Assembly (NCBI RefSeq): GCF_019795155.1
Contig: NZ_JAILYN010000034.1
Span: forward strand, 1-51,182
Length of the DNA: 51,182 nucleotides
Source of the DNA: Marinobacterium arenosum
GTDB taxonomy: Bacteria; Pseudomonadota; Gammaproteobacteria; Pseudomonadales; Balneatricaceae
Direction: 5' to 3'
The notes under the pieces are model-generated. The model did not search any database. It saw nothing but the letters and a program-made list of their open reading frames with translations, and was not told the origin of the DNA. The position numbers and the translations under genes were made by a program. The first letter of the stretch is position 1, and each line of letters begins with the position of its first letter. Below are positions 1-51,182 of the stretch, piece by piece.

Positions 1-42
1 AACGCGAGAGATGGCATCCACTGCCTGACTGAAATGCATAAA

Positions 43-77
43 AAAATCCGGAACCCTTAACATGGATTCCGGATTTT
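43..77 (-). terminator. Intrinsic terminator of the SH3-domain gene
   Basis: A perfect 11-bp inverted repeat (43-53 with 67-77) encloses a 13-nt loop. A-rich sequence on the left and T-rich sequence on the right let it work in both directions. It lies 3' of the minus-strand gene ending at 162, whose transcript would leave the stem into a U tract. Confidence 0.75.
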
Positions 78-161
78 CTCTTGCCTGATCAGCAAGTTAA
101 AGAGCTTAACTGATCGGCATTACCCGAGGGCGGTTTTTTCAACAGGGCAGCAGACGGGTGA

Positions 162-731
162 TTACCACTCGTCGCGGCGTTTCTTGCGACGGGCGAACAT
201 CGGCAGGATCAGGCCGAGAATAACCCCGCCCAGTGCCACCAGGCCACCGTGGGTAAACCAACGCAGCAGGTTGCTTTCGTCCTTGGTATCCAATTCCAGC
301 TGCAGCCGACGAATGGTGTTATTCAGGTCATCGATCTGGGCCTGGACGCCGTTGCGTTCCGATTGCAGGGCGTTGTACTGCTCGTGCAGGGTTTCGTACT
401 TGGCCCGCTGATCCTCGTTCTCCTTGCGGCTGGTCTCCAGCTGTTGCTCCAGAATCGGCAGCCGGGCAGCGATGCTTTTACCGGTTTCGACGTACTTGCC
501 GTCGACCCAGCCCTCACGCCCGGTACTGGTGCGGATCTGAACATATTTGGTACTTGGATCGCGCTTCAGGATTTCGATGGTGTCGCCGGAGGAGGTGCGG
601 CCAGTAATTCGGTACTTATTGCTGGGCCCGCCGTGCATGAACACCGACACGTCGTCCGTGATATGACCGGTGGCAGCCTGAAGAATCGGGCTCAGGACCA
701 GGAGAAGTGTGCAAAAAACGAGTCTTTTCAT
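162..731 (-). CDS. SH3-domain envelope protein, TIGR04211 family (YgiM-like)
   Basis: The protein has 189 residues from the ATG at 731. An upstream in-frame TTG would put 38 unconvincing residues before a clear signal peptide (MKRLVFCTLLLVLSPILQAA), so I chose the ATG. A bacterial SH3 (SH3b) domain covers about residues 22-85, with the WVDGKYV ending typical of the family. A coiled coil follows (about 88-155, rich in Q, E, R and L). A transmembrane helix (about 160-180) and a basic tail (ARRKKRRDEW) end the protein. This is the order of domains in TIGR04211/E. coli YgiM: exported, C-terminally anchored, with the SH3b and coiled coil in the periplasm. The molecular function is unknown; SH3b domains often bind peptidoglycan. 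It is divergent from the MscS channel gene, with about 125 bp between starts. Confidence 0.85.
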   Translation of the reverse strand: MKRLVFCTLLLVLSPILQAATGHITDDVSVFMHGGPSNKYRITGRTSSGDTIEILKRDPSTKYVQIRTSTGREGWVDGKYVETGKSIAARLPILEQQLETSRKENEDQRAKYETLHEQYNALQSERNGVQAQIDDLNNTIRRLQLELDTKDESNLLRWFTHGGLVALGGVILGLILPMFARRKKRRDEW

Positions 732-856
732 AGTACTAACCAACTGCCGGTGAACGCTGTATTCTACTGAGTTGTACGCCGCTTTGCATGTCCGGCTGTG
801 AATGAAGTTGTCAATTCTTAATAATGTTGAATTTCCGTTGAACAAGGAGCCAATAG

Positions 857-1660
857 ATGGATGGCTATTTTGATGCGCATGTGATGCCCTGGTTGGTGAA
901 TATTGCTCTGGCGTTGGTGATCTTCTTTGTCGGTCGCAAGGTCGGTAAGCTGATTATCCACCTGCTAGAGCGTGCGCTGCGTAAAGCCAAAGTGGACGAT
1001 ATGTTGATCAGCTTCGTCGCTTCAATCGGCCAGGCGCTGATCCTGCTGGTGGTGATCATCGCCGCGTTGAGCCAGCTGGGTGTCGATACCACCTCGCTGA
1101 TCGCTCTGGTCGGTGCCGCCGGTCTGGCTGTTGGCCTGGCGCTGCAGGACTCGCTGAAGAACTTTGCCTCCGGCGTGTTGCTGATCATCTTCCGGCCGTT
1201 CCGCGAGGGGCATTTCATCGACGCCGGCGGAGTGACCGGGGTGGTGGAACATATCAGCATTTTCAATACCGTGATGCGTACGCCGGACAACCGTGAAGTG
1301 ATCGTGCCGAACGGCGCCATCTACGGTGGCGTGATTACCAATTTCTCCGCCCGGGACACCCGCCGCGTCGATATGGTGTTCGGTATCGGCTACGGTGACG
1401 ACCTGCTTAAAGCCAAAAAACTTCTGGAGGCAATCATCGCCGAGGATGACCGAATCCTGGCTGAACCTGAGCCGGTGGTGGCGGTTTCGGCGCTGGCCGA
1501 CAGCAGCATCAACTTCGTGGTGCGGCCCTGGGTCAAGTCCGGCGACTATTGGAACGTGCTCTGGGATACCACCGAGAAGGTCAAACTGCGTTTCGACGAG
1601 GAGGGGATCAGCATCCCGTTCCCGCAGATGGATGTCCACCTGCACAAGTCGGAAGGCTGA
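857..1660 (+). CDS. Small-conductance mechanosensitive channel, MscS family
   Basis: This 267-residue inner-membrane channel has the minimal MscS architecture. Three N-terminal transmembrane helices end in the Gly/Ala-rich pore-lining helix (GAAGLAVGLALQDSLKNFASG, about residues 94-114), followed by the beta domain (FRPFREGHFIDAGG) and a C-terminal alpha/beta vestibule. Family members open under membrane tension and release solutes on hypo-osmotic shock. Length is close to the 286 residues of E. coli MscS. A good ribosome binding site (AAGGAG at 843-848) sits 8 nt before the ATG. An intrinsic terminator follows, so the gene appears to be monocistronic. Confidence 0.93.
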   Translation: MDGYFDAHVMPWLVNIALALVIFFVGRKVGKLIIHLLERALRKAKVDDMLISFVASIGQALILLVVIIAALSQLGVDTTSLIALVGAAGLAVGLALQDSLKNFASGVLLIIFRPFREGHFIDAGGVTGVVEHISIFNTVMRTPDNREVIVPNGAIYGGVITNFSARDTRRVDMVFGIGYGDDLLKAKKLLEAIIAEDDRILAEPEPVVAVSALADSSINFVVRPWVKSGDYWNVLWDTTEKVKLRFDEEGISIPFPQMDVHLHKSEG

Positions 1661-1708
1661 ATGTAGCGGTATGTTTCGCGCGCAGCGCGATTCTAGATCG
1701 ATGACGTA

Positions 1709-1745
1709 AAAACCGCCCGGCACAGATGCCGGGCGGTTTTTTCAT
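1709..1745 (+). terminator. Intrinsic terminator after the MscS gene
   Basis: A perfect 14-bp stem (1709-1722 with 1727-1740) has a 4-nt loop, and its GC-rich core is followed by a run of T. It lies 48 bp after the channel stop codon. Confidence 0.9.
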
Positions 1746-1789
1746 GGCAGTTTTTTACGGCAGTTTTTATAAGCGGTTCTGAATGGCGA

Positions 1790-1817
1790 CGTTAACGGTT
1801 ACCCGTTAATCGTTCTG
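1790..1817 (+). repeat. Short heptanucleotide-phased repeat array
   Basis: Four consecutive 7-nt units in phase (CGTTAAC, GGTTACC, CGTTAAT, CGTTCTG) lie between the convergent ends of the MscS gene and the SLC5-type gene. Taken alone it is weak, but similar heptad-phased arrays occur at 25646, 31994, 37875 and 48159, also beside gene ends. Confidence 0.4.
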
Positions 1818-1843
1818 AAATACCCCTTCTCGCTGGCCTGCGC

Positions 1844-4039
1844 TCAGAGATCCTGCTGAAGCTGCTCGGCCAGTTTCTTGCGCAGCCCTTCAATCTCCTG
1901 GTTGGCCTTCTGGGCTTCGATCCGGTAGCGGAACACCTCCTCGTAGCGCTGCTCCAGCTTCTGCTCCAGGCCTGCGATCTTCTCCTCCTGCTGCCGGGCG
2001 GTGGCTTGCAGGGCGTCGATCTTGGCTTGCAGTTCCTCGATCAGGCCGAAGCCGCCCTCTTCGGCGCCGCTTCTGATGGTCTCCTGTTCGATGGTTGGTA
2101 CGTTCAGCTCGGAAACGATATGGCTGTACAGCGCTTTCAGATCGGCGGATTCGCGTTCGTTGTAACGGATGCTGTTTTCCATCGCGCTATGGGCACCGGC
2201 AGCGCCGATTGAACCGGCCAGCACATGCTCGACCATACGGTGAAATTCGACCAGCTCGATGATGGTGACCCTGTCCTTGCCCGACACCTGCAGGTCTTCG
2301 GCGATGGTCTGCACTGAGCGACTCGCCTTCTCGTCACTGAGGTAGCTGGCCAGCAGGCTCTCCGCCTCGTCCATCTTGGGATGCAGCGCGATATAGGCTT
2401 CCAGCCCGGTTGGCCGGGCTTTGTGCTGGCGGGCTGCGGGCAGCAAGGCGCAGAGGAATTCGGTGGTCAGGTTGCGTTCGCTCTTGTTTGGCTTGTAGAG
2501 CAGGGAGCCGATCAGGTAACCGGCGATATTCAGCAGTAACGACCAGAACACCGCATGGCTGATCGGCGGCAGGCCCGACAGGCCGAACAGCGCCTCAGGC
2601 CGCAGCAGGCCGATACCCCAGGGGCCTTCGTTGAGCAGGTCGGCGCTGAACCAGCCGTGTTTGATGAAGGTCGGCAGCGCCAGCGTGTACCACCAGGTGG
2701 CGAAGCCCAGGCTGAGGCCGAGCAGGGCGCCAAGGCTGTTGCCCCGTTTCCAGAACAGGCCTCCCAGTAGAGGCGGTGCCAGCTGCAGGATCGCGGCGAA
2801 GGAGAGTAGGCCGATCGCCACCAGAATGTAGGAGTCGGCGAACTCGTCGGCGAACCAGTAACTGCCGAACAGGATCGCGGCGACCAGCAGCCAGCGGATC
2901 TGCAGCAGGTAGTTGTGCAGCTGGTTGAGCAGGCCGAATTTCTCGATCAACGGCAGTACCAGATGGTTGGAGGCCATGGTCGCCAGCGTCATGGTGGTGA
3001 TCAGGATCATCCCGGTGGCGGCTGAGAAGCCGCCGATGAAGGCGATCAGGGTGATCAGGTCTTCGCCCTGGCTCTGTGGCAGCATCAGCACGAAATAGTC
3101 GGCATTCTCCGACGGCAGGTTGCTGAGCAGACCGGCACCGGCGATCGGTATCACAAAGATGTTGCTGGCCACCATATAGAGGGGGAACAGCCACATGGCG
3201 GTCTTGATGTGCCGTTGATGGACGTTCTCGACCACCGCGACATGGAACTGGCGCGGCAGCAGCTGAACGCCGACGAAACTGAGGATGATCAGCGTCAGCC
3301 AGAGGACGCCGGCATCTTCGTGGGCCGCGGCGCTCATCACATAGCTGATGTTATGGTCGTGCATCCGTTGGGCGATATCGCCGAAGCCGTCATACAGGTA
3401 GTAGGTGACGAAGATGCCGACAACCAGGAAAGCGGTTAGCTTGACCAGGCATTCGGCGACCAGCGCCGAGATCATCCCCTGGTGGCGTTCGGTCGGGTCC
3501 AGCCGGCGTACCCCGAAGATGATGGTGAAGGCGGCCATGAACAGGGTCACCAGCAAGCCGGCGGCCCGGACGTCCAATACCTCGCCTGAGGGCGCGTCGG
3601 TGATGATCTGCAGCGAATCGATGACCGCCTTCAGCTGCAACGCGATATAGGGGGTGACGCCGAACAGGGCGATCAGGCTGACCAGGGCTGCCAGCGCCGG
3701 CGAGCGGTTATAGCGGGTGGAGATGAAGTCAGCCACGCTGGTGATGCGGAACGCTTCCTTGGCCTGCACCATTCGGCGCAGTGATACCCAACCGAACATG
3801 ATGCCGAGGAAGGCGCCGATATAGACCCCGAGATAGAGCAGGCCGTTCTGGCTGGCAAAGCCGACGCTGCCGTAGAACGACCAGGAGGTATGGAACACCG
3901 CCAGTGACAGGGCATAGAGCCAGGGCTTGTCGGGATTGTACCGGTTTTGTTCGATGCGCCGCTCCACCAGTTGGGCTATACCGAACAAAAAGGCCATGTA
4001 GCAGGTGACGACCAGGATGACCGTGAGTGGGCTGAACAT
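1844..4039 (-). CDS. SLC5 (sodium:solute symporter)-like membrane protein with STAC-like region and coiled coil
   Basis: The protein has 731 residues. About residues 1-520 form a polytopic membrane domain of the SLC5/SSF type, closest in style to the transporter-like sensor half of CbrA-type histidine kinases (AVFHTSWSFYGSVGFA near the N-terminus, VRRLDPTERHQGM in the middle). A soluble stretch at about 565-630 (VEHVLAGSIGAAGAHS) resembles the STAC domain that links SLC5 modules to kinases. The last 65 residues are a long charged coiled coil. No H-box, HATPase_c or receiver is present. It may be a solute sensor or transporter with a regulatory tail; the substrate is unknown. It is divergent from pxpC (216 bp apart). 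Confidence 0.75.
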   Translation of the reverse strand: MFSPLTVILVVTCYMAFLFGIAQLVERRIEQNRYNPDKPWLYALSLAVFHTSWSFYGSVGFASQNGLLYLGVYIGAFLGIMFGWVSLRRMVQAKEAFRITSVADFISTRYNRSPALAALVSLIALFGVTPYIALQLKAVIDSLQIITDAPSGEVLDVRAAGLLVTLFMAAFTIIFGVRRLDPTERHQGMISALVAECLVKLTAFLVVGIFVTYYLYDGFGDIAQRMHDHNISYVMSAAAHEDAGVLWLTLIILSFVGVQLLPRQFHVAVVENVHQRHIKTAMWLFPLYMVASNIFVIPIAGAGLLSNLPSENADYFVLMLPQSQGEDLITLIAFIGGFSAATGMILITTMTLATMASNHLVLPLIEKFGLLNQLHNYLLQIRWLLVAAILFGSYWFADEFADSYILVAIGLLSFAAILQLAPPLLGGLFWKRGNSLGALLGLSLGFATWWYTLALPTFIKHGWFSADLLNEGPWGIGLLRPEALFGLSGLPPISHAVFWSLLLNIAGYLIGSLLYKPNKSERNLTTEFLCALLPAARQHKARPTGLEAYIALHPKMDEAESLLASYLSDEKASRSVQTIAEDLQVSGKDRVTIIELVEFHRMVEHVLAGSIGAAGAHSAMENSIRYNERESADLKALYSHIVSELNVPTIEQETIRSGAEEGGFGLIEELQAKIDALQATARQQEEKIAGLEQKLEQRYEEVFRYRIEAQKANQEIEGLRKKLAEQLQQDL

Positions 4040-4255
4040 AAGTAATGGCTCTTGTACGACTTATCTCTCTTCTATAGCGCCGATAGCTGACAGGGTCAAA
4101 GACGTTGTGGCGCGCACGTCTTTTATAACGTCTGATTCTAAAGCTGCCAGCGCGATGTTGCTCTGCCAGGTCCGTGGCTATCGGTGGTTGGCGGGCAGAC
4201 CGTTCGGGCCAACATCGATCGCCCGATGGAGCGGTCGAGTGGGAGGCGGACGCTG

Positions 4256-5227
4256 ATGGGGCTGAAGGTGATCAAGCCGGGCCTGTTGACCACGGTGCAG
4301 GATTGCGGTCGATTCGGCTACCTGCGGCTGGGGCTGACCTGCGGTGGTGCCATGGATGAACAGGCGGCGTGCTGGGCCAACCATCTGCTGGATAATCCGG
4401 TCGACGCCGCGTTGCTGGAGATCACCATCGGTAATGTCGAGCTCCGGGCAGAGCGGCCGTTATGGCTGGCGGTCACCGGTGCGGACCTTCAGCTGGACCT
4501 GAATGGCCGGCCGATCGCCCCCTGGCAGAGTTTTCCGGTGGCGGCCGGCGACCGGCTGCACTTTGGCTGGGCGCGCCGCGGCATCCGTGGCTACCTGGCG
4601 GTGGCCGGCGGTTTGCAGGTACCGGCTTGCTTCGGCAGCCGTTCGTCGGTACTGCGTGAGCCGCATGATGGCCTGCTGGGCCGGGCGCTGACCGCCGGTG
4701 ATGAGCTGCCCTGCCTGGCCGAACAGCCGGACCGGCAGCGGCGGATGACGCCGCCGACTTTCCAGCCCGATTACCGGGCCGAGTTGGTACTGCGGGTGAT
4801 CCTGGGATACCAGATCGAGCGCTTCAGGCTGGCCGACCTGAAGCAGTTCTTCAGCAGTCCTTATCTATTGCAACCGGAAAGCGACCGGATGGGCTACCGA
4901 CTCAGCGGCCCGGCTATCAGGCCCGAACTGTCGGGGATGCTGTCGGAGGGGACCTGCTACGGTGCGATCCAGGTGCCGCCGGACGGTCAGCCGATCGTAT
5001 TGATGAAGGACCACCAGTCGCTGGGCGGGTATGCCAAGCTGGGGGCGGTACTGTCGCTGGATGCGTTCGCGCTCAGCCAGCGCCAGGCCGGCACCGAGCT
5101 GCGTTTTGCGGAGATCGAACTGGCCGAGGCACAACGGCTGATGCGGGCGTTCTACCGCTTCTTCGGCGTGCAGCACGCCGGCCGCTCGGCCCGTGGCGGT
5201 ACCGGGTCCAGGCCACCCTCGGAGTAG
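4256..5227 (+). CDS. pxpC: 5-oxoprolinase subunit C / biotin-dependent carboxyltransferase family protein
   Basis: The protein has 323 residues from ATG 4256, supported by GGGAGG at 4241-4246; an ATG 24 codons upstream lacks such a site. The N-terminus ([20 protein letters not shown]) and the C-terminal motif [20 protein letters not shown] are diagnostic for PxpC (KipA/YbgK). PxpC works with PxpB and PxpA to hydrolyse 5-oxoproline to glutamate with ATP. No pxpB or pxpA is present here, which is unusual because the three normally form an operon; partners would have to be elsewhere. The last 76 bp overlap the 3' end of the convergent yidD, and the C-terminal tail (after about residue 300) is low-complexity and probably unconserved. 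Confidence 0.85.
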
Positions 5228-5424
5228 GGGTGACAGCGCAGGATGCGGCGGGTGCCCAGGTAGATCCCTTTGCCGGTGCCGTGGGTCTCGATCGCCTCGA
5301 CCATGTAGCTGGAGCAGCTGGGGTAGAAACGGCAGTTGCTGCCCAGCAGCGGGCTGATCAGGTACTGATAGCCGCGCACCAGCAGGATCGGGAAGCGCTG
5401 TAGCTGTGTTCGGATTCGCTTCAT
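5152..5424 (-). CDS. yidD: Membrane protein insertion efficiency factor YidD
   Basis: This 90-residue protein has the full YidD signature: the amphipathic N-terminal helix, [22 protein letters not shown] with its conserved cysteines, and [18 protein letters not shown]. YidD assists insertion and folding of inner-membrane proteins with YidC. The ATG at 5424 is directly preceded by an in-frame TTG (5427), so the start could be one codon earlier. The usual place of yidD is between rnpA and yidC; here it stands alone, convergent with pxpC. Its last 25 codons lie antisense to the pxpC 3' end. Confidence 0.93.
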
Positions 5425-5559
5425 CAACCGCTTTGTCTCGATTGTTCGAAGATTTCAGACGCCATTGTAATCGGTTTTAGGCTTGCCGGTTGTTTTCTAT
5501 TTGAACTATTCCGTCAGCCCGCGCGCTTCGCAGGTCGCGCTATGCGAAGCTCTGTCCCC

Positions 5560-6226
5560 GTAGCAGCGGGCTCTGACCGCGATGAATTTGTCAGGGTCCG
5601 CGGATGTCGCCCTCAGAGCGGGCTGCTACGGCAGGGCACTCGTAGCAGCGGGCGCCGACCGCGACGGGGCTGGGCAGGGTTTCGAAACGGGTCGCCCTTG
5701 GAGCGGGCCGCTACGGCAGGGCACTCGTAGCAGCGGGCTCTGACCGCGACGGGTCTGGGCAGGGTTTCGAAACGGGTCGCCCTTGGAGCGGGCCGCTACG
5801 GCAGGGCACTCGTAGCAGCGGGCGCCGACCGCGATGAATTTGTCAGGGTCCGCGGATGTCGCCCTCAGAGCGGGCCGCTACGGCGGGGCACTCGTAGCAG
5901 CGGGCGCCGACCGCGACGGGTCTGGGCAGGGTTTCGAAACGGGTCGCCCTCGGAGCGGGCCGCTATGGCAGGGCACTCGTAGCAGCGGGCTCCGACCGCG
6001 ATGAATTTGTCAGGGTCCGCGGATGTCGCCCTTGGAGCGGGCCGCTACGGCAGGGCACTCGTAGCAGCGGGCTCCGACCGCGATGAATTTGTCAGGGTCC
6101 GCGGATGTCGCCCTCAGAGCGGGCTGCTACGGCAGGGCACTTGTCGCAGCGGGCTCTGACCGCGACGGGTCTGGGCAGGGTTTCGAAACGGGTCGCCCTT
6201 GGAGTGGGCCGCTACGATAGGGCCCT
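5560..6226. repeat. BIME/REP array, eight tandem 82-85 bp units
   Basis: Units begin at 5560, 5642, 5727, 5812, 5894, 5979, 6061 and 6143. Each contains two inverted REP sequences with the GTAG head: a left arm GTAGCAGCGGGCTCTGACCG and a right arm ending GAGCGGGCTGCTAC, each able to form its own hairpin and to pair with the other. Two inner spacers alternate: type A (82-bp unit, with GATGAATTTGTCAGGGTC) and type B (85-bp unit, with GGGCAGGGTTTCGAAACG). The order is A B B A B A A B. The outer linker GGCAGGGCACTC is nearly invariant. This is a BIME cluster of the kind spread by RAYT (TnpA-REP) transposases; no RAYT gene lies in the window. ORFs read through it are not credible. Confidence 0.9.
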
Positions 6227-6326
6227 GTAGGGCCCACCCGGGGCGCCACCGCCGCAGGCGGTTGACAACGCCTGGCGGCGTTTGGCGGGCCAGGCCTACC
6301 CGGCCGGGTCCGGCCCTACATTGGTG
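6222..6326. repeat. Imperfect long inverted repeat next to the BIME array
   Basis: A left arm beginning TGTAGGGCCCACCCGG at 6227 matches, in inverse, a right arm ending CCGGGTCCGGCCCTACA near 6322. Smaller palindromes lie between them (CCGCCGCAGGCGG and GCCTGGCGGCG...CGGGCCAGGC). It looks like another extragenic palindromic element with no coding potential. The rest of 6330-6578 holds no gene or motif that I recognise. Confidence 0.5.
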
Positions 6327-6578
6327 TGGTGAAGAGCCAGCCGGAGCGCCAGCCACAAGGGCTATAAGAGGCTGTTGTGGCCGGAATCGAGAGACGGTAT
6401 CTACGAAGCCTTGTAGGCTGGGCACGTTTTTTGTGCCCACGCGGCGATTGTTCACCTGATGTAGATGATTCCCGCCAATCCGCGATGAACCAAACATTCG
6501 TAGCCGGAGCCGCTATCCGATGGATGCACTCTGCTGGCGAGCGACTATTGACGTAAAGCTGTTTGCTGTCCACTCAAC

Positions 6579-6608
6579 GAAAAAAGCCGGTCAGGGAGTG
6601 ACCGGCTT
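6579..6608 (-). terminator. Intrinsic terminator of mqo
   Basis: A perfect 10-bp stem (6584-6593 with 6599-6608) and 5-nt loop, followed on the minus strand by a U run (A tract at 6580-6585). It lies 33 bp after the mqo stop. Confidence 0.9.
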
Positions 6609-6640
6609 GGCGTGTCGATGAAGGGACGGCTGGCTGCGGC

Positions 6641-8125
6641 TTAGCGGTCCAGTTCCAGCACCTTCAGGGTGCGCTGGCGGACCTCTTTGAGCAGCTCGGT
6701 GTTGTCGACCAGCGACTGGCCGTAGGAGGGCACCATCTGCTTGATCTTGGCCTGCCATGCGTCGCTGGTCAGGCGCTCGGCGAAGCAGCGCTCGACGATG
6801 TTGATCATGGTGCTGACCGCGGTGGAGGCACCCGGCGACGCGCCCAGCAGGGCGGCCAGGCTACCGTCGGCGGAGGAGATGACCTCGGTGCCGAACTCCA
6901 GCTTGCCGCTGCATTTACCGTCCTTCTTGATGATCTGCACCCGCTGGCCGGCGTACGCCAGGGTCCAGTCGTCGTCCTTGGCCTCCGGGAAGAAGTTGCG
7001 CAGCGAGTCGACCCGGTCGCCGTGGGACTGCATCACCTCGCTGATCAGGTAACGGGTCAGGTCCATGTTGTTCTTGCCGACCGACAGCATCGGTTTGAGG
7101 TTGTTCAGCCGGATGCTGAGCGGCAGGTCGAGTACCGAGCCCTCTTTCAGGAACTTGGTGGTAAAGCCGGCGAACGGACCGAACAGCAGGGCCTTTTTAC
7201 CATCGATGATGCGGGTGTCCAGATGGGGGACCGACATCGGCGGCGCACCGATCGGTGCGGCGCCATACACCTTGGCCAGGTGTTGCTCGACGATCTCCGG
7301 CTTGTCGCAGACCAGCCACTGGCCGCTGACCGGGAAGCCGCCGTAGCCCTTGCCTTCCGGAATGCCGGATAGCTGCAGCAGCGGCAGCGCACCGCCGCCG
7401 GCGCCGAGGAACACGAAGCTGGCGTGGATCAGCTCATCCTTGCCGGTCTTCTCATTTCTCATCTCGACCTTCCAGCTGCCGTCCGACTGTTTATCCAGGT
7501 CCTTGACGGTGCGGCTGAGCAGCAGTTCGAAATCCGGTTGTTGCTGCAGGTAGACGGCCATGTTGCGGGCCAGGGCACCGAAGTCGACGTCGGTGCCGTA
7601 GCGAACCCGGGTCGCCGCCACCGGTTGCATCGGGTCGCGGTTCTGCATCACCAGCGGCATCCAGTCGGCCAGTACCCGCGGGTCTTCGCTGTACTCCATA
7701 TCGGCAAACGCCGGATGGCTGCTGAGCGCCTGATAACGCTTGCGCAGGAACTCGACCTTCTCTTCGCCCCAGACAAAGCTTTCGTGCGGCACCCGGTTGA
7801 TGAATTCTTTCGGTGCCGGCAGGGCGCCCTGTTCGACCAGGTGGGACCAGAACTGCAGGCTGACCTCGAAGGCAGCGTTGATGTTAAAGGCCTTGCTGGT
7901 GTCGATGCTGCCATCCTGGCGTTCGGGCGTGTAGTTCAGCTCGCAATAAGCGGCATGACCGGTTCCGGCATTGTTCCAGCCGTCGGTGCTTTCCTTGGCG
8001 ACATGGTCCAGCCGCTCCACCATGCGGATTTTCAGGGAGGGGTCCAGCTGCTTGAGCAGCATACCCAGGGTGGTGCTCATGGCACCGGCCCCGACGAGCA
8101 ATACATCTACTTTAGTTGTGGTCAT
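6641..8125 (-). CDS. mqo: Malate:quinone oxidoreductase
   Basis: This 494-residue FAD flavoprotein oxidises malate to oxaloacetate and passes electrons to quinone at the cytoplasmic face of the membrane, serving the TCA cycle and respiratory chain. The N-terminus has the Rossmann FAD motif (VDVLLVGAGAMSTTLGMLL), then MVERLDHVAKESTDGWNNAGTGHAAYCELNYTP, written here only as landmarks by their parts VAKESTDGWNNAG and HAAYCELNYTP, which is the strongly conserved Mqo block. FLGAGGGALPLLQ and ASPGASTAVSTM follow near the C-terminus. Length matches the family (about 490-550). I chose ATG 8125 over the TTG at 8149 because homologues start close to the Rossmann fold. A terminator follows. The long region upstream (8126-8710) contains a small ORF and a structured RNA candidate. 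Confidence 0.95.
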   Translation of the reverse strand: MTTTKVDVLLVGAGAMSTTLGMLLKQLDPSLKIRMVERLDHVAKESTDGWNNAGTGHAAYCELNYTPERQDGSIDTSKAFNINAAFEVSLQFWSHLVEQGALPAPKEFINRVPHESFVWGEEKVEFLRKRYQALSSHPAFADMEYSEDPRVLADWMPLVMQNRDPMQPVAATRVRYGTDVDFGALARNMAVYLQQQPDFELLLSRTVKDLDKQSDGSWKVEMRNEKTGKDELIHASFVFLGAGGGALPLLQLSGIPEGKGYGGFPVSGQWLVCDKPEIVEQHLAKVYGAAPIGAPPMSVPHLDTRIIDGKKALLFGPFAGFTTKFLKEGSVLDLPLSIRLNNLKPMLSVGKNNMDLTRYLISEVMQSHGDRVDSLRNFFPEAKDDDWTLAYAGQRVQIIKKDGKCSGKLEFGTEVISSADGSLAALLGASPGASTAVSTMINIVERCFAERLTSDAWQAKIKQMVPSYGQSLVDNTELLKEVRQRTLKVLELDR

Positions 8126-8365
8126 ACGAACATCGCCATTTGATCGCAAATGATGGATATCGAGATAGCGTCCGCAACCGGTATCAGCCGCTGTTCGGGC
8201 CTGCGGTTATAAGGCGGACTTCAGCCTGGAGGGCTGCGGCTATCTCGCCCCCAATCCTGGCGCTCGGCTATGATCTCAGCCGGCATGGATCGGTCGGGAG
8301 CCGCGGGATAAGTCGTTAGAGTGCCCGGCGCGTGAAAGGTGCACGCCATCCGAGGCGCTAACGCG

Positions 8366-8530
8366 TTATGCCGCCGCTGCCTGTTGGTTGCTGCACGGGT
8401 GTGCGGTCCGTTCGGAGCGCGCCTGCCAGCCGCCGTATAGCGAGTCGGTGATGTTGTCGGGGTCATACAGTGGCGTGGTACGGAGTACGCCACCACTGCG
8501 GATGAGAACGTCGTGCTTGTTCGCTGGCAT
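8366..8530 (-). CDS. Small ORF of 54 codons upstream of mqo, function unknown
   Basis: Start ATG 8530 is preceded on the minus strand by a good ribosome binding site (GGTGAGGTGG about 4-8 nt upstream). The product begins MPANKHDVLIRSGGVLR and ends in an Ala-rich tail (NQQAAAA). Third codon positions are GC-rich like those of neighbouring genes. There is no signal peptide or membrane segment. I do not recognise a family. It could be a genuine small protein or a leader peptide in the mqo 5' region. The overlapping 92-codon reading in another frame (8221-8496) has no such start site. Confidence 0.4.
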   Translation of the reverse strand: MPANKHDVLIRSGGVLRTTPLYDPDNITDSLYGGWQARSERTAHPCSNQQAAAA

Positions 8531-8565
8531 TAGTCCACCTCACCTTTAGGTGATTGATTTACTGG

Positions 8566-8695
8566 ACCCTTTTTTTGGAAGGGTGCCTCCGGACGAAGGG
8601 TCGGTTAACCCGTAACAGGCAGCGGCTTCAGCCAGGCGGGGGTAATCGCCACACGCTGCCGTCGTCTTGATGACAGTATTGTTATCGTTTTTTTG
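8566..8695 (-). ncRNA. Candidate structured leader RNA (three-way junction) upstream of the small ORF and mqo
   Basis: On the minus strand, 8618-8660 folds as a closed three-way junction. Stem P1 pairs 8655-8660 with 8618-8623; one hairpin is GGCG/CGCC (8647-8650 with 8635-8638) and the other GGC/GCC (8631-8633 with 8624-8626). Downstream are two more hairpins (GGGT...ACCC and ACCCTT...AAGGGT) before the ribosome binding site at 8537-8546. A TATAAT box on the minus strand at 8702-8707 would start the transcript near 8695. No known riboswitch class is recognised. The evidence is by eye only. Confidence 0.35.
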
Positions 8696-8701
8696 CGGCG
8701 C

Positions 8702-8707
8702 ATTATA
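8702..8707 (-). promoter_or_regulatory. -10 box (TATAAT) for the mqo leader transcript
   Basis: A perfect TATAAT on the minus strand inside GCATATAATG, about 170 nt upstream of the small ORF start. The sequence 16-17 nt further upstream (TTTCAA/GTTTCA) is a poor -35, so an activator may be needed. Confidence 0.45.
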
Positions 8708-8765
8708 TGCAATCGGCCGGGGATTGAAACTGTCGACAACTAACCTGATCGTTATAACAGTGTGA

Positions 8766-8799
8766 CGAAAAAGCCGCATCCCAGCAGGCATGCGGCTTT
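8766..8799 (-). terminator. Intrinsic terminator of the PhoH-family gene
   Basis: A perfect 10-bp stem (8770-8779 with 8790-8799) with a 10-nt loop; on the minus strand the stem runs into a U tract (A run at 8768-8772). It lies about 110 bp after the phoH-type stop codon. Confidence 0.85.
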
Positions 8800-8908
8800 C
8801 AGGTGGTTTTTATACTTTGGTCGGCTGACTCCGGTCAATTCCCTGATCAGGGAGTGGACCGCCGGAAACGGATATTTTATACGATTTTCGCTGCAAAACC
8901 CGTCAACT

Positions 8909-10303
8909 TCATAGGTGTTCCTCGGCATAGCCTGCCAGCCGGGAGCGGAAGATCCCCTCGAAGTGGACGTTGGCGGCGCCGTCGAAACCGCGGAACCGTT
9001 CGACGATATAGGTCAGCCCCGAGGTCAGCGGGGTCAGGTAGTTCGAGTCGATCTGGGCCAGGTTGCCCAGGCAGATCATCTTGGTACCCTTGCCGCAGCG
9101 CGTCAGGATGGTTTTTAGCTGCGACGGGGTCAGGTTTTGCGCCTCGTCGATCAATACGATCGCATCCTGGATGCTGCGCCCGCGTATAAAGTTCAGTGAT
9201 TTGAACTGGATATTGGCTTTTTCGATGGCGTACTTGACGCTGCTCTGCGGACGTTCGTCGTGCTCGTGCATCGCTTCCAGGTTGTCGTGTATCGAACTGA
9301 GCCACGGGGTCATCTTCTCCTCCTCGGTACCCGGCAGGAAGCCGATATCCTCGGCGACCGGCGGGGTCGAGCGGGTGACGATGATCTTGTTGTAGCGCTT
9401 CTGCTCAATCACCATCTCCAGCGCACAGGCCAGGGCCACCAGCGTCTTACCGGAACCGGCGGCGCCGTTCAGTATGCTCAGGTCGATGGTGGGGTCCAGC
9501 ACCGACTGCATGGCGAACGCCTGGTAGATATTGATCGGCTCGATCCCCCAGCAGTTCTGGTGCATCAGGTGGGCATGACCGAGATCACGCAGTACCACTT
9601 CCTGGTCGCTGACCGACACCACCCGGGCGGCGAAGTCGTCGCTGTCGTCGTAGATATATTCGCAGGGGTAGGTATCCGGCAGCAGATGACGGGCGATGCG
9701 GTGGTAGGTCTTGCCATCCTCCTGATAGCTGTCGACCTGCTCGACCCGCTCCCAGAAATTGCCTTCGATGCGGTGGTGGCCGGCCGGCAGCAGCTCGATA
9801 TCGGATACCAGCTGGTCGGTGCGGTAGTCTTCCACCCGTTGCAGGCCGGCGCCCAGCGCCTTCAGCCGCATGTTGATATCCTTGGTGACCAGGATGATCT
9901 CGCGGTGCGGGTTGGTGGTCTGCAGGTGCAGCGCGCAGTTGATAATCAGGTTGTCCTTGTTGCTCTGATCGGGCAGGAAACCGCGCTGGGTGCTGAGTTC
10001 GTGGTCGGGGAAGATACTGAGTTTGCCAAGTGCCTTGAGCACGCTGCCGTCGGGGCCCCTGACTTCGATCTGGACACCGCGGGTGATCTCCGACGGGCTG
10101 GTGGCCTCGCTGAGAATGTTGTCGATCGCCCGGATCACGTGGCGGGCTTCCTGGGCTACGCTCTGCTTGCGGTCCTTGATGTGGTCCAGCTCCTCCAGGA
10201 CCGTCATGGGGATGGTGATATCCTGCTCCTTGAACTCGTAGAGGCACTTGGGATCGTGCAGCAGAACATTGGTATCGAGGATATAGAGTTTCGAGGCGGT
10301 CAT
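8909..10303 (-). CDS. PhoH family ATPase with N-terminal PIN domain
   Basis: This 464-residue protein joins a PIN-like RNase domain (residues 1-125) to a PhoH-type P-loop ATPase/helicase domain (about 245-464). PIN acidic residues are visible at YILDTNVLLHD (D10), TVLEELD (E38) and later Asp positions. Walker A is GAAGSGKT at 280-287, and Walker B is VLIDEAQN further on. The PIN-PhoH fusion (PhoH2/YlaK class) is thought to unwind and cut RNA in an ATP-dependent way. I chose ATG 10303 (GAGGGA ribosome binding site upstream), because the 58 residues before it in the same frame look non-coding. It has its own terminator and is divergent from cobB. Confidence 0.9.
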   Translation of the reverse strand: MTASKLYILDTNVLLHDPKCLYEFKEQDITIPMTVLEELDHIKDRKQSVAQEARHVIRAIDNILSEATSPSEITRGVQIEVRGPDGSVLKALGKLSIFPDHELSTQRGFLPDQSNKDNLIINCALHLQTTNPHREIILVTKDINMRLKALGAGLQRVEDYRTDQLVSDIELLPAGHHRIEGNFWERVEQVDSYQEDGKTYHRIARHLLPDTYPCEYIYDDSDDFAARVVSVSDQEVVLRDLGHAHLMHQNCWGIEPINIYQAFAMQSVLDPTIDLSILNGAAGSGKTLVALACALEMVIEQKRYNKIIVTRSTPPVAEDIGFLPGTEEEKMTPWLSSIHDNLEAMHEHDERPQSSVKYAIEKANIQFKSLNFIRGRSIQDAIVLIDEAQNLTPSQLKTILTRCGKGTKMICLGNLAQIDSNYLTPLTSGLTYIVERFRGFDGAANVHFEGIFRSRLAGYAEEHL

Positions 10304-10497
10304 GGCTAGTTCCCTCGTCAGACTGCAAAATACAACCACTAAATCAAGCAGTTGCCATGGTCTTGCTTCAGCATAGTTCAGCCATAATGTTTCATGCACG
10401 TTACAGCCAATAACATCCGGGGGGTTGATTAGCGGTAACGGTCTTTTTACGTTGCAGCAAGCGGGCGGCATTGGCAACGATTTTTGGAGCAGGCGAA

Positions 10498-11211
10498 ATG
10501 ACTATCTCAATCGTGATCTTGACCGGCGCCGGGGTATCGGCCGAATCGGGTATTCGCACCTTCCGTGCGGCGGATGGGCTCTGGGAGGACCACCGTATCG
10601 AGGATGTGGCGACGCCGGAAGCGTTCGCCCGTGATCCCCGGCTGGTGCACCGGTTCTACAACCAGCGTCGCCAACAGCTGCTGTCGCCGGAGGTTAAACC
10701 CAATGCCGCCCACTTGGCGTTGGCCCGGCTGGAACGTGAATTCGACGGCGAGGTGCTGGTGGTCACTCAGAACATCGACAACCTGCATGAGCGGGCCGGC
10801 AGCCGCAACCTGATCCATATGCACGGTGAACTGCTCAGTCTGCGCTGTGTGGACAGCGGCCAAGTCTATCGTACCGAGCAGGATGCAATGCCGGAGGACC
10901 TCTGTGCCTGCTGTGGCAGCGGCGGCAACCTGCGACCGGATATCGTCTGGTTCGGTGAGATGCCGATGCAGATGGAGCGTATCTATCACGCATTGGAGCG
11001 TTGCGACCTGTTCCTGGCGATCGGCACCTCCGGTCACGTCTACCCGGCGGCGGGCTTCGTTGAGGTCGCCAATGCCGCCGGTGCCCGGACACTGGAGCAG
11101 AATCTCGAGCCTTCCAAGGTACATAACGCCTTCGACCACCACTTGCCCGGCCCGGCCGGAACCCGGGTGCCGGAATTGGTCGATCGATTGCTGGAAAAAG
11201 GAACTGTTTGA
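10498..11211 (+). CDS. cobB: NAD-dependent protein deacylase (sirtuin, CobB type)
   Basis: This 237-residue sirtuin removes acetyl and succinyl groups from lysines, making nicotinamide and O-acyl-ADP-ribose. Visible motifs are the NAD loop GAGVSAESGI (10-19), TQNIDNLHERAG (90-101), catalytic His109 in HMHGE, and IGTSGHVYPAAG. Zinc ligands are Cys117 and the CACC cluster (136-139), an arrangement also found in E. coli CobB. FYNQRR carries the Tyr54/Arg57 pair that marks desuccinylase activity (SIRT5-like). The ATG at 10498 has GGAG 8 nt upstream and removes nine unlikely N-terminal residues. It faces away from the PIN-PhoH gene. Confidence 0.93.
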   Translation: MTISIVILTGAGVSAESGIRTFRAADGLWEDHRIEDVATPEAFARDPRLVHRFYNQRRQQLLSPEVKPNAAHLALARLEREFDGEVLVVTQNIDNLHERAGSRNLIHMHGELLSLRCVDSGQVYRTEQDAMPEDLCACCGSGGNLRPDIVWFGEMPMQMERIYHALERCDLFLAIGTSGHVYPAAGFVEVANAAGARTLEQNLEPSKVHNAFDHHLPGPAGTRVPELVDRLLEKGTV

Positions 11212-11503
11212 TTTTTAACCAGTTTTGCCTTTTTCGCTAAAGCTGTCCTATAGTGGATCAGTAAGCTTCATGGAATTGTCATCGGTCTGAAGTATCAAAA
11301 AAGGAATTGAGGAGTTGCTGCCAGTCGGTCCTTTGTGCCCTCTGCTGACTCAATAACAATCCCGGACTGTGGGAACACGGCTACGCTTAACTACCCTGCG
11401 TCAGACGGTTGCCGCGACACTGAACCACCCGGTTCGCTGTTGTTCGCAGCCCCGTCCCCCGTCCAGTCTGTTCGGACCCGGTGCTCCACGGGAGGTGGTA
11501 TTT

Positions 11504-12892
11504 ATGATTATTGATCCCTATGTTTCCACCAGCGTTACCCCGCTCGATAACCTGGACACGCTGTCACCGTACGAGGTCGCCAAGCTTCAGGACGTCAGCC
11601 AGGGCGGGCTGTATAAGCTGTTTCGCCAGTGCTGCTTGGCAGTGCTGAACTGCGGTAGTGAACTGGACAGCACCAAGCTGGTGCTGGAGAAATATCGCGA
11701 CTTCGATATTCGCGTCAGCCAGAAGCATCGCGGCCTGCAGCTGGACCTGATCAACGCGCCGACCAATGCCTTCGTCGACGGCCAGATTATCGAGGGGATC
11801 CGCGAGAACCTGTTCTCGGTGTTGCGCGACCTGCTGTATGTCGGCGTCGAGCTGGAAAAGTACAGCGAGGAACTGGATGAAACCAGCCGGATGACCAATG
11901 AGGTGTTTCATATCCTGCGCCACGCCTCGGCGCTGAAGCCGCATGTCAAGCCGAGTCTGGTGGTGTGCTGGGGTGGCCACTCGATCGGTCGCACCGAGTA
12001 TGAATACACCAAGAAGGTGGGCTACGAGCTGGGTCTGCGCGGTTTCGATATCTGCACCGGTTGCGGCCCGGGGGCGATGAAGGGGCCGATGAAAGGCGCC
12101 GCCATCGCGCACACCAAGCAGCGGATCTGCGATGGCCGCTATGTCGGTATCTCCGAGCCCGGCATCATCGCCGCGGAAAGCCCCAACCCGATCGTCAACG
12201 AGCTGGTGATCATGCCGGATATCGAAAAGCGGCTGGAGGCGTTCGTGCGGCTGGGGCACGGCATTATCGTGTTCCCGGGCGGCGCCGGTACCGCAGAAGA
12301 GATCCTCTACATCCTCGGTATCCTGCTGCATGAACGTAACGCCAAGCTGCCGTTCCCGCTGATCTTCACCGGGCCGTCCGGTAGCGAGGCCTACTTCGAA
12401 ACCGTCGATCGCTTTATCCGCGATACCCTGGGCGAGGAGGCGGCCGGCAAGTACCAGATCATCGTCGACGATCCGCACGGCGTGGCGGTGAAGATGAAGG
12501 AGGGGCTGGAGGCGGTGACCAGTCACCGCAAGGCGACCAGCGAATCCTTCCACTTCAACTGGCAGCTGCATGTGCCGCAGCAGTTCCAGCAGCCGTTCAT
12601 GCCGAGCCATGAAAACATGGCTGATCTGAGCCTGTTCCGGGGGCAGTCCGATTTCGATCTGGCGGCCAATCTGCGCAAGGCGCTGTCGGGCATTGTGGCG
12701 GGTAACGTCAAGGAACCGGGGATCCGGGCGATCGAAGAGTATGGTCCGTTCGAGCTGAAGGGCGAGGCGGCGATCATGGAGCCGCTGGACGCGTTGTTGC
12801 GCTCGTTCGTCGAACAGCGCCGGATGAAGCTCAACTATCAGGAATACGAGCCCTGCTACCGGCTGCAGCCGCTGCCTGACTCGGCAGCCTGA
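11504..12892 (+). CDS. ppnN: Pyrimidine/purine nucleotide 5'-monophosphate nucleosidase (LOG family)
   Basis: This 462-residue protein matches PpnN (YgdH) in length (454 in E. coli) and order. An N-terminal domain (LYKLFRQCCLAVLNCGSELD, FVDGQIIEGIRENLFSVLRD) precedes the lysine decarboxylase-like LOG domain with PGGAGTAEEI as the nucleotide-binding and catalytic motif, and a C-terminal extension follows. It splits nucleoside monophosphates into base and ribose 5-phosphate. In E. coli it is activated by (p)ppGpp and aids persistence. ATG 11504 lies behind a strong GGAGGTGG; the frame stays open another 45 codons upstream but without conservation. A terminator follows. Confidence 0.93.
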   Translation: MIIDPYVSTSVTPLDNLDTLSPYEVAKLQDVSQGGLYKLFRQCCLAVLNCGSELDSTKLVLEKYRDFDIRVSQKHRGLQLDLINAPTNAFVDGQIIEGIRENLFSVLRDLLYVGVELEKYSEELDETSRMTNEVFHILRHASALKPHVKPSLVVCWGGHSIGRTEYEYTKKVGYELGLRGFDICTGCGPGAMKGPMKGAAIAHTKQRICDGRYVGISEPGIIAAESPNPIVNELVIMPDIEKRLEAFVRLGHGIIVFPGGAGTAEEILYILGILLHERNAKLPFPLIFTGPSGSEAYFETVDRFIRDTLGEEAAGKYQIIVDDPHGVAVKMKEGLEAVTSHRKATSESFHFNWQLHVPQQFQQPFMPSHENMADLSLFRGQSDFDLAANLRKALSGIVAGNVKEPGIRAIEEYGPFELKGEAAIMEPLDALLRSFVEQRRMKLNYQEYEPCYRLQPLPDSAA

Positions 12893-12919
12893 GCGGCAGG
12901 CGGCAATATTCCTGACAAG

Positions 12920-12947
12920 AAACCGGCGGCTTGGGTCACCGGTTTTT
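12920..12947 (+). terminator. Intrinsic terminator of ppnN
   Basis: Stem AAACCGG/CCGGTTT (12920-12926 with 12939-12945) followed by a T run, 28 bp after the ppnN stop codon. Confidence 0.8.
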
Positions 12948-13056
12948 TTGGGCTGCAGCACAACGCCACATTAACGCGGCTTGGGCGGGAACTGTTGTGA
13001 ACGAGACCGGACCTCCGTAACTACGGCCCGGTCTGAAGGGGCTATCGGAGGTGGCG

Positions 13057-14301
13057 ATGGCGATACCGGAACTGATGCTGATGTTTCTCGGCATGTTGTT
13101 GCTGGCGGTGTTGCTGCAGCCGCTGGCCCGGCGCATGCATCTGCCTTACGGTCTGCTGCTGGTGTTCGGTGGCTATATCGGTTCCGAGATATTGGTCGCC
13201 GCCGGTCTCGATACCGGCCTGCGCTGGTACCATTTCCACGATCTGGTGTTCTTCGTCTTTCTGCCGCTGCTGATCTTCGAGTCGGCGCTACATATGGATA
13301 GCCGCCAGTTGCTGCGCAATATTGTGGCGATTCTGCTGCTGTCGACGCCGATGATGTTGCTGGCGGCGGGCGTCAGCGCGGTGGTGCTCTATTACGGCAT
13401 CGGCTATCCGAGTTATTTTTCCTGGGTGGTGGCGCTGCTGAGCGGTGCCATTCTGTCGGCTACCGACCCGGTGGCCGTGCTGGAGCTGTTTCGAAGGGCC
13501 GGTGTTTCGGAGCGTCTGATACTGCTGGTGGACGGCGAGAGCCTGTTCAACGATGCGACTGCCATCGTGCTGTTCACCCTGTTGACTTCACTGGCGCTGA
13601 TGCCGCAGCAGGAGATCACCCTGGCCGCCGCATCGCTTAAATTCACCACCATCTTTTGCGGCGGCATCCTGGTCGGGCTGATGGTGGCACTGCTGCTCGG
13701 ACTGATCTATCGCTGGATGGATTCCACCTTCAACCGGATGGCGGTGATGCTGGTGGCGGCTTATGGCAGCTACCTGCTGGCGGAGCTGTGGCACCTGTCC
13801 GGGGTGGTGGCGGTACTGGTGGTCGGGCTGATTTTCGCCGAATTGCAGCGGCGTGAAGGCGACTCGCCTCAGCGACAGGAACTGCACTGCCTGTGGGCCT
13901 TCGGTGGTTCGCTGGCCAACGCGGCGATCTTCCTGTTGCTGGGGGTTACCATCACCCTGGCGATGTTCCAGGATCAGTGGCTGGCGATGCTGTTGGGGAT
14001 CGCTGCGGTGTTGCTGGCGCGCGGCCTGGGATTGCTGGTGACCATGCCGCTGGTCAACCTGCTGCCCGGTGAGTCGGTCGGTTGGCGGGCCCAACTGGTG
14101 ATCTATTGGGGCGGTATCCGCGGCTCGGTAACCGCGGCTTTGGCGCTGTCGCTGCCGCTGGAGTTGGAAAGCTGGTACACCGTCCAGTCGATCGCCTACG
14201 GTGTGGTGCTGTTCACGCTTTGCGTGCAGGCGCCGACCATGCCCTGGCTGATTGGCCGGCTGGGCTTGAATCGAACGAACACTGATCAGGAGAAAAGTTG
14301 A
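13057..14301 (+). CDS. Cation/proton antiporter, CPA1 (NhaP-type) family
   Basis: This 414-residue inner-membrane protein has about 12 predicted helices and the CPA1 core. Key blocks are [20 protein letters not shown] (the Asp-bearing transport helix), [15 protein letters not shown] and [18 protein letters not shown]. Family members exchange Na+ or K+ for H+ and hold cytoplasmic pH and salt. The ATG at 13057 is preceded by GGAGGTGG at a suitable distance; a GTG at 13051 is too close to that site. The stop codon overlaps the ATG of the next gene by one base (TGATG), implying translational coupling. Confidence 0.92.
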
Positions 14302-15050
14302 TGCGCAGCCATGAAGTGGATTATCGGATACTCGGTGAGTCGATGCAGATCGTCGAGGTGGAGCTGGACCCGGGCGAAACGGTGATCGCCGAAGCGGGTT
14401 CGATGAACTATATGGAGCAGGGGATCGGTTTCGAAACCCGGATGGGTGACGGCTCGCAGCCGGACCAGGGGTTGTTCGGCAAGCTGTTTTCGGCCGGCAA
14501 GCGGATGCTGACCGGCGAGTCGCTGTTCATGACCCATTTCAGCAACGCCGGCGACGGCAAGGCCAAGGTCGCGTTCGCGGCACCCTATCCGGGCACCATC
14601 ATGCCGGTCGACCTTGCCCAGGTCGGCGGCAGCCTGTACTGCCAGAAAGATGCTTTTCTTTGTGCGGCGCTGGGCACCAAGGTCGATGTTGCTTTCTCGC
14701 GCCGGATCGGCAGCGGCCTGTTCGGCGGTGAGGGCTTCATCCTGCAGCACCTGAAAGGGGACGGTATGGCGTTCATGCAGGCCGGTGGCACGCTGGTGCG
14801 CAAAGAGCTGAACAACGAAACCCTGCGGGTCGATACCGGCTGCCTGGTCGGCTTCAGCGAGGGGATCGACTACGACATCGAGATGGTCAAGGGGCTCAAG
14901 TCGATGTTGTTCGGCGGCGAAGGGCTCTGGCTGGCAACCCTGCAGGGCAGCGGCACCGTCTGGCTGCAAAGCCTGCCGTTTTCGCGGTTGGCCGACCGTA
15001 TTCTGGCACTGGCGCCCAAGGCCGGTGGCAGCAGCCAGGGGGAAAGCTAG
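14301..15050 (+). CDS. AIM24/TIGR00266 family protein
   Basis: The protein has 249 residues and the beta-rich fold signature of the AIM24 (DUF124) family: [14 protein letters not shown] near the N-terminus, [21 protein letters not shown] in the centre and [15 protein letters not shown] before the C-terminus. No signal peptide or transmembrane segment is seen. The biochemical role is not known; the mitochondrial relative AIM24 affects inner-membrane organisation. Its start overlaps the stop codon of the antiporter gene, so the two are probably co-translated. That pairing hints at a membrane-related task, but this is inference only. Confidence 0.85.
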
Positions 15051-15159
15051 TTTTTCAGGGGGCGTTATTGATGGAAGACGCCCCCGCGGTGATTATGACA
15101 AGGTAGTGAGGAACCGGTATATTTAGCCCGCAATTTTTCCCGAAGGCACAGGTGCGGGC

Positions 15160-16098
15160 TTGAAACGAAAGCTGGTGATCACATTGACGACCGTCTACGG
15201 TTCGACGCAGTACACCCTGGGTCAGGCGGCCAAGTACCTGTTCCTGCTGTTCCTGCTGCTGGCGGCGTTGAGTTTCTTCGTCTCCAACGGCTTGCTGATG
15301 ATTACCCGCGACAGCCTGGCCGACCTGGAACAGGACCACCTGCAACTGCAGGCCAGCTACGCCGAGGTCAGCGACAGCCAGCAGCTGTTCATGCGCGAGA
15401 AGGATGAGCTTGACTCGGCGCTCAGCGAGCTGCGTCTCGAGCGTGACAGCCTGGCGCAGGAAAACCAACGTTTCGCCCAGGCGATCGACCGGATCAATCA
15501 GTTGGAGGGGCTGCTGGGCATCTCGGGTGAAGGGCTCAGTACCGCCGAGCGGATGGAGGCGTTGCGGCGGGTGGCCGAACAGCGTAAGTATCTGTTGCAC
15601 CAGATCCCCAACGGTCTGCCGATGGATGGCAAGCCGCAGATCACCGACCGCTTTGGCATGCGTCACCATCCGGTCTATAAGAAGCGGATGCAGCATGGCG
15701 GTATCGATTTTCGGGCGTCGGTCGGTACGCCGGTCTATGCCACGGCGGACGGGGTAGTGGAGTATGCCGCCTTTCATAAGAAAAGCGGCTACGGCAAGCT
15801 GATCATCCTGCAGCATAATTTCGGATTTAAAACCTACTTCGGTCATCTGGACAAAATGGAAGTCCAGAGCCGCCAGTTCGTCCGCAAGGGCCAGCTGATC
15901 GGCTACAGTGGCAATACAGGGGTTTCGACCGGCCCGCACCTGCATTACGAGGTGCGGCACCTGTTCAGCCGGCTGAACCCGGAGCCGTTCCTGGCACTCA
16001 ATATGACCAATGTGGACAGCATCTTCAGTCAGATCAGAAGCGTCGAATGGGCATCATTAAAAAAACTCTATCCGTTAAACCCGAACGCTCGGCCGTAA
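15160..16098 (+). CDS. M23-family (LytM) peptidoglycan endopeptidase, membrane anchored
   Basis: The protein has 312 residues from a TTG start at 15160 (no better start is in frame). A single N-terminal membrane helix (about 25-45) is followed by a coiled coil (about 55-125, DLEQDHLQLQASYAEVSDSQ) and a C-terminal LytM domain. The zinc and catalytic residues are intact: HGGIDF, then HLHYE in GVSTGPHLHYEVRH. Enzymes of this type cut peptide cross-links in the periplasm. The last 52 bp overlap the bactofilin gene in another frame. M23 peptidase plus bactofilin is a recurring pair in cell-shape control (for example Csd1/CcmA-type systems), so a local wall-remodelling module is likely. Confidence 0.9.
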   Translation: MKRKLVITLTTVYGSTQYTLGQAAKYLFLLFLLLAALSFFVSNGLLMITRDSLADLEQDHLQLQASYAEVSDSQQLFMREKDELDSALSELRLERDSLAQENQRFAQAIDRINQLEGLLGISGEGLSTAERMEALRRVAEQRKYLLHQIPNGLPMDGKPQITDRFGMRHHPVYKKRMQHGGIDFRASVGTPVYATADGVVEYAAFHKKSGYGKLIILQHNFGFKTYFGHLDKMEVQSRQFVRKGQLIGYSGNTGVSTGPHLHYEVRHLFSRLNPEPFLALNMTNVDSIFSQIRSVEWASLKKLYPLNPNARP

Positions 16099-16511
16099 CG
16101 ATCATCGCCGAAGGCAACCGTTTCAGCGGTGATATGACGGTGGTCGGCAAGATGCATATCGACGGCAGTTTCGAAGGCAGTGTCGTCTCCAGCAGCGATA
16201 TCAGTATCGGTAAGCGAGGCTCTGTCAGCGGCACCGTACAGGCGCCGACGGTTATTGTCAGTGGTATGCTGGAGGGCGAGCTGCAGTGCGAACTGTTGCA
16301 TATTGAAAACGGCGGCGAGGTGCGCGGCCTGGTGATCTGCCAGAAGATGTCGATCGACGCCGAGGGCACCTTCGTCGGCGAGCGACGCACCCCGGAAGCG
16401 CTGGTCAATGCCCCAGCGGCGTTGCCGTTGCCGCAGCAGAGTGCGGTCGAGGATGCCTTTGCGCTGCTCGACAGCCTGCCGGATCGGATTGTGCTGTCGG
16501 ATAATGAATAA
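16047..16511 (+). CDS. Bactofilin (polymer-forming cytoskeletal protein)
   Basis: This 154-residue protein has a central right-handed beta-helix of short repeats ([20 protein letters not shown], then GSFEGSV, GSVSGTV, GMLEGEL and GEVRGLV steps) flanked by disordered ends, which defines bactofilins (DUF583). Bactofilins polymerise without nucleotide and place wall enzymes or other proteins at specific sites. The N-terminus ([15 protein letters not shown]) could be a membrane-targeting segment. It overlaps the M23 peptidase by 52 bp, which strongly suggests coupled expression. Confidence 0.93.
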
Positions 16512-16525
16512 GGAGGTCGCGAGCG

Positions 16526-17323
16526 ATGTGTGAACTGTTGGGCATGAGTGCTAACGTACCGACCGATATCTGCTTCAGCTTTACCGGCCTGATGCAGCGG
16601 GGCGGCGGTACCGGGCCGCACCGTGACGGTTGGGGGATCGCTTTCTACGAGGGCAAGGGGGTGCGTTGTTTCCACGATCCGGCGCCCAGTATCGAGTCGG
16701 AGGTCGCCAACTTCGTCCGCAACTACCCGATCAAGAGCCATGTGGTGATCAGCCATATCCGCCAGGCCAACGTCGGTGAGATCCGGCTGGAGAATACCCA
16801 TCCGTTCAGCCGTGAGCTCTGGGGCCGCAGTTGGACCTTCGCCCATAACGGCCAGCTGGACAAGTGCCTGTTCGACTGGCCGTTGGGCTATTACCAACCG
16901 ATCGGCAGCACTGATAGCGAATATGCATTCTGCTGGCTGATCGGCCAGATCCGCGAGCGTTATCCCGAACCGCCGGCCGATATCTGCGAACTGGCCGACT
17001 TCATCCGCCAGCAGTGCGATAAGCTGCGCGAGCTGGGGGTGTACAACATGTTGCTGTCGGAATCGAACTACTTGTTCGCCTACTGCACCACCAAACTCTC
17101 CTGGCTGACCCGCCGGGCGCCATTCGGCGAAGCCAGCTTGAAAGACTGCGATGTGACGGTGGATTTCGTCCAGGAGACCACGCCGAATGACGTGGTGACG
17201 GTGGTTGCCACCGAGCCGCTGACTGACAACGAGGCCTGGCAGGCGCTGACGTGCGGCCAGATGGTGGTGTTCCATCATGGCATTCCGTTGATCGACCAGT
17301 GTGCCGCGATGGTGGTCGACTGA
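16526..17323 (+). CDS. Class II glutamine amidotransferase, YafJ type
   Basis: This 265-residue Ntn hydrolase starts MCELLGMSA, so Cys2 becomes the catalytic N-terminal nucleophile after Met removal. Other landmarks are [26 protein letters not shown] and ENTHPF, and FAHNGQL. It lacks a synthase domain, as in E. coli YafJ, so it would release ammonia from glutamine or a gamma-glutamyl compound; the true substrate is unknown. A strong AAGGAGGT lies about 9 nt before the ATG. It begins 14 bp after the bactofilin stop and may be the last gene of that operon. Confidence 0.92.
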
Positions 17324-17422
17324 TCACCCGCCGAACCGCAGCCGTATCCACCCGATACCTGATACAGGGCCGCCGCTCCAAGTGAGCGGCGGCCGTTACT
17401 CTTTTATAACCGCGATTGCTGG

Positions 17423-20400
17423 ATGCTTGTGAACGACACTCTTAGCCCTCTCTACCAACAACTTGCCCACTGTCTGATCGCCGACCGCCGGTCGCTTGAG
17501 AAACGCTTGCAGCAGGCCGCACAGCGGTTGCGCCAACGCAAGCCGGCGGACCGGATGCTCAACGCGATTTCGGAACAGCTGCAGCAATCGCAGGAGTCGG
17601 TCCAGCAGCGGTTGGCGCAGATCGGCACCATCGACTATCCGGACCTGCCGATCAGTCAGAAGCGGGATCAGATCAAACAGGCGATCGCCGATAACCAGGT
17701 GGTGATAATCGCCGGTGAGACCGGCTCCGGCAAGACCACCCAGCTGCCCAAGATCTGCCTTGAGCTGGGGCTGGGCGGCCGCGGCAGGATCGGCCACACC
17801 CAGCCGCGTCGGTTGGCGGCCCGCACCGTGGCTTCGCGCATCGCCGAAGAGCTGCACAGCGAGCTGGGCGCGCTGGTGGGCTACCAGGTACGCTTCACCG
17901 ACCAGTCATCGGAGCGCACCCTGGTAAAGTTGATGACCGACGGCATTCTGCTGGCCGAGACCCAACACGACCGTTACCTGAACCAGTATGAAGTTTTGAT
18001 CATTGACGAGGCGCATGAACGCAGCCTCAATATCGACTTCCTGCTTGGCTACCTGAAGCGGATCCTGCCGCAGCGGCCGGATCTGAAGGTGATCATCACC
18101 TCCGCCACCATCGACCTGGAGCGGTTCTCGAAACACTTCGACGGGGCGCCGATCATCGAGGTGTCCGGCCGCACCTATCCGGTCGAAACCCTCTATCGGC
18201 CGCTGTCCGAAGCCGAGGACGAGGAGGTGGCTGGCGACCAGAGCGCGGCGATCCTTGCCGCGGTCAACGAACTGATCCTGCTGGAACGCCAGCGTAAGGC
18301 GTCGGTACGGGGCGATATCCTGGTGTTCCTCAGCGGTGAGCGGGAGATCCGCGAAACCGCCGACTACCTGCGCAAGGCGCAACTGCGCGACTGCCAGGTG
18401 CTGCCGTTGTACGCCCGCCTGAGCGCCGCCGAGCAGAACAAGATCTTCCACGACAACCGAGGGGCCGGTCGACGCATCGTACTGGCCACCAACGTCGCCG
18501 AAACCTCGCTGACGGTGCCGGGCATCCGCTATGTGATCGATCCCGGTTTCGCCCGGATCAGCCGCTACAGCTACCGTTCCAAGGTGCAGCGCTTGCCGAT
18601 CGAACCGGTATCCCAGGCCAGCGCCAACCAGCGCAAGGGGCGCTGTGGCCGTGTCGCCGAAGGGATCTGTATCCGGCTCTATTCGGAAGAGGATTTCGTA
18701 GCCCGGCCGCAATTTACCGATGCGGAGATCCGCCGTACCAACCTGGCGGCGGTAATCCTGCAGATGCTCGGTTTGCGGCTGGGAGATATCTCCGAGTTCC
18801 CGTTTATCGACCCGCCCGACTCACGTTTCATTAATGACGGCTTTAATTTGCTGCAGGAACTGGGCGCGGTCGACGACAAGCGGCAGATGACTCAGATCGG
18901 GCGAGAGCTGAGTAAATTACCGGTCGACCCGCGTATCGGCCGGATGGTGATCGAGGCCGCCAGGCAGGACGCGCTGCAGGAGGTGCTGATCATCGCCAGT
19001 GCCCTCAGCGTACAGGACCCGCGTGAGCGACCGGCCGACAAAAAGCAGGCCGCCGACGAGAAGCACCGGGCCTACGCCCACGAGGAGTCGGATTTCCTGA
19101 CCTTCGTCAACCTGTGGCAGCTGTACGAAGAGCAGCGTCAGGAATTGAGCCAGAGCCAGCTGCGCAAGTTCTGTCAGAAGCAGTTCCTGGGCTTTATGCG
19201 GATGCGCGAGTGGCGCGATATCCACCGTCAGCTGCATATCATCTGCAAGGAGCTTGGCTACCGCGAGAACCGGGAGCCGGCCAGCTACGAACAGGTGCAC
19301 CGGGCACTGCTGGCCGGTCTGTTGAGCCATATCGGCACCCGCCAGGAGAATCGTGAATACCTGGGGGCCCGCAACCGGCGCTTCTTTATCTTCCCGGCCT
19401 CGATGCTGTACAAGCGCTCACCAAAGTGGCTGATGGCGGCGGAGATGGTGGAAACCAGCCGGCTGTTCGCCCGCACGGTAGCCCGCATCGAGCCGGCCTG
19501 GGTGGAACCGCTGGCACCGCACCTGGTCAAACGCAGTTACCTGGAGCCGCACTGGGAGAAGAAGCGCGCTCAGGTGGTCGCCAGCGAACAGGTTACCCTT
19601 TACGGCCTGATCATTGTCGCCAAGCGCAAGGTGCATTACGGCAAGATCGATCCGGAGGCGTCCCACGAGATCTTCATCCGCAGCGCGCTGGTGGAGGGGG
19701 CGTTCCAGACCCGTGGCAAGTTCTTCCAGCACAACCGGGCGCTGCTGGCCGATGTCGAGGAGCTGGAGGCCAAGTCGCGCCGGCGCGACCTGCTGGTCGA
19801 CGAGGAGCAGTTGTACCAGTTCTACCATCAACGGATGGAGAAGCTCGGTGGCGGCCAGATCGTCAACGGTGCCGGCTTCGAGCACTGGCGGAAGCAGGTC
19901 GAGGCGGAAGATCCGCAGGCGCTGTTCATGACCGAGGACGATATCCTGCAGCGCTCGGCGGAGCATGTCACCGCATTGCAATACCCGGATAAATTGCAGC
20001 AGCGGGGCGCAACGCTGAAACTCGGTTACCAGTTCGAACCGGGCCGGCAGGATGACGGCCTCAGCGTGCGGGTGCCGCTGCCGTTATTGAAGCAGTTGCC
20101 GTTGCAGCGGCTGGAGTGGCTGGTGCCCGGCATGATCCATGAAAAATGCAGTGCGATCCTTAAAGGCCTGCCCAAGCAGCTGCGCAAGAACTTCGTGCCG
20201 ATTCCCGACTATGTCGATGCGTTGCTGTCCGCGTTGCAATTCGGCGAGGGCGACCTATACGAGGCGATGGCGTTGCAGCTCAAGCGGATGACCGGGGTGC
20301 TGATCGATGCCGATCAACTCCGGGCCGCTGTGCTGGACGATCATCATCGGGTCAACATCCAGCTGCTCAATAGCGCGGGCAAGCAGATCGCCCAGTCGCG

Positions 20401-21346
20401 CGACTGGGAGGCGCTCTGTCATAAGTATGGCGACCAGGCAGAGGAGGCGATCCTCGAGGACTCGCCCCGGCAGTGGGGGCGCAAGGGTATTCAGCGCTGG
20501 GACTTCGGACCGCTGGCGGAACAGATACGGGTGCGCCAGGCTGGCGGGATCGAGATCGAGGCCTACCCGACGCTGGTCGATCAGCAGGACTCCGCCGAGC
20601 TGACCCTGTCGGTCTCGGCAGAGCAGGCACGGCAACGCTCGATCCACGGCGTGGCACGGCTCTATCTGCTGGCGCTGAAAGAGCAGCAACGGGCGCTCAA
20701 GGGCAAGTTGCCGGAGTTGGATCGTAGCTTGATATTGGCTGGCGGGCTGTTCGAGCGCCGCCAGTTGGAACAGCAGATCCTGTTTCAGGCGGCTCGGCGT
20801 CAGTTTCAGCTCGATCAATCGCTGCCCGTTAATGAGGCGGAATTTAATGAACGGTTGAGCAGCTATAAAGGTGGCTTTATAGAGACGGCCCAGGAGCTCG
20901 CCCGTTTTGTCTTTGAGTGCCACGGTTATTACCACCGCATTCAGAAGCGCTTGAAGGGCTCAATCGATCTGGCGGCGGTCACGGTGCTGAACGATATCAA
21001 GCAGCAGTTGGCCGCTTTGTTGAATAACCGTTACCTGGCCGACTGCAGTTGGGAGTACTTGAAAGAGTATCCAAGATACCTCAAAGGAATTGAGTTGCGG
21101 TTGGATAAATATCAGCGGGAGCTAAATCAGCAGCGCCTTTATAGCGAGCAGTTATCCGCATTTTGGCAGGATTACCAGAAACGGGCCGAGCAGCACCACA
21201 AGCAGGGCATTGTCGATAGCGAACTGGAGCGGTTTCGCTGGATGCTGGAGGAGTATCGAATATCACTGTTCGCTCAACAACTTGGCACCCGGATGCCGGT
21301 TTCCGACAAGCGGTTACGCCAGCAATGGCAACGGGTACAGGGGTGA
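17423..21346 (+). CDS. hrpA: ATP-dependent RNA helicase HrpA (DEAH box)
   Basis: This 1307-residue protein is full length for HrpA (1300 in E. coli). Walker A is GETGSGKTTQLP (98-109), followed by the DEAH box (IIDEAHERSLN), SATID, and QRKGRCGRVAEG (motif VI). The winged-helix, ratchet and OB-fold regions and the long C-terminal DUF3418 region specific to bacterial HrpA then complete it. HrpA is a 3'-to-5' helicase that resolves stalled or collided ribosomes on mRNA. The ribosome binding site is weak, and GTG 17429 is an alternative start. No terminator is visible after the stop. Confidence 0.95.
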   Translation: MLVNDTLSPLYQQLAHCLIADRRSLEKRLQQAAQRLRQRKPADRMLNAISEQLQQSQESVQQRLAQIGTIDYPDLPISQKRDQIKQAIADNQVVIIAGETGSGKTTQLPKICLELGLGGRGRIGHTQPRRLAARTVASRIAEELHSELGALVGYQVRFTDQSSERTLVKLMTDGILLAETQHDRYLNQYEVLIIDEAHERSLNIDFLLGYLKRILPQRPDLKVIITSATIDLERFSKHFDGAPIIEVSGRTYPVETLYRPLSEAEDEEVAGDQSAAILAAVNELILLERQRKASVRGDILVFLSGEREIRETADYLRKAQLRDCQVLPLYARLSAAEQNKIFHDNRGAGRRIVLATNVAETSLTVPGIRYVIDPGFARISRYSYRSKVQRLPIEPVSQASANQRKGRCGRVAEGICIRLYSEEDFVARPQFTDAEIRRTNLAAVILQMLGLRLGDISEFPFIDPPDSRFINDGFNLLQELGAVDDKRQMTQIGRELSKLPVDPRIGRMVIEAARQDALQEVLIIASALSVQDPRERPADKKQAADEKHRAYAHEESDFLTFVNLWQLYEEQRQELSQSQLRKFCQKQFLGFMRMREWRDIHRQLHIICKELGYRENREPASYEQVHRALLAGLLSHIGTRQENREYLGARNRRFFIFPASMLYKRSPKWLMAAEMVETSRLFARTVARIEPAWVEPLAPHLVKRSYLEPHWEKKRAQVVASEQVTLYGLIIVAKRKVHYGKIDPEASHEIFIRSALVEGAFQTRGKFFQHNRALLADVEELEAKSRRRDLLVDEEQLYQFYHQRMEKLGGGQIVNGAGFEHWRKQVEAEDPQALFMTEDDILQRSAEHVTALQYPDKLQQRGATLKLGYQFEPGRQDDGLSVRVPLPLLKQLPLQRLEWLVPGMIHEKCSAILKGLPKQLRKNFVPIPDYVDALLSALQFGEGDLYEAMALQLKRMTGVLIDADQLRAAVLDDHHRVNIQLLNSAGKQIAQSRDWEALCHKYGDQAEEAILEDSPRQWGRKGIQRWDFGPLAEQIRVRQAGGIEIEAYPTLVDQQDSAELTLSVSAEQARQRSIHGVARLYLLALKEQQRALKGKLPELDRSLILAGGLFERRQLEQQILFQAARRQFQLDQSLPVNEAEFNERLSSYKGGFIETAQELARFVFECHGYYHRIQKRLKGSIDLAAVTVLNDIKQQLAALLNNRYLADCSWEYLKEYPRYLKGIELRLDKYQRELNQQRLYSEQLSAFWQDYQKRAEQHHKQGIVDSELERFRWMLEEYRISLFAQQLGTRMPVSDKRLRQQWQRVQG

Positions 21347-21690
21347 AAGCTTGACGTGCATCAGCCGCTGAACGTATTGCACCGGGATTGTTGCGTTTTC
21401 CGGAGTTTAGAGTGGTTGCACTACGATTGAGGCTGTGCTGTAATGCGCCAAATCTTCCGGGCGGGTAGCGGATTCTGCCCAGCTTTAAGCAGCTCAAGCC
21501 CGGATAATACGGTTGTGATAGCCCGGAGTAGTCACTGGATTAGCTCAGGGGCCGAATGGATGAAAAAATTATTTTCATCTGTTTGAAATGAAATAGTTTT
21601 ATAGTATTTTCAGAAGACGCCTTCCGTGGGTGTGCTGAGAATAAGATAGAATTCACTACTAGTATGTTGAATATTGAAGGGGAAATGTTG
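21347..21690. other. Intergenic region upstream of the porin gene
   Basis: No convincing gene is present in these 344 bp. The right half is AT-rich and probably holds the porin promoter (a TATAGT at 21600-21605). A perfect 8-bp dyad GATGAAAA/TTTTCATC (21559-21566 with 21572-21579, 5-nt gap) lies about 110 bp before the porin start and could be an operator. A long A/T-rich untranslated leader precedes the gene. Confidence 0.4.
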
Positions 21691-22611
21691 ATGAAAAAGT
21701 CACTGATCGCTCTGGCTGTTGCTGGCGCTCTGACTGCTCCGATGATTGCACAGGCTGACGCTACTCTGTACGGCTCCCTGCGTGTAGCTGTAGTAGACGC
21801 TGATGGTTCTGAGCTGGACATTAAGGACAACTCTTCTCGTATCGGTGTTAAAGCTTCCAGCGAGCTGTTCTCCGGTGCGAAAGCTATCGCTCACTTCGAA
21901 ACTAACGTAAGCACCGAGTCTGGTGTTTTCGGTCAGACTAAAGGCGAAGGCCGTCTGGCATACGTTGGCGCGACTGGCGACTTCGGTACCGTAACTGTTG
22001 GCCGTCAGTGGACTCCGCAGTACCTGTGGACTTCTGCTAAAGTAGATATCCTGGACTTCGGTTCTAACCCGACTCACAACTACTCTCTGGCTGGTCGTCA
22101 GGGTAACACCCTGGCCTACATCTCTCCGGACCTGAGCGGTTTCCAGGTTGCTGCTGTACTGGTAGCTCGTGACGGCAGCGGCGAGTCTCCGGACGAAGCT
22201 AACACTGGCGACGACGACGACGCTTACAACCTGGCAGCTCACTACTCCGTAGGTGGCTTCTCCGTAGGTGTTTCTACTCTGGACTACCAGGGTTCTGTAG
22301 ATGACGACTACACTGCTGTAGCCGCTTCCTACGAAATGGACAACCTGTACGTCGCAGCTGAGTACTCCAGCAACGACATCACTGACAAAGATACTTGGGA
22401 AGTTGCTGGTTCCTACGCTATGGGTAACACCAAGCTGCTGGCTAACTACGTAGACTTCGAAGGCGACGGCAGCCAGGTAGCTCTGGAAGTTCAGCAGAAG
22501 CTGGGCAAGCAGGCTCGCGTATTCGCGAACTACATCATCGCTGACAGCGATGCAGAAGACAACGGCGACGCTGTAGACACTCTGTCTGTAGGTTACCGCG
22601 TAGACTTCTAA
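21691..22611 (+). CDS. Outer-membrane porin, Gram-negative general porin family
   Basis: The 306-residue precursor has a clear signal peptide (MKKSLIALAVAGALTAPMIA, cleavage near QADA) and then a beta-barrel pattern starting ATLYGSLR and ending in VGYRVDF, the C-terminal aromatic signature recognised by the BAM complex. It is rich in Asp and Tyr, alternates polar and hydrophobic residues, and has no Cys. It should form a trimeric diffusion channel. I chose ATG 21691 (AAGGGGA upstream) rather than the ATG nine codons earlier, because the signal peptide starts there. Codon use is sharply different from its neighbours (GCT, GTA, TCT and CGT favoured), as in very highly expressed genes. It has its own terminator. 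Confidence 0.92.
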   Translation: MKKSLIALAVAGALTAPMIAQADATLYGSLRVAVVDADGSELDIKDNSSRIGVKASSELFSGAKAIAHFETNVSTESGVFGQTKGEGRLAYVGATGDFGTVTVGRQWTPQYLWTSAKVDILDFGSNPTHNYSLAGRQGNTLAYISPDLSGFQVAAVLVARDGSGESPDEANTGDDDDAYNLAAHYSVGGFSVGVSTLDYQGSVDDDYTAVAASYEMDNLYVAAEYSSNDITDKDTWEVAGSYAMGNTKLLANYVDFEGDGSQVALEVQQKLGKQARVFANYIIADSDAEDNGDAVDTLSVGYRVDF

Positions 22612-22641
22612 TCTGACTTTCTAAAAGTCGGTTAGAAAAAG

Positions 22642-22666
22642 AGGGCTCCTTTGGGAGCCCTTTTTT
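22642..22666 (+). terminator. Intrinsic terminator of the porin gene
   Basis: Stem AGGGCTCC/GGAGCCCT (22642-22649 with 22654-22661), 4-nt loop and a T6 run, 30 bp after the stop codon. Confidence 0.9.
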
Positions 22667-22807
22667 CGTTTGGAGATATCATTCCCCGCCCTTTGGGGAT
22701 CCCTTGGTCATCAAAGAATATTGCCAGTCGAGCCCGCCAGGTGTGGTCCCGGGCTTTCAGTTTCATTTCATCGGCCCAGCTTAATCTGATAACAGGAGGG
22801 TTGTCAG

Positions 22808-23071
22808 ATGAAGACTCGAATCCTGCTGATCGTATCGACAATAATGCTGTGGTCGGGTGTGGTGCTGGCTGCAGACGATGAGCCCTGGTTGCCGAAAAAT
22901 GCCCCAGAGACCTATATGGGGCAGGGTGCACGCTTTCCAACTGAAACACGCTACCTGAACAAGGAAATGATTGAGTGGAGGGGCGCTAGTTATCGGGGGT
23001 TCAATACCGATGAGGAACCCGCAGACGCCAAGCTTTGGCACGGGGTCGATATCTATCACGGCAGCAAGTAA
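22808..23071 (+). CDS. Small exported protein of unknown function
   Basis: The precursor has 87 residues, with a signal peptide (MKTRILLIVSTIMLWSGVVL, cleavage near AADDEP) and a mature part of about 65 residues that is acidic and aromatic (EPWLPKNAPETYMGQGARFP, LWHGVDIYHGSK). A strong ribosome binding site (CAGGAGGG at 22793-22800) precedes the ATG. I recognise no family and there are no cysteines or lipobox. It sits 131 bp before mlaA on the same strand, so an envelope role is possible, but that is only inference from position. Confidence 0.7.
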   Translation: MKTRILLIVSTIMLWSGVVLAADDEPWLPKNAPETYMGQGARFPTETRYLNKEMIEWRGASYRGFNTDEEPADAKLWHGVDIYHGSK

Positions 23072-23202
23072 TTCCGGCTGTATAGCCTGCCGGATGAGTG
23101 CTGAACTAACAAAGAATTGTCCCGCTGCTACTATTTTGTTTGGGATCGGCAGCGGATATCGCTAGAATTAGCGCTTGAGGTGAATTTGGATAAGGATTTG
23201 AT

Positions 23203-23901
23203 ATGGCTTGCAAGGCATTGATGGGTGCGGCATTGCTGGTGGCTTCGCTTGGAGTAGGGGCTGCCGAGCAAACCGACGCCGCGGGAGATCCATGGGAGGG
23301 ATTCAACCGGGCAGTGTTTACCTTTAACGATACGCTCGATCGTTACGCGGTAAAACCTCTTGCGCAGGGCTATCACTGGATTACACCGGATATCATCGAG
23401 ACCGGGGTCGGCAATTTTTTCGACAACCTGGCGGATGTTGGTACGGCGCTGAATAACCTGTTGCAGGGTAAGGTGGCCGAGGCCAGCACTGATGTGGCGC
23501 GGGTGGTTTTTAACAGTACCATCGGCCTGGCAGGCGTCATCGATGTAGCGACCCCGATGGGGTTGCAAGAGCATGATGAGGACTTCGGCCAAACGTTGGG
23601 GGTCTGGGGAATGGATTCGGGGCCCTACCTGGTGTTGCCGTTTTTCGGCCCGTCGTCCGTTCGGGACGGTATCGGCCTGGTGGCTGACTATGCGGTGGAC
23701 CCGCTCCGCCAAGTGGATGACCAGGGGGCGCAGAATGCCCTGTATGCACTTCGTGTGCTTGATACCCGGGTGGATCTGCTGAAAGCGGAAGAGCTGGTGA
23801 CCGGCGACCGCTATATCTTCATTCGCGATGCCTACCTGCAACGTCGTAAGTTCTCGATCAGTGATGGTAAGGCCATTGACTACGACGACAGCAATTTCTA
23901 A
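23203..23901 (+). CDS. mlaA: MlaA (VacJ) family protein of the lipid-asymmetry Mla pathway
   Basis: This 232-residue protein has the MlaA core: DPWEGFNRAVFTFNDTLDRY, GVGNFFDNLADVGTALNNLL, ATPMGLQEHDEDFGQTLGVW and YLVLPFFGPSSVRDGIG. MlaA sits in the outer membrane and removes surface phospholipids, passing them to MlaC and the MlaFEDB transporter. Classical MlaA is a lipoprotein; here the N-terminal signal (MACKALMGAALLVASLGVGA) has no lipobox Cys, and a stop codon four codons upstream excludes a longer start. It would be processed, if at all, by signal peptidase I. In Pseudomonas the same gene precedes the phosphatase-regulator/STAS pair found next here. Confidence 0.93.
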   Translation: MACKALMGAALLVASLGVGAAEQTDAAGDPWEGFNRAVFTFNDTLDRYAVKPLAQGYHWITPDIIETGVGNFFDNLADVGTALNNLLQGKVAEASTDVARVVFNSTIGLAGVIDVATPMGLQEHDEDFGQTLGVWGMDSGPYLVLPFFGPSSVRDGIGLVADYAVDPLRQVDDQGAQNALYALRVLDTRVDLLKAEELVTGDRYIFIRDAYLQRRKFSISDGKAIDYDDSNF

Positions 23902-23978
23902 TGCTGTGGATTGCAAGTTTTTAGTAATGGGTTTACCGTGATGACTCATGAATCCCGGCCTGGTTTAGTGGCAGGTTT

Positions 23979-25151
23979 ATGAGTCATCCTTGCCAATCAA
24001 TTCTTCTGCTGCACCCGTCGTCGCAAGTCGTCGACCGGGTGTTTGCTATTCTTGACGAAGCGGAGCTGCCTCCGGTTCGCATCACTACCGCCTTTTCTTA
24101 TAGCGAAGCGGTTCAGGCGCTCGCGGAGCGCCGTTTTTCGTTGATCATCGCCTTTGCAACCCCCGAGCTTGATCGCCAGCTGGAAGAGTTGGTCTCGCTG
24201 CAGGATCCGCGTCCCGTGCTGGCGTTGTTGGAGGGGCAGTCGTCCTGTGAAGTGGTGATGCAGTCGTTACGGCAGGGTGCATCGGATGTATTCCTGGTGG
24301 ATACGATGGTAACCGAAGCGCAGGCCTTTGCCGGCTCGGTGATCCGCTTTCTGGAACGTGCCAGGCTGGTTGACGATACCGAAAGCTACCGTGAACAGCT
24401 CGAGCGCAGCCTGGACGAGCTCGAGTCCGACCAGGCGGCGGCGAGGCATATTCAGCACCGGATGCTGCCCAACGCCAAGATGCAGGCGCTGCCGGGTATC
24501 GGTGTGCGCTATGACCTGACACCGTCGCTCTATCTGAGTGGTGACTTCGTCGATGTGGTGACGCTGGATAAGCGTTACTGCATGTTCTATCTCGCCGATG
24601 TATCCGGACATGGTGCCTCGTCGGCATTGGTAACGGTGTTGTTGAAGAATATGGCCAACCGGTTGGCACGAAACTTTAGACGTGGCTCCAGTTTTGATGT
24701 ACTTTCGCCGACCAGCACGCTGAAGCGGATCAACCATGAGCTGCTGGAGACAGGGCTGGGCAAGCATTTGACGATGTTTGTCGGCTTGTTCGACCTGAAA
24801 ACGGAATGTCTGCACTATGCTGTGGGAGGGCATCATCCGATGCCGCTGATTTCGACGGCTGAGGGTAGCGATTACCTGGCTGGTCGGGGAATGCCGGTCG
24901 GCTTGTTCGACGAGCCGGTATTCGATGAGCATGCGGTCAAGCTGCCTGAAGCCTTCCGGTTGACGCTGTTTTCGGACGGTATTCTGGAGGTGTTGCCGCA
25001 GGAGTCGTTGGAACAGAAGGAACAGTACCTTCGCCGGGTGGTGGAGGAAACGGGAACTGATGATCCGATTCAGCTTAAGCAGGCGCTGTTGGGTGGCGAG
25101 GTCCCCGAGGCGCCCGATGATATCGCAATCATGATTCTGGCGAGGCAGTAA
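23979..25151 (+). CDS. Response-regulator-like protein with degenerate receiver and active-looking PP2C/SpoIIE phosphatase domain
   Basis: The protein has 390 residues. Residues 1-128 have the receiver fold, but the acidic pocket is gone (LLHPS instead of DD after strand 1), the phospho-Asp position reads IIAFA (Phe59), and the Lys after strand 5 is lost (VFLVDT). A helical linker (130-160) leads to a PPM-type phosphatase domain with its metal ligands kept: SGD (187-189), ADVSGHG (206-212), FSDG (331-334) and PDD (379-381). It most resembles the Pseudomonas RssB/HsbR class, which dephosphorylates a partner STAS protein. The STAS gene follows after 5 nt. So this is probably the phosphatase arm of a partner switch. 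Confidence 0.85.
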   Translation: MSHPCQSILLLHPSSQVVDRVFAILDEAELPPVRITTAFSYSEAVQALAERRFSLIIAFATPELDRQLEELVSLQDPRPVLALLEGQSSCEVVMQSLRQGASDVFLVDTMVTEAQAFAGSVIRFLERARLVDDTESYREQLERSLDELESDQAAARHIQHRMLPNAKMQALPGIGVRYDLTPSLYLSGDFVDVVTLDKRYCMFYLADVSGHGASSALVTVLLKNMANRLARNFRRGSSFDVLSPTSTLKRINHELLETGLGKHLTMFVGLFDLKTECLHYAVGGHHPMPLISTAEGSDYLAGRGMPVGLFDEPVFDEHAVKLPEAFRLTLFSDGILEVLPQESLEQKEQYLRRVVEETGTDDPIQLKQALLGGEVPEAPDDIAIMILARQ

Positions 25152-25156
25152 GCGGG

Positions 25157-25636
25157 ATGAGTAACGGAGCAATTTTTTATGCCTGTCAGTCGGGCCGCTA
25201 CGTGCTGAAGTGTGTTGGTGACGTACGCCTGACGCTCTGCTCGTCGCTGGATGCCCATCTGCAGCAGGTGTTTGCCTGTGCCGGAATAGAGGATATCCTG
25301 ATCGACCTGACCGAAACTGACGCGATTGACAGTACTTCGCTCGGGTTGATTGCCAAGCTGGCGGTCAAGTCGCAGCAGCTGGGCTTGGCCAAGCCGGCAC
25401 TGGTGTCGACAAATGAGGATGTCACCCGGGTGCTGATGAGCATGGGGTTTGATCATGTATTCCTGCTGCTCGATCAGTTGCCGACCAGTTCCAGCGATCT
25501 GCAAGCGCTGCCTTGGGTTCAGGAGTCCGATGATCAGGTGAAAGCACGGATTATCGCGGCTCATCGAGTGTTGATGGGGCTGAACGAATCCAATCGAGAG
25601 GCGTTTCAAGACCTGATCAAGGCGCTGGAGTGCTAG
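25157..25636 (+). CDS. STAS-domain anti-sigma factor antagonist
   Basis: This 159-residue protein has a STAS domain in its first 105 residues, with the phosphorylatable serine in AIDSTSLGLIAKLA (Ser59), and a helical C-terminal extension of about 50 residues. It starts 5 nt after the phosphatase stop, so the two are co-transcribed. In such partner switches the unphosphorylated STAS protein binds an anti-sigma factor or kinase, and the phosphatase resets it. Pseudomonas relatives (RssC/HsbA type) act on RpoS stability or on FlgM and c-di-GMP enzymes. The kinase is not in this window. Confidence 0.88.
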   Translation: MSNGAIFYACQSGRYVLKCVGDVRLTLCSSLDAHLQQVFACAGIEDILIDLTETDAIDSTSLGLIAKLAVKSQQLGLAKPALVSTNEDVTRVLMSMGFDHVFLLLDQLPTSSSDLQALPWVQESDDQVKARIIAAHRVLMGLNESNREAFQDLIKALEC

Positions 25637-25645
25637 GGTTTTCTG

Positions 25646-25687
25646 CCAGTTATTTTCTACCAGTTACCAGTTATCGACAATCAGTTA
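25646..25687 (+). repeat. Heptanucleotide-phased repeat array
   Basis: Six contiguous 7-nt units stay in phase from 25646: CCAGTTA, TTTTCTA, CCAGTTA, CCAGTTA, TCGACAA, TCAGTTA. The array begins 10 bp after the STAS gene stop. Confidence 0.6.
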
Positions 25688-25842
25688 ACCGTGGTTGCGC
25701 TTGGCTGCAGTCCGGGGTGCGGAAAGCCGTTGCGGGGCCTGTTTCCCTTGGAACACCAAAACCAACGGGCCAACCGGCTAAGAACGCAAGCTCGCTTAAA
25801 TACCAAAAAACGAAAATTAAGAATTTTTCCTATATACCGCCA

Positions 25843-25995
25843 AGCCTGGATCCATAGAATAGGCATTGGAAGGGGATGCAAAGGGAGTTGCACAAGTTCA
25901 AGGATGAGCGACCTCTTTCCGGTACTCAGGGAGCGAGTGCTGTATTGGCAATGAAGCTGTAGAGGGCCTGTTGCATAGCAACCAGGCCCTTTTTC
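25843..25995 (+). ncRNA. Candidate CsrB/RsmY/RsmZ-type small RNA (CsrA/RsmA sponge)
   Basis: Six GGA motifs occur at 25848, 25868, 25874, 25884, 25902 and 25930. Three lie in loops of clear hairpins: TGCAA-AGGGAG-TTGCA (25877-25892), GTTC-AAGGAT-GAGC (25896-25909) and GTACTC-AGGGAGC-GAGTGC (25922-25940). A fourth, GCAT-TGGAAGGGG-ATGC (25863-25879), overlaps the first and may alternate with it. A-N-GGA in a hairpin loop is the binding signature of CsrA/RsmA. A strong intrinsic terminator closes the unit. Candidate -10 boxes are TATATA (25831-25836) and TAGAAT (25855-25860), so the 5' end could be near 25843 or 25867. No ORF competes. The rest of 25688-25842 holds nothing else that I can name. 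Confidence 0.6.
25963..25995 (+). terminator. Intrinsic terminator of the candidate Csr/Rsm RNA
   Basis: A 12-bp stem with one bulged C (25963-25974 with 25978-25990) and a tight ATA-sized loop is followed by TTTTT. It points on the plus strand, more than 320 bp from the preceding gene, which argues for a separate non-coding transcript. Confidence 0.85.
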
Positions 25996-26125
25996 ATGCC
26001 TGTAAGAAGTCTCTGAAAGCCTCTTTCTGCTGACGCTAAAGGTTAGTAAGGTACCGCTCTTTTTCGGCTACATGCGGTGCGCCCTTTGGATATCGCTGCA
26101 CCGCCGCCAAAGGCGGTTGAAGCCG

Positions 26126-26157
26126 GAAAAAGCCCGCCCACATCGGTTCGGGCGGGC
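26126..26157 (-). terminator. Intrinsic terminator of the dusA-tal operon
   Basis: Stem GCCCGCCC/GGGCGGGC (26132-26139 with 26150-26157), followed on the minus strand by a U run (A tract at 26127-26131), 14 bp after the tal stop. Immediately left (26068-26125) is another palindromic extragenic element, with CACCGCCGCCAAAGGCGG in it. Confidence 0.85.
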
Positions 26158-26171
26158 CAGAATGCCGGGGT

Positions 26172-27125
26172 TTAGTCGTGCTGGCTCAGCAGTTGTTCCA
26201 GTAGTACCTGGTCGGCAGCAAACTTGCGGATCCCCTCGGCCAGCTTCTCGGTGGCCATCGCATCCTCGTTCATCAGCCAGCGGAACTCGTGCTCCGAAGG
26301 TTCGTGACGACTATCTTCGCTGCGCTGCTCGCCGCCCAGCTGCCGGCTCAGTGGCGCGTTGCTGGCGGCCAGCTGCTCCATCAGCGGCGGGGCGATGGTC
26401 AGCCGGTCGCAGCCGGCCAGCGACAGGATCTCATCGGTGTTGCGGAAGCTGGCGCCCATTACGATGGTGTTGTAACCGTGGGTCTTGAAGTAGCGGTAGA
26501 TTGCGCTGACCGAGCGTACCCCGGGGTCGGCTGCGCCGCTGAAATCCTGCTCAGGCTGTTGTGCCTTGTACCAGTCCAGAATCCGGCCGACGAACGGCGA
26601 GATCAGGTAGGCGCCGGCATCGGCGCAGGCCGCAGCCTGGGTCTGGCTGAACAGCAAGGTCAGGTTGCAGTTGATCCCTTCGCGTTCCAGTTCCCGGGCG
26701 GCCTGAATCCCCTCCCAGGTGGAGGCGATCTTGACCAGCACCCGCTCGCGGCCGATACCGTTCTCCTCATACAGCCGGATCAGCTTGCGGGCCCGCGCCA
26801 GCGTGGCCTCACAGTCGAACGACAGCCGGGCATCCACTTCGGTGGAGATCCGGCCGGGGATCAGCTGCAGGATCTGGCAGCCGATCAGCACCGCGAAGGC
26901 GTCGGTCATATCGTGCAACAGCGTATCGCCGCCATTATTCTGTGCCAGAGCCCACTGTTTGGCGCGTCCCAGCAGCGGGCGATACTCGTCCAGCGCCGCC
27001 GCCTTCAGTAGCAGTGAAGGATTGGTGGTCGCATCCTCCGGTGTAAACTGGCGGATCGCGTCTATATCGCCGGTGTCGGCCACCACCACGGTCATCTGTT
27101 TAAGCTGTTCGAGCTGGTTCATCAT
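26172..27125 (-). CDS. tal: Transaldolase
   Basis: This 317-residue enzyme of the non-oxidative pentose phosphate pathway transfers a dihydroxyacetone unit from sedoheptulose 7-phosphate to glyceraldehyde 3-phosphate. Schiff-base Lys132 is in [13 protein letters not shown], and family blocks [25 protein letters not shown] and [20 protein letters not shown] are intact. Length matches E. coli TalB (317). Two adjacent ATGs open the frame; the first fits a GGAAG at a 6-nt distance. It starts 22 bp after dusA and shares its transcript, the same order as in Pseudomonas. Confidence 0.95.
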
Positions 27126-27147
27126 CGGTAACTTCCAGGAAGATCGG

Positions 27148-28155
27148 TCAATCCGGTACCCGGCTGAGGGCTTCTTGGAACACCTCCAGGCCGGAACCGG
27201 GCTTATGTGCGTTTTCGCTGAGATAGCGACGGTATTGGCGTCCGCCCCGCTGGCCGTGAAACAGGCCCAGGGTATGACGCACCATGTGATTCAGGTAAAC
27301 ACCCTGCTGCAACTGACTGGTCAGGTAGTCGAGCAGCGCATGGGCGGCGTCCTTGCGGCTCGGTGCCGGGCGTTCATCGCCGTAGATCAGGCTGTCGACC
27401 TCGGCCAGCAGGTAGGGGTTCTGGTAAGCTTCGCGGCCGACCATCACGCCATCGACATGCTGCAGGTGCTGCTGGCACTCCGCCAGGGTCTTGATGCCGC
27501 CGTTGATCAGGATCTCCAGCTGCGGGAAGTCCTGTTTGATGCGGTAGACCCAGTCGTACTTCAGCGGCGGGATGTCACGGTTCTCTTTCGGGCTCAGCCC
27601 CTGCAGGATCGCCTTACGGGCATGGATGATAAAGGTGCTGCAACCGGACTGGCGCACCATGTCGACGAAGTGATGCAGTTCTTCGTAGCTGTCCATATCA
27701 TCGATGCCGAGCCGGTGCTTGACGGTCACCGGGATCGACACCTGCTGCTGCATCTGGTGCAGGCAGTCGGCTACCCGCTGCGGATGCGCCATCAGGCAGG
27801 CGCCGATCATGTTGTTCTGTACTCGGTCGCTGGGGCAGCCGACATTGAGGTTGACCTCGTCGTAACCCCAGTCCTCCGCCATCTTGCTGCACAGTGCCAG
27901 TTCACGCGGATCGCTGCCGCCCAGTTGCAATGCCACCGGGTGTTCCTGGGCGTGGAAATCCAGGAAACGGGCCGGCTCTGCATGGATCAGCGCACCGGTG
28001 GTTACCATCTCGGTGTACAGCACCGCATGCTTCGATAGCTGGCGATGGAAGTAGCGACAATGTCGATCAGTCCAGTCCATCATCGGCGCGACGGTGAAGC
28101 GACGGTCCAGCTTGGTGTTCGAGGCGTTGTCTTGGGTGTGGTTCAGGTCGGTCAT
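27148..28155 (-). CDS. dusA: tRNA-dihydrouridine synthase A
   Basis: This 335-residue FMN enzyme reduces uridine 20/20a in tRNA D-loops. The TIM-barrel start [14 protein letters not shown], catalytic Cys107 in [20 protein letters not shown] and the FMN-phosphate site [11 protein letters not shown] are typical of the DusA branch. The C-terminal helical domain is complete. It is the first gene of a dusA-tal operon on the minus strand. The 280 bp upstream hold no gene and separate it from the divergent universal stress protein gene. Confidence 0.95.
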
Positions 28156-28436
28156 CGGTCCCCAGCGTACGGTTACTTGCCTACAGCAATATAAAACGAA
28201 TTACGAAACGGTCGATTATACACCAGTCGTTACCGGGGCGGGGCTTCAGCGCCTTGTCGGATTTTGTTCAAAAGCTGGGCGGGGCGACGGTTCAGTCAGG
28301 GGGTGGGGGGGGCTGCTTGATTGGCCTGGTGCAGCGAAAATCGGCGATTTGTCTATAGTTCTATTCTATGGCGCTTGCCGATGCCGTTTTGGCTGGCGCC
28401 GCTCCAGAGGTAGCAATCCATCAATCAGGCGGGCGT

Positions 28437-28859
28437 ATGTTTAAAAAAATTGTAGTTGCCATCGATGATTCCGAAGACGCCGGCAAGGCGCTTATTAAAG
28501 CCTGCGAAGTGGCGCGTTTGTCGAATGCGGAGCTTCATCTGGTTCATGTGGCGGACCTGCAGTATCTGGCGATGGGCGCGGCGTCCGTTGCGATGCTGCC
28601 TGACGAAACCATCAGGTATGGCCAGGAGATATTGAAACAGGCTGAAGAGAAGGCTGAGCAGTTCGGGGGAGCTGTGACAGCAAGCGAACTGCTTGAAGGG
28701 GGGATTGGTGCATCCATTGTGTCCCATGCCGAAAAGATCGGCGCCGACCTGATCGTGATCGGTAGTCAGGGGCACAGCGATCTGGGCGGGCTGTTGCTGG
28801 GCAGCGTATCCCATCGGGTCTGCAATACGGCGAAATGTGCCTGCCTGGTGGTACGTTGA
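28437..28859 (+). CDS. Universal stress protein, UspA family
   Basis: This 140-residue single-domain Usp starts MFKKIVVAIDDSEDAGKAL and ends with the ATP-binding signature GSQGHSDLGGLLLGSVSHRV (G-x2-G-x9-G-S), followed by CACLVVR. It should be a cytoplasmic ATP-binding homodimer involved in stress survival. ATG 28437 was chosen because the fold starts there; an in-frame ATG at 28368 would add 23 unrelated residues. The 280 bp after it (28860-29139) hold no gene that I can support. Confidence 0.9.
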   Translation: MFKKIVVAIDDSEDAGKALIKACEVARLSNAELHLVHVADLQYLAMGAASVAMLPDETIRYGQEILKQAEEKAEQFGGAVTASELLEGGIGASIVSHAEKIGADLIVIGSQGHSDLGGLLLGSVSHRVCNTAKCACLVVR

Positions 28860-29139
28860 GCTGATCCGCTGCGCGCCTGGTGAGCGGTCGCTGGTCGCAT
28901 CTGCCGTTGGCGAGGCGACTTGTTTGGGGCGCTTACTGCTGATTGCCAAAGGTCTGAAACCAGAGGACTATCCACATTGCGCAACGGGTCCGCAAAGCAT
29001 CGCTGGGGCGGTTACGGCTGTGGGTAAAACACTGCATAATACGCGCTAGAAGACAGCTTGCCGGTTCCGGGCCCGTTATGGCGACCGGCCTTGCCGAGCT
29101 GCGATGCACACCAGCTTTCCAGATGGGATAGGCAGGATA

Positions 29140-29529
29140 ATGACAGTGACCCGCAAGATCACCGGCCTGAGCCGCTTCTATCATGCAACCAACTATTCGC
29201 TGCAGGGACTGCGTGCCGCTTTCCGTAATGAACCCGCATTCCGCTACGAGGTTTACGCGGCGTTGGTGCTTATTCCGCTGTCGTTGTTTGTCGCTCAGGG
29301 CGGGATGCAGCTGGCCGCATTGATTGGCACCGTGCTGATGGTGCTGGTATTCGAACTGGTCAACACCGCCATCGAGGCGGTGGTCGATCGGGCCGGAACC
29401 GAATTTCACGAGCTGGCTGGCCTGGCCAAGGATCTCGGCTCGGCGGCGGTGTTCGTGATGATCATCATTACTACGCTGACCTGGGGTGGCGTGCTCTGGG
29501 ATAACGGCACCTTGAAGGCGCTGTTCTGA
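29140..29529 (+). CDS. dgkA: Diacylglycerol kinase
   Basis: This 129-residue integral membrane kinase phosphorylates diacylglycerol to phosphatidic acid, recycling lipid released by membrane-derived glycan synthesis. It has an N-terminal amphipathic helix (GLSRFYHATNYSLQGLRAAF with the catalytic-region Glu in NEPAFRYE), three transmembrane helices, and the signature ELVNTAIEAVVDRAGTEFH followed by AKDLGSAAVF. Length is normal (E. coli 122). ATG 29140 fits the family start; the frame is open 12 codons further upstream. Confidence 0.94.
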   Translation: MTVTRKITGLSRFYHATNYSLQGLRAAFRNEPAFRYEVYAALVLIPLSLFVAQGGMQLAALIGTVLMVLVFELVNTAIEAVVDRAGTEFHELAGLAKDLGSAAVFVMIIITTLTWGGVLWDNGTLKALF

Positions 29530-29542
29530 TTGGTCGTCGCTG

Positions 29543-29572
29543 TTGGGTTAATGGCGGTGCGACAGGTATAAT
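29543..29572 (+). promoter_or_regulatory. Probable sigma-70 promoter of gltX
   Basis: TTGGGT (29543-29548) is separated by 18 bp from a perfect TATAAT (29567-29572), about 40 bp before the gltX start codon. Confidence 0.6.
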
Positions 29573-29618
29573 CCCGGTCTTATTTTTCTGACAATTTCAC
29601 TGTAGATCAGGGACTCCA

Positions 29619-31118
29619 ATGACCGTTCGCACCCGTGTCGCGCCGTCACCGACTGGCGATCCGCATGTAGGTACCGCCTATATCGCACTGTTCAACCTGG
29701 CGTTCGCCCGTCAGCATGGCGGCCAGTTCATCCTGCGTATCGAAGATACCGACCAGACCCGCAGCACCAGCGAATCCGAACAGACCATTCTGGATTCCCT
29801 GCGCTGGCTTGGCTTGGAGTGGGACGAGGGGCCGGATGTGGGCGGCCCGCACGGCCCGTACCGCCAGAGCGAGCGCAAGGATATGTATGCTCAGTATGCG
29901 CTGCAACTGGTGGACGAGGGCAAGGCGTTCCGTTGCTACCGTACCGCCGAGGAGCTTGACCAGCTGCGCGAAGCACGCCGGGCGGAAGGCAAGCACACCG
30001 CGCTGAAACAGAGCGACCTGGCGCTGCCGCCGGAGGAGCTGGAGAAGCGTATCGCCGAGGGCGCGCCCTACGTAATTCGTATGGTGGTGCCGGAGGAGGA
30101 GGGCGCCTGCGAGATCGACGACCTGCTGCGCGGCACCATTGAGTTGGACTGGGGCATGGTTGACGCCCAGATCCTGTTGAAATCGGATGGCATGCCGACC
30201 TACCACCTGGCCAACGTGGTCGACGATCACCTGATGGAGATCACCCACGTGATCCGCGGTGAAGAGTGGATCAACTCGGCGCCGAAGCACAAGCTGCTGT
30301 ACCAGTATTTCGGCTGGGAGATGCCGAAGCTCTGTCATATGCCTCTGCTGCGCAACCCGGACAAGTCCAAGCTGTCCAAGCGCAAGAACCCGACCAGCAT
30401 CCTCTACTACCAGCGCATGGGCTTCATGCCGGAAGCGCTGCTCAACTACTTGGGCCGCATGGGGTGGTCGATGCCGGACGAAAGCGAGAAATTCACCCGC
30501 CAGGAGATGTTCGACAACTTCGATATCCAGCGGGTATCGCTGGGTGGGCCGGTATTCGATCAGCAGAAGCTGAGCTGGTTGAATGGACTTTGGGTGCGTG
30601 AAAACCTGAGTCCGGAAGAGTTCGCCCAGCGTTACATCGAGTGGGGTCTGAACGCCGATTACCTGATGCAGGTCGTGCCGCTGATCCAGCAGCGCGTGGA
30701 AACCTTCTCCGACGTGGCGCCGTTGGCCGGTTTCTTCCTGTCCGGAATGCCGCAGCTGACGCTGGAGCAGTTCGAGCACAAGACGCTGAGCCAGGAGGAT
30801 ATCAGTCGCATTCTGCAGTTCACCGTCTGGTACCTGGACTCCGAGCGTCACTGGGATAAGGACCGGCTGTTCCGGAACCTGAAGCAGGTGGCCGATGCGC
30901 TGGAGCTGAAGATTCGTGACTTCCTGTTCCCGCTGTTCATCGCTATCGCCGGCACTAGCCAGACCGTCTCGGTGATGGATTCCATGGCGATCCTGGGGCC
31001 GGACATGAGCCGTGCCCGGATGCGCCATGCGTTGAACCTGGTCGGTGGTCCGTCCAAGAAGCAGGCCAAGAAGTGGGAGAAAGAGTACCGCGCCATCGCC
31101 GCGCAACTCGAAGACTGA
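29619..31118 (+). CDS. gltX: Glutamate--tRNA ligase
   Basis: This 499-residue class I synthetase charges tRNA-Glu. The HIGH-type motif is [11 protein letters not shown] (11-21) and the KMSKS-type motif is KLSKRKNP (about 252-259). Other blocks are [11 protein letters not shown] and [15 protein letters not shown]. The C-terminal anticodon-binding helices are complete. Length is within the normal range (470-500). It has its own promoter and terminator. A tRNA-Glu gene lies about 400 bp downstream, a gene order also seen in Pseudomonas. Confidence 0.96.
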
Positions 31119-31142
31119 GCCTGGCAGAAGCTCTCTGACGAC

Positions 31143-31180
31143 AAACCCCGCCCGGCTGCCGCCGTGCGGGGTTTTCTTTT
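31143..31180 (+). terminator. Intrinsic terminator of gltX
   Basis: Stem AAACCCCGC/GCGGGGTTT (31143-31151 with 31166-31174) with a 14-nt loop, followed by a T-rich tract. Confidence 0.85.
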
Positions 31181-31272
31181 GGGGCTATCCGCGGCAGCCG
31201 GCCTGACGGGCGGTCAAAATATAACCAGCTGAAAATAAAAGAAAAAATCTTAAAATTTTTTGTGAAACTCTG

Positions 31273-31301
31273 TTGACAGCCTGGCCGGTCGCCATTAATA
31301 T
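31273..31301 (+). promoter_or_regulatory. Promoter of the tRNA-Ala/tRNA-Glu unit
   Basis: A consensus TTGACA (31273-31278), 17-bp spacer and TAATAT (31296-31301) lie 20 bp before the mature tRNA-Ala 5' end. The upstream 30 bp are very AT-rich, like an UP element. Confidence 0.8.
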
Positions 31302-31320
31302 ACGCTCCATCATTTGGCAC

Positions 31321-31396
31321 GGGGCCTTAGCTCAGCTGGGAGAGCGCAACACTGGCAGTGTTGAGGTCAGCGGTTCGATCCCGCTAGGCTCCACCA
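31321..31396 (+). tRNA. tRNA-Ala (anticodon GGC)
   Basis: The 76-nt sequence folds as a full cloverleaf with encoded CCA. The acceptor stem pairs the 5' GGGGCCT with the 3' AGGCTCC. D-loop AGCTCAGCTGGGAGAGC and T-arm GCGGTTCGATCCCGC are standard. The anticodon loop CTGGCAG gives anticodon GGC at 31354-31356. Confidence 0.95.
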
Positions 31397-31512
31397 AACC
31401 TTATGATCTGTGCGGTTAGGATCTACTGGCCGGACAAAAACGGGACAAAGAAACGGAAACAAGCGTTTTGGAGTCTCGGTCTTGATTAGAAGCGGTTCGC
31501 TTCTATCTTTGC
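31397..31512. other. Spacer between the two tRNA genes
   Basis: These 116 bp hold no gene. A perfect hairpin AGAAGCG/CGCTTCT lies near the right end (about 31488-31504). The left part is A-rich (GGACAAAAACGGGACAAAG). Co-transcription of the two tRNAs is possible, since no separate promoter is obvious for the second. Confidence 0.4.
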
Positions 31513-31588
31513 GTCCCATTCGTCTAGTGGCCTAGGACACCGCCCTTTCACGGCGGTAACAGGGGTTCGAACCCCCTATGGGACGCCA
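31513..31588 (+). tRNA. tRNA-Glu (anticodon TTC)
   Basis: The 76-nt cloverleaf has encoded CCA. The acceptor stem pairs GTCCCAT with ATGGGAC. T-arm AGGGGTTCGAACCCCCT and anticodon stem CCGCC/GGCGG are perfect. The anticodon loop CTTTCAC places TTC at 31547-31549. Confidence 0.95.
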
Positions 31589-31816
31589 TCTTCTCTCTCT
31601 TTTTTATCCCTCGCTTATTTGGTTTTTCTTGCTGGTAGATCGCCGGTCGTGTATCGCGATGGCTATTTTCTTTCTCCGGTCTGTCGTATTTTCGCTTTGG
31701 CTTTCGATGCTGCTGGGCTGGAGGCCGCTGGTAGGGCTGTTCGGGGTAGTCTGCCGATTGCGACGGCGCTGAGTACCTATGTGATACAGGGGTAGTGTGC
31801 CTGTGTGTTTGCTCCT

Positions 31817-31880
31817 GTCGCCCACAGAGTGGGCTGCTACGGAGTACAGTGCTGTTGTAGCAGCCCACTCCGTGGGCGAC
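31817..31880. repeat. Single BIME (inverted REP pair)
   Basis: Two 24-nt arms (31817-31840 and 31857-31880) are inverted copies with one mismatch, separated by 16 nt. Each carries the GTAG head and a GCCCAC/GTGGGC hairpin, as in the large arrays at 5560 and 43148, but with a different stem sequence and in tail-out orientation. The surrounding 31589-31993 holds no credible gene. Confidence 0.8.
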
Positions 31881-31993
31881 TCTGGGCTCGAGAGATGGCA
31901 CGCCAGTTGTGGAATGCCACGGAGTATCGCGATGTGTCTGATTTCGGTTGCGGGATGCGCTCAGTAATTGCCGGGCGTCGTGGGCCGCGGCTC

Positions 31994-32025
31994 TGTTAAC
32001 TCAAGACTGTTAACTAGCTACTAAC
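31994..32025 (+). repeat. Heptanucleotide-phased repeat array
   Basis: Units TGTTAAC, TCAAGAC, TGTTAAC, TAGCTAC and a partial TAAC follow each other in phase from 31994. They lie about 10 bp from the terminator stem that ends the DUF3108 transcript. Confidence 0.5.
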
Positions 32026-32034
32026 AAAAACAAC

Positions 32035-32064
32035 AAAAAAGCCGCGAGAGGCTCGCGGCTTTTT
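32035..32064. terminator. Bidirectional intrinsic terminator
   Basis: A perfect 8-bp stem GCCGCGAG/CTCGCGGC (32041-32048 with 32052-32059) with a 3-nt loop is flanked by A6 and T5. It ends the minus-strand purM-purN-DUF3108 transcript and could stop plus-strand read-through from the tRNA unit. Confidence 0.88.
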
Positions 32065-32091
32065 GCTATCCGGTTTGGAGGAGGTTGCGCC

Positions 32092-32802
32092 TCAGTTGCG
32101 CTCCAATGACTTCAACTCCAGCCGGTACTCCTTGTCGTCATCCTCGGTCTGGCGCAGTTTGACGATCAGGTAATCCAGTTCCGGTGCGAACCAGATCCAG
32201 GTCTGACGGCTGCTGTCGGCATCACGCACCCGTTTGACCCGCACCGTGTCAAAGGTGCCTATCGGGGTGGCGACCGGTTCATGGCCGTCGATGGCGAAGC
32301 GGTAGGTTTTCAGGTGGCCGCCGTCGGCCACCTGGTAGTCGAAGGACTGCTGTTCGCCGGCGGCGAGATCCATGCGCAGCTGCAGCTGAACGCTGAGTTT
32401 GTCCAGTGCCCCCGCCGGGACTGCCATCTTCCAGGGTTTCTGGTTGACGTTGTTGGTGACTTCGCCGTTCTGCCAATCGAAGCTCAGGTCGGCTCTGCGG
32501 GTGCGTCCCAGCGCCTTGCGCTTGAAGTGGTAGTTGGACGGCTTGATGTGTGGAGTGCTTTCAAAGCGGCTGCGCTCGACGATGCTGGCGAACAGCGCCG
32601 AAGCCTTGGTTTCCAGTATCCAGTGGTCGGCATCGCGGCGCAGTTGTCGCACCGCGTTGCCGCTGAAGCTGATATCGGCATCCCAGTCGATCTGGTATTG
32701 GGCTGCATAGGGGCTCAATTCCAATGCGGCAATGGCTGGGTTGCTGGTGCTCAGTAGCAGCAGCAGGGCTGGGCCAAGGGTTCCTTTTCGCATCTTCAGC
32801 AT
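32092..32802 (-). CDS. DUF3108 domain-containing exported protein
   Basis: The precursor has 236 residues with a signal peptide (about 1-25, MRKGTLGPALLLLLSTSNPA from the second Met). The beta-rich DUF3108 fold follows (LSPYAAQYQIDWDADISFSG, TPIGTFDTVRVKRVRD, WIWFAPELDYLIVKLRQTED). Starts at 32802 and 32793 are both possible. The function is unknown; the periplasm is the likely place. It follows purN by about 24 bp, an order also found in Pseudomonas, although no link to purine synthesis is evident. Confidence 0.87.
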   Translation of the reverse strand: MLKMRKGTLGPALLLLLSTSNPAIAALELSPYAAQYQIDWDADISFSGNAVRQLRRDADHWILETKASALFASIVERSRFESTPHIKPSNYHFKRKALGRTRRADLSFDWQNGEVTNNVNQKPWKMAVPAGALDKLSVQLQLRMDLAAGEQQSFDYQVADGGHLKTYRFAIDGHEPVATPIGTFDTVRVKRVRDADSSRQTWIWFAPELDYLIVKLRQTEDDDKEYRLELKSLERN

Positions 32803-32826
32803 CGGGCTGTCCGTTCGTTGTCGCAG

Positions 32827-33474
32827 TTAGTTCGGTTGGTAGCGGTAACCGCTGGCGGGCAGCGGGCTGCCGTCCAGGGTGACCCCCTGTTCGCTCCATT
32901 GCAGCCGGTCGGCGCAAAACCACTCCACCGCCAACGGGTAGATCTGGTGCTCGACCTTGTGCACCTTCTGCTGCAGGCTCTCCTCGGTATCATCCGGCTC
33001 GATGCTGACCGTGCCCTGAACCGCCAGCGGGCCGCCGTCCAGCTCTTCGGTAACGAAGTGGACGGTGCAGCCATGTTCGCTATCGCCGGCCTCCAGTGCG
33101 CGCTGGTGGGTGTGCAGTCCTTTGTATTTCGGCAGCAGCGACGGGTGGATGTTGAACATCCGGCCCTGGTAGTGGCGCACGAACTCGGGCGTCAGGATCC
33201 GCATGAAGCCGGCCAGTACCAGCAGGTCCGGCTGGTAGCTGTCGATCCGCTCCATCAGCGCGGCGTCGAAGCTGTCGCGGCTGTCAAAGGCTTTGTGATC
33301 CAATACCTCGGTGGTGATGCCGGCTTTTTCGGCGCGCTCCAGGCCGAACACGTCCGGCCGGTTGGACAGCACCGCGCTGATGCGGCCGTCGATGCGGCCG
33401 GCGTCGACCGCATCGATGATCGCTTGCAGGTTGGAACCGCTGCCGGAGATCAGCACCACGATCCGTTTCGCCAT
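32827..33474 (-). CDS. purN: Phosphoribosylglycinamide formyltransferase
   Basis: This 215-residue enzyme transfers a formyl group from 10-formyl-THF to GAR, the third step of purine synthesis. Motifs are VLISGSGSNLQAI at the N-terminus, FMRILTPEFV, the catalytic MFNIHPSLLPKYKGL (Asn/His pair) and GCTVHFVTEELDGGPL with the catalytic Asp. It begins 2 bp after the purM stop, so the two are co-translated. Confidence 0.96.
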   Translation of the reverse strand: MAKRIVVLISGSGSNLQAIIDAVDAGRIDGRISAVLSNRPDVFGLERAEKAGITTEVLDHKAFDSRDSFDAALMERIDSYQPDLLVLAGFMRILTPEFVRHYQGRMFNIHPSLLPKYKGLHTHQRALEAGDSEHGCTVHFVTEELDGGPLAVQGTVSIEPDDTEESLQQKVHKVEHQIYPLAVEWFCADRLQWSEQGVTLDGSPLPASGYRYQPN

Positions 33475-33476
33475 GC

Positions 33477-34535
33477 TCAGGCCTCCAGGCCGCGCAGCTC
33501 GACCTGCTCTTCGCCCTCGGCGGCCGCTTCAATCTGGCCGATTACCCAGGCGTTCTCGCCGGCGTCCTGCAGCAGTTTCAGCGCGTTGTCGGCTTCGGTC
33601 GCCGGTATGGCGATCACCATGCCGACGCCGCAGTTGAAGGTGCGGTACATTTCGCGCGCTTCAACGTTGCCCTGCTGTTGCAGCCAGTTGAACACGGCCG
33701 GCATCTGCCAGGAGTTGATGTCGATCACCGCCTTGGCGCTGCCCGGCAGTACGCGCGGGATGTTTTCCAGCAGGCCGCCACCGGTGATGTGCGACAGCGC
33801 GTTGACCTGGCTCTGTTTGATCAGCTGCAGCAGCGGCTTGACGTAGATCCGGGTCGGCTCCAGCAGGGCTTCGCTGAGCGGACGGCCGTCCAGCGGCTGG
33901 CTCAGGTCGGCGCCGGAGACTTCGATGATCTTGCGGATCAGCGAGTAACCGTTGGAGTGCGGGCCGGAGGAGGCCAGGCCGATCAGGGTGTCGCCGACGC
34001 TGACCTTGCTGCCGTCGATGATCTGGTCTTCTTCGACGATACCGACGCAGAAGCCGGCCAGGTCGTATTCGTCGCCGTTGTACATGCCCGGCATCTCGGC
34101 GGTTTCGCCGCCGACCAGCGCGGCGCCGGCCAGTTCACAGCCCTTGCCGATACCGGCAACCACGTCGGCCGCCATATCCACGTTCAGTCGGCCGGTAGCG
34201 TAGTAGTCCAGGAACTGCAGCGGCTCGGCGCCGGCCACCACCAGGTCGTTGACGCACATCGCCACCAGGTCGATGCCGATGGTGTCGTGCTTGTTCAGAT
34301 CCATGGCCAGACGCAGTTTGGTGCCTACGCCATCCGTACCGGACACCAGAATCGGATTTTTATACCCCTGAGGGATGCGGCACAGTGCGCCGAAACCGCC
34401 CAGACCACCCATCACTTCGGGGCGTGCAGTACGTTTGGCGACCCCTTTGATACGGTCGACCAGGGCGTTGCCCGCATCGATATCGACACCGGCGTCTTTG
34501 TAGCTCAGGGAGGTGTTTTCGGAACCAGTAGACAT
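33477..34535 (-). CDS. purM: Phosphoribosylformylglycinamidine cyclo-ligase
   Basis: This 352-residue ATP-dependent AIR synthetase carries out step five of purine synthesis. Conserved blocks are [50 protein letters not shown] and [16 protein letters not shown]. Length is typical (345-352). It is the first gene of purM-purN-DUF3108 and divergent from the DUF2066 gene (237 bp apart). No PurR-type operator is obvious by eye. Confidence 0.96.
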
Positions 34536-34772
34536 GGATTCAGTAAACCTTTGGCAAGCGTGAATTAAAGCGGATTTAAGTAAGCGGCTATTCTAGCAGT
34601 TTGGCGCCGGCCGAGCCACGCCGTTCAGGCCTCCCGTCAAGCTCGTTGATCGGCGGGTTGGCGGCTGCCGGGCCGGTATTGTGGGGGGGCTTCCTGTGGT
34701 AAAGTTGGCGGCTGAATTCTGGACAATAAACGCTGCGCTGCCGGCGCCGCTGGAATGGGATTGAAGGACTCG

Positions 34773-35849
34773 ATGAACAAGCGCTTTTGGCCGTTATTCC
34801 TGCTGATGATGCTGGTAACCACCCTCTGCCGCGGCGGTGAGGTGGCCGGGCTCTATAATGCCAGCCTGCTGGTGCCGAACCAGACCAGCCGACCCACTGC
34901 GGCGCAGCTGAGTGAAGCGCTGGCCGAGGTGCTGGTACGGGTCTCGGGCCGACGCGATCTGCTCGGCAAGCCGGCCGTGCGCCAGGCGCTGCTGCAGGCG
35001 GCGCCGCTGGTGCGCAGCTTCTCCTACCGCAGCACCAACCAGGCGGTACGTGACGCCAGCGGCACCGAGCAGCCGGCCCAGCTGCTGGCGCTGGAGTTCG
35101 ACCGCAGCCTGGTCGACCAGCTGCTCGGCAAAGCCGGCGAGCGGCCTCTGGGCAATCAGCGGCCGACGCTGATGGTCTGGCTGGCGGCGGAGCAGCAGGG
35201 CCGGCGGGATTTCCTGTCGTCCGATCACCGTCTTATTACGCCGCTGCGTCAGGCGGCCCGTGAGCGCGGCCTGCCTGTCCAACTGCCGCTGCTGGATCTG
35301 ACCGACCAGCAGGCGTTGCCGTTGTCCGATCTCTGGGGGCTGTTCGCCGATGGCGTGGAGCAGGCCTCGCTGCGTTACCGGCCCGATGCGGTGCTGGCCG
35401 GCCGACTGATGCCGATGCCGGGCGGCAGCTGGGCGATCGAATGGCTGCTGCTCGACCGAGGCGAACCGATGCGCTTCGTTACCGAGGGCAGCGAGCAGCA
35501 GGCGTTGCGCCAGGCGGTGGACCGGGTGGCGGACCGTCTGTTCAGCGCCTTGACGGGCGATAGCGCCGGCTACAGCTACTACCTTGACGGTATCCAACTG
35601 GATATCAGCAACGTGCGCTCACTGCGCGATTACAGCGCGCTGCTGGATTACCTCGGCCAGCTGAGCCTGGTGACCGGGGTCTATACCGAGCAGGTCGACG
35701 GCAGCCGGTTGCTGCTGCGTGTACAGCTGGAGGGGCATATCGACCAGCTGCAGCAGGCGCTTTCGCTGGAGCCGAGACTGGTGCCGAGCCATCGCGGAGC
35801 GTCGGCCGGCGACAATACCATGGCGCTGCACTATCGCTGGCAGGGCTGA
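34773..35849 (+). CDS. DUF2066 domain-containing exported protein
   Basis: The precursor has 358 residues: signal peptide (MNKRFWPLFLLMMLVTTLC), then the DUF2066 region starting GLYNASLLVPNQTSRPTAAQ, with EALAEVLVRVSGRRDLLGKP and LMVWLAAEQQGRRDFL downstream. A more variable C-terminal half covers about 200-358. Length fits the family. The function is not known; the signal suggests the periplasm. ATG 34773 was chosen for the signal peptide. The PerM-like gene follows after 13 bp, and the order DUF2066-permease-hda looks like one operon. Confidence 0.85.
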   Translation: MNKRFWPLFLLMMLVTTLCRGGEVAGLYNASLLVPNQTSRPTAAQLSEALAEVLVRVSGRRDLLGKPAVRQALLQAAPLVRSFSYRSTNQAVRDASGTEQPAQLLALEFDRSLVDQLLGKAGERPLGNQRPTLMVWLAAEQQGRRDFLSSDHRLITPLRQAARERGLPVQLPLLDLTDQQALPLSDLWGLFADGVEQASLRYRPDAVLAGRLMPMPGGSWAIEWLLLDRGEPMRFVTEGSEQQALRQAVDRVADRLFSALTGDSAGYSYYLDGIQLDISNVRSLRDYSALLDYLGQLSLVTGVYTEQVDGSRLLLRVQLEGHIDQLQQALSLEPRLVPSHRGASAGDNTMALHYRWQG

Positions 35850-35862
35850 CCCGGAGTCGAAC

Positions 35863-36963
35863 ATGATCACCGATTCGCAACGCTGGTTCTTTCTCAGTAT
35901 CAGTCTGATCACCCTGGCGCTGATCTATCTGTTGGCACCGATCCTGACGCCGTTCCTGGCCGGGGCGCTGCTGGCCTATATCTGCGACCCGGTGGCCGAC
36001 CGGCTGGAAGCGAAGGGCATGAGCCGCACCTTGGCGGTGGTGACGGTGTTCGTCGGCCTGACCGCGTTGATCGCGGTGCTGGTCTTGCTTCTGTTGCCCA
36101 ACCTGGGTTATCAGATCAAGGTGATGGTGCAACAGATTCCGGTGGGTCTGGCGCTGCTCGAACAGAGGGTGCTGCCCTGGCTGCAGACCACATTGGGGGT
36201 AAATCCCGATGTGTTCGACCTGGCGCACCTCAAGCAGCTGATCAGCAGCGATTGGCAGCAGGCCGGCAACCTGATGAAGCAGATATTGAACGGTGTCAGT
36301 CGTTCGGGGCTGGCGCTGGCCGGCTGGATCGCCAACCTGGTGCTGATTCCGGTGGTGACGTTTTACCTGTTGCGCGATTGGGACCTGATGATGGAGCGGA
36401 TTCATCATCTGCTGCCACGCAATATCGAGCGACGGGTTCAGCTTTGGGCTCAGGAGTGTGACGAGGTACTGGGGGCTTTCATCAAGGGGCAGCTGCTGGT
36501 GATGCTGGCACTTGGTGTGGTCTATGCGCTCGGACTTTGGTTGATAGGGCTTGATCTGGCGCTGTTGATCGGTATGCTGGCGGGCCTTGCCAGCATCGTC
36601 CCTTATATGGGCTTTATTATCGGTATCGCGGCGGCGGGCGTTGCCGCCTTTATGCAGTTCCAGGATCCGATGATGTTGCTATGGGTGGCGGCGGTGTTCG
36701 GTGTCGGCCAGGCCCTGGAGGGGATGCTGCTGACGCCGCTGCTGGTCGGTGACCGGATCGGTCTGCATCCGGTGGCGGTGATCTTCGCCATTATGGCGGG
36801 CGGTCAGCTGTTCGGCTTTGTCGGCGTGTTGCTGGCCCTGCCGGTAGCGGCGGTGGTGATGGTGTTGTTGCGCCACCTGCACGACGGCTACAAGAGCAGT
36901 TCGCTGTATTCGCAATACAGTGAGAAACCGCAGGAAGATAACGATAATGAACAGAGTGCATGA
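35863..36963 (+). CDS. AI-2E family transporter (PerM-like)
   Basis: This 366-residue membrane protein has about eight helices: a pair at the N-terminus (LITLALIYLLAPILTPFLAG, YICDPVADRLEAKGMSR), a soluble middle part, and a C-terminal bundle with GLASIVPYMGFIIG and PLLVGDRIGLHPVAVIFAIM. That is the AI-2E/PerM family (PF01594). Substrates vary and most members have no proven one; Na+/H+ exchange and autoinducer export have both been reported. ATG 35863 was chosen; 48 codons upstream in frame overlap DUF2066 and look non-coding. Its TGA overlaps the hda ATG (ATGA). Confidence 0.9.
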   Translation: MITDSQRWFFLSISLITLALIYLLAPILTPFLAGALLAYICDPVADRLEAKGMSRTLAVVTVFVGLTALIAVLVLLLLPNLGYQIKVMVQQIPVGLALLEQRVLPWLQTTLGVNPDVFDLAHLKQLISSDWQQAGNLMKQILNGVSRSGLALAGWIANLVLIPVVTFYLLRDWDLMMERIHHLLPRNIERRVQLWAQECDEVLGAFIKGQLLVMLALGVVYALGLWLIGLDLALLIGMLAGLASIVPYMGFIIGIAAAGVAAFMQFQDPMMLLWVAAVFGVGQALEGMLLTPLLVGDRIGLHPVAVIFAIMAGGQLFGFVGVLLALPVAAVVMVLLRHLHDGYKSSSLYSQYSEKPQEDNDNEQSA

Positions 36964-37667
36964 GCAGTAGCGCCCCATTTCAGATTCCATTAGGTGTCGG
37001 CCTGCGGGACGACGCCCGCTTCGAGAACTTCTACCCCGGCGGTAACGAGCTGGCGCTGGCGACCGCCCGGGCGGCCAGCCGTGGCGAAGGGGAGCTGCTG
37101 CTCTATTACTGGGGCGCCAGCGCGGTAGGCTGTTCGCACCTGCTGCAGGCGGTTTGCCATGCGGCCGAACCGGCTCATCGCAGCGCGATCTACCTGCCGC
37201 TGGACGAGATGATGGCGATGGGCGGCCCCAATGTGCTGGAGGGGCTGGAGCACCTGGATCTGGTCTGTCTTGATAATGTCCAGGTGATCGCCGGCAATGA
37301 AGCCTGGGAGCTGGGCGTGTTCCACTTCTTCAACCGGATCCGGGCCCAGAACAACCATCTGCTGATCGGCGCCTCGGTACCGCCGCGACTGCTCGGCATC
37401 AAGCTGCCCGACCTGCAGTCGCGGTTGACCTGGGGGATGGTGTTCCAGCTGCAGCCGCTTGGTGACGAGGACAAGGTGAGTGCCCTGAAGGCACGGGCGG
37501 TAGCGCGCGGCTTCGAGCTCAGTGACGAGGTGGTGCGCTACCTGATCCACCACGCCAGCCGCGATATGAGCGACCTGGTCGAGCTGCTGGAGCGACTCGA
37601 TCGCGCCTCGCTCAGTGCCAAGCGCAAAGTCACCATCCCCTTCATCAAGCAGGTAATGGGCTGGTAG
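36960..37667 (+). CDS. hda: DnaA regulatory inactivator Hda
   Basis: This 235-residue AAA+ DnaA paralogue stimulates ATP hydrolysis on DnaA when bound to the beta clamp, preventing re-initiation of replication. The N-terminal clamp-binding sequence FQIPLGVGL precedes FENFYPGGNELAL. The Walker A-like loop (WGASAVGCSHLLQA) departs from GxxGxGK and also from the E. coli GREGAGRS style, having Cys where Lys or Arg is expected. Walker B is LVCLDNVQVIAG, the sensor region is LPDLQSRLTWG, and the C-terminal end is RKVTIPFIKQVMGW. It is coupled to the permease gene by a 4-bp overlap. Confidence 0.94.
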   Translation: MSSSAPFQIPLGVGLRDDARFENFYPGGNELALATARAASRGEGELLLYYWGASAVGCSHLLQAVCHAAEPAHRSAIYLPLDEMMAMGGPNVLEGLEHLDLVCLDNVQVIAGNEAWELGVFHFFNRIRAQNNHLLIGASVPPRLLGIKLPDLQSRLTWGMVFQLQPLGDEDKVSALKARAVARGFELSDEVVRYLIHHASRDMSDLVELLERLDRASLSAKRKVTIPFIKQVMGW

Positions 37668-37750
37668 TTTTTTTAATGTCGGAGAGGGGGCTTTGCCTCC
37701 TCATGACAAAGCCAGCTGTCCGCTAAGCGTTGCTAAAATGTTCGTCCCCT

Positions 37751-37773
37751 GTAGGAGGGGCTTCAGCCGCGAC
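37751..37773 (+). repeat. Single REP-like element
   Basis: GTAGGAGGGGCTTCAGCCGC has the GTAG head and a GGCT/AGCC hairpin as in common Pseudomonas-type REPs. No inverted partner is next to it. The rest of 37668-37874 contains nothing I can name. Confidence 0.55.
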
Positions 37774-37874
37774 CGCTCTTCAAAAAATGCACCCAAACAG
37801 GTCGTTCGCAGCACTCCAGAGTGGGCGCCACCTACCCACCGGAAAAACACCGGGCTATCCGTTTTGACAAACTG

Positions 37875-37944
37875 CTTGTCGCTTGTCGCTTGTCGCTTGT
37901 CGCTTGTCGCTTGTCGCTTGTCGCTTGAAACTTGAATCTTATAG
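37875..37944. repeat. Perfect heptanucleotide tandem repeat, then degenerate heptads
   Basis: Seven perfect copies of CTTGTCG (37875-37923) continue in phase as CTTGAAA, CTTGAAT and CTTATAG up to and into the stop codon of the aminotransferase gene (37939). Copy number is likely to vary by slippage. Read on the gene strand the units are CTATAAG, ATTCAAG, TTTCAAG and CGACAAG. Confidence 0.9.
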
Positions 37945-39114
37945 CTCCACCAAAGCATCGGCGACCCGCGCCAGATTGCCTTCATTCAGGCCCGAGATAT
38001 TTATGCGGCCGCCGCTACCGATGTAGATCGCGTGCCGGTTGCGCAGCTGCTCCAGCTGAGCGTCGTTCAGGCTCAGGTAACTGAACAACCCCTTCTGTGC
38101 CGCGATGTAATCGAATCGGTCGGGGTGTCGTTGCTGCAGCGCTTGTAGCAGAGCCTGCCGGGTTTGGTGGACCTTCTGCTGAGCCTGGTTCAGCTCCTGC
38201 TGCCAGTGGCTGCGCAGCTCTTCGCTGCCCAGGATGATATCGACCACCGCGGCGCCGTGGTTCGGCGGCATGTAATAGTTGCCGCAGATCCGGTTCAACG
38301 CCTCGGCATAGACCCGCTGACAAACCTCCGGTTCGGCGGCGTGGATCATCAGTGCGCCGGTGCGCTCGTTGTAGAGGCCGAAGGTCTTCGAGGTCGAGTA
38401 GCACAGCAGCCACTCGCGGTGGTGGCGGTTGATCAGCGCCAGCGGCAGTCGGTCGCGCGCCAGATCGTCGACCAGCCCGTGATAGGCCAGGTCGAGGATC
38501 GGCAGCGCGCCGCGTGCTGATAGCAGCTCGGCGACGGTCTGCCACTGGTTCGGCGTCGGATCGCAACCGCAGGGGTTGTGGCCGGAGACCTGCAGCAACA
38601 CCGCATCGCCGAACTGAACCTCTGCCAGATCCTCCAGCATGCCGTCGAAATCGAGCCGGCCCTGTTGCGGATCGAAGTAGCGGTAGCTGCACAGGTGCAG
38701 GCCGGCGGCGGGGAAGATCGAGCGGTGGGTTACCCAAGGGGGATCTGACAGCCAGAGCCGGCTGCCGTGGTGCAGGAAGTTGAGCAGGTCTCCGGCGACC
38801 CGCAACGCGCCGGTGCCGCCCGGCGTCTGGATGCAGGCCAGGCAGGGGTCCTGCGGGTTGTCCGGCCATAACAGTTCGATGATCTTGCGGTTGAACGCGA
38901 CGCTGCCTGCCGGCCCCAGGTAGGCTTTGCTCTGCTGTGTCGCCAGGAGATGGCGCTCGGCCTCCTTGACCGCCGCCAATACCGGCGTGTGGCCCTGTTC
39001 GTCGCGCAACACGCCGATCCCCAGGTCGATCTTGTCGGGCCGCGGGTCGGCGTGAAACTGCGCCATCACCTGCAGAATCGGATCGACCGGACTGGATGGA
39101 ATCTGTTCGAGCAT
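37939..39114 (-). CDS. Aromatic/aspartate aminotransferase (class I, TyrB/AspC type)
   Basis: This 391-residue PLP enzyme has Lys243 in CYSTSKTFGLYNERTGAL as the Schiff-base lysine, with HNPCG (Asn180), Asp208 and Tyr211 around the cofactor. The start PSSPVDPILQVMAQFHADPR and Tyr-Leu-Gly-Pro-Ala-Gly (YLGPAG) are typical of the family. It would move amino groups between aromatic amino acids or aspartate and 2-oxoglutarate. Aromatic specificity is inferred by similarity of style, not proven. The gene is alone, with no terminator seen, and its 3' end runs into a heptamer repeat. Confidence 0.88.
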   Translation of the reverse strand: MLEQIPSSPVDPILQVMAQFHADPRPDKIDLGIGVLRDEQGHTPVLAAVKEAERHLLATQQSKAYLGPAGSVAFNRKIIELLWPDNPQDPCLACIQTPGGTGALRVAGDLLNFLHHGSRLWLSDPPWVTHRSIFPAAGLHLCSYRYFDPQQGRLDFDGMLEDLAEVQFGDAVLLQVSGHNPCGCDPTPNQWQTVAELLSARGALPILDLAYHGLVDDLARDRLPLALINRHHREWLLCYSTSKTFGLYNERTGALMIHAAEPEVCQRVYAEALNRICGNYYMPPNHGAAVVDIILGSEELRSHWQQELNQAQQKVHQTRQALLQALQQRHPDRFDYIAAQKGLFSYLSLNDAQLEQLRNRHAIYIGSGGRINISGLNEGNLARVADALVEL

Positions 39115-39205
39115 GGCTCCCTCCCAGGGTACCCGGGCGCGGGCCGGAGCCGTTGCCGGTACCGATTGCCGAATGGGGCCGGCTGGTTGGTGGGAGCCGA
39201 TCGGC

Positions 39206-40855
39206 TCAGCCGGTCTGCCAGCTGACGTGGCAGATCTGGTAGGGGATCCCCAACTGCTGGAACTGTTCCAGCCAGCGCTTCTGGCTCTCCTGCAGGCTGT
39301 CGCCCGGTCCCTTTACCTCAACCATCCGGTAGTCATCGTGCCGCCACAGCATCAGGTCCGGCAGTCCAGCGCGGAAATGGCGGATATCGAATGCCAGCGT
39401 CCGCAGCAGCGCGATCAGCTGCGCGCGCGGTAGCCGGTCGGCTATCTCGCACAGCAGTTCCAGCTTCAGTGTAGCCCAACGCACCAGCGGGTTCTGGGTG
39501 CCCGTCTTCTGCTGCCAGCATGCCGTCAGTTCAGTGCGTAGGTCGCAATGCTGCAGTTCGGCAAAGCGCTGCTCGAACAGCGCCCGGCGCCGGCGGTAGA
39601 ACTGGCCGCTGTCGATATCCAATGGCGCCGCCTGGAATGGTTGGCTGTAGACACCGGGCAGGTCGGCGAAGATCTGCTGCCAGCAGAGCAGGCCCAGAAG
39701 GCCGCACAGCAGGTCGTTTTCGCACCAGACGCCTTGCCAGCCCCGCTGTTGGTAGTGGGCCAGCACCTGCATCTCGACCCGTTGGCCATCGTCCGCTAGC
39801 TGTAGCTGGCAGCTCTCATAGCTCATCGCTCGGCGTCTGACCGGCGGCCCGCCCAGTCTGCGTTGCAGCCGTGGCATAAAGCCGGTGACGAAGCGCTGCT
39901 CGCTGATATCCCAGGGTGATTGCTCGATCTGCCGGCATAGCTGCAAGGCTTGTTCGGTCTGGCCCAAAACGTCGAGTAGCCGGGCTTCTCGCTCACGTGC
40001 CGGGGCCTCTTGGCTGTAGCGGTAGAGCCTGATTGCCTGCTCGCTGAGACCCTGCCGCTCGATCTGGCGGGCCAGGCTGTTCAGCAAGCGGCTTTGCAAT
40101 GGCAGTGGTTCGTGATCGGCCGAGACCGGCTCAAGCCGTTCGATCAACCGGTCGACGATAAGTGGCAGTTCGGCTTCGTCCGCCGGCTGTTCCTGCCACT
40201 GCTGGCGCAGCTGCTGCAGTAACAGGATCAGCTCCAGCTGGCGGCGCTCCCGGAATTGACGATGGGGGCGGCTAAGCGAATAAGGCTCGAAGCGCATCAG
40301 GCCGAGGTCACGTAGCACGAACTCGGTCAGGTCCTGGTGCAGGTTGCCGAAGTAGAGCAGTTTCAGTCGGCTCAGCAGTTCATAGCCTTGCGGTTGCCAG
40401 ATTTCGAACGGCTCGGCGGGCAGCCAGTGGCGCAGTGGGCGAGACTCCGGCTGCTGCTGTCGCAATTGCGAGATCAGGGCCGGTTTACGGTCTTTATGCA
40501 ACGCAAAGTGTTGCCTAAGTTCGACTGCGGTCAGCAGTTGGCCGAGGATTTCCGCATCGATGTCCGGGTCGATCGAAAGCAGCGCCTGCTGCTGCAGATG
40601 GTCGGCGGCCGAACGCAGCTCGCCGATCTCCGGATAGCTCAATTTGTCGCTGCGAAAGCTGGGGCCGCGTCGACAGATCAACCGGATATAGAGCATCTGG
40701 GCCGGCTCCGGGCACTGGCTGAATCGCTCCAGCAGCTGTTGTTCCGCAGCGGTCAGCAGGTCGCCGTAGCGCTGTCGGGTCTGTTCGACCAGACTGCGGA
40801 AATTATGCAGATAGTAATCGCTCGGCAGGGTGGGGAGCTTGTCGATCGGATCCAT
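39206..40855 (-). CDS. VRR-NUC domain nuclease (FAN1-like)
   Basis: The protein has 549 residues. The C-terminal VRR-NUC domain (about 450-545) shows the PD-(D/E)xK core: FRAGLPDLMLW gives the Asp and YRMVEVKGPGDSLQESQ gives Glu-x-Lys, followed by QKRWLEQFQQLGI. The N-terminal half is helical (SAP-like and TPR-like segments) as in bacterial FAN1 homologues such as that of P. aeruginosa, which have about the same length. FAN1 is a structure-specific 5' flap nuclease acting on interstrand cross-links. Bacterial copies often sit next to a DinG-type helicase, which is absent here. Confidence 0.87.
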   Translation of the reverse strand: MDPIDKLPTLPSDYYLHNFRSLVEQTRQRYGDLLTAAEQQLLERFSQCPEPAQMLYIRLICRRGPSFRSDKLSYPEIGELRSAADHLQQQALLSIDPDIDAEILGQLLTAVELRQHFALHKDRKPALISQLRQQQPESRPLRHWLPAEPFEIWQPQGYELLSRLKLLYFGNLHQDLTEFVLRDLGLMRFEPYSLSRPHRQFRERRQLELILLLQQLRQQWQEQPADEAELPLIVDRLIERLEPVSADHEPLPLQSRLLNSLARQIERQGLSEQAIRLYRYSQEAPAREREARLLDVLGQTEQALQLCRQIEQSPWDISEQRFVTGFMPRLQRRLGGPPVRRRAMSYESCQLQLADDGQRVEMQVLAHYQQRGWQGVWCENDLLCGLLGLLCWQQIFADLPGVYSQPFQAAPLDIDSGQFYRRRRALFEQRFAELQHCDLRTELTACWQQKTGTQNPLVRWATLKLELLCEIADRLPRAQLIALLRTLAFDIRHFRAGLPDLMLWRHDDYRMVEVKGPGDSLQESQKRWLEQFQQLGIPYQICHVSWQTG

Positions 40856-41253
40856 CCGTCGAGCCTAACAGCCGGGCGAACATTGGTCTAATGGGGGGCA
40901 GCGGGCATCAAAGGGTCACTCAGGTGCTGGCTCAGAGCCATCTGATCACCTACGCGCATCGGGCGCGGGTACCGCAGCTGAATCAGAGCGGCCCGGATAG
41001 GCGCTTTTTCCGGCTTGAGGTGCCAGCCGGCCTGTCTGTCCATCCGGGTTGCCGGTGACGGGGCACACGGCGATATCGAGCAGCGCGTTTTGCGCCCGGG
41101 TCGGAGCGGTATGCGGTGTTGCTGGCACGCTGCAGCCGGTTGATCGTTTGCGCTGGCGCAGGAAATCGGCCGAAAAGGCTTTTACGAAGTTGGCCTACGC
41201 GCTTTGAGGACATAGAATTGGGGCCCGTTTTATCTCCGAGTTCGTAGTAACCG
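40856..41253. other. Intergenic region between the VRR-NUC and TetR genes
   Basis: About 400 bp between divergent genes. A 56-codon reading frame from ATG 40891 has coding-like GC at third positions but no ribosome binding site and no recognisable product. Otherwise I see no RNA, repeat or clear operator. It should contain promoters for both flanking genes. Confidence 0.4.
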
Positions 41254-41997
41254 ATGACAACTAGCCATACACGTAAGGCCCGTGAGCTTGCCGAGAGGGA
41301 AGAGCAGCTGCTGGATATCGCGCAGCAGGTCGTTGCCAGTGAGGGCTTTGCCGGTCTGACGATGGATAAGATCGCCAATCGTTCAGACTATTCCAAGGGA
41401 ACGGTGTACAACCACTTCGGCAGTAAAGAGGATCTGCTCTGCGCCCTGAGTTGTCGTTCTCAGAACCGCATTCTCGATCTGTTCGAGCGCGCCCGCTCTT
41501 ATCCAGGCAGCAGTCGTGAACGGATGATGGCGATCGGCTTTGCCTATCAGCTGTTCGCCCGGCTGGAACCGGATCTGTTCCTGACCGTACTGACCGCCAA
41601 GACACCGGCGGTAATGGAGAAGGCGCTGCCGGATCGAATGCAGCGAGTGGCGGAACTGGATGCACGGCTGGTGGCCAATTGCGATGCGCTGGTGCAAGAG
41701 GCGCTGGCGGCAGGCGATCTGCAGCCACGTCCGGGCGTTAATGTGGCGGCGGTAACTTTTTCGGCCTGGGCGACTGCCTTCGGTACTATTGCCCTGCAGG
41801 AGATCGCCTCCTTTACCCTTGGTGTACAGCGGCTTGATCAGGACATGGCACTGTTCTTCAACGGCAGCGTGGTGCTGGATGGGTTGGGGTGGCAGCCGCT
41901 GTCCAGCGAGTTCGATTACCGCACCAGCTGGCAGGCGTTCGGTGAGCAGCTGTTCGCCGACGAGCTGGCGCTGATTGCCGAACCCCGCTGCGCCTGA
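41254..41997 (+). CDS. TetR/AcrR family transcriptional regulator
   Basis: This 247-residue regulator has a standard N-terminal TetR helix-turn-helix (about residues 18-62: IAQQVVASEGFAGLTMDKIA, SDYSKGTVYNHFGSKEDLL). A large C-terminal ligand domain is without similarity I can place. It is longer than typical TetR proteins (about 200). No efflux or catabolic operon lies beside it; the pseudouridine synthase follows after 126 bp on the same strand, so the target is unknown. Confidence 0.9.
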   Translation: MTTSHTRKARELAEREEQLLDIAQQVVASEGFAGLTMDKIANRSDYSKGTVYNHFGSKEDLLCALSCRSQNRILDLFERARSYPGSSRERMMAIGFAYQLFARLEPDLFLTVLTAKTPAVMEKALPDRMQRVAELDARLVANCDALVQEALAAGDLQPRPGVNVAAVTFSAWATAFGTIALQEIASFTLGVQRLDQDMALFFNGSVVLDGLGWQPLSSEFDYRTSWQAFGEQLFADELALIAEPRCA

Positions 41998-42123
41998 GTT
42001 TCAGCTCTCCCTTGGGCACCCGATGGCGACTGGTTGAGAGGCTGTGGTAAAAACGACAGTCTCTTGAATCCGGCCGCCCCTTGCGCCACACTGCCGCGCT
42101 TCATTGACCGGAGCCGCCATCCC

Positions 42124-42822
42124 ATGTACCGCATTCTCGAAGCCAACCATGATTTTGTACTGATCGACAAGGCGCCCGGTGTGTCGGTGCACAAGGATCA
42201 GTCAGATTGCGGGCTGGTGATGCAACTGCAGCGGGATCTGGAGCTGCCGGGGCTGTCGCCGGTCCACCGGCTGGATAGGGTTACCTCCGGGCTGATGCTA
42301 CTGGCCTGCCATGCAGAGGCGGCCGCGGCACTGGCGGCCGAGTTCCGCCTGCGACGGGTGAGTAAGTACTACCTGGCACTGTCCGATCGCAAGCCGCGCA
42401 AGAAACAGGGCACGGTCAGCGGCGATATGGCCAAGGCCCGCCGCGGCGCCTGGAAACTGACCGCGGGGCGTGAAAACCCGGCCGTCAGCCAGTTCTTCTG
42501 CAAACCGGCCGAGCCGGGCCAGCGGTTGTTTCTGCTGCGGCCGCTGACCGGCAAGACCCACCAGTTGCGGGTGGCACTGAAGAGCATCGGTGCGCCGATT
42601 ATCGGTGACCCGCTCTACCATGAAGCGGTGAATCCGCCGGCCGACCGTACCTATCTGCACGCCTATGCGTTGGCGTTTACCCTGAATGGCCGTGACTACC
42701 GTTTTTGCTGCCCGCCGGAGCAGGGGACGTTGTTCCAGGCGGCGTCGGTGCGGCAGTTGCTGCAGGGCGAGTTCGCCGAGCCCGAGCTGCTGCCCTGGCC
42801 GGCCGTTGCCGAGCGGCGCTAA
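42124..42822 (+). CDS. Pseudouridine synthase, RluA family (TIGR01621-like)
   Basis: This 232-residue protein lacks an S4 domain and goes straight into the catalytic fold (HDFVLIDKAPGVSVHKDQ). Catalytic Asp51 is in PVHRLDRVTSGLMLLA; LLRPLTGKTHQLRVALKSIG and PIIGDPLY complete the RluA signature. The size and short N-terminus fit the TIGR01621 subgroup, whose RNA target has not been fixed. ATG 42124 was chosen over an open frame 30 codons upstream. The small CxxC protein follows 27 bp later, possibly co-transcribed. Confidence 0.88.
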   Translation: MYRILEANHDFVLIDKAPGVSVHKDQSDCGLVMQLQRDLELPGLSPVHRLDRVTSGLMLLACHAEAAAALAAEFRLRRVSKYYLALSDRKPRKKQGTVSGDMAKARRGAWKLTAGRENPAVSQFFCKPAEPGQRLFLLRPLTGKTHQLRVALKSIGAPIIGDPLYHEAVNPPADRTYLHAYALAFTLNGRDYRFCCPPEQGTLFQAASVRQLLQGEFAEPELLPWPAVAERR

Positions 42823-42849
42823 CCCCGAGAATTCATAAGGAAGCTGATT

Positions 42850-43062
42850 ATGTCAGAACGTATTGAACGCGATTTCCATGCCCGCGACCCCGATGAGCAG
42901 CAGGCATTTCTGAACCAGACCTGGTGCGACCACTGTCAGCAGGTTGACCTGGGTATGACCGACCCGGTGGAGTACGAATTGAAAGGGATCGTCTACATCG
43001 AAGGGCGCTGCAAGGGCTGCGGCGAGCCGGTGATCACCGAGCTGACCGACGAAGAGTTTTGA
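42850..43062 (+). CDS. Small CxxC-CxxC protein, probable zinc ribbon
   Basis: This 70-residue acidic protein has two cysteine pairs, WCDHC (Cys26/Cys29) and CKGC (Cys54/Cys57), spaced as in a rubredoxin-like zinc ribbon. The start MSERIERDFHARDPDEQQAF and end ITELTDEEF are highly charged. A good ribosome binding site (AAGGAAG) precedes the ATG. I do not recognise a named family. It follows the pseudouridine synthase by 27 bp, so a role near RNA is possible but unproven. Confidence 0.8.
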   Translation: MSERIERDFHARDPDEQQAFLNQTWCDHCQQVDLGMTDPVEYELKGIVYIEGRCKGCGEPVITELTDEEF

Positions 43063-43147
43063 ATTTCCTGTTTCTTCACCGAATCGTGGCAGGCCCCAGA
43101 GGCCGAGCCTTGTAGGGTGGCAGCCGGGGCGCCACAGCTTATGCGCT

Positions 43148-43680
43148 GTCGCCCTCGGAGCGGGCTCTGACCGCGACAGGGTTGCATGGCCTGCGGATAT
43201 CGCCCTCGGTACCCAAGGGGCATACCAAGCGGCCTGCTACGAAACGCGAGCCCGTAGCAGCGGGCTCTGACCGCGACAGGTCTTGGCATGGTCCGCGGAG
43301 GTCGCCCTCGGTACCCAAGGGGCATACCAAGCGGGCTGCTACGAAACGCGAACCCGTAGCAGCGGGCTCCGACCGCGACAGGATTGCAGGGCCCGCGGAT
43401 GCCGCCCTCGGTACCCAAGGGGCATACCAAGCGGGCTGCTACGAAACGCGAACCCGTAGCGGCGGGCTCTGACCGCGACAGGGTTGCATGGCCTGCGGAT
43501 ATCGCCCTCGGTACCCAAGGGGCATACCAAGCGGGCTGCTACGAAACGCGAACCCGTAGCAGCGGGCTCTGACCGCGACAGGGTTGCAGGGCCCGCGGGT
43601 GTCGCCCTCGGAGCGGGCTGCTACGAAACGCGAACCCGTAGCAGCGGGCTCCGACCGCGATAGGGTCGGGGTGGGCTGCT
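43148..43680. repeat. Second BIME/REP array, units with an 18-bp loop insertion
   Basis: GTAG heads are at 43254, 43356, 43456, 43556 and 43638, giving periods of 102, 100, 100 and 82 bp, with partial units at both ends. The left REP matches the 5560 array (GTAGCAGCGGGCTCTGACCG). In four of the right REPs the hairpin loop holds 18 extra bases (TACCCAAGGGGCATACCA) that extend the palindrome as GGTACC...GGCATACC; the last full unit lacks it. The outer linker is GAAACGCGAACCC, unlike the first array. Reading frames across it translate repeat sequence and are not genes. Confidence 0.88.
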
Positions 43681-43706
43681 TGTATCTCTCGTTGATGGGT
43701 GATTAG

Positions 43707-46523
43707 CTACCGCCCATCGCAAGGAGCCGGGCTGAGATCCGCCGCCTGTTCGCGCAACATCTGTTCGATTTCAGAGGCGGGCACCGGCCGCGAGAAATAG
43801 TAGCCCTGATATAGGTCGCAGCCGTAGTCGCGCAGGCAGTTCAGCTGGTCGACGCTCTCCACCCCTTCCGCCACCACTTTCAGGTTCAGGCTCTTGGCCA
43901 TCGATATGACGGTGTTGCAGATCATCGCGTCATCCTCATCCACGTCGATCTCACTGACGAAGGAGCGGTCGATCTTCAGCTTATCGATCGGGAACCGCTT
44001 CAGATAGGCGAGGCTGGAGTAGCCGGTACCGAAGTCGTCGATACTGAGCTGGATGCCGAGCCGGTGCAGCCGGCTGAGCTTGTCGATGGTGTCTTCGACA
44101 TTGCGCATGATGCAGCTTTCGGTTATCTCCAGGTCAAGCAGCTGCGGTGCCAGGCCGGTGCGTTTCAGCACGCTGGCTACCTGCTGCAGGAAATCGTCGG
44201 TCTGAATCTGCAACGCCGACAGGTTGACCGACATGGTAATCGGCGCCAGCCCCTGCAGCTGCCAGCGCCGGGCCTGCTGGCAGGCCTCCTGCAGTACCCA
44301 TAGGCCGAGCGGGATGATCTGGCCGGTCTCTTCGGCCAGCGGGATAAACGCCATTGGCGAGATCAGTCCCTTGTCGGGGTGCTGCCAGCGTAGCAGCGCC
44401 TCGACGCCGACGATGCGGCCGCTGGCCTGTTCGACCTGCGGCTGGTAATGGAGTTCGAACTGCTGCTCTTTCAATGCCCGATGCAGGGCGTTCTCCAGCA
44501 GTAACCGTTCACTGACGCTGTTGTCGATCCCCTGATTGAAGAACTGGCAGTTGTTCCGGCCCTGTTCCTTGGCGTGGTACATCGCCGCGTCGGCGTTTTT
44601 CAGCAGCGAACGTGGCTCGATACCGTCCTGCGGGTAGATGGCGACACCGATGCTGAGGGTGACGATCAGCTCCTGCAGGCCGAGCCGCATCTCGCGGCGG
44701 AATCGGGTGCGGATCTTGTCGACGATCTGCTGGATGTGTTGCGGGTCGTGCAGATGGGTCAGGATGATGACGAACTCGTCGCCGCCCAGCCGGGAGACGA
44801 TATCGGTGGAGCGGATGCACTGCTTGAAGCGGGCGGCGGCCTCCTTCAGTAGCTGGTCGCCCTCCTGATGGCCGAGGCTGTCGTTGATGTTCTTGAACCG
44901 GTCGAGATCGATGAACAGCACCGCTACCTGCTCGTCGGCGCGTTCGGCCTGGATCAATGTTTGCTGCAGGCGCTCCTCCAGCATCGCCCGGTTGGGCAGG
45001 CCGGTCAGCGGATCGTGGTGGGCCAGGTGCTTGATCCGTTCTTCGGCGATACGCCGGTCGGCGATCTCCTGGTGCAGTTCGCTGATCGCCTCGTGCAACT
45101 CCTTGGTGCGTTCGGCAACCCTCAGTTCCAGCTGTTCGTGGGCTTCGTTCAGCGCCTGCTCGGCCCGCTTGCGGCGGGTGATGTTCATGGCGATCCAGAT
45201 GGTGCCCTCGCTGAGATCCTGCGGGTTGATCGCCTTGGCGCGCAGTTCGATCCACAGTTCCTGGCCGCTGCGGTGGCGTAGCCGCTTCTCAGCCTGGTAG
45301 ACCTGGCCGCGGGACAGTGGCCGATAGCCTTCGCGTCCCATGCGCTCGAAGGCGGTAAGGTCCACGTGCAGGTGTTCTGTCGTGCGGCCGATCAGCTCTT
45401 CCGGCTGGTAACCGAACATGCTGGCGAATTTCTGGTTGCAGCGGGTGACTACGCGCTCCTTCAGGAACACGATGCCGACCATGGCATACTCCAGGATCAG
45501 CTCCTGCTCCTGCATCATTTGTTTTAGTGCCTGCTGGTGGCGCACTTCGTTGTCGATATTGTCGATGATCCAGATGAAGCCCGATTCCGGATGGCCGGGC
45601 ACCACCATCTTGCCGCGCAGGGCGCACCAGATCAGCTCGCCGCTCTTGCGCTTCATCAGCAGGCGCTTGTTGTATAGCTGGCCGCGGCTCAACAGCGGAT
45701 AGGCTTCCTCGCCAACGCTGTCGAAAATCGCCTGGTCACGATAGAGCACCACACCGCGCTGGCCGATCAGCTCTTCTACCTGGTAGCCGAAGATCTTGGC
45801 GAACTGACGGTTACAGCGCAGGATGCGGCGTTCCTTGATGAAACTGATGCCGACCCCAGCATGTTCCAGGATCACCTGCTGTTCACGCAGCAGGCTCTCC
45901 ACCGGGTCTTCGTTCTCCAGGTAGGGGTTCAGGTCCTGCTCGGTCAGCTCGATACGACGTTGCGGCGGCCGGGTAACGATGATATCCAGCGAGTGCCAGC
46001 GCGGCCCGGTGCGGGTGTTGACCAGCGCCTGGCCGAGATAACTGCCGACCTGGCGCAGCTGGGTCCAGATCTGTTCCGCCTGCTGCAGGTCGACGAAGTG
46101 ATCGATAAAGTGCTGTTCGTCGCTGTTGAACAGGCGATGGGCATTGCTGTTGCGCAGGATCAGGTCGCCCTGCATGTCGTAAGCGCTGCGCAGATTCTTC
46201 TGTGACAGCGCGGCGGCCTGCGGGCCGGGTTCCGGTAGCTGCTCGAACAGCCAATGCTGGTCGCCCAGGAGTTGGATCCGGCAGCGGTAATGCTGGCCGC
46301 GCCACTGGAATTCGCAAGTGTCCGATTCCGCACCGAGGCAAGCCGCCAGTGGGGTGGGTTGGAGCGCGTGCAGTTCGTCGAGGTTGGCGCACTGCCAAAG
46401 CGCCAGTGCCGCCGGGTTGGCCCAGCCGATTCGACCCCGGTCAGCATCGTAGTGCCAGACCGCCTGTTCTATGCTGTCCAGTAAACGGTCTGAGCGGGCT
46501 TCCGTGTCAGTGAATATGCCCAT
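43707..46523 (-). CDS. PAS-GGDEF-EAL protein, cyclic-di-GMP turnover
   Basis: The protein has 938 residues and no transmembrane helix. An N-terminal PAS-like region (about 10-100) and two clear, similar PAS domains (215-330 and 338-450) lead through a helical linker (450-498) to GGDEF (500-665) and EAL (675-925). The cyclase motif GGDEF (580-584) and the inhibitory site RSTD (571-574, five residues before it) are both intact. The phosphodiesterase has EALLRW (708-713) and [20 protein letters not shown]. Both activities are therefore possible, and direction is probably set by the PAS sensors. It is divergent from tcdA. Confidence 0.93.
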
Positions 46524-46638
46524 CGGTTATTGTTTTCAGCCTCTAATCCCTGAATAATCGCCGGTCCCGTTTCTGGCCTACCGGGCCGGCTGTTCTTTAT
46601 TGTTATAATCGCGCCGCATTTCCTGTAGCGAGGTAGCT

Positions 46639-47436
46639 GTGACTCACGACTTTGAACACCGTTTTGGCGGTACCCGCCGACTCTATGGCTCTGCCGCTGT
46701 CGAGCTTTTTCGCCAGGCACATGTCTGCGTGGTCGGTATCGGCGGTGTCGGCTCCTGGGTCGCCGAGGCACTGGCCCGCACAGCCATCGGCAATATCACC
46801 CTGATCGACCTGGATGATCTCTGCATCACCAATACCAACCGGCAGATCCATGCGCTGAGCGATACCGTCGGTCGCAGCAAGGTGCAGGTGATGGCCGAGC
46901 GGATACGGTCGATCAATCCGGACTGTACGCCGTACGAGGTCGAGGACTTTATCACCCGGGATAACATTGCCGAACTGATCAGCGACCAATTCGACTACGT
47001 TATAGACGCCATTGACAGTGTCAAGGAAAAAGCGGCGCTGATCGCTCACTGTAAAAGGCGCAAGATTCCGGTGATCACCGTCGGCGGTGCCGGCGGTCAG
47101 ATGGACCCGACCCAGATCCAGGTCACCGATCTCAGCCGCACGGAGCAGGATCCGCTGGCGGCCAAAGTACGCTCGCTGCTGCGGCGGGATTACGGTTTCA
47201 GCAAGAGCGGCCGTCGCTTCGCGGTGGACTGTGTCTACTCGACCGAGCAGCTGATGTACCCGCAGCCCGATGGCAGTGTCTGCGGCAACAAGAGCCTGCT
47301 GGACGGCAATACCCGGCTCGATTGCGCCGGCGGCTTCGGGGCGGCCACCTGCGTTACAGCAACCTTCGGTTTTGTTGCCGTTTCACGGGTGTTGAAAAAG
47401 GTGGTCGAGCGGGCGGAGCGTCAGGGGCGACTGTAA
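46639..47436 (+). CDS. tcdA: tRNA threonylcarbamoyladenosine dehydratase
   Basis: This 265-residue E1-like enzyme uses ATP to turn t6A37 of tRNA into its cyclic form. Visible blocks are HRFGGTRRLYG, the nucleotide loop VVGIGGVGSWVAEALAR, LIDLDDLCITNTNRQIHAL, VGGAGGQMDPTQIQVTDLS and CAGGFGAATCVTATFGFVAV. It uses a GTG start at 46639 behind GAGGT. A TATAAT lies at 46604-46609, about 30 bp upstream. The stop is 53 bp from the end of the convergent small coiled-coil gene. Confidence 0.95.
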   Translation: MTHDFEHRFGGTRRLYGSAAVELFRQAHVCVVGIGGVGSWVAEALARTAIGNITLIDLDDLCITNTNRQIHALSDTVGRSKVQVMAERIRSINPDCTPYEVEDFITRDNIAELISDQFDYVIDAIDSVKEKAALIAHCKRRKIPVITVGGAGGQMDPTQIQVTDLSRTEQDPLAAKVRSLLRRDYGFSKSGRRFAVDCVYSTEQLMYPQPDGSVCGNKSLLDGNTRLDCAGGFGAATCVTATFGFVAVSRVLKKVVERAERQGRL

Positions 47437-47489
47437 GCTGCGGGGCGACCGGGCTGCTGGAAAATTACAGTGCAGTATTCGGTCGCCGT

Positions 47490-47747
47490 TCAGCGTTTGG
47501 AGATTTCGCGCATCAGCCCGGAGATATCGAGGCCCTGCATGGAGGCCAGCGCTTCCACATCGTTCGGGCGGGTCGGCGGCATGCCGGCGACTTTCTTTTG
47601 GTTGGCCTGGGCAGCCTGTTTTTCTTGTGCTTCCTTTGCTTTCAGTGCTTCTTGCTCAGCGATTTTCTGAACGAGAGCTTGCTGAACACGGTCCAGTTGT
47701 TCGGCTGTCAGTGACGAAAGCCATTCGACGGTTTTATCTTGATTCAT
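47490..47747 (-). CDS. Small helical protein of unknown function
   Basis: The product has 85 residues from ATG 47747. Residues 1-65 are predicted helical (MNQDKTVEWLSSLTAEQLDR, then a Lys/Glu/Ala/Gln-rich coiled coil), and a short C-terminal part carries a motif-like LASMQGLDISGLMREISKR. An upstream in-frame TTG (47777) gives ten less likely residues. I recognise no family. It is convergent with tcdA. Confidence 0.6.
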   Translation of the reverse strand: MNQDKTVEWLSSLTAEQLDRVQQALVQKIAEQEALKAKEAQEKQAAQANQKKVAGMPPTRPNDVEALASMQGLDISGLMREISKR

Positions 47748-47903
47748 ATCGGTACAAGTCAGGGGAAGAAAGTACAACGGATGTACAAATTATAACAGTA
47801 TCGCGTTACAACATCCGCGGATTCGGCGACGGCGATTGCCTGAACACCATTTTTTGATTGCTGTATTGTGGCTTGAAACCCAAGCGAAAACAATCAGTAA
47901 GCC

Positions 47904-47931
47904 TTGCAATTAAGTGCGGAAAGGGTATTCT
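47904..47931 (+). promoter_or_regulatory. Promoter of tRNA-Gly
   Basis: TTGCAA (47904-47909), 16-bp spacer and TATTCT (47926-47931) precede the tRNA by about 60 bp. A GGCCCGGCCTCCGGGCC palindrome sits in the leader. Confidence 0.55.
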
Positions 47932-47993
47932 TTCCGTGTCTTCGCCAGATGCCGCCATCGGTGCCTGGCCCGGCCTCCGGGCCGCTTTCAACT

Positions 47994-48067
47994 GCGGGTG
48001 TAGTTCAATGGTAGAACGGCAGCTTCCCAAGCTGCATACGGGAGTTCGATTCTCCTCACCCGCTCCA
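47994..48067 (+). tRNA. tRNA-Gly (anticodon CCC)
   Basis: The 74-nt cloverleaf has encoded CCA. The acceptor pairs GCGGGTG with CACCCGC. The T-arm is GGGAGTTCGATTCTCC, and the anticodon stem GCAGC/GCTGC closes the loop TTCCCAA, giving CCC at 48026-48028. Confidence 0.95.
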
Positions 48068-48158
48068 GCTCGTTCAGCATATGATAATTGCAATATATCC
48101 ACCAGCCGGACGGGGCGTTATCCGCGTGTGCACAAAAAGCATGCCCACCCTACCACGC

Positions 48159-48193
48159 TGTTAACTCGAAACTGTTCACTCTTCACTTTACAT
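48159..48193 (+). repeat. Heptanucleotide-phased repeat array
   Basis: Units TGTTAAC, TCGAAAC, TGTTCAC, TCTTCAC and TTTACAT follow in phase and stop exactly at the A run of the adjoining terminator stem. Confidence 0.5.
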
Positions 48194-48221
48194 AAAAAAG
48201 CCCTCCGAACTGCGGAGGGCT
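48193..48221 (-). terminator. Intrinsic terminator, minus strand
   Basis: A perfect 9-bp stem AGCCCTCCG/CGGAGGGCT (48199-48207 with 48213-48221), 5-nt loop, and a U run on the minus strand (A6 at 48194-48199). It lies about 205 bp after the prephenate dehydratase stop. Confidence 0.88.
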
Positions 48222-48300
48222 AAAGGCGTTAACTCTTAGAGTGGCCAGAGTTAAAAAAGGGATGCGACTGAGTTCTCGCAACCAGGTGGGCTGACGAGTC
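48193..48300 (-). ncRNA. Candidate small RNA between pheA and tRNA-Gly
   Basis: On the minus strand a possible promoter (TTGTGC, 17 bp, CATACT, about 48340 to 48311) is followed by about 110 nt ending at an intrinsic terminator (48193-48221). Inside are complementary segments (GATGCGA...TCGCATC across 48260-48312, and AGAGTTAA/TTAACTCT). No ORF is present. It may instead be only the pheA 3' region, so this is tentative. The rest of 48313-48426 has three copies of a GTTGTGCA-like word but no gene. Confidence 0.3.
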
Positions 48301-48426
48301 GTCATTCGCATCTGCAGTATGGCACTGCATTGTGCGGTGCACAACAATACTTTTGTACCAGTTTCAGTATGTTAAGCTTTTGTTGCTGAGCAGGGTTGTG
48401 CAAAAGCGACATCTGGTTGTGCACTC

Positions 48427-49296
48427 TTACTCTTCAATGATCGCATCCTGCCGGTAACGGAACGGGTGGGCCGGGTAGGTGCCCATGACCCGCACGTCTT
48501 TGGCGAAGAAGTTCAACTCCTGCAGCGCGTACTGCATCGACTGCTCGTAGGGGTGGCCCTCCACATCGAGGTGGAAGCTGGATGCCTGCATGGTGTCGGA
48601 AGCCATATAGCTCTCCAGCTTTACCATGTTGACCCCGTTGGTGGCAAAACCGCCCAGTGCTTTATAGAGCGCAGACGGGATGTTACGCACCGTGAACAGC
48701 AGCGTGGTCATGAATTTCACGTCCGCTTCCAGCGCCGGCATATGGCTGTCGTGGGCGACGATCAGGAAACGGGTGGTGTTGCCGCTCTTGTCCTGGTAGT
48801 TCTCGCGGACCACCTGCAGGCCGTATAGTTCGGCCGCCAGGCTGGAAGCGATGGCGGCATGGCTGCGCTCGCCGCTCTCGGCCAGTTCCTTGGCCGAGCC
48901 GGCGGTGTCCAGGCTGGCGATCGGTTCCAGCCCCATCTCCTTGATATTGCCGTCGCACTGGGCCAGCGCCTGTGGGTGGGAGGAGACGGTTTTCAACTCC
49001 TCCTCCTTGACGCCGGGCAGCGCCAGCAGGCAATGGTTAACCGGCTCGAAATGCTCGCCGATGATATGCAGCTTGGTTTTCGGCATCAGCCGGTAGATCT
49101 CTTCGACCCGGCCGGCGGTGGAGTTTTCCAGCGGAATCATCGCCAGTGCGGCATCGCCGCGCTCGACCATAAACATCGCCTCAAAGAAGCTGTCGCAGGC
49201 AAACGGTTCCATCTCCGGATGCACGCGGCGGCAGGAGAGGTGGGAGTATGCGCCAGGCTGGCCCTGGTAAGCGATGATCTTTTTAGCAGTGTTCAT
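48427..49296 (-). CDS. pheA: Prephenate dehydratase (monofunctional, with ACT domain)
   Basis: This 289-residue enzyme turns prephenate into phenylpyruvate for phenylalanine synthesis. The catalytic domain (about 8-190) starts IAYQGQPGAYSHLSCRRVHP and holds the active-site motif GNTTRFLIVA. An ACT regulatory domain follows (about 200-280), whose Phe-binding ESRP motif reads LESYMASD here. There is no N-terminal chorismate mutase, unlike the fused PheA common in gammaproteobacteria. The ESYM form recalls alphaproteobacterial and other monofunctional types. A separate chorismate mutase would be needed. Confidence 0.92.
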   Translation of the reverse strand: MNTAKKIIAYQGQPGAYSHLSCRRVHPEMEPFACDSFFEAMFMVERGDAALAMIPLENSTAGRVEEIYRLMPKTKLHIIGEHFEPVNHCLLALPGVKEEELKTVSSHPQALAQCDGNIKEMGLEPIASLDTAGSAKELAESGERSHAAIASSLAAELYGLQVVRENYQDKSGNTTRFLIVAHDSHMPALEADVKFMTTLLFTVRNIPSALYKALGGFATNGVNMVKLESYMASDTMQASSFHLDVEGHPYEQSMQYALQELNFFAKDVRVMGTYPAHPFRYRQDAIIEE

Positions 49297-49427
49297 GGTG
49301 GTGTTAACCCAGGTCAGGTTAAAGAAAAAGGGCGCATATTATGTCATAGCCGTTCACTGGAAAAAATCGAACCCCTCCGGTACCTTGCATGATCGCTTTT
49401 TCCGCATGCCAACGGCTATCTACGATT

Positions 49428-50144
49428 ATGACTCCGGAACGTAAACAGAAGTTGCTGCAGGTGCTGCAGCGCCGCCAACCCGACCTGACGCTGATCGCCG
49501 AGCGGGTGCACAAACCGCGCAATCTGGCGGCGCTGCTGCGCAACGCCGATGCGGTAGGCATCCACCAGGTACACACCGTGGCGCCGAAAGCGGGTTATCG
49601 CTACAGCGGTACCGCGCTGGGTTCGGACCGCTGGGTGTCGACCCAGCAGCATGAGACCTTTGCCGAGGCGGCCGAAGCCGTGCGGGCGCAAGGGATGAAG
49701 ATTTATGCGGCCCATCTGTCCGGTCGGGCGCTCGATTACCGGCTGGTCGACTATACCGCGCCCTGCGCGATCCTGTTCGGTGCCGAGAAACAGGGGGTGG
49801 GCGAGGAGGCTCAGGCGCAGGCCGACGAGCACATCATCATCCCGATGATGGGCATGGTCAGCTCGCTCAACGTGTCGACCGCCGCCGGGATTATCCTGGT
49901 GGAGGCGCAGCAGCAGCGGTTGGCCGCCGGGCTTTATGACCAGCCCCGGTTGTCAGTCGAGGAGATCGCCCGCTGCCTGTTCGAGTGGAGCAACCGCAAA
50001 TTGGCGCTGTTCTGCCGGGACAGGGGGCTGGCCTATCCCCCCTATGACGGCGAGGGCGAACTGATCGACGCGCCGGGCTGGAACCGGCGGCTGCAGCAGG
50101 GCCAGGTGCCCCGCCAGGATTGGTCGGCTACGCCGTTGCTATAG
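49428..50144 (+). CDS. trmH: tRNA (guanosine(18)-2'-O)-methyltransferase
   Basis: This 238-residue SPOUT methyltransferase methylates the 2'-OH of G18 in the tRNA D-loop using SAM. The start MTPERKQKLLQVLQRRQPDL aligns with TrmH. The knot motifs are VHKPRNLAALLRNADAVG, ILFGAEKQGVGEEA and IPMMGMVSSLNVSTAAGIIL. The C-terminal tail (RDRGLAYPPYDGEGEL) is also TrmH-like. ATG 49428 was preferred because it matches homologue starts; the frame extends 13 codons upstream. It is divergent from pheA. Confidence 0.94.
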   Translation: MTPERKQKLLQVLQRRQPDLTLIAERVHKPRNLAALLRNADAVGIHQVHTVAPKAGYRYSGTALGSDRWVSTQQHETFAEAAEAVRAQGMKIYAAHLSGRALDYRLVDYTAPCAILFGAEKQGVGEEAQAQADEHIIIPMMGMVSSLNVSTAAGIILVEAQQQRLAAGLYDQPRLSVEEIARCLFEWSNRKLALFCRDRGLAYPPYDGEGELIDAPGWNRRLQQGQVPRQDWSATPLL

Positions 50145-50208
50145 CCCGATATAACGCCTGCCTGGCGCTAACTTTTTGTTTCAATAAGCGAATTTCGTGA
50201 AATCGGTT

Positions 50209-50236
50209 TTGCATCCGGCGGCATGGCTGGTATACT
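50209..50236 (+). promoter_or_regulatory. Promoter upstream of the SRP RNA gene
   Basis: TTGCAT (50209-50214), a 16-bp spacer and TATACT (50231-50236). Transcription would start near 50243, about 78 nt before the mature RNA. Confidence 0.6.
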
Positions 50237-50320
50237 GCGCGCCTGTCTCGAGTTGAGTAGTCCGAGACATCTGGTTTTCGAGGGTTTGATCATCGCATCA
50301 AACCGTTGGAGCCGCGTTAT

Positions 50321-50431
50321 GGCGGCTCTGCCGGTCCTCTCGCAACATGAAGCCGTGAACCCGGTCAGGCCCGGAAGGGAGCAGCCGCAGCGGTGGAATT
50401 GTGTGCCGGGATGTGGCTGGTGGGGTCGCCC
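50321..50431 (+). ncRNA. ffs: 4.5S signal recognition particle RNA
   Basis: The conserved apical domain is unmistakable: GGTCAGGCCCGGAAGGGAGC with the GGAA tetraloop, AGCAGCCGCAGC, and GTGTGCCGGGATGTGGCTGG. The terminal helix pairs GGCGGCTC (50321-50328) with GGGTCGCC (50423-50430). Size (about 110 nt) matches E. coli 4.5S RNA. With Ffh it targets membrane proteins to FtsY. A T-rich stretch (CTTTCTCTTTTCT) just after it probably ends transcription. Confidence 0.96.
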
Positions 50432-50890
50432 CCATCTTTCTCTTTTCTGTTCTTGCGAATCCCCCATCCTGTATAAGTCCCGTTAGCATAGCGGTGACCG
50501 TTGCCGCTCGATTATTGATCGCGCGTTGATGTTCAATGTCTAGTTCAAAGAGTCCCCCCGATTGTTGGCTGGATTGTAAATGTTCAGACTAGATCTGACA
50601 GTCAGTGTCAGCAGAGCCCACTTAAACTCGGTGCCCAAAAACAGACCTCCCATTGGGTGGTGGGGGAGGTAACAGCAGGCACAACGCGGGTATGAGAAAT
50701 GCTGGGTTTATTTATCCGTTTCAGCGGCGCTAAGGTCTCTTAGCTGACATGAGATTAAAGACGTAGCCTGCGCTCCAATGACGATCTTCAACCACTTGTG
50801 TGGCTGCTCGAACGTTAGCCGGATCAACTGAATCTTATTGCCGGTTGCCATTATTGGCTATCAGCGAAGGGATGATTGATTCATTATTCA
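50432..50890. other. Region without recognisable gene, right flank
   Basis: No supported ORF in these 460 bp. Short palindromes occur near 50585-50615 (TCAGACTAGATCTGA and CTGACAGTCAGTGTCAG). The mix of short inverted repeats and absence of genes next to an insertion sequence suggests an eroded mobile-element or recombined region, but I cannot identify a source. Confidence 0.35.
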
Positions 50891-51060
50891 TTACCATTTT
50901 TCGCCAAATGCGCGCAGATCCAGTTCGAACGTCCAGGCCTGCGATGGTTGTTGCGTTAGAAAGTAGACCGCTTCAGCAATCTGGGAAGGTTCCATGAAAT
51001 ACTCTTGCGGATATCCTTGAACATGCCGACCCGGATTCACGATCCCGTCGAGGATCACGT
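50891..51060 (-). pseudogene. 3' fragment of a short-chain dehydrogenase/reductase gene, cut by an insertion sequence
   Basis: About 56 C-terminal codons remain, reading NVILDGIVNPGRH, then PSQIAEAVYFLTQQPSQAWT, then LDLRAFGEKW and stop. This is the usual end of a classical SDR (the PSQIAEAVYFL helix and the FELDLRAFGEKW strand). The frame runs into the end of an IS21-like element at about 51061, so the Rossmann fold and catalytic YxxxK are missing from this side. Whether the 5' part survives beyond the element cannot be seen. Confidence 0.7.
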
Positions 51061-51182
51061 TGCATATTCCGGCCCATCGTGAACAGCCATTCCGGCGGAA
51101 CGTGAACACCGATTCTGGTTCAACGTGAACACCCATTCCGGCCGAAGCTGAACACTTGTGCCCAATTTCCGGAATCGCCGTT
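51061..51182. mobile_element. End of an IS21-like insertion sequence, continues beyond the window
   Basis: The element appears to begin with TGCATATTCCGG at 51061. Four tandem 23-bp repeats follow (51066-51088, 51089-51111, 51112-51134, 51135-51157), each of the form ATTCCGGnnnAnCGTGAACA. Multiple terminal repeats of this size, with TG at the tip, are typical of IS21-family ends, where they bind the IstA transposase. No transposase is inside the window, so family assignment rests on the end structure and on memory of similar ends. Confidence 0.65.

Follow-up and report, generated by a model that had tools for sequence, protein, structure and literature searches.

A 128-nt segment of the Marinobacterium arenosum contig analyzed here (51,182 nucleotides, the whole of which is called the window) very probably encodes a Csr-type decoy RNA, with its transcription and its binding of CsrA predicted from the sequence. 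A non-coding RNA of ca. 128 nt, with its gene downstream of rssB-rssC, would be transcribed from a promoter of its own, and its GGA-bearing hairpin loops would bind CsrA and titrate it off mRNAs, like CsrB, RsmY, and RsmZ. A regulator acting on the box TTARGAATTTTTCCTATA at approximately −42 would switch on both this RNA and its siblings in a thiamine locus, and the best candidate for the activator is the GacA/UvrY-like response regulator of the family. Computation established the conserved loops, the 3′ stems, the box, the terminator, and a csrA gene. A decoy of the Csr/Rsm type had been proposed for this place in an initial annotation of the DNA; the retention of loop GGAs in five genera, the covariation of the 3′ stems, the specificity of the box, and the presence of csrA all support that proposal. 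We infer that the RNA is transcribed and bound by CsrA, and likewise infer which protein activates it and any influence on the control of RpoS by rssBC.

The predicted RNA and its surroundings

The RNA had been placed directly after a phosphatase/STAS gene pair and before tal. The pair was indeed RssB-RssC-like by its best matches, though both scores were below the cut-offs, and tal follows on the opposite strand. In the window copy, 180 nt lie between rssC and the box. The features of the locus are as follows.

23979..25151, + strand: rssB-like response regulator/PP2C phosphatase with a SpoIIE domain (NF045505, 283.6 bits, cut-off 700; PF07228)
25157..25636, + strand: rssC-like STAS anti-sigma factor antagonist (NF045506, 196.1 bits, cut-off 250; PF01740)
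25817..25834, + strand: 18-bp near-palindromic promoter box, TTAAGAATTTTTCCTATA, centred approximately −42 from the predicted start (motif match)
25855..25860, + strand: predicted −10 hexamer TAGAAT, spaced 20 nt from the box (best TATAAT match 14–29 nt after the box)
25867..25994, + strand: predicted Csr-type decoy RNA, 128 nt (fold, shuffle test, covariance model match)
25877..25892, + strand: hairpin 1, loop AGGGAG at 25882–25887, GGA at 25884 (fold)
25896..25909, + strand: hairpin 2, loop AGGA at 25901–25904, GGA at 25902 (fold)
25920..25942, + strand: hairpin 3, loop AGGGAGC at 25928–25934, GGA at 25930 (fold; covarying 8-bp helix)
25961..25994, + strand: intrinsic terminator, bulged stem 25961–25992 plus T5 at 25990–25994 (fold)
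26172..27125, − strand: tal, transaldolase, convergent with the RNA (TIGR00874, 466.8 bits, over the cut-off)

A motif scan of 25843–25995 located six GGAs on the + strand, at 25848, 25868, 25874, 25884, 25902, and 25930. The six motifs within about 85 nt that had been described were thus counted at 25848–25930; five of them are in the predicted RNA, and the one at 25848 is upstream of the predicted −10. Folding of the predicted transcript, 25867–25994, gave a closing stem enclosing two hairpins, a third hairpin, a small fourth hairpin without a GGA, and the terminator (MFE −48.2 kcal/mol, z = −2.43 against shuffles). Once this transcript was folded, the three GGA hairpin loops claimed earlier appeared as clean loops: the GGAs at 25884, 25902, and 25930 had an unpaired probability of 1.00, with the GGA at 25868 paired and that at 25874 mostly paired. 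The ends of the RNA matter, because the wider segment 25820–26000, for which folding had been suggested, adopted a different MFE structure that was only mildly stable (−61.3 kcal/mol, z = −1.98); the hairpins described appear with 25867–25994.

The transcript 25867–25994 carried three hairpin-loop GGAs compared with a mean of 0.35 in 200 shuffles (p = 0.005). The raw GGA count was ordinary against dinucleotide shuffles when an over-long transcript of 188 nt was used (p = 0.27). The strong terminator of the initial annotation was recovered by folding as a bulged stem and T5; a simple terminator scan did not list it at 25961–25994. The region had also been described as having no ORF. Three mechanical ORFs of 70–87 aa do overlap it, and no indication that they are genes was found:

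25630–25857, + strand: overlapping ORF (mechanical ORF list)
25691–25954, + strand: overlapping ORF (mechanical ORF list)
25681–25893, − strand: overlapping ORF (mechanical ORF list)

GGA counts that are not extreme in themselves, in a stretch on which tal converges, are what would be seen if this were a GGA-rich terminator region formed by chance, such as a terminator shared with tal. However, a hairpin followed by T5 is found on tal's own strand at approximately 26127–26157, closer to tal, and the five-genus conservation, the covariation, and the box specificity described below speak against chance. A chance terminator is therefore already disfavoured as an explanation and is extremely improbable.

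Orthologues and conserved structure

Plain DNA similarity failed to recover orthologues, because BLASTN with the RNA and its promoter against 57 relatives reached other genomes only via the box; in three genomes of the same genus it matched nothing. The DNA of the RNA locus thus diverges fast. A protein search found the STAS protein in 89 of 116 family genomes, and the region downstream of the STAS gene was read in 50 of these 89 (30 + 20 loci). By box search and reading, 23 of the 50 loci were seen to have, downstream of the rssC-like gene, a box-like sequence and a −10 as well as GGA hairpins and a terminator. When a covariance model built from the 23 was applied to the remaining 27 loci, two further members emerged, L057 (108.3 bits) and the same-genus L034 (51.8 bits), both outside the training set; the M. 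arenosum sequence, which was in the training set, matched at 25866–25994 with 74.2 bits. In total, the RNA was present by rssC in 25 of the 50 genomes examined, in five genera. Among the genomes examined, it was found in 4/4 of genus g1, 7/7 of g3, 5/5 of g8, 7/11 of g16, and 2/2 of g12. It was not found by rssC among those examined in g5 (7 genomes), g7 (4), g13 (4), and g10 (2), or in g4, g6, g9, and g14 (one genome each).

Model matches away from rssC were obtained in four g7 genomes (39.9–47.5 bits). They are located in G009 contig 1 (3233928–3234061 and 105357–105490), G035 contigs 11 and 26, G023 contig 8, and G076 contig 5, two of these genomes having two matches apiece. Beyond the family, weak model matches (E 0.006–0.01) came from 3 of 293 genomes drawn from the order and were not counted. 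At L034, a transposase-like stretch broken by stops occupies approximately 2245–3145, between rssC and the RNA.

The position of the box relative to rssC varied among the relatives, from overlapping the rssC stop (L046) through a few nucleotides after it (L052) to more than 200 nt after it (L035). A transcript located downstream of rssC, with a box that in L046 overlaps the stop, might mainly be a 3′ UTR product of rssBC, or else a base-pairing sRNA in which the GGA loops are incidental. However, the RNA has its own box and predicted −10. At L034 it lies approximately 1.35 kb beyond rssC, parted from it by the transposase-like insert, yet the box-like sequence, the −10, and the structure are retained. 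The g7 matches away from the rssC locus and the strong retention of the GGA loops among the orthologues also count against these origins, and we regard them as unlikely.

Conservation of the GGA loops in relatives had been named as a check on the decoy reading, and the loops proved to be kept across five genera. Over the 23 orthologues, 83 GGAs were in hairpin loops, compared with 10.7 on average in shuffles (sd 3.3, maximum 24), and the excess was significant at p < 0.05 in 21 of the 23 taken alone. Against dinucleotide shuffles, the raw GGA count was unremarkable for 17 of the 23 and reached p < 0.05 in the other 6. At five loop places, whose column intervals were picked by eye on the same alignment of 23, a GGA was present in 23, 21, 23, 22, and 19 of the 23 orthologues. 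A GGA was found near hairpin 1 in 23/23, near hairpin 2 in 21/23, at hairpin 3 in 23/23, and in the terminator loop in 19/23. The window copy is the sole one of the 23 without a GGA at the fourth loop place and one of the four without a GGA in the terminator loop. Because these two loop GGAs, kept by most relatives, are absent from it, the window copy looks like a reduced member.

Covariation, another check that had been put forward, was detected in the 3′ stems of the 23 orthologues. The consensus structure consisted of 19 pairs, which form the third and fourth hairpins plus the terminator, with 93.2% paired cells; hairpins 1 and 2 are outside this structure and had no covariation support among the 23. 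Changes on both sides were seen at 14 of the 19 pairs, at 7 of the 8 pairs of the hairpin 3 helix, and at 4 of the 8 pairs of the terminator helix. The covariation score was 0.592 compared with 0.350 for shuffled alignments, and none of 500 shuffles reached any of five measures, a test that is inflated by the relatedness of the alignment rows. Slid controls, which are free of that fault but are biased towards a structure that came from this alignment, scored at most 0.248.

The promoter box and its candidate activator

Box-like sequences with 0–3 mismatches to the reference forms precede all 23 tal-locus RNAs, and a predicted −10 was found 18–22 nt after the box in 23/23 promoters. In its TTAGGAA form, the box reads as an odd-centred 15-bp palindrome, TAGGAATTTTTCCTA, and it overlaps the −35 region. 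A sigma-70 promoter scan of 25400–26300 found no match (0.4 expected). The putative promoter has a conserved box and a −10-like hexamer but no sigma-70 match in the scan; the missing match would be consistent with a promoter that depends on the box rather than on a −35 element.

In the 4.8-Mb genome of M. arenosum, the box TTARGAATTTTTCCTATA had four exact matches, every one of them before a GGA-rich stretch (5–13 GGAs). There were none at 1–2 mismatches and three at 3 mismatches, and the reversed control gave two. The looser box pattern, with one mismatch allowed, had 272 matches in 116 family genomes (M. arenosum included) compared with 39 for the reversed pattern, in counts where palindromic sites can score on both strands. 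When one box place per genome was taken, at least 7 GGAs were present in 18 of 29 places (220 nt from 25 nt after the box), compared with 6.2% of 2822 windows from the same box loci, the RNAs themselves included.

The four exact boxes are that of the tal locus and three in tandem in a thiamine locus (L021, contig 82):

3998–4015, − strand of L021: exact box
4303–4320, − strand of L021: exact box
5026–5043, − strand of L021: exact box

The predicted RNAs of this locus span approximately 3800–4995 of L021 and adjoin a TPP riboswitch; judged by eye, the neighbouring genes are thiD, thiC, and a gene for an EamA-type transporter. The three stretches contained 10–13 GGAs each, above shuffles (p 0.000–0.020), with 3, 2, and 2 loop GGAs (p = 0.015, 0.055, and 0.025, respectively). 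Their folds were not unusually stable (z = −1.74, −0.97, and −0.03); for two of the three, the folded length was set at 230 nt and runs past the terminator. In each of two relatives (L022 and L025), a similar thi locus has two box-preceded GGA-rich stretches. The thi-locus stretches matched no Rfam Csr/Rsm family. Homology with the tal-locus RNA is only marginal by the model: the thi-locus RNAs share its box but gave only marginal matches to its model (E 0.14–2 in M. arenosum and two relatives), and they probably form a separate sequence family. Box-carrying loci with TPP riboswitches were also seen at L065, L066, L068, and L085. In L021, imperfect repeats with a shared core occupy approximately 4330–4780, between two of the boxes.

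The GacA/UvrY-like regulator of M. arenosum is encoded at L095 1507–2178 (− strand; 224 aa), and its best family was NF007018 (173 bits, cut-off 280). Its relatives were found in 52 of 60 family genomes, and the recognition helix KT[VI][HR]AHR was constant in 25/25 aligned members of the family. The recognition helix of GacA is of the N-x-Y-R-Y-R type. The helix found here differs from it, which could explain a changed box. The usual place of gacA is next to uvrC; no gacA-like ORF was among the ORFs directly before uvrC (L093). According to passages of PMC8523701 and PMC4682653, the GacA/UvrY box is the 18-bp TGTAAG-N6-CTTACA. This canonical box was rejected as the activator site here, as two perfect copies of it precede no GGA-rich stretch. 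At up to two mismatches it was little enriched (106 matches compared with 74 reversed), and neither of the listed matches on the contig (16223 and 26001) occupies an upstream position in the RNA's intergenic region. In P. aeruginosa, passages of PMC4682653 conclude that only Csr-type RNA genes are direct GacA targets, and they give csrB and csrC as the strongest UvrY targets in E. coli.

The predicted RNA is perhaps switched on by this GacA-like regulator, which would then read the new box. It is also quite possible, though short of an even chance, that the RNA is a true decoy and that its box is read by some other regulator, so that it answers to a different signal. The 15-bp palindrome with its odd centre is unlike the 18-bp canonical box of PMC8523701 and PMC4682653 as excerpted, and it overlaps the −35 region. 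In addition, box and regulator match uncleanly across genomes: a box match was present in 45 of the 52 genomes with the GacA-like regulator, but also in 4 of the 8 without it. On the other hand, the full box precedes only GGA-rich stretches in the M. arenosum genome, as expected of a GacA-type regulon, and the constant helix could account for the changed site. With the GacA-like protein as the reader, the system would be a rewired Gac/Csr switch spanning the family, which we propose tentatively: a regulator with an altered helix, a TTAGGAA-N3-TTCCTATR box near −42, and several unrelated decoy RNAs, one of which, behind rssB-rssC in five genera, would couple the release of CsrA targets to the control of RpoS breakdown.

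Relation to known Csr/Rsm RNAs and to RpoS control

A scan with the Rfam CsrB, RsmY, and RsmZ models had been recommended, and no Csr/Rsm model matched. At gathering score, the Rfam scan of the window and of 14 related loci gave nothing of the Csr/Rsm type; when 25600–26200 was scanned with E allowed up to 10, only six matches appeared, all to other families. PrrB_RsmZ (RF00166) had no covariance match over gathering score in the window and none in the M. arenosum genome. RsmY (RF00195) likewise had none over gathering score in the window; in 37 other genomes it had none over the cut-off, with matches below it in 6. A search of a phage collection with the RNA gave nothing. One csrA gene was found in the genome (PF02599, 91.3 bits, over the cut-off). 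By computation, the predicted RNA is a Csr-type decoy that would work like CsrB and RsmZ and falls outside the RsmY and RsmZ families of Rfam. It very probably represents a new RNA family; it has no match in Rfam 15, its place is kept in five genera, and its box is distinctive. Csr/Rsm RNAs diverge enormously in sequence, as stated in a passage of PMC7366521.

The tal and rssBC genes presumably lie at other places than RsmV in PAO1. Identity with RsmV was rejected, since excerpts of PMC9308961 place RsmV at 1,011,621–1,011,812 of PAO1. The earlier remark that this is not a known RsmX/Y/Z place is consistent with the differing RsmV coordinates and with the finding that, among the matches listed from open-licence PMC full text, none described an Rsm RNA at tal or the Csr RNAs of this family.

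Several known systems resemble the predicted RNA in part, as far as the excerpted sources describe them. RsmY and RsmZ of Pseudomonas are 116–124 nt long with several GGA hairpin loops (PMC9308961) and have an upstream palindromic activating sequence (PMC2375449), whereas the RNA here lies after rssBC and before tal and has a box of different sequence and position. CsrB and CsrC of Marinomonas mediterranea, likened here by description and not by sequence, are under a BarA/UvrY-like pair and have ANGGA motifs and a terminator, but carry the canonical TGTAAG-N6-CTTACA box (PMC8523701). RsmV and RsmW of P. aeruginosa are extra GGA decoys besides RsmY and RsmZ; they differ in that RsmV has another locus and RsmW derives from the 3′ UTR of PA4570 (PMC9308961), and both were reported as not directly Gac-dependent (PMC8395346). 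CsrR1 and CsrR2 of the marine bacterium Alcanivorax dieselolei are likewise predicted CsrA decoys, but CsrR1 derives from the hfq leader and CsrR2 adjoins a ferredoxin gene (PMC9788540).

According to passages of PMC12923157, RpoS breakdown in Azotobacter and P. aeruginosa involves RssB and RssC, and the Gac-Rsm system of Azotobacter controls how stable RpoS is through ClpXP levels. A link of the RNA to RpoS control through rssB-rssC is plausible, and its location is suggestive only; the RNA may, as first proposed, link two layers of stress and biofilm control. The place kept behind rssBC makes such a Csr-RpoS link testable. The decoy type itself is already known; the box and its regulator might give the circuit a new variant of wiring. 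A short promoter box finds predicted Csr-type RNAs that no Rfam model finds, so that the Csr circuit could be mapped across an entire bacterial family. The joint divergence of a GacA-type regulator and its DNA site could be tested in the same way. The window also carries three ordinary tRNA genes and an ordinary small SRP RNA (31321–31393, 31513–31585, 47994–48064, and 50329–50425).
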